Shown here: positions 1-19,787 of the stretch, piece after piece | Layout of the letters: each line of letters begins with the position of its first letter | How positions within the stretch are numbered: position 1 is the stretch's first letter | Source: Kocuria sp. p3-SID1428 | Lineage (GTDB): Bacteria; Actinomycetota; Actinomycetes; Actinomycetales; Micrococcaceae | Reading direction: 5' to 3' | NCBI RefSeq assembly: GCF_025149945.1 | Contig: NZ_JALXVH010000046.1 | Location: forward strand, 1 to 19,787 | DNA length: 19,787 nucleotides | Translations under genes and position numbers: made by a program | Notes under the pieces: model-generated | Told to the model about the DNA's origin: nothing | The model's input: only the letters and a program-made list of their open reading frames with translations | Database searches by the model: none

Positions 1-40
1 GGGGTCGTCTGCGCGGGAGCCTCGGACGGGACGGGGTTCC

Positions 41-1483
41 TCAGCGCTCGAGGTGCTCCACGAGCCTGGGGGCGATCCCGATGTAGGTCTGCGGCGTGAG
101 CTGGGACAGGCGCTGCTCGGCGGCCTCGGACAGCCCGAGCTCGGCCACGAACTCCTGCAGGCGCTGCTGATCCACGCGGTGGCCGCGGGTCAGGTCCTTG
201 AGGCGCTCGTAGGGGTTCTCCATGCCGGGGGTCCCGGCGATCGCCTCGGCGCGCATGACGGTCTGGATCGCCTCTCCCAGGACCTCCCAGTTCTCGTCGA
301 GGTCGGCGGCCAGGACATCGTGGGCCACATCCAGGCGCTGCAGGCCCTTGGCGACGTTCGAGGTCGCCAGCAGCGAGTGCCCGAAGGCGGTGCCGATGTT
401 GCGCTGGGACGACGAGTCCGTGAGGTCGCGCTGCCAGCGCGAGGTCACGAGCGTGGCTCCCAGGGTGTCCAGCAGCGCGCACGAGATCTCCAGGTTGGCC
501 TCGGCGTTCTCGAAGCGGATCGGGTTGACCTTGTGCGGCATGGTCGAGGACCCGGTGGCGCCCTCGACGGGGACCTGGCGGAAGACGCCGATCGAGATGT
601 AGGACCAGATGTCCGTGCAGAGGTTGTGCAGGATGCGGTTGAACCGGGCGACGTCCGCGTAGAGCTCGGCCTGCCAGTCGTGCGACTCGATCTGCGTGGT
701 CAGGGGGTTCCAGCTCAGCCCCAGCCCCTCGACGAAGGTGCGCGAGACCTCCTGCCAGTCGGCCTCCGGTACGGCGGTCGTGTGCGCGGCGTAGGTTCCG
801 GTGGCGCCGTTGATCTTGCCGAGGAACTGCGTGGAGCCGATCCGGGTGAGCTGGCGGCCCAGGCGATGGGCGAAGACCGCGAGCTCCTTGCCCAGTGTGG
901 TGGGCGTGGCCGGCTGGCCGTGGGTGCGCGAGAGCATGGGGGCCTGTGCGCTGTCGGCGGCCAGCTGGGAGATCTGCTCCACGAGCTCGCGGGCGGCCGG
1001 GGCCCAGACCAGCTCGACGGCATCGCGCACGCCCACGGCGTAGGCGAGGTTGTTGATGTCCTCGGAGGTGCAGGCGAAGTGCACCAGCGGGATCAGGTGC
1101 TCGAGGCCCAGCGCGGGCAGCCGGTGCCCGATGTAGTACTCGACGGCCTTGACGTCGTGGACGGTCACGGCCTCGATCTCGGCTAGCTCGGCGATGCCCT
1201 CGGCGCCGAAGTCCTCGACGATGCGGCGCAGCCCGTCGATCTGCTCCTGGCTCAGCGGCTCGATCCCGGGCAGCACGCGTCTGGCGCACAGGTGGATGAA
1301 CCACTCGACCTCCACGTGGATCCGGTTGCGGTTCAGCGCCGCCTCCGAGAGGTGGTCGATCAGCGGGGCGACCGCCGGGCGGTAGCGCCCGTCCAGGGCT
1401 CCGAGGGCCAGGGGCGGCTCGAGCCCGCCGAGCGGGATGCGGGCCGTGGGATCGTCGGTCGAGGGTGCGGAAGACTGAGACAT
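41..1483 (-). CDS. purB: Adenylosuccinate lyase
   Basis: The 480-residue protein belongs to the fumarase/aspartase superfamily. PurB acts twice in purine synthesis: it releases fumarate from SAICAR to give AICAR, and from adenylosuccinate to give AMP. Visible motifs are TSEDINN at about 139-145, the THGQPATPTT block around His188 (the position of the general acid in E. coli PurB), and the flexible signature loop GSSTMPHKVNP at about 311-321, which carries the catalytic serine. The length fits the longer PurB class seen in E. coli and many actinobacteria. The ATG at 1483 is preceded by a modest GGAAGA ribosome binding site 8 bases upstream. The gene is divergent from pat and has no operon partner in the window. 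Its stop lies 40 bases from the window edge, and that tail shows no recognisable feature. The assignment is secure. Confidence 0.96.
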   Translation of the reverse strand: MSQSSAPSTDDPTARIPLGGLEPPLALGALDGRYRPAVAPLIDHLSEAALNRNRIHVEVEWFIHLCARRVLPGIEPLSQEQIDGLRRIVEDFGAEGIAELAEIEAVTVHDVKAVEYYIGHRLPALGLEHLIPLVHFACTSEDINNLAYAVGVRDAVELVWAPAARELVEQISQLAADSAQAPMLSRTHGQPATPTTLGKELAVFAHRLGRQLTRIGSTQFLGKINGATGTYAAHTTAVPEADWQEVSRTFVEGLGLSWNPLTTQIESHDWQAELYADVARFNRILHNLCTDIWSYISIGVFRQVPVEGATGSSTMPHKVNPIRFENAEANLEISCALLDTLGATLVTSRWQRDLTDSSSQRNIGTAFGHSLLATSNVAKGLQRLDVAHDVLAADLDENWEVLGEAIQTVMRAEAIAGTPGMENPYERLKDLTRGHRVDQQRLQEFVAELGLSEAAEQRLSQLTPQTYIGIAPRLVEHLER

Positions 1484-1499
1484 GCAGACATTCTTCCAT

Positions 1500-1519
1500 C
1501 CTCGGGCGGTGTCCCGAGG
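1500..1519. repeat. Perfect 7-bp inverted repeat in the purB-pat intergenic region
   Basis: CCTCGGG at 1500-1506 and CCCGAGG at 1513-1519 are exact reverse complements separated by 6 bases. The element lies 17 bases upstream of the purB start, so it could form a hairpin in the purB leader or be an operator. It has no U-tract and does not resemble a purine riboswitch. In such GC-rich DNA it may also be chance. Confidence 0.35.
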
Positions 1520-1601
1520 CCTGCCGCGAGTGCGCGCGCCTCGAGCGCACGATCTGTCCGGAGCGGGCTCGGCGCCCGGTCCTCGTGCGGCGGCCCGGCG
1601 C

Positions 1602-1614
1602 TACAGTGGGGATC
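1602..1614 (+). promoter_or_regulatory. Candidate leaderless promoter (-10 box) of pat
   Basis: TACAGT at 1602-1607 matches the actinobacterial TANNNT -10 pattern. Exactly 7 bases separate it from the ATG at 1615, so transcription would begin at or next to the A of the start codon. No Shine-Dalgarno-like sequence lies in front of this ATG, which fits a leaderless mRNA. No convincing -35 hexamer is visible. Confidence 0.6.
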
Positions 1615-2721
1615 ATGTCCTCCGTCACGCCCCGCGCCGCCCTGTCCGCCCTGCCCGACTACGCCGCGGGCCGTCCCCCGCAGGCCGTCGCGGGCCTCGA
1701 GGCCTTCAAGCTGTCGTCCAACGAGAATCCGTGGGGTCCCGTCCCGGCGGCTCAGGAGGCCATCGCCCAGGCGGCCCAGCGCATGCACCGCTACCCGGAT
1801 CCCACGGCCGCGCCGCTGCGCGAGCGGATCGCCCAGCACCTGGGCGTGCCCGCCGATGACATCGTGACCGGCGCCGGAAGCCTGGGCGCCCTGACCCAGA
1901 TCATCGCGGCCTTCGCGGGAACCTCCTCCGACGGCACGGGCGATGAGGTCATCTACCCCTGGCGCTCTTTCGAGGCCTACCCGATCGTCGTGGGGACCGC
2001 AGGCGCCGTGAGCGTGCAGGTCCCCAACCTGCCGGACGGCTCGCACGACCTCGAGGGCATGCTCGCGGCCATCACCGAGCGCACCCGCGTGATCCTGCTG
2101 TGCTCGCCGAACAATCCCACCGGCCCGTCGCTGCGCCAGGACGAGACGGAGCGCTTCCTGGCCCGGGTGCCCGAGGGCATCCTCGTGGTGCTGGACGAGG
2201 CCTACCTCGAGTTCCAGGGCGACCCGGAGCTCGTCGAAGGCGTGCGCACCTACCGCGCCCACCCGAACGTGGTCGCGCTGCGGACCTTCTCCAAGGCCCA
2301 CGGCCTGGCCGGTCTGCGCGTGGGGTACTCGCTCTCGCAGCCGGAGGTCACAGCCTCGCTGCGCAAGGTCGCGACCACGTTCGCGGTGACCGAGATGGCC
2401 CAGACCGCGGCGATCGCCTCGCTCGATCACCTGGAGCAGGTCCAGGAGCGGGTCCAGCGCATCGTCGACGAGCGCGAGCGCGTCCTGGCCCGGCTGGCGG
2501 AACTGGGCTGGGACGTCCCGCAGACGCGCGCGAACTTCGTGTGGCTGCGGCTGGGCGAGGACGCCCGCCGCTTCGCCGAGGCCTGCGCGCAGCAGGCGCT
2601 GTCGGTGCGGGCCTTCGACGGGGACGGCGTGCGGGTCAGCATCGATGTGCCCCAGGCCAACGACAGGTTTTTGGAGATCTGCTCCAACTTCCAGACGCCC
2701 GCGCGTCACGTAGTCTCATGA
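1615..2721 (+). CDS. pat: Aromatic amino acid (phenylalanine/histidinol-phosphate type) aminotransferase
   Basis: The 368-residue protein is a fold-type I PLP aminotransferase of the HisC/Pat group. SNENP at 35-39, the PNNPTG motif at 165-170, the DEAY motif at 194-197 and the Schiff-base lysine K227 in the FSKAHGLAGLRVGY signature are all present. The stretch containing PWRSFEAYPI at about 115-124 is characteristic of actinobacterial Pat proteins, which transaminate phenylpyruvate and related aromatic 2-oxoacids. HisC activity cannot be excluded from sequence, but no other his gene is nearby. I chose the ATG at 1615 rather than the in-frame upstream ATG at 1465, because the extension lacks similarity to the family, overlaps purB, and a -10 box sits 7 bases before 1615. 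It precedes three 2-oxoacid dehydrogenase genes by 111 bases, so its keto acid product could feed that complex; this link is inference. Confidence 0.85.
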   Translation: MSSVTPRAALSALPDYAAGRPPQAVAGLEAFKLSSNENPWGPVPAAQEAIAQAAQRMHRYPDPTAAPLRERIAQHLGVPADDIVTGAGSLGALTQIIAAFAGTSSDGTGDEVIYPWRSFEAYPIVVGTAGAVSVQVPNLPDGSHDLEGMLAAITERTRVILLCSPNNPTGPSLRQDETERFLARVPEGILVVLDEAYLEFQGDPELVEGVRTYRAHPNVVALRTFSKAHGLAGLRVGYSLSQPEVTASLRKVATTFAVTEMAQTAAIASLDHLEQVQERVQRIVDERERVLARLAELGWDVPQTRANFVWLRLGEDARRFAEACAQQALSVRAFDGDGVRVSIDVPQANDRFLEICSNFQTPARHVVS

Positions 2722-2763
2722 GACAGCTTCGTCTCCGGGCTCTGCGCGCAGCAGACGGAGACG
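2711..2763 (+). promoter_or_regulatory. Cluster of GTCTC/GAGAC half-sites before the dehydrogenase operon
   Basis: GTCTCATGAGAC at 2713-2724 is a perfect 12-bp palindrome that includes the pat stop codon. It is followed by a second pair, CGTCTCCG at 2730-2737 and CGGAGACG at 2756-2763, that encloses a further palindrome CTGCGCGCAG at 2742-2751. The four half-sites could form nested RNA hairpins or bind a dimeric regulator. TAGTCT at 2711-2716 fits a -10 box, so the dehydrogenase genes may also have their own promoter here. There is no U-tract, so a terminator is unlikely. Confidence 0.4.
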
Positions 2764-2832
2764 CAGGCATGAGCTGCCGGGCCGGACGGCCCGGGGCCGT
2801 GCCGCCGCGTGAACCACACCTGGAGGTGTCCC

Positions 2833-4197
2833 ATGGCGCAGGCCGACGAGCTCCCGGAGCGGGGGCCCGAGCAGGAGCAGCCCGGCGCTGAGCAGCCGTC
2901 CCCGGAGACTGCCCAGGTCGCTGAGGCCGCCGAGGTCGCCGCCGACGTCGCTCCGGACGGATCGACCGCAGGCCCGGTCGCGGATCCCCATGACGCCCGT
3001 GCGAGCGCCGGCACCGGAGCGCACCCCGCGGCCGTGGCCGCGACCATGCCCGTGGTCCGCCTGCTCGACGAGAACGGCGTCCGCCAGCACGACGAGCGCT
3101 TCTCGCGCTGGGTCGAGGACGTCGATGCCGAGGCGCTGCAGCGGATGCACCGCTCGATGGTGCGGGCGCGCCGCCTGGACGAGATGGCCACTGCGCTGCA
3201 GCGCCAGGGCGAGATGGCCCTGTGGCCCCCGCTGCGCGGCCAGGAGGCGGCCCAGGTCGGCTCGGCGCTGGCCCAGGGCGAGAACGACTACGTCTTCCCC
3301 TCCTACCGCGAGCATGCCGTGGTCCTGGAGCGCGGGGTCCCGGCCGAGCGGGTCCTGGTGCAGTTCCGTGGGCACGCGGCCTCCGGCTGGAAGCCGTCCG
3401 AGACCCGGACCCATGTCTACTCGCTGGTGCTGGCCTCCCAGGTCCCGCACGCGGTGGGCTACGCCATGGGCATGGTCCAGGACCGTCGGCTTGCCGAGGA
3501 GGCGGGGGAGCCCGCGCCGGAGCCCGGTGCTGTCACCGTCTACTTCGGCGACGGCGCCTCGACCGAGGGCGAGATCCACGAGTCCATGGTCTTCGCCGCC
3601 TCCTACGACGCCCCCGTGGTGTTCTTCGTGCAGAACAACCAGTGGGCGATCTCGGTGCCGTTCTCCACGCAGTCCCGCGTGCCCCTGGCGGCCCGGGCGG
3701 CCGGCTATGGCTTCGAGGGCGTGCGGGTGGATGGCAACGACCCCCTGGCCGTGCTGGCGGTGACCCGCTGGGCGACCGCCGAGGCTCGCGAGGGACGCGG
3801 ACCCGTGCTGATCGAGGCGGAGACCTTCCGACTGGGCGCGCACACCACCGCAGACGACCCCACCAAGTACCGCCTCTCCGCAGAGGAGGCGCAGTGGGCG
3901 CAGAAGGAGCCCCTGCTGCGCATGCGCGCCCTGCTCGAGACGGAGCTCGGCGTGCAGGAGCAGTGGTTCCAGGACCTGGAGGAGGAGACCGACCAGTGGC
4001 TGAAGGAGGTCCGCTCCGAGCTGCTGCGCTCCGATCCGGGTGAGCTGGACCAGCGCTTCGACGTCGTCTACGCGCAGTCGCACCCGCTCGTGGAGGAGGA
4101 GCGGGCCTGGCACCGCGACTACGCCGATTCCTTCCTGGACGGCGAGGGCGGACCGGGCGCAGACGCAGGGCAGAGCCAGGAGGGGCAGAGGGCATGA
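2833..4197 (+). CDS. bkdA: 2-oxoacid dehydrogenase E1 component, alpha subunit (branched-chain type)
   Basis: With the beta subunit, this 454-residue protein forms the thiamine-diphosphate-dependent E1 that decarboxylates a 2-oxoacid and passes the acyl group to the E2 lipoyl arm. The ThDP motif runs from GDG (239-241) to NN (268-269), and AHTTADDPTKYR at about 336-347 is the conserved E1-alpha loop. The protein closely resembles the M. tuberculosis BkdA/PdhA family. Actinobacteria normally use homodimeric AceE for pyruvate, so a branched-chain (or aromatic) 2-oxoacid substrate is more likely, though pyruvate is not excluded. The first 70 residues are acidic, Ala/Glu/Pro-rich and low in complexity. 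The ATG at 2833 has GGAGGT at 2822-2827, 5 bases upstream; an in-frame GTG at 2809 has no such site. The stop overlaps the start of bkdB as ATGA. Confidence 0.9.
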   Translation: MAQADELPERGPEQEQPGAEQPSPETAQVAEAAEVAADVAPDGSTAGPVADPHDARASAGTGAHPAAVAATMPVVRLLDENGVRQHDERFSRWVEDVDAEALQRMHRSMVRARRLDEMATALQRQGEMALWPPLRGQEAAQVGSALAQGENDYVFPSYREHAVVLERGVPAERVLVQFRGHAASGWKPSETRTHVYSLVLASQVPHAVGYAMGMVQDRRLAEEAGEPAPEPGAVTVYFGDGASTEGEIHESMVFAASYDAPVVFFVQNNQWAISVPFSTQSRVPLAARAAGYGFEGVRVDGNDPLAVLAVTRWATAEAREGRGPVLIEAETFRLGAHTTADDPTKYRLSAEEAQWAQKEPLLRMRALLETELGVQEQWFQDLEEETDQWLKEVRSELLRSDPGELDQRFDVVYAQSHPLVEEERAWHRDYADSFLDGEGGPGADAGQSQEGQRA

Positions 4198-5207
4198 GCG
4201 AGCAGCAGACGCGCACGGGCGGACCCATGACCGTCCGGGCCACTCTGGCCAAGGCCCTGACCATGGGCATGCGCCGGGCCATGGGGGAGGACCCCCGGGT
4301 CCTGCTCATGGGCGAGGACATCGGCTCCCTGGGCGGGGTGTACCGCGTGACCGAGGGGCTCAAGGGGGAGTTCGGCGCGCACCGGGTGCTGGACACCCCT
4401 CTGGGCGAGGCCGGGATCGTGGGCGCCGCCACCGGGATGGCCATGCGCGGGTACCGCCCGGTGTGCGAGATCCAGTTCGATGGCTTCACCTTCCCTGCCT
4501 ACAACCAGATCACGACCCAGCTGGCCAAGATGCACGCCCGCACCGACGGCGACGTCACGGTCCCGGTGACCATCCGCATCCCCTACGGCGGGCTCGTGGG
4601 CTCGATCGAGCACCACTCCGAGTCCCCCGAGGCCCAGTTCTCGCACACTGCCGGGCTGCGCATCGTCTCGCCGTCCTCGCCGCAGGACGCCTACTGGATG
4701 ATCCAGCAGTCGATCGCCTGCCCCGATCCCGTGATCTTCTTCGAGCCCAAGCGCCGCTACTGGCTCAAGGGTGAGATCGATCTCGAGAACCCGAGCACCG
4801 CCGATCCCTTCAGCGCCCAGGTGTTGCGCCAGGGCTCGGAGCTCAGCCTCGTGGCGTGGGGTCCGCTGGTGCCCGTGGCCATGGCCGCCGCAGAGGCCGC
4901 CGCGCAGGAGGGCCGCTCGGTCGAGGTGATCGACCTGCGCTCGCTGTCGCCGATCGACTTCGCGACCCTTGAGGCCTCGGTGCAGCGCACGGGGCGCATG
5001 GTCGTGGCCCACGAGGCCCCGGTCTTCTCGGGGCTGGGGGCCGAGATCGCCGCGCGCATCACGGAGCGCAGCTTCTACAGCCTCGAGGCCCCCGTGATCC
5101 GTGTGGGCGGCTATCACATGCCCTATCCGCCCGCCGGGGTCGAGGCGGACTACGTCCCGGATCTGGATCGCATCCTGGACGGCATCGACCGGGCCTTCGC
5201 CTACTAG
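4194..5207 (+). CDS. bkdB: 2-oxoacid dehydrogenase E1 component, beta subunit
   Basis: This 337-residue protein is the partner of the alpha subunit in the alpha2-beta2 E1 heterotetramer. The ThDP-activating glutamate is E72 in LGEAGIVG, and [17 protein letters not shown] at about 139-155 is the typical beta-subunit loop following the IPYGG block. A C-terminal transketolase-like domain contains the [11 protein letters not shown] segment. The ATG at 4194 overlaps the alpha-subunit stop by four bases (ATGA). It is preceded by AGGAGGGG at 4178-4185, 8 bases away, which indicates translational coupling and supports this start over the internal ATG (Met12). Length is normal for the family. Substrate cannot be read from the sequence; the branched-chain label follows the reasoning for the alpha subunit. 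Confidence 0.92.
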
Positions 5208-5260
5208 TCCAGCCCACCGCGCATCCGCGCGCCGCACCGTCGCTTCCGAAGGATTCCCGC

Positions 5261-6826
5261 ATGGCACAGATCTTCCGCCTCCCCGATGTCGGCGAGGGGC
5301 TCACCGAAGCCGAGGTCGTCACCTGGAAGGTGCGCGTCGGCGACGAGGTCGTCGTCGATCAACCTCTCGTAGAGATCGAGACCGCCAAGTCCCTGGTCGA
5401 GCTGCCCTCGCCTTGGGAGGGCGCCGTGCTCGAGCTGCTCGCCCAGGAGGGCGAGACCCTGGAGGTGGGCGCAGGCCTGGTCTCGATCGGAGACTCCGCC
5501 GAGGCGCCGGGCTCGCGACCGGATCCGGGCTACTCGGGCACCGGTGCCGAGGCACGTGCTGCGAGCGAGCCGGAGGCTCCGGCGCCGTCCTCGGACGCGG
5601 GATCCGGGGAGGAGCCGGAGCAGAAGCCGCTCGTGGGATCGGGGCCCAAGGCGGATCCGGTCGTGCGCCGGCAGCGCTCGCGCCGACCCGCCCGACAGGA
5701 GCCTGCGAGTCCCGAGGCTCCCGCGCAGCAGACCGAGCCCTCGCGCGGTCGCGGCGCGGCCGAGCCTGCCGGCGGACGATCCTCGCTGGGCGACGGCATC
5801 GCGGATCTCCTCTCCCGCGCCGGCCTGGGGCAGGGCACCGGCTCGCGCGGGGACCGGCTGGCACGCCTGGCCGGCGGCGGCTCTCGGGACTCGGCAGGGA
5901 CCCCGGCAGGCACCGGCGGCGCTGCGCAACCGGCGCGGGCCTCCCAGCCGGCCCTGGCCAAGCCGCCCGTGCGCAAAGCCGCCAAAGAGATGGGCATCGA
6001 CCTGCGAGAGGTCTCCGGCACGGGCGAGGCCGGTCAGGTCACCAAGCGCGACCTGCTCGCCTACGCCGCGCACCTGCGCGAGGTCCCGGAGGGTCCCGAC
6101 GGCTTCTGGGTCTCCTCGGATGCCCCAGGCGCCGGAGACCGGACGCAGCGGATCCCGGTCAAGGGCGTGCGCAAGCTGACCGCGCAGAACATGGTGAAGT
6201 CGGCGTTCACCGCCCCGCACGTGTCGATCTTCGTGGACGTCGACGCCACCCGGACCATGGAGTTCGTGAAGCGGCTGAAGACCTCCGATCACTTCGAGGG
6301 CGTGAAGGTCACCCCGCTGCTGCTGCTGGCCCGGGCCGTCATCTGGGCCGCGGCGCGCAATCCGCAGGTCAACGCCACCTGGACCGACCGCGAGATCGTG
6401 ATCAAGCGCTACATGAACCTGGGCATCGCGGCGGCGACCCCGCGCGGGCTCATGGTCCCGAACATCAAGGATGCCCAGGACATGAGCCTGCGCGAGCTGG
6501 CGATCGCCCTCAACGAGCTGACGGCCACGGCCCGCGCCGGGCGCACCCAGCCCGGGGACATGCAGAACGGCACCCTGTCGATCACGAACATCGGCTCGCT
6601 CGGGATCGACATCGGCACCCCGATCATCAACCCCGGCGAGGTCGCGATCGTGGCCTTCGGGACCATCAAGCAGAAGCCGTGGGTCGTGGACGGGGAGATC
6701 ATCCCGCGCTGGATCACCACGCTCGGCGGATCCTTCGATCACCGCGTGGTCGACGGCGACCTCTCGGCCCGCTTCATGGCGGATGTGGCCAGCATCCTCG
6801 AGGAGCCGGCGCTGCTGCTCGACTGA
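5261..6826 (+). CDS. bkdC: 2-oxoacid dehydrogenase E2 component (dihydrolipoamide acyltransferase)
   Basis: This 521-residue protein forms the core of the complex and transfers the acyl group from lipoate to CoA. In order it has one lipoyl domain (residues 1-78, lipoyl lysine K43 in [12 protein letters not shown]); a long linker of about 150 residues rich in Pro, Ala, Gly, Ser, Glu and Arg; a peripheral-subunit-binding domain at about 231-270; and the catalytic domain from about 296, with the active-site DHRVVDG containing H494 and D498. The single lipoyl domain and long flexible linker are ordinary for actinobacterial BkdC. AAGGA at 5249-5253 lies 7 bases before the ATG, and 53 bases separate it from bkdB. 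No E3 (lipoamide dehydrogenase) follows, so the complex presumably shares one encoded elsewhere. Confidence 0.92.
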
Positions 6827-6856
6827 AGGGGGCGGCATCCCGGGACCGAGCCGTCC

Positions 6857-7459
6857 TCAGGACCGGAAGCAGCCGTCCAGATGCGCGGGGGCCATGCCCG
6901 TGCGGGCGAGCACTCGAGCGGTCGTGCCGGGCCCCGCGTGCGCCAGGCCCTGCTCGCGAAGACGGCGCACCACGACCTGGACATGCTCCGCTCCCTCCTC
7001 CGGGGCCAGCGCCTGTTGCCAGTGCTCGCACGACCAGCCGCGCACGGCGCGAGCGGCCAGGACCACGGCGGTGAGCTTGGCTCGGTTGCGGATCAGGCGG
7101 CGGTCCAGCACCAGCTGATCCACGGTGTCGTCGTCGAGCCCGGCCACGATCTGCGGGTCGAAGCCGCTGAAGACCTCCTCGAGTGCAGGCAACCGCGACA
7201 CGGAGGCACCCGGGGCCAGACCGGCCTGCAGGATCTCCAGGCACAGGGCCCGCAGCCACTCGGACGGCTGCTGCGGGGCGGAGCCCCAGGCGGTGTCGTG
7301 ATCGGCCAGCACGTGCGGTGAGGACAGCGCCCATGGGCAGCGCGGCAGCCCGTCGGCGCACAGCACCGGGCTGAGCAGGATGGCAGCCGCATCCGCAAGG
7401 GGGCGGTCCGGCCAGGACGGTGTCGCAGCGGGCGGGAGGGCGGTCTCGGCGGTGTGCAT
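6857..7459 (-). CDS. tag: DNA-3-methyladenine glycosylase I (divergent)
   Basis: Tag removes 3-methyladenine from alkylated DNA as the first step of base excision repair. Although divergent, this 200-residue protein keeps the family landmarks in the right order: RCPWA and DHDTAWG, with the Cys and His of the N-terminal zinc-ligand pair; CLEILQAGL, with the catalytic-pocket Glu equivalent to E. coli Tag Glu38; FDPQIVAGL; RRLIRNRAKLTAVVLAARAV; and a C-terminal APAHLDGCF with the His/Cys of the second ligand pair. The Trp of the usual QAGLSW motif is replaced (QAGLAP), and the family GPT-like segment reads AGPGTT. Expression appears leaderless. The gene converges on bkdC with 30 bases between stop codons. 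Altered base preference is possible given the missing Trp. Confidence 0.8.
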   Translation of the reverse strand: MHTAETALPPAATPSWPDRPLADAAAILLSPVLCADGLPRCPWALSSPHVLADHDTAWGSAPQQPSEWLRALCLEILQAGLAPGASVSRLPALEEVFSGFDPQIVAGLDDDTVDQLVLDRRLIRNRAKLTAVVLAARAVRGWSCEHWQQALAPEEGAEHVQVVVRRLREQGLAHAGPGTTARVLARTGMAPAHLDGCFRS

Positions 7460-7471
7460 GGCGGAACGCTA
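7460..7471 (-). promoter_or_regulatory. Candidate leaderless promoter of tag
   Basis: On the minus strand TAGCGT (complement of 7466-7471) fits TANNNT and lies 6 bases before the tag ATG. No ribosome binding site is present, so the mRNA would start at or very near the start codon. Confidence 0.5.
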
Positions 7472-7571
7472 CGGTCGGGGCCGCTGCCGAGCGGGGCTCG
7501 GGAGCCGATGTGTGCGCTACGAGCCCCGGCGAGGCCGCAGCTGCGCCCTGTGGAGCCTGAACCCCGGGAGC

Positions 7572-8693
7572 TCAGAACTCCGAGATCTCGCCGGTGTCCT
7601 GCGCGATCTCCAGGGCGATCGCGTCCTCGTCGTCCTCGCCCGGGTCGTGCACGATCAGCACCGCCGTCGGGTCGTCGGCAGGGAAGGCGCGGATCGTGAC
7701 CGAGCCGGCCTGGGCGGCATCCAGCACAGCGGCGGACTCCCGCCCCACGATCCGGAGGATGCGCTCGGGGAGCGCGGAGCCGCGCTCGTCCAGGATGTCC
7801 ACCGAGACGCCGCGCTCGCGGGCTCGCCGTGTCGCCTCGAGCAGCTCCGGCGTGGAGATGGACCGGCCGCGGATGGAATCGCGCAGCTGGGCCTCGATGA
7901 CCCGGAAGCGTCGCAGCTCGCGATCATCCACGGGGCTCGAATCGTAGGCGATCCGCTCGAGCGAGGGGCCCGCGATCCGGCGGACCTCGTGCATGCGCCG
8001 GATCGAGGCGTTGACGGTGTCCTGCTCGGCGTCGTCGTCGGTGCGCGCCGAGGCGCCCAGCGCCCGGGCCTCGCGGCGTCGATCCAGCAGGCGCTCGACC
8101 TCCGTGATGACCAGCGTGGCGATGACCAGGGTGCCGGCGGCCGTGGCCATGGGCGCCATGCCCATGAGCATCCCGTGCTCGGAGCGCGCGCCGAAGGTCG
8201 CGCCCAGAGCGGCCGCGATGAACACGGTCCCCCAGGCCCAGGCGATGCGCTGGCGGATGGCCAGGACGATCAGGAACAGGTGCAGCCCCTGATAGCCCCA
8301 GTGCTGCGACAGCAGCGGAAGCCGCGCGGGATCGGCGTCGTGGGTGAGCGCCAGGCACGAGACCATGGCCACCACGGCGGTGATCACGGGAAGCTCATCG
8401 AGGCGCCGAGGCCCGGGGATGATCACGAGCAGGACCGCCGACAGGTAGGGCAGAGCGGAGACCAGCTGCAGCTGCGGCTGATCGAGCACCGACAGCTGCG
8501 GCAGACCCACGATCAGAGCCGGCAGCAGGAAGGCCAGCAGCGCCCCCAGGAACAGCGCGGTGGACCGGGCGCGGCCTTCCTCGGCAGGCCTCATGGCCCA
8601 CTGGGCCATGAGGTCCAGCAGGCGGCTGCGCAGCCCGACGTCGACGTCTGCGCGGTACCTGGCGCCGCGGCGCCTAGTCCGACGGATGGGCAT
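7572..8693 (-). CDS. Membrane protein resembling a degenerate histidine kinase
   Basis: The 373-residue protein has about six predicted membrane segments (roughly 43-63, 77-94, 101-117, 136-149, 152-166, 176-197) and then a cytoplasmic region of about 175 residues. That region follows the layout of the LuxR-paired kinases: a helical stretch at about 225-275 where an H-box would lie (PSLERIAY, with no acceptor His), then RILRIVGRESAAVLDAAQAG at 311-330, which looks like a HATPase N-box segment without its Asn, and VLIVHDPG at 345-352 in place of the G1 box. It ends without a G2 box. I infer a catalytically dead kinase-like partner; a specific family name is not recognised. The start at 8693 gives a 20-base overlap with the kinase gene. 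An in-frame ATG at 8774 would add 27 Pro/Ser/Gly-rich residues and seems less likely. It is third in the unit with the regulator and kinase. Confidence 0.7.
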   Translation of the reverse strand: MPIRRTRRRGARYRADVDVGLRSRLLDLMAQWAMRPAEEGRARSTALFLGALLAFLLPALIVGLPQLSVLDQPQLQLVSALPYLSAVLLVIIPGPRRLDELPVITAVVAMVSCLALTHDADPARLPLLSQHWGYQGLHLFLIVLAIRQRIAWAWGTVFIAAALGATFGARSEHGMLMGMAPMATAAGTLVIATLVITEVERLLDRRREARALGASARTDDDAEQDTVNASIRRMHEVRRIAGPSLERIAYDSSPVDDRELRRFRVIEAQLRDSIRGRSISTPELLEATRRARERGVSVDILDERGSALPERILRIVGRESAAVLDAAQAGSVTIRAFPADDPTAVLIVHDPGEDDEDAIALEIAQDTGEISEF

Positions 8694-9975
8694 CGCTAGG
8701 CCACAGGATCCGGATCCGCGTCCCGCGGTGCGGGGCGGAGGCGACGTCGACGCTGCCGCCGGCGTTCTCGACATTGCCGATGATGGAGACGCGCACGCCC
8801 AGGCGCCGGGAGTCCATGGAGCGCATCTGGAACCCCTTGCCGCGATCCAGAACCTCGAAGGTGAGATAGAAGCCGAACGGATTCAGCGCGGTGGGCGGGC
8901 AGGCCCCGCCGTCCATGGTGACGAAGGTCGTGGCGGCTCCCGAATGCCGTGCGCTGTTGGACACCGACTCGGTCACCGCATGGATCAGCGCCTGGCCGGT
9001 GTCCGAGGGCAGGAAGGCTCGCGTGTGGCCCATGGGGCGGATGTCGGGGACCAGGACGTTGAAGCGCACCCGCGATCGCCAGGGGGTGAGGGCGTCCAGC
9101 AGCTCGTCCATCAGTGTGTGGACGTAGGTCGTGGCGATGCCGGTGGCGCGCTTCTCCTCGAACTCCAGCACGCTCAGTGCCCGCATGGCCAGCTCCCGGG
9201 TGCGCTTGGAGACCGGGCCCGGGGCGCGGGAGGCATCCAGCAGCGCGGCCATGACGTTGTCGTGGATCAGCCGGTCCAGGCGTTCCTGCTCATCGCACTG
9301 CGTGCGAGAGCGGCGCAGCGCGGTGGCATGGGCGATCGCGGTGCTGTAGTCGGTGTCGGCGTTGTCGGCGGCGCGCAGGGTCAGCGGGATCGCCATGGCC
9401 AGCAGGATCGCGTAGAGGCAGTCCGCGGTGGTCTGGACCATCTCGGCCTGCAGCGGGTAGCCCGCCGGCATCTGCACGGCATAGACCCCCAGGCTGATCA
9501 GGGCCCAGCCGATGACGGCCAGCGAGGCGATCGCGCCCCAGGTCATCGCGGTGAGCCCCGCGGCGAGGATCAGCAGGAACGACAGCCACGGAGGAGAGAT
9601 CTCGTAGGCCGGCGCCCAGATCGGAGCCAGCGAGGCGTAGCACAGCATGATCAGCACCACGGCGGCCGTGGAGGGCCAGGTGAGCACGCGGCGCCGTGCG
9701 CCGAAGTAGAACATCAGTCCCGTGCAGATCTGCAGCCCGATGAAGAACAGGGTGCTCAGCACCGCGGGGGCACCGCTGAGCACGCTCACCGAGGGCAGCG
9801 CTGCCAGTGAGCTGGAGAACATGGCCACCGCCGCGCACAGCTGGCCCATCCACTGCAGGCGGTAGACGTTCGGGCCCATGGTCCCGGCCGAGACCGGCGA
9901 GGGAAGCCGCGAGCGCAGGGCCCTGCCGTGGTAGCGCTTGAAGTCCTGTGCGGGCGGCTCGGCTGCGTGAGTCAT
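8674..9975 (-). CDS. Two-component sensor histidine kinase (NarL/DegS-like class)
   Basis: The 433-residue membrane kinase has about six hydrophobic segments between residues 40 and 200. A dimerisation/phospho-acceptor helix has H238 in RLIHDNVMAALL, the H-box form of the HisKA_3-like class. The C-terminal HATPase domain carries the N-box TESVSNSARHSG (N340), the G1 box DRGKGF at 377-382 and a terminal RGTRIRI strand at 417-423. It should autophosphorylate and pass phosphate to the LuxR-type regulator encoded 40 bases upstream. There is no large extracellular sensor domain, so the stimulus is probably sensed in or at the membrane, or by the neighbouring kinase-like protein. The ribosome binding site is weak (AGGGGA about 12 bases from the ATG). 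The ligand cannot be predicted. Confidence 0.88.
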   Translation of the reverse strand: MTHAAEPPAQDFKRYHGRALRSRLPSPVSAGTMGPNVYRLQWMGQLCAAVAMFSSSLAALPSVSVLSGAPAVLSTLFFIGLQICTGLMFYFGARRRVLTWPSTAAVVLIMLCYASLAPIWAPAYEISPPWLSFLLILAAGLTAMTWGAIASLAVIGWALISLGVYAVQMPAGYPLQAEMVQTTADCLYAILLAMAIPLTLRAADNADTDYSTAIAHATALRRSRTQCDEQERLDRLIHDNVMAALLDASRAPGPVSKRTRELAMRALSVLEFEEKRATGIATTYVHTLMDELLDALTPWRSRVRFNVLVPDIRPMGHTRAFLPSDTGQALIHAVTESVSNSARHSGAATTFVTMDGGACPPTALNPFGFYLTFEVLDRGKGFQMRSMDSRRLGVRVSIIGNVENAGGSVDVASAPHRGTRIRILWPSDAHPSD

Positions 9976-10015
9976 GGGCGCGCGTCGTCCCCTGGGAGCA
10001 GGAGGAGCGGGATGC

Positions 10016-10732
10016 TCAGCGGCGGATCTCGACGTTGTTGACGTCGGCCTCGGGCTCGACCAGGCCGTCCTCGATCGCGCGGATGCGCAGGTCGATCTTG
10101 GTGGGGGCCGGGCGCCCGATGCGCGCGTACTTCTCGCGGATGCGGTCGATGTTGGTCTTCACGGCGGACTGCTTGATGCCCATGCGGCGGGCCACCTGCA
10201 CCTGGGCGAAGCCCGAGGCGTACAGGCGCAGCGTCTCCTGCTCGCGCGGCGAGAGGTTGGCGCGGGCGAACTCGATGTCGCCGTCGATCGCGGCCGCCAG
10301 CTCCTTGGTGATCACCGGCTTGCCGTCGGCGATGTTGCGGGCCTCCTCGATCGCGTGCTCGAGCGGCTCCGACTTGCGCACCAAGCCGAGGGCGCCAGCG
10401 CGCAGGGCCTCGCGGATCAGGGCGGCGTTCTCCCCGATGGAGAAGATCAGCACCTTCATGCCGGCCTCGCGCAGCCGCTCGACGTTCTCCGAGGGGCGCG
10501 AGCGGTCCGTGAGCGAGAGGTCCAGCAGCACGACGTCGCACTCGATGCGCTTGGCTCCCGGAGCGGTCAGGGCGGTGTTCTCCGGGTCGCGGCCCAGCTG
10601 ATCGATCAGGCCGGGCACGGTCGAGGCCGAGCCCACCAGCTTGACGTCCGCCTGGGAGGTCATGGAGACGAGACGGATGCCCTCGCGGACGACCTCGTGG
10701 TCATCGACGACGGCGACGAGCGTGGACGGCAT
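10016..10732 (-). CDS. Response regulator, NarL/LuxR family
   Basis: The 238-residue protein has an N-terminal receiver with the acidic pair D10-D11, phospho-acceptor D71 in VVLLDLSL and the conserved K120. Its C-terminal LuxR-type helix-turn-helix spans about 159-220 (LSPREQETLRLYASG ... RRMGIKQSAVKTNIDRIREKY). Phosphorylation by the downstream-encoded kinase should control DNA binding. I set the start at 10732 because VAVVDDHE must lie at the N-terminus of a receiver and AGAGGT lies 5 bases upstream. The frame stays open as far as 11074, but the extra sequence is Arg/Pro-rich and unlike any receiver extension. It is the first gene of a three-gene minus-strand unit. Nothing in the sequence reveals its regulon. 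Confidence 0.93.
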   Translation of the reverse strand: MPSTLVAVVDDHEVVREGIRLVSMTSQADVKLVGSASTVPGLIDQLGRDPENTALTAPGAKRIECDVVLLDLSLTDRSRPSENVERLREAGMKVLIFSIGENAALIREALRAGALGLVRKSEPLEHAIEEARNIADGKPVITKELAAAIDGDIEFARANLSPREQETLRLYASGFAQVQVARRMGIKQSAVKTNIDRIREKYARIGRPAPTKIDLRIRAIEDGLVEPEADVNNVEIRR

Positions 10733-11042
10733 GTGACACCTCTGGGAGGTCGGCGGAATCGGACGGCCTGAGGGTCTGTCTGGGTGACGGACTGATGACC
10801 TCTCAGGCAGGTGCGGCCCCCGAGACGGAGCGCGCGTCTGCCCCGAACAGGCGCGGTCTCCGGCGTATGGGCTTGCGTCAGTGTAGTCCAGCGCGGGGCC
10901 GTCGAAGAGGATCTGTGTCCTACTGTCCATGAATATGACTTGAGAATCGCCGAGTCGGTCGCTCGCCCGTCCTGCGGGGGCCCCGGCCCGATCTCGGGGC
11001 CGCCGCCGGTGCGCGCACAGCCCGGGCGGTATCCTCGGTCTC
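10733..11042. other. 310-bp divergent intergenic region between response regulator and fadD
   Basis: No supported gene was seen here. The fadD side ends in a leaderless -10 box. On the response-regulator side, TACACT (complement of 10880-10885) is a possible -10 box with no good -35, which would give a leader of about 140 bases ending in the AGAGGT ribosome binding site. GGCCCCG (10979-10985) and CGGGGCC (10995-11001) form a 7-bp hairpin with a 9-base loop of unknown meaning. A less GC-rich stretch around 10920-10945 may contain further promoter elements. Confidence 0.45.
11030..11042 (+). promoter_or_regulatory. Candidate leaderless promoter of fadD
   Basis: TATCCT at 11030-11035 fits TANNNT and lies exactly 7 bases before the fadD ATG, the same spacing as at pat. 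No ribosome binding site precedes the ATG. Confidence 0.6.
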
Positions 11043-12785
11043 ATGCCTGAGCAGACAGATGACCCGGCGGCCACCCCAGGATCCTCGCGGGAGCTCCTCG
11101 CGACCCGGCCGTGGACCTCCTCCTACGACGACGGCGTCGCCCATGACATCGACCTGCCCGAGACCTCGCTGATCCACATGCTCGAGCGCTCCGTGGCGGT
11201 CAACTCGCAGCGCGTGGCCCTCGAGTTCTTCGGAGCGCGCTGGAAGTACTCCCGCCTGGGCGCCCAGGTCGAGCGCGCCGCAGAGGGGCTGCGCCGGCTC
11301 GGGGTGGGCCGCGGCGACAGGGTGGCTCTCGTGCTGCCCAACTGCCCGCAGCACATCGTCGCCTTCTACGCGGTGATGCGACTGGGCGCGATCGCGGTGG
11401 AGCACAACCCGCTGTACACCGCCGCCGAGCTGCGCCACCAGTTCGAGGACCACGGCGCCAAGGTCGCGGTGGTCTGGGACAAGACGGTCGAGACCGTCCG
11501 CAGCCTCCCCGGCGATGTGGCCGTGGAGAGCATCATCTCCGTCGACATCACCCGCTCCATGCCGCTGCCCATGCGCACCGCCCTTCGCCTGCCCGTGCGC
11601 CGCCTCAGGCAGCAGCGCGCGGCGCTCACTGCCCCGGCCTCCGGGGCCACGGACTGGGAGCAGCTGCTCTCCCACGGGCCCCTGGCCTACGACCACCCCC
11701 GCCCGGGCGCGGAGGACCTTGCGATCATCCAGTACACCTCGGGGACCACGGGCCAGCCCAAGGGCGTGATGCTCAGCCATCGCAACCTCGAGTCCAACGC
11801 CGTGATGGGCCGCGAATGGCTGCACACCGGCTCCGACGAGGTCGTCTACGGGGCCCTGCCGCTGTTTCACGTCTTCGGCATGACCCTGGGCATGACCTTC
11901 GCCATGTCTCTGGGAGCCACCCTGGTGCTGTTCCCCACGCCGCGCGCGGATCTGATCGTGGGCGCCATGAAGCGCACCCCGGCCACGGTGCTGCCGGCCG
12001 TGCCGCCGATCTACCAGAAGGTCATGGAGCTGGCCGATGAGAAGGGCCGCTCCCTGGAGGGCATCACCGTGGGCGTCTCCGGGGCCATGGCGCTGCCGCA
12101 TCACCTGGTCGAGGAGTGGGAGGCGCACACCGACGGCATGCTGATCGAGGGCTACGGGCTCACCGAATGCTCTCCGCTGGTGGCCTGCAACCCGCTCAAC
12201 GACACCCGCCGCACCGGCTCGATCGGCATCCCGTTCCCGTCGACCGACATCCGCACCGTGGATCCCGAGACCCTCGAGGACACCCCCGTAGGAGAGCCCG
12301 GCGAGCTGTGGGTGCGCGGCCCGCAGGTCTTCCAGGGCTACTGGAAGCGCCCCGCTGAGACCGCCGAGATCCTGCAGGACGGCTGGCTGCGCACCGGCGA
12401 CATCGTCACGGTGGACGACGACGGCTTCCTGCGCGTGGTCGACCGGCTGAAGGAGCTGATCATCACCGGCGGCTTCAACGTGGCTCCGACCGAGGTCGAG
12501 CACGCGCTGACCACTGCTGAGGACGTCGCGGAGGCCGCCGTCGTGGGGCTGCGGGGCGAGGACGGCTCGGAGGTCGTGGTGGCCGCCGTGGTGACCTCCC
12601 CGGACCGCACGTTCGACGAAGCCCGGCTGCGCGAGCACTGCTACGGCAAGGTCACCCGCTACAAGGTGCCCCGACGGATCATCGAGCTCGACGAGCTGCC
12701 GCGCACCATGCTCGGCAAGATCCAGCGCCGAGAGGTCCGCCAGCAGCTCGAGCAGCTGGGCGTCGACCTGGCCCGTCGCAGCTAG
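11043..12785 (+). CDS. fadD: Long-chain fatty acid--CoA ligase (AMP-forming)
   Basis: The 580-residue ANL-superfamily enzyme activates a carboxylic acid to its acyl-adenylate and then to the CoA thioester. The P-loop-like A3 motif YTSGTTGQPKG is at 231-241, the A5 motif YGLTE at 371-375, the A7 motif TGD at 451-453, and the catalytic A10 lysine is K559 in TMLGK. The HNPLYTAAELRHQFEDHGA segment near 121-139 is typical of FadD-type long-chain ligases. Length is ordinary. It begins a compact plus-strand group with the LysR gene 9 bases downstream, so it may be co-transcribed with catR and catB. A role with aromatic acids is possible, but the sequence looks like a general fatty-acid enzyme. The start is fixed by the -10 box placed 7 bases upstream. 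Confidence 0.9.
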   Translation: MPEQTDDPAATPGSSRELLATRPWTSSYDDGVAHDIDLPETSLIHMLERSVAVNSQRVALEFFGARWKYSRLGAQVERAAEGLRRLGVGRGDRVALVLPNCPQHIVAFYAVMRLGAIAVEHNPLYTAAELRHQFEDHGAKVAVVWDKTVETVRSLPGDVAVESIISVDITRSMPLPMRTALRLPVRRLRQQRAALTAPASGATDWEQLLSHGPLAYDHPRPGAEDLAIIQYTSGTTGQPKGVMLSHRNLESNAVMGREWLHTGSDEVVYGALPLFHVFGMTLGMTFAMSLGATLVLFPTPRADLIVGAMKRTPATVLPAVPPIYQKVMELADEKGRSLEGITVGVSGAMALPHHLVEEWEAHTDGMLIEGYGLTECSPLVACNPLNDTRRTGSIGIPFPSTDIRTVDPETLEDTPVGEPGELWVRGPQVFQGYWKRPAETAEILQDGWLRTGDIVTVDDDGFLRVVDRLKELIITGGFNVAPTEVEHALTTAEDVAEAAVVGLRGEDGSEVVVAAVVTSPDRTFDEARLREHCYGKVTRYKVPRRIIELDELPRTMLGKIQRREVRQQLEQLGVDLARRS

Positions 12786-12794
12786 GCCGCGTCC

Positions 12795-13724
12795 ATGGAA
12801 CTGCGCCAGCTCACCTACTTCATCGCCGTCGCGGAGGAGCGCCACTTCGGGCGCGCGGCCAAGCGGCTGCACATCGCCCAGCCGCCGCTGTCGCAGCAGA
12901 TCCGCCAGTTCGAGGAGCAGCTGGGCGTCAAGCTCTTCGACCGCACCACCCGCCGCGTGGACCTCACCGCGGCCGGGGCGCTGATGCTCGAGCGCGGGCG
13001 CAGCATCCTCAACGACGTCGAGGCGCTGCAGGCGGACGTCTATCAGGTCGGCCAGGGCGCCACGGGTGTGCTGCACGTGGGCTTCTCCGGGTCCTCGACG
13101 TACAGCGTGATGCCCCGGATCGTGCGCGCGGCCGGCACGGCGTACCCCGGGCTGGCCCTGGATCTGCACGGCGAGATGCTGACCCCGGCCATGGAGCGGG
13201 GGCTGCTCGAGCACACGCTCGACGCCGCGATCCTGCGCCCTCCGGTCTCCAGCCCGGAGATCGACTTCCGCATCATCAACCGCGAGCCGCTCGTGGTAGC
13301 GCTGCCCACGCACAGCCCGCTGGCCTCGGACCGGCCGCTGTCGATGGTCGAGCTGACCGAGCAGCGCTTCGTGACCTACCCGCCGGAGTCCGTGATGTAC
13401 CGGATGACCGCGGACCTGTGCCGCGGGGCCGGATTCCAGCACCGCGTCTCGCAGATGGCCCAGGAGACCTCCACGATCCTGTCCTTCGTGGCCGCAGGCG
13501 GCGGCGTGGCGCTGATGCCCGCCAGCGTGCGCAGCGTCCAGCTGCGCGGCGTGCGCTACCGCGAGCTCGAGGACTCCCCGCACGCGGAGCTGGCGGTCGC
13601 CTGGCGGCGCGAGGACCGCTCGGTGCTGCTGTCCAACTTCATCCAGCTGGTCACCGAGCTGGCCGATGAACCAGAATCCGAGGGCCAGCCGGGTCCCGAC
13701 CCCATCGAAAGGCCTATGCCCTGA
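12795..13724 (+). CDS. catR: LysR-family transcriptional regulator, CatR/BenM-like
   Basis: The 309-residue protein has an N-terminal winged helix-turn-helix (residues 1-60; MELRQLTYFIAVAEE, RLHIAQPPLSQQI, LFDRTTRRVDLTAAG) and a C-terminal LysR effector-binding domain from about 90. The N-terminus resembles the CatR/BenM branch, whose members respond to cis,cis-muconate or benzoate. Its position directly before catB supports a catechol-pathway role. Family members are usually transcribed divergently from their target, but this one lies in the same direction, 9 bases after fadD. Its stop overlaps the catB start as TGATG, so regulator and enzyme are translationally coupled. No clear ribosome binding site precedes the ATG. 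The gene symbol rests on context and N-terminal similarity. Confidence 0.8.
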   Translation: MELRQLTYFIAVAEERHFGRAAKRLHIAQPPLSQQIRQFEEQLGVKLFDRTTRRVDLTAAGALMLERGRSILNDVEALQADVYQVGQGATGVLHVGFSGSSTYSVMPRIVRAAGTAYPGLALDLHGEMLTPAMERGLLEHTLDAAILRPPVSSPEIDFRIINREPLVVALPTHSPLASDRPLSMVELTEQRFVTYPPESVMYRMTADLCRGAGFQHRVSQMAQETSTILSFVAAGGGVALMPASVRSVQLRGVRYRELEDSPHAELAVAWRREDRSVLLSNFIQLVTELADEPESEGQPGPDPIERPMP

Positions 13725-14890
13725 TGCAGATCGCAAAGATCGAGGCGATCCCCTACACGATCCCGTACTCCACCCCTCTGCACTTCGCCTCCGGCGCCGT
13801 CCACGAGGCCAATCACGTGCTGGTGCGCATCGAGACCTCGGACGGGGTCGTCGGCTGGGCGGACACCCCGCCGCGGCCGTACACGTACGGGGAGACGCAG
13901 AAGTCGATCGTGGCCGTGATCGAGGACATCTTCGCCCCGCAGCTGGAGGGGCTCTCGGTCTTCGACCGGGAGAAGGCCCAGGCCGTCATGGCGCGGACGA
14001 TCCACAACGAGACCGCCAAGGGCGCGGTGGACATCGCCCTGTGGGACTGCCTCGGCAAGATCCTGGGCCGACCCGTCACAGAGCTGCTCGGCGGATTCTC
14101 GGATCACATGCGCGTCTCGCACATGCTCGGCTTCAAGCCCGCGCAGGAGCTGCTCGACCTGGCCCTCGAGTTCCGCGAGACCTACGGCATCGACACGTTC
14201 AAGCTCAAGAGCGGCCGCCGCCCGCTGTCGCTGGACGTGGAGGCCGCCCGCGTGCTGCGCGAGGGCCTGGGCGAGGACACCGAGATCTACATGGACTCGA
14301 ACCGCGGCTGGAGCGCCAATGAGGCTGCAGAGGTTCTTCGCCGCACCGCGGATCTCGGGCTGAGCTTCCTGGAGGAGCCGGACGACGCCCGCGAGGTGCT
14401 GGGCCGTCGTCGGCTCGTGGAGAAGTCCGCGATCCCGATCGCCGCCGACGAGTCCGCGCCCAACATGGGCGAGGCCGCGCGCGAGATCCTGACCGGGGGA
14501 GCGAACCTGCTGTGCGTGAAGACCGCGCGCACCGGGTTCACCGAGTCCGCCAAGATCGTGGGTTTCGCCCAGGCGGCCGGCGTGGACGTCTACGTGGGCA
14601 ACCAGATCGACACGCAGATCGGCTCTGTCGCCTCCGTCGTGTTCGGCGCGGCGTTCGAGCACACCCACCGCCGGGCGGGCGAGCTGTCCAACTACCTGGA
14701 CATGGCCGATGACCTCATCGCCAGGCCGCTGACGATCGCCGACGGGAAGATCATGGTCCCCGACGTCCCGGGCGTGGGCACCGAGCCCGATCTGCAGAAG
14801 CTCGCCGCGCACCGCGACCGCTGCGCGAGCGCACCCCGAACTTGGCGTAGATGCGGGTCAGGTGGAACTGCACCGTCTTCTCCGCGATGA
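13724..14890 (+). CDS. catB: Muconate cycloisomerase with a replaced C-terminus
   Basis: CatB lactonises cis,cis-muconate to muconolactone in the catechol ortho-cleavage pathway. Enolase-superfamily active-site residues are complete: the lysine pair K160/K162 in FKLKSG, metal ligands D191 (MDSNRGW), E217 (FLEEP) and D242 (AADES), the opposite lysine K266, and a GEL segment at 319-321. Recognisable family sequence ends near residue 364 (KLAAHR), close to the usual end. The last 23 or so residues, from about 366 to 388, are encoded by the antisense of the neighbouring regulator's DNA-binding helix and have no family similarity. The protein is probably functional, since the loss is at or after its natural terminus. 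GAAAGG at 13707-13712 lies 11 bases before the ATG. No catC follows. Confidence 0.86.
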   Translation: MQIAKIEAIPYTIPYSTPLHFASGAVHEANHVLVRIETSDGVVGWADTPPRPYTYGETQKSIVAVIEDIFAPQLEGLSVFDREKAQAVMARTIHNETAKGAVDIALWDCLGKILGRPVTELLGGFSDHMRVSHMLGFKPAQELLDLALEFRETYGIDTFKLKSGRRPLSLDVEAARVLREGLGEDTEIYMDSNRGWSANEAAEVLRRTADLGLSFLEEPDDAREVLGRRRLVEKSAIPIAADESAPNMGEAAREILTGGANLLCVKTARTGFTESAKIVGFAQAAGVDVYVGNQIDTQIGSVASVVFGAAFEHTHRRAGELSNYLDMADDLIARPLTIADGKIMVPDVPGVGTEPDLQKLAAHRDRCASAPRTWRRCGSGGTAPSSPR

Positions 14891-17642
14891 ACAGCGCTTG
14901 GGCCACCTCCTTGTTGGTCGATCCCCCGGCTACGAGCTGGGCGACGGCCTGCTGCTGGGCGGTCAGCTGCACGGCCTCGGAGCCGATGTGCAGGGCGTCG
15001 GGGCCCTGCCTGCGCAGATCTGAGAGCCCGTCCGTGCCGGTCTGCTGGGCGGCCGGCACGAGGGCGTTGGCCCCGGCGGCCTTCAGCTCCCGGTCGCATC
15101 GGGACACGTAGGTCTGGGCGCCCAGGGAGGCGTAGAGCTCGCGGGCCGAGCGCAGAACTCGCGAGGCCAGCCGCCGCTTGCCGGCCCGCCGCATGCTCTG
15201 CCCGTAGGCGAAGCGCACCCGGGCCTCGAGATAGGGACGGCGCCTCGAGCGCAGCGCGTCCAGCGCCCGGTCGAAGAGCTCCTGGGAGGCTTCGACCTCT
15301 CCGCGCGCGGCCAGCAGCCGCCCCTCCGCCCATGCCATGTGGGCGGCGTCGGCCGGGAAGGACGAGGAGGGGGCGACCGATTTGAGCTCGTCCACGAATC
15401 CCTGGGCCTCGTCGAGCTGATCGGTCATGACCAGCGAGTTCACCAGGGTGTCCTGCCAGGACCAGAACGGCTCGCGGCCGGCAGTGACCGGATCAGCCGT
15501 GCGCAGCGGGCGCAGGGCCTCCAGCGCGGACTCGTAGTCCGCCCGGGCCTCGTGGTAGTGCGCTCGGGCCAGTGCCGCCGGGATCATCATGCTGCGGTAG
15601 CCGCCGGTCGGCACGACCGTCAGGGACAGGAAGTGCTCGGCGCGGTCCCAGTCGCCTCGCATGGCGTTGAGCTCGGCGGCGGTCCAGTACAGCAGAGGCC
15701 GCATCAGGCGTATGCCCGAGGACTCGAGGCGCACGGAGGCATGGGCGATCGTGGCGGCCGCGGCGTCCCAGTCGCCCAGGATCAGCTGGCAGCGCGCCAG
15801 CCAGGACTCGGCCCACAGGGAGATGCACAGCGATCCGCCGCGGTACTCGGTGGGCACAGCCTCCTCGAAGCGCAGGCGGGCCGTCTCCACATCGTCGGTG
15901 CGCAGGGCCAGCCAGGCGCAGCCCATGAGCAGTCGCTGCTCCTGGGCGTTGCCCACTGTCGTGCCCGGATCATCGAGGTACGGCCGCTCGGCCTCGTCCA
16001 GGCGCCGCGAGGCGAACAGCCCCAGGCCGTACATGGCGCAGGCCTCGACGCTGATGTGATGCGGCGCCTCGGCGAGCTCGGCTGCGCGCTCGCCCCAGGT
16101 GACGATGCCCTCGCCGTTCCAGTCGGCCAGGGCGTGCAGCGTGTGCCGCAGGGCGATGCGCGCTCCGGCGCTGGGATCCAGGTCCTCACGCACCGTGCGC
16201 CAGGCCATGGCCAGCTGCGCCGCCGCCGTCGATCGCCGCCCCGTGACGACGGCCAGGTAGCCCAGCACGGAGGCGCGCAGGGGAGACGGCGGCATGGACT
16301 CGATGACGCTGACCAGGCTCGCGGCCTGGGTGATATCGCCGGCGCCGATCAGGGCGTCGACCCCGCGCAGCAGCCGCAGGTCGCCGTCGCGGCGGCCCAG
16401 AGAGAGCCGAGAGGCCGAGAGCATGGCTGAGGCGACCTCCGACCAGCAGCCGTCGGCCGCCTGGCGCTCGGCATAGGCGACCAGCTGCAGGGCCAGCAGT
16501 TCCTGAGGACCGGGAGAGGCCGCGACCAGGTGGCCCAGCCGCGCGCCCTCATCGGCCACGACCTCCGCGGCAGCCCGGTGCAGGGCGAACCGGCGGGTGG
16601 GGGCGATCTGCTCGTAGACGGCGGCGGTCGCGCTGGGCTCCACGAAGTGCACCGCGGAGGGCTGCCGGTCCATGCTCAGGCGAAGCAGCCCGGCGGCGTG
16701 GCCCTCGTCGACGACGGGCAGGAAGTGGGACAGCTGCGCGAGAGCGGCCACCTGCTGCAGAGGCGCGTCCTGCCCCAGCACGGAGACGGCTTCGGCCATG
16801 CGCAGCAGCTCGGGAGAGGCTCGACGCAGCTGGGAGGCCACCCGGGCGCGCGTGCGCCGCGACGGAGGCAGCTTCGGCAGCCAGCCGTGCCATTGCTCCG
16901 CGGGGACCTCCTGGAGCAGCTCGACCACGGACTGCGGGTGGCCCTCGGTGTGGCGCAGCAGCTCGTGGACCGTCGTCATGCTCAGCTCAGCACCCACGAT
17001 CTCGCGGCCCAGGGCGGCGACGGCCTCGGCCTCGAGCGGAGGCAGGTGCAGCACCTCGGTGGGATAGCCGGTCAGATGGTCGATGATCCCGGTCGGCAGC
17101 CCGGCGGCCTGGTCCAGGTCGACGGCGAAGAGGAAGAGCACCCGGCAGCTGTGCAGCCGTCGCGCGGCGAAGATCAGGATGCGCAGCGAGTCCTCGTCGA
17201 GCCACTGCAGGTCGTCGATCACGACGATCACCGGCCCGCGGTGCTGCTGGGCCTCCAGGTGGGTCTGCAGGGTCTGGGCGTAGTTCAGCGCCTGGTCGGG
17301 GGTGAGCCGCTCGACCACCTGCGAGGGCGGCTGCGGGCCGCCGTCGAACCCGGAAGGACTGCGCAGAGGGGCGCTGCCCATCAGCTGGGTGTAGCCGGCC
17401 AGCGGGAGCGCGGACTCCCAATCGCTGCCGCTGGCGGAGAGGACCGTGCGACTGCGGGACGAGGTCTGGGCGAGCAGCTCGCGCAGCAGCCTGGTCTTGC
17501 CGATGCCCACCGGCCCGGAGATCACGGCGGTGCGGGGATGACCGCGGCGCACCTCCTGGTAGAGCCGCAGGAGGTGCTCGAGCTGCGCATCGCGCCCGAC
17601 GAGCGCGACATCGCCGGAGCTTCCGCTGGGAGCGAGGGGCAT
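14751..17642 (-). CDS. benR: LAL/LuxR-family ATP-binding transcriptional regulator, likely BenR, with altered C-terminus
   Basis: The 963-residue protein has an N-terminal STAND/AAA-type ATPase (Walker A GPVGIGKT at 43-50, Walker B VIVVIDDLQWLDEDSL at 138-153), a long helical TPR-like middle, and a LuxR helix-turn-helix at about 893-941 ending in KFGVRSRS. By family knowledge these are ATP- and ligand-controlled activators. Its place directly after benA-benD debris, in the order known for C. glutamicum benABCD-benR, supports BenR. After S941 the normal ELA-type final helix is missing and is replaced by about 22 Arg/Gly/Pro-rich residues read from antisense catB. DNA binding may therefore be weakened or lost. 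The ATG at 17642 follows a TATGAT box; the frame stays open upstream to 18236 only because it runs through the ben remnant. Confidence 0.8.
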   Translation of the reverse strand: MPLAPSGSSGDVALVGRDAQLEHLLRLYQEVRRGHPRTAVISGPVGIGKTRLLRELLAQTSSRSRTVLSASGSDWESALPLAGYTQLMGSAPLRSPSGFDGGPQPPSQVVERLTPDQALNYAQTLQTHLEAQQHRGPVIVVIDDLQWLDEDSLRILIFAARRLHSCRVLFLFAVDLDQAAGLPTGIIDHLTGYPTEVLHLPPLEAEAVAALGREIVGAELSMTTVHELLRHTEGHPQSVVELLQEVPAEQWHGWLPKLPPSRRTRARVASQLRRASPELLRMAEAVSVLGQDAPLQQVAALAQLSHFLPVVDEGHAAGLLRLSMDRQPSAVHFVEPSATAAVYEQIAPTRRFALHRAAAEVVADEGARLGHLVAASPGPQELLALQLVAYAERQAADGCWSEVASAMLSASRLSLGRRDGDLRLLRGVDALIGAGDITQAASLVSVIESMPPSPLRASVLGYLAVVTGRRSTAAAQLAMAWRTVREDLDPSAGARIALRHTLHALADWNGEGIVTWGERAAELAEAPHHISVEACAMYGLGLFASRRLDEAERPYLDDPGTTVGNAQEQRLLMGCAWLALRTDDVETARLRFEEAVPTEYRGGSLCISLWAESWLARCQLILGDWDAAAATIAHASVRLESSGIRLMRPLLYWTAAELNAMRGDWDRAEHFLSLTVVPTGGYRSMMIPAALARAHYHEARADYESALEALRPLRTADPVTAGREPFWSWQDTLVNSLVMTDQLDEAQGFVDELKSVAPSSSFPADAAHMAWAEGRLLAARGEVEASQELFDRALDALRSRRRPYLEARVRFAYGQSMRRAGKRRLASRVLRSARELYASLGAQTYVSRCDRELKAAGANALVPAAQQTGTDGLSDLRRQGPDALHIGSEAVQLTAQQQAVAQLVAGGSTNKEVAQALFIAEKTVQFHLTRIYAKFGVRSRSGRGARRASADRARCPRPGRRGP
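14815..14822. other. Deletion scar joining the 3' ends of catB and benR
   Basis: Recognisable catB sequence on the plus strand stops at about 14815 (codon 364). Recognisable benR sequence on the minus strand ends at 14820 (serine of VRSRS). At most a few bases separate the two homologies. Neither gene has its own stop: the catB frame continues 70 bases into benR antisense, and the benR frame continues 69 bases into catB antisense. This is best explained by a deletion that removed both native ends and whatever lay between. Confidence 0.7.
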
Positions 17643-17654
17643 GGGCCGATCATA
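17643..17654 (-). promoter_or_regulatory. Candidate leaderless promoter of benR
   Basis: TATGAT on the minus strand (complement of 17649-17654) is a near-consensus -10 box, 6 bases before the benR ATG at 17642. No ribosome binding site is visible. It supports independent transcription of benR after the terminator that follows the ben remnant. Confidence 0.65.
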
Positions 17655-17725
17655 GCGATCGCGCCCCAGCGGCCCGGGGCTCGGGCCCGGGAAGGCTCGA
17701 CCACGCGGGATCTGCCCGAGAAGGA

Positions 17726-17759
17726 GGGGCCGGCCGACTTGAGGGAGTCGACCGGCCCC
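17726..17759 (-). terminator. Strong hairpin terminator after the ben remnant
   Basis: The arms at 17726-17739 and 17746-17759 pair over 14 positions with a single mismatch (G-T wobble in RNA of one sense) around a 6-base loop. On the minus strand the hairpin is followed by a pyrimidine-rich CCTCCTTCTC. It lies 20 bases after the benD' stop and 84 bases before the benR promoter, as expected for the terminator of the former ben operon. Confidence 0.7.
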
Positions 17760-17779
17760 GGTGAGCCGTGCCCGAGCGC

Positions 17780-18170
17780 TCAGCCCTGGTCGCCGCCCAC
17801 CGGCAGCACGGAGCAGGTGATGTAGGAGGCCTCGTCGGAGGCCAGGAACACGATCGGGGCGGTCTGCTCCTCGAGCGTGCCGTAGCGCTTCATGTACGAG
17901 GAGTCGACGGTCTGGTCCACGATCGTGCGGTACCAGGCCTCCTCCTGCTCGGTCTCCGGGCCGGGTTCGCGCTGGACGGCACGCGGGGGAGCGAGGGTGC
18001 CGCCGGGAGCCGTGGCCACCACGCGCACGCCGCACCCGGCGACCTCGAAGGCCAGCGCCTTGGTCAGGGCGTTGACGCTCCCCCCTGGCTGCTGCGTACG
18101 GCACGCGGTTCAGCCCGCCGGTGGCCACCGAGGACACGTTGACGATCGTCCCGGAGCCGGGCTCGAGCAT
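17780..18170 (-). pseudogene. benD: Remnant of benD (cis-diol dehydrogenase), C-terminal half with frameshift
   Basis: BenD oxidises the cis-dihydrodiol of benzoate to catechol and belongs to the short-chain dehydrogenase family. Only about the last 130 codons survive. The segment starts at MLEPGSGTIVNVSS and keeps the catalytic Ser region and the YAAA of the YxxxK motif; the Lys position now reads Arg. Just after it, beside a run of six G (plus-strand C6 at 18080-18085), one extra base shifts the frame. The second frame gives VNALTKALAFEVAG and then a well-kept C-terminus (MKRYGTLEEQTAPIVFLASDEASY ending at 17780). The whole N-terminal NAD-binding half is absent. The fragment is fused upstream to benA. 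It cannot make an active enzyme. Confidence 0.85.
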
Positions 18171-18461
18171 GGCCCCGCGGTGCGCGCAGGCGTTGATGAT
18201 GCAGTGCCGCTGCTCGTCCTTGTCGCTGGTGATCACGACGGGGGTGCGGCCGATGTTGGTCGTGTTGTAGTCGCCGACGTTCGGGATCTGCGACTCGTGG
18301 GCCAGGGAGATTCAGTTGCCCTCGAAGATGTACTTCATCTCGAGCTCGAAGACCTCTTCGTCGGTGAAGATCTCGCGCTTGGCGCGGATCACGCCGTTCT
18401 CGTGGTCGTCGATGACGGCGTCGTCGATGACGTCGTGCAGATGGCTCAGGTTCTCAGTCAC
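18165..18461 (-). pseudogene. benA: Remnant of benA (benzoate 1,2-dioxygenase large subunit), N-terminal fragment with stop codon
   Basis: BenA is the Rieske-type oxygenase alpha subunit that dihydroxylates benzoate. The 99 surviving codons begin at a GTG (18461) with an excellent AGGAGG ribosome binding site (complement of 18466-18471) and encode the conserved start MTENLSHLHDVIDDAVIDD. Codon 50 (18312-18314) is TGA where the family has Trp in the EGNWIYLAHE segment; the next conserved Tyr reads Ser. The fragment reaches the first Rieske ligand pair (C92, H94 in CAHRGAML) and stops. The second Cys/His pair and the whole catalytic domain are gone. The homology switches to benD at the shared ATG-CTC (complement of 18165-18170). 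benB and benC are absent. Confidence 0.87.
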
Positions 18462-18588
18462 GGCTCCTCCTGGAGTGTCGACCGGACCGCCCCGGAGGTC
18501 TCCTCGGGCGGGCGCGCCGCTCGTGCCTTCCGCGGTGCGATCTGTGGAAAGTGCGGCGTGCATCGATGATGTACCAAGTCCGGGGCCC

Positions 18589-18604
18589 GGTGACGGCGGT
18601 CACA
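18589..18604. promoter_or_regulatory. CRP/GlxR-like operator
   Basis: GGTGACGGCGGTCACA matches the CRP/GlxR consensus TGTGA-N6-TCACA with one mismatch (GGTGA for TGTGA) and correct spacing. The core GTGAC-N4-GTCAC is a perfect palindrome. By established knowledge, GlxR (cAMP-CRP family) controls aromatic degradation genes in C. glutamicum, so carbon-source control of the ben/cat region is plausible. No binding has been shown here. Confidence 0.5.
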
Positions 18605-18677
18605 CCAGGGGAATGCCTAGTGGGGGGCAAGGGGTTCGAATGTGTTGATTCAAGAAGAGAAACGACACAATTGATAT

Positions 18678-18707
18678 TTGTGATGTGAGCAATGAGCGAC
18701 TTAGTCT
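18678..18707 (+). promoter_or_regulatory. Candidate catA promoter
   Basis: TTGTGA at 18678-18683 and TAGTCT at 18702-18707 are separated by 18 bases and could serve as -35 and -10 boxes, giving a start near 18714 and a leader of about 180 bases. The -35 box overlaps the left arm of an inverted repeat, so a regulator bound there would act directly on RNA polymerase. Other weak boxes exist nearby. Confidence 0.35.
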
Positions 18708-18727
18708 TGGCTGTATCGCACATCACA
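18679..18727. repeat. 9-bp inverted repeat flanking the candidate catA promoter
   Basis: TGTGATGTG at 18679-18687 and CACATCACA at 18719-18727 are exact reverse complements, with centres 40 bases apart (about four helical turns). The arms bracket the candidate -10 box. This is a plausible paired operator for BenR or the LysR regulator. A shorter CACAA/TTGTG pair (18666-18670 and 18678-18682) overlaps the left arm. Confidence 0.5.
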
Positions 18728-18891
18728 TGCGCGGGCGAATCCCTCGTCCCGGCAGGATGTCCGCAGGCCCTCCGGGCCCGTGGACTGGGGCGCCGCGGCT
18801 GACAGCCGGCGGCGGGGACGGCTCCGCATCGACGCGGCGCAGCCATGGGCGGTGTGCTCGCGTCGGCAATCTGAACTACGTGGAGGTCGAC

Positions 18892-19761
18892 ATGACTGAT
18901 ACCCGCAAGGAGAACGAGGGCACCGCCGTCGAGGCCGGCTCGCTCGCCACCCAGCGCTTCGCCGAGTCCGGCAAGCTCTCCGGCCTGAATGTCCCGGTCG
19001 AGCGCGTCAACGCGATCGCCTCGGACCTGGTCGACGCCCTGAACGAGATCGCCGTGAAGCACAGCGCCACGTACGAGGAGTTCAACGCGTTCAAGTCCTG
19101 GCTCATCAAGGTCGGCTCGGACGGCGAGTGGCCGCTGTTCCTCGACGTGTGGCTCGAGCACACCATCGAGGACATCAACTCCCAGGACCGTCCGGGCGTC
19201 GTCGGCACGATCGAGGGCCCGTACTACGTTCCGAATGCCCCGCAGATGCAGACCCCGGCCACGCTGGAGATGCGCGAGGACGAGGAGGGCACCCCCATCG
19301 TCTTCCAGGGCGACTTCACCGACACCGCGGGCAACCCGATCAAGGATGCGACCGTCGAGATCTGGCATGCCGATGCCCAGGGCTTCTACTCGCAGTACGC
19401 CCCGGAGCTGCCCAAGTGGCTGTTCCGCGGCACTGTGGCCGCCGATGAGAACGGCCACTTCGAGATCCACACCAAGCGTCCGGCGCCGTACCAGATCCCC
19501 ACCGACGGCGCCTGCGGCCAGCTGATCGCAGCCGCCGGCTGGCACGCCTGGCGCCCGGCCCACATCCACATCAAGGTCCACGCTCCGGGCTACCAGCTGG
19601 TCACCCAGCAGCTGTACTTCCCGGGAGATGTCCACAATGAGGACGACATTGCCGGCGCGGTGAAGCCCGAGCTGATGCTGGATCCGCAGGACAACCCGGA
19701 CGCCCCGGGTGAGATGGCCACCTACAACTACGTCCTGGCCCGCGAGGGCGAGACCAAGTGA
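18892..19761 (+). CDS. catA: Catechol 1,2-dioxygenase (intradiol)
   Basis: CatA cleaves catechol between its hydroxyls to cis,cis-muconate with non-haem Fe(III). The 289-residue protein has the N-terminal helical dimerisation domain (about 1-100) and the intradiol catalytic domain. The four iron ligands are recognisable as Y166 (GFYS), Y200 (APYQIP), H224 and H226 (RPAHIHI). TIEGPYYVPNAP at about 106-117 is the usual entry to the catalytic domain. GGAGGT at 18882-18887 sits 4 bases before the ATG at 18892, which fixes the start. The length is normal, and no damage is visible. It was originally the divergent neighbour of benA and is now the only intact gene on this side of the ben scar. Its product should be the substrate of the CatB encoded about 4 kb away. 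Confidence 0.95.
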   Translation: MTDTRKENEGTAVEAGSLATQRFAESGKLSGLNVPVERVNAIASDLVDALNEIAVKHSATYEEFNAFKSWLIKVGSDGEWPLFLDVWLEHTIEDINSQDRPGVVGTIEGPYYVPNAPQMQTPATLEMREDEEGTPIVFQGDFTDTAGNPIKDATVEIWHADAQGFYSQYAPELPKWLFRGTVAADENGHFEIHTKRPAPYQIPTDGACGQLIAAAGWHAWRPAHIHIKVHAPGYQLVTQQLYFPGDVHNEDDIAGAVKPELMLDPQDNPDAPGEMATYNYVLAREGETK

Positions 19762-19787
19762 GCAGCCTGCGCTGAATCCGCCAGGCC

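Follow-up and report, generated by a model that had tools for sequence, protein, structure and literature searches.

The question raised by this locus is what became of the benzoate dioxygenase operon that lies beside the catechol genes of Kocuria sp. p3-SID1428. The stretch analysed, here called the window, is 19,787 nucleotides long, and an earlier interpretation made from its letters alone (the sequence-only reading) had proposed that the start of benA is fused to the end of benD. We compared the window with the intact locus of G001, the nearest relative compared, which has 24% of sampled 31-letter words in common with the window and is 92-95% identical to it over the aligned DNA. The CatA protein of the window is 98% identical to that of G001 and 90% to that of K. 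palustris (G027), and by these similarities the window appears to come from a member of the K. palustris group of Kocuria that is close to G001 and probably another species. In G001 (locus L121), catA lies on the opposite strand to benA (463 aa), benB (171 aa), benC (533 aa), benD (301 aa) and the gene of a 957-aa LuxR-type regulator; catB and a LysR-type regulator gene follow, again on the opposite strand, and catC is found not at this locus but elsewhere. In BenC of G001 (L121 4746-6347, 533 aa) we also observed, after the reductase domains, a match to the FCD domain (Pfam PF07729, residues 381-502, 1.3e-14), which occurs in GntR-type regulators. The window is collinear with G001 over the ben-cat part except for two deletions. 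Its catA, catB and catR are open and encode proteins 98-99% identical to those of G001, with changes that are mostly synonymous. The features around the first deletion are as follows.

18892..19761, plus strand: catA, catechol 1,2-dioxygenase, open; 420.5 bits to TIGR02438 (cut-off 404.4) for a query lacking codons 1 and 2.
18462..18891, no strand: divergent promoter region separating the benA remnant from catA; G001 has the same base at 351 of 408 aligned positions, with 29 gap columns.
18165..18461, minus strand: benA remnant, codons 1-99 of 463 (G001 numbering), GTG start, 91% identity, one stop, TIGR03229 match.
18312..18314, minus strand: codon 50 of the benA remnant, a TGA stop where both G001 and K. 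palustris G027 have TGG.
18166..18172, minus strand: deletion joint CCATGCT, 7 bp common to benA and benD of G001; 4,032 bp missing relative to G001.
17780..18170, minus strand: benD remnant, comprising codons 172-301 of 301 and ending in a stop codon at 17780-17782.
18080..18085, minus strand: C6/G6 run with a net +1 indel, a frameshift in the benD remnant by alignment to G001.

Read on the minus strand from 18461, the translation runs VTENLSHLHDVIDDAV...EGN*ISLAHES...CAHRGAML and then directly into BenD sequence, EPGSGTIVNVSSVATGG...PYAAARG. Codons 1-49 and codons 51-99 of the first part, searched separately, both have TIGR03229 BenA as their best match (1.7e-11 and 8.3e-18). The best model is NF009463 for 18081-18170 (7.2e-11) and NF040811 BenD for 17783-18082 (1.6e-45), a second part that reads in another frame up to the stop. 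The benA'-'benD fusion is thus borne out by its separate pieces and by the intact relative, and the alignments confirm the other lesions that had been proposed: a TGG-to-TGA change at codon 50, a +1 indel beside a G6 run, and loss of the rest of benA, of benB and benC and of the start of benD. Neither remnant still belongs to its family. The two benA pieces score 43.6 and 64.5 bits against a TIGR03229 cut-off of 780.95 (BenA of G001 scores 817.2), and no complete Rieske and catalytic domain with a BenB partner is present, the Pfam Rieske model being matched over positions 5-50 of 88 only; benA codons after 99 and benB are absent from the window. The benD remnant falls outside NF040811 because codons 1-171 are gone and the frame is shifted. 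It also has a 3-bp deletion near its end relative to G001 and a missense change to Arg at the Lys of the YAAAK motif, a residue which we take to be catalytic in short-chain dehydrogenases.

The 4,032 bp missing from the window comprise benA codons 100-463, benB, benC and benD codons 1-171. In G001 the heptamer CCATGCT is present at both ends of this segment (L121 2826 and 6858), and the window has a single copy. A short-homology joint had been suggested at ATG-CTC (18165-18170), encoding Met-Leu in both families. The homology is real and the codons, ATG CTG in benA and ATG CTC in benD of G001, do specify Met-Leu in both; the exact common run is instead CCATGCT at 18166-18172. Common sequence of at least 7 bp was found in 0.12% (0.0012) of 400,000 random benA-benD joints. 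Exact repeats are thus found at both ends in the intact relative, for this deletion (7 bp) as for the second one described below (5 bp), and, judging from the joints alone, the segment may have been lost between the repeats by replication slippage or microhomology end joining. A short exact repeat at the joint and an indel beside a homopolymer would also be expected if the two arms of an intact operon had been joined wrongly in assembly and the stop and indel were sequencing errors. We consider such an artefact very unlikely, since the start codon is changed as well (GTG, compared with ATG in G001), missense changes are found at sites common to G001 and K. palustris and scattered over both arms, and another deletion lies 3.3 kb away.

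Since 4,032 is 3 x 1,344, benA codon 99 is joined in frame to benD codon 172, and an AGGAGG lies upstream of the start codon. Both features would suit a stub that is still functional, either as a short peptide or as an in-frame BenA-BenD chimera under selection. We give this explanation almost no credence: translation meets TGA at codon 50, the frame is lost again about 30 codons into the benD part, the Rieske domain is only partial and there is no sign of purifying selection (see below). A nonsense codon in common with K. palustris was considered and rejected, as the TGA flagged in benA of G027 is the natural end of the gene. We note separately that an open frame of 1,161 codons (14751-18236, minus strand) runs from the benA remnant after its stop, through the benD remnant (out of frame past the indel), into the regulator, and gene callers may report it as a false fusion protein. 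No sister protein with the same fusion was found at 1e-8 using residues 1-130 of this frame as query against proteins of 0.55-1.75 times its length.

To assess constraint, changes were assigned to branches by comparing the window and G001 with G027 as outgroup, leaving out codons where all three differ (six in the ben remnants). On the window branch the ben remnants have 13 nonsynonymous and 4 synonymous changes, compared with 8 and 17 in catA, catB and catR together (Fisher p=0.011) and with 1 and 7 in the same ben codons on the G001 branch (Fisher p=0.0072). Among the 13 are the changed start, the TGA at codon 50 and two codons adjoining the frameshift; on the G001 branch, one of the synonymous changes is at codon 99, which straddles the joint. 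In strict counts without these the comparisons become 9:4 versus 8:17 (p=0.042) and 9:4 versus 1:6 (p=0.057), an excess that is only marginal and in that respect compatible with the artefact discussed above. The nonsynonymous rate of the remnants on the window branch is 0.025 per site (95% interval 0.013-0.043), or 0.017 (0.008-0.033) by the strict count, and the synonymous rate of catA, catB and catR is 0.024 (0.014-0.038). Set against each other, and with wide intervals, these rates indicate relaxed constraint over much, perhaps all, of the window branch after it split from G001. With its clear homology, disabling lesions and loss of constraint, the remnant reads as a true pseudogene that has been decaying for much of that branch. 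The sequence-only reading had called the decay recent on account of a strong ribosome binding site and well-conserved residues. This does not follow from either, given the rates above; the decay is recent only in the sense that the window branch is short.

The damage is larger than had been described, in that the adjacent LuxR-type regulator is truncated too.

14819..14823, no strand: second deletion joint CAGCG, a 5-bp repeat; 107 bp missing relative to G001.
14751..17642, minus strand: LuxR-type ATP-binding regulator (AAA_16 and GerE), 963 aa, with foreign residues in place of its C-terminal end.
13724..14890, plus strand: catB of the muconate cycloisomerase family; it has lost its stop and carries a foreign tail of 22 residues (388 aa compared with 366).
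12795..13724, plus strand: LysR-family regulator, open, called catR from its position.

In G001 the 107 bp contain the last codons of the regulator, with the end of its DNA-binding domain, a 15-bp hairpin and part of the catB stop, which is lost because the first base (plus strand) of its complement is deleted. The hairpin, which lies between the regulator and catB, is gone as well (in G001 a 66-base stretch with -49.2 kcal/mol and z -4.88). Common sequence of at least 5 bp was found in 0.97% (0.0097) of random joints for this deletion. The regulator tail RSELAAVYAREGVGSTDG of G001 is replaced by RSGRGARRASADR... in the window, where the GerE match covers profile positions 2-51 of 57. Over the regulator as a whole, the window branch (18 nonsynonymous, 22 synonymous) did not differ significantly from the G001 branch (10 and 23; p=0.23). 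A protein from a cluster of 104 members (P0001, source label lgn) is 97% identical to the window's regulator, compared with 94% for that of G001, and has an intact end. As P0001 is the closer of the two, the 107-bp deletion has probably not become fixed across the group. From its position, the LuxR-type regulator would be an activator of ben.

We therefore regard it as very probable that the window holds a benABCD operon in decay, from a Kocuria near K. palustris, and that the decay came about through a short-repeat deletion plus further lesions. At the locus, the coding sequences of BenABC and BenD are either missing or disrupted and the regulator is truncated. The first deletion took out the remainder of the BenA oxygenase subunit, all of BenB and the BenC reductase, and BenD's N-terminal part; the nonsense codon, +1 frameshift and missense changes are present as well and constraint is relaxed, and a second short-repeat deletion cut the adjacent regulator. 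Benzoate oxidation by the ben route is presumably lost to the cell, which may have kept catechol ortho-cleavage for other sources of catechol.

Across 27 Kocuria genomes, catA was found in 16 (E<=1e-60), catB in the same 16, BenA in 15 (E<=1e-80) and BenB in 14 (1e-20). Every one of the 15 has a single BenA match at that threshold, which makes a spare benABC in the window's genome unlikely, and benzoate oxidation has presumably been lost genome-wide. At the locus, benA to benD are each in one piece with no internal stop in 12 of the 16 genomes with catA (for G018, G022 and G024 the loci were taken from named records). Stops flagged in benC of G004 and G016 are at the gene end. G003 (79% complete), with benD in three frames, was classed as undecided and, in the comparison with Arthrobacter-type loci below, counted as undamaged. 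Two side observations concern the regulator, which has three nonsense codons in G019 (K. subflava, name inferred; L137 4047-6824) beside a whole benABCD and aligns in two pieces in G016.

The ben operon is broken in three of the 16, namely two K. marina genomes (G011 = SO9-6 and G014 = KCTC 9943, names inferred) and G020. In G011, the BenA reading frame stays open to about residue 455 and then passes, still in frame, into the final ~20 residues of the LuxR-type regulator; benB, benC, benD and most of the regulator are missing, and catA and catB are kept. G014 has the same joint and two more deletions inside benA, of 425 and 173 bp, the 173-bp one on a 7-bp repeat and the first without a common run by the same alignment. 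In G020, a deletion of ~2.1 kb has taken benA and catA codons 1-135. The catA left beside benB (L133, 8881-9342) is cut to residues 136-289, and as there is no other catA match at 1e-60 in G020, ring cleavage by CatA is probably lost there too. A metagenome protein from one contig of a G001-like species (P0006, 923 aa, source label ena) joins BenA at residue ~277 to the regulator at residue ~237; by Pfam domains it is the only one to join BenA and a LuxR-type protein among 33 proteins of about 508-1615 aa listed for its BenA part. It starts at codon 76, where the frame of the window also restarts behind its stop, so its upstream part may be broken as well. By their differing ends, the window, K. 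marina and G020 represent at least three separate collapses of ben, and P0006 is probably a fourth. The joins from benA to a downstream gene (window, K. marina, P0006) are all in frame and might keep the downstream regulator translated; P0006 could be found only because its frame is open.

These repeated collapses within the genus, together with two deletions in one strain of which one alters catB, would fit selection for the loss, with benzoate oxidation harmful after impairment of the regulator or of a downstream step (for example the tailed catB) and the ben deletions acting as suppressors. This would be a cause of the operon's decay and not an alternative to it. Blocked beta-ketoadipate intermediates are toxic in Acinetobacter; no report of such toxicity was found among the matches listed in a literature search. 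Against such selection, CatB has 2 nonsynonymous and 6 synonymous changes on the window branch, with its core complete ahead of the tail, and drift would be enough where benzoate is scarce. Selection for the loss is thus possible, and we consider it unlikely. For Kocuria as a whole, recurrent and perhaps selective deletion of the benzoate-oxidising arm beside a conserved catechol arm is a suggestion we make only tentatively, with more doubt than confidence.

Catabolic operons are known to be lost through short-repeat deletions. Among the matches listed in a literature search, no collapse of the ben operon in Kocuria was found in titles or abstract openings. In the passages concerned, a comparative study from 2025 (PMC12343579) describes the degradation of phenolic acids as universal in Kocuria and records benABCD in four of five new isolates, with the ben operon absent from M4R5S9T; the relevant part of PMC5624760 merely lists benABCD and a pseudogene count. 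What is new here is the second deletion, at the regulator and catB, and the finding that ben is also broken in K. marina, G020 and P0006. We see this as ordinary gene loss, whose worth lies in repeated collapses with different ends and which merits a short comparative note and not a claim of discovery. The window is a clear case of a catabolic pathway that has been cut back at its upper end, with the peripheral funnel lost and the adjoining catechol genes open, and the varied collapses within one genus offer a natural series for the question of drift versus selection. They also caution that catA or a benA fragment is no proof of benzoate use.

Arthrobacter-type loci provide a wider comparison. 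By tblastn coverage, benA to benD are full-length in 28 of 29 (L055-L083); at L063 benC and the regulator are split in two, as is the regulator at L082. Damage in 4 of 17 Kocuria genomes (window included) versus 1 of 29 Arthrobacter-type loci is not significant (p=0.055), nor is 3 of 16 versus 1 of 29 when counted as events (p=0.12). The loci were chosen by catA similarity and left out L041-L054 (Kocuria; L048 and L054 are extra catA copies with no ben beside them) and 37 more distant loci (L084-L120), most of which have no complete ben set by identity thresholds and some of which have BenA only in part (L102, L105, L108). The Kocuria and Arthrobacter-type loci have the same gene content as the window, benABCD, a LuxR-type regulator, catB and a divergent catA; the window differs from them in its collapsed operon and truncated regulator. 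P0006, known from the protein alone, resembles the window in that BenA is joined in frame to a gene further down its operon, and differs from it in the ends. K. marina likewise shares with the window an in-frame deletion from benA into a downstream gene with catA and catB kept, and as its joint has different ends (BenA at about codon 455 to the regulator tail), the two arose as separate events.
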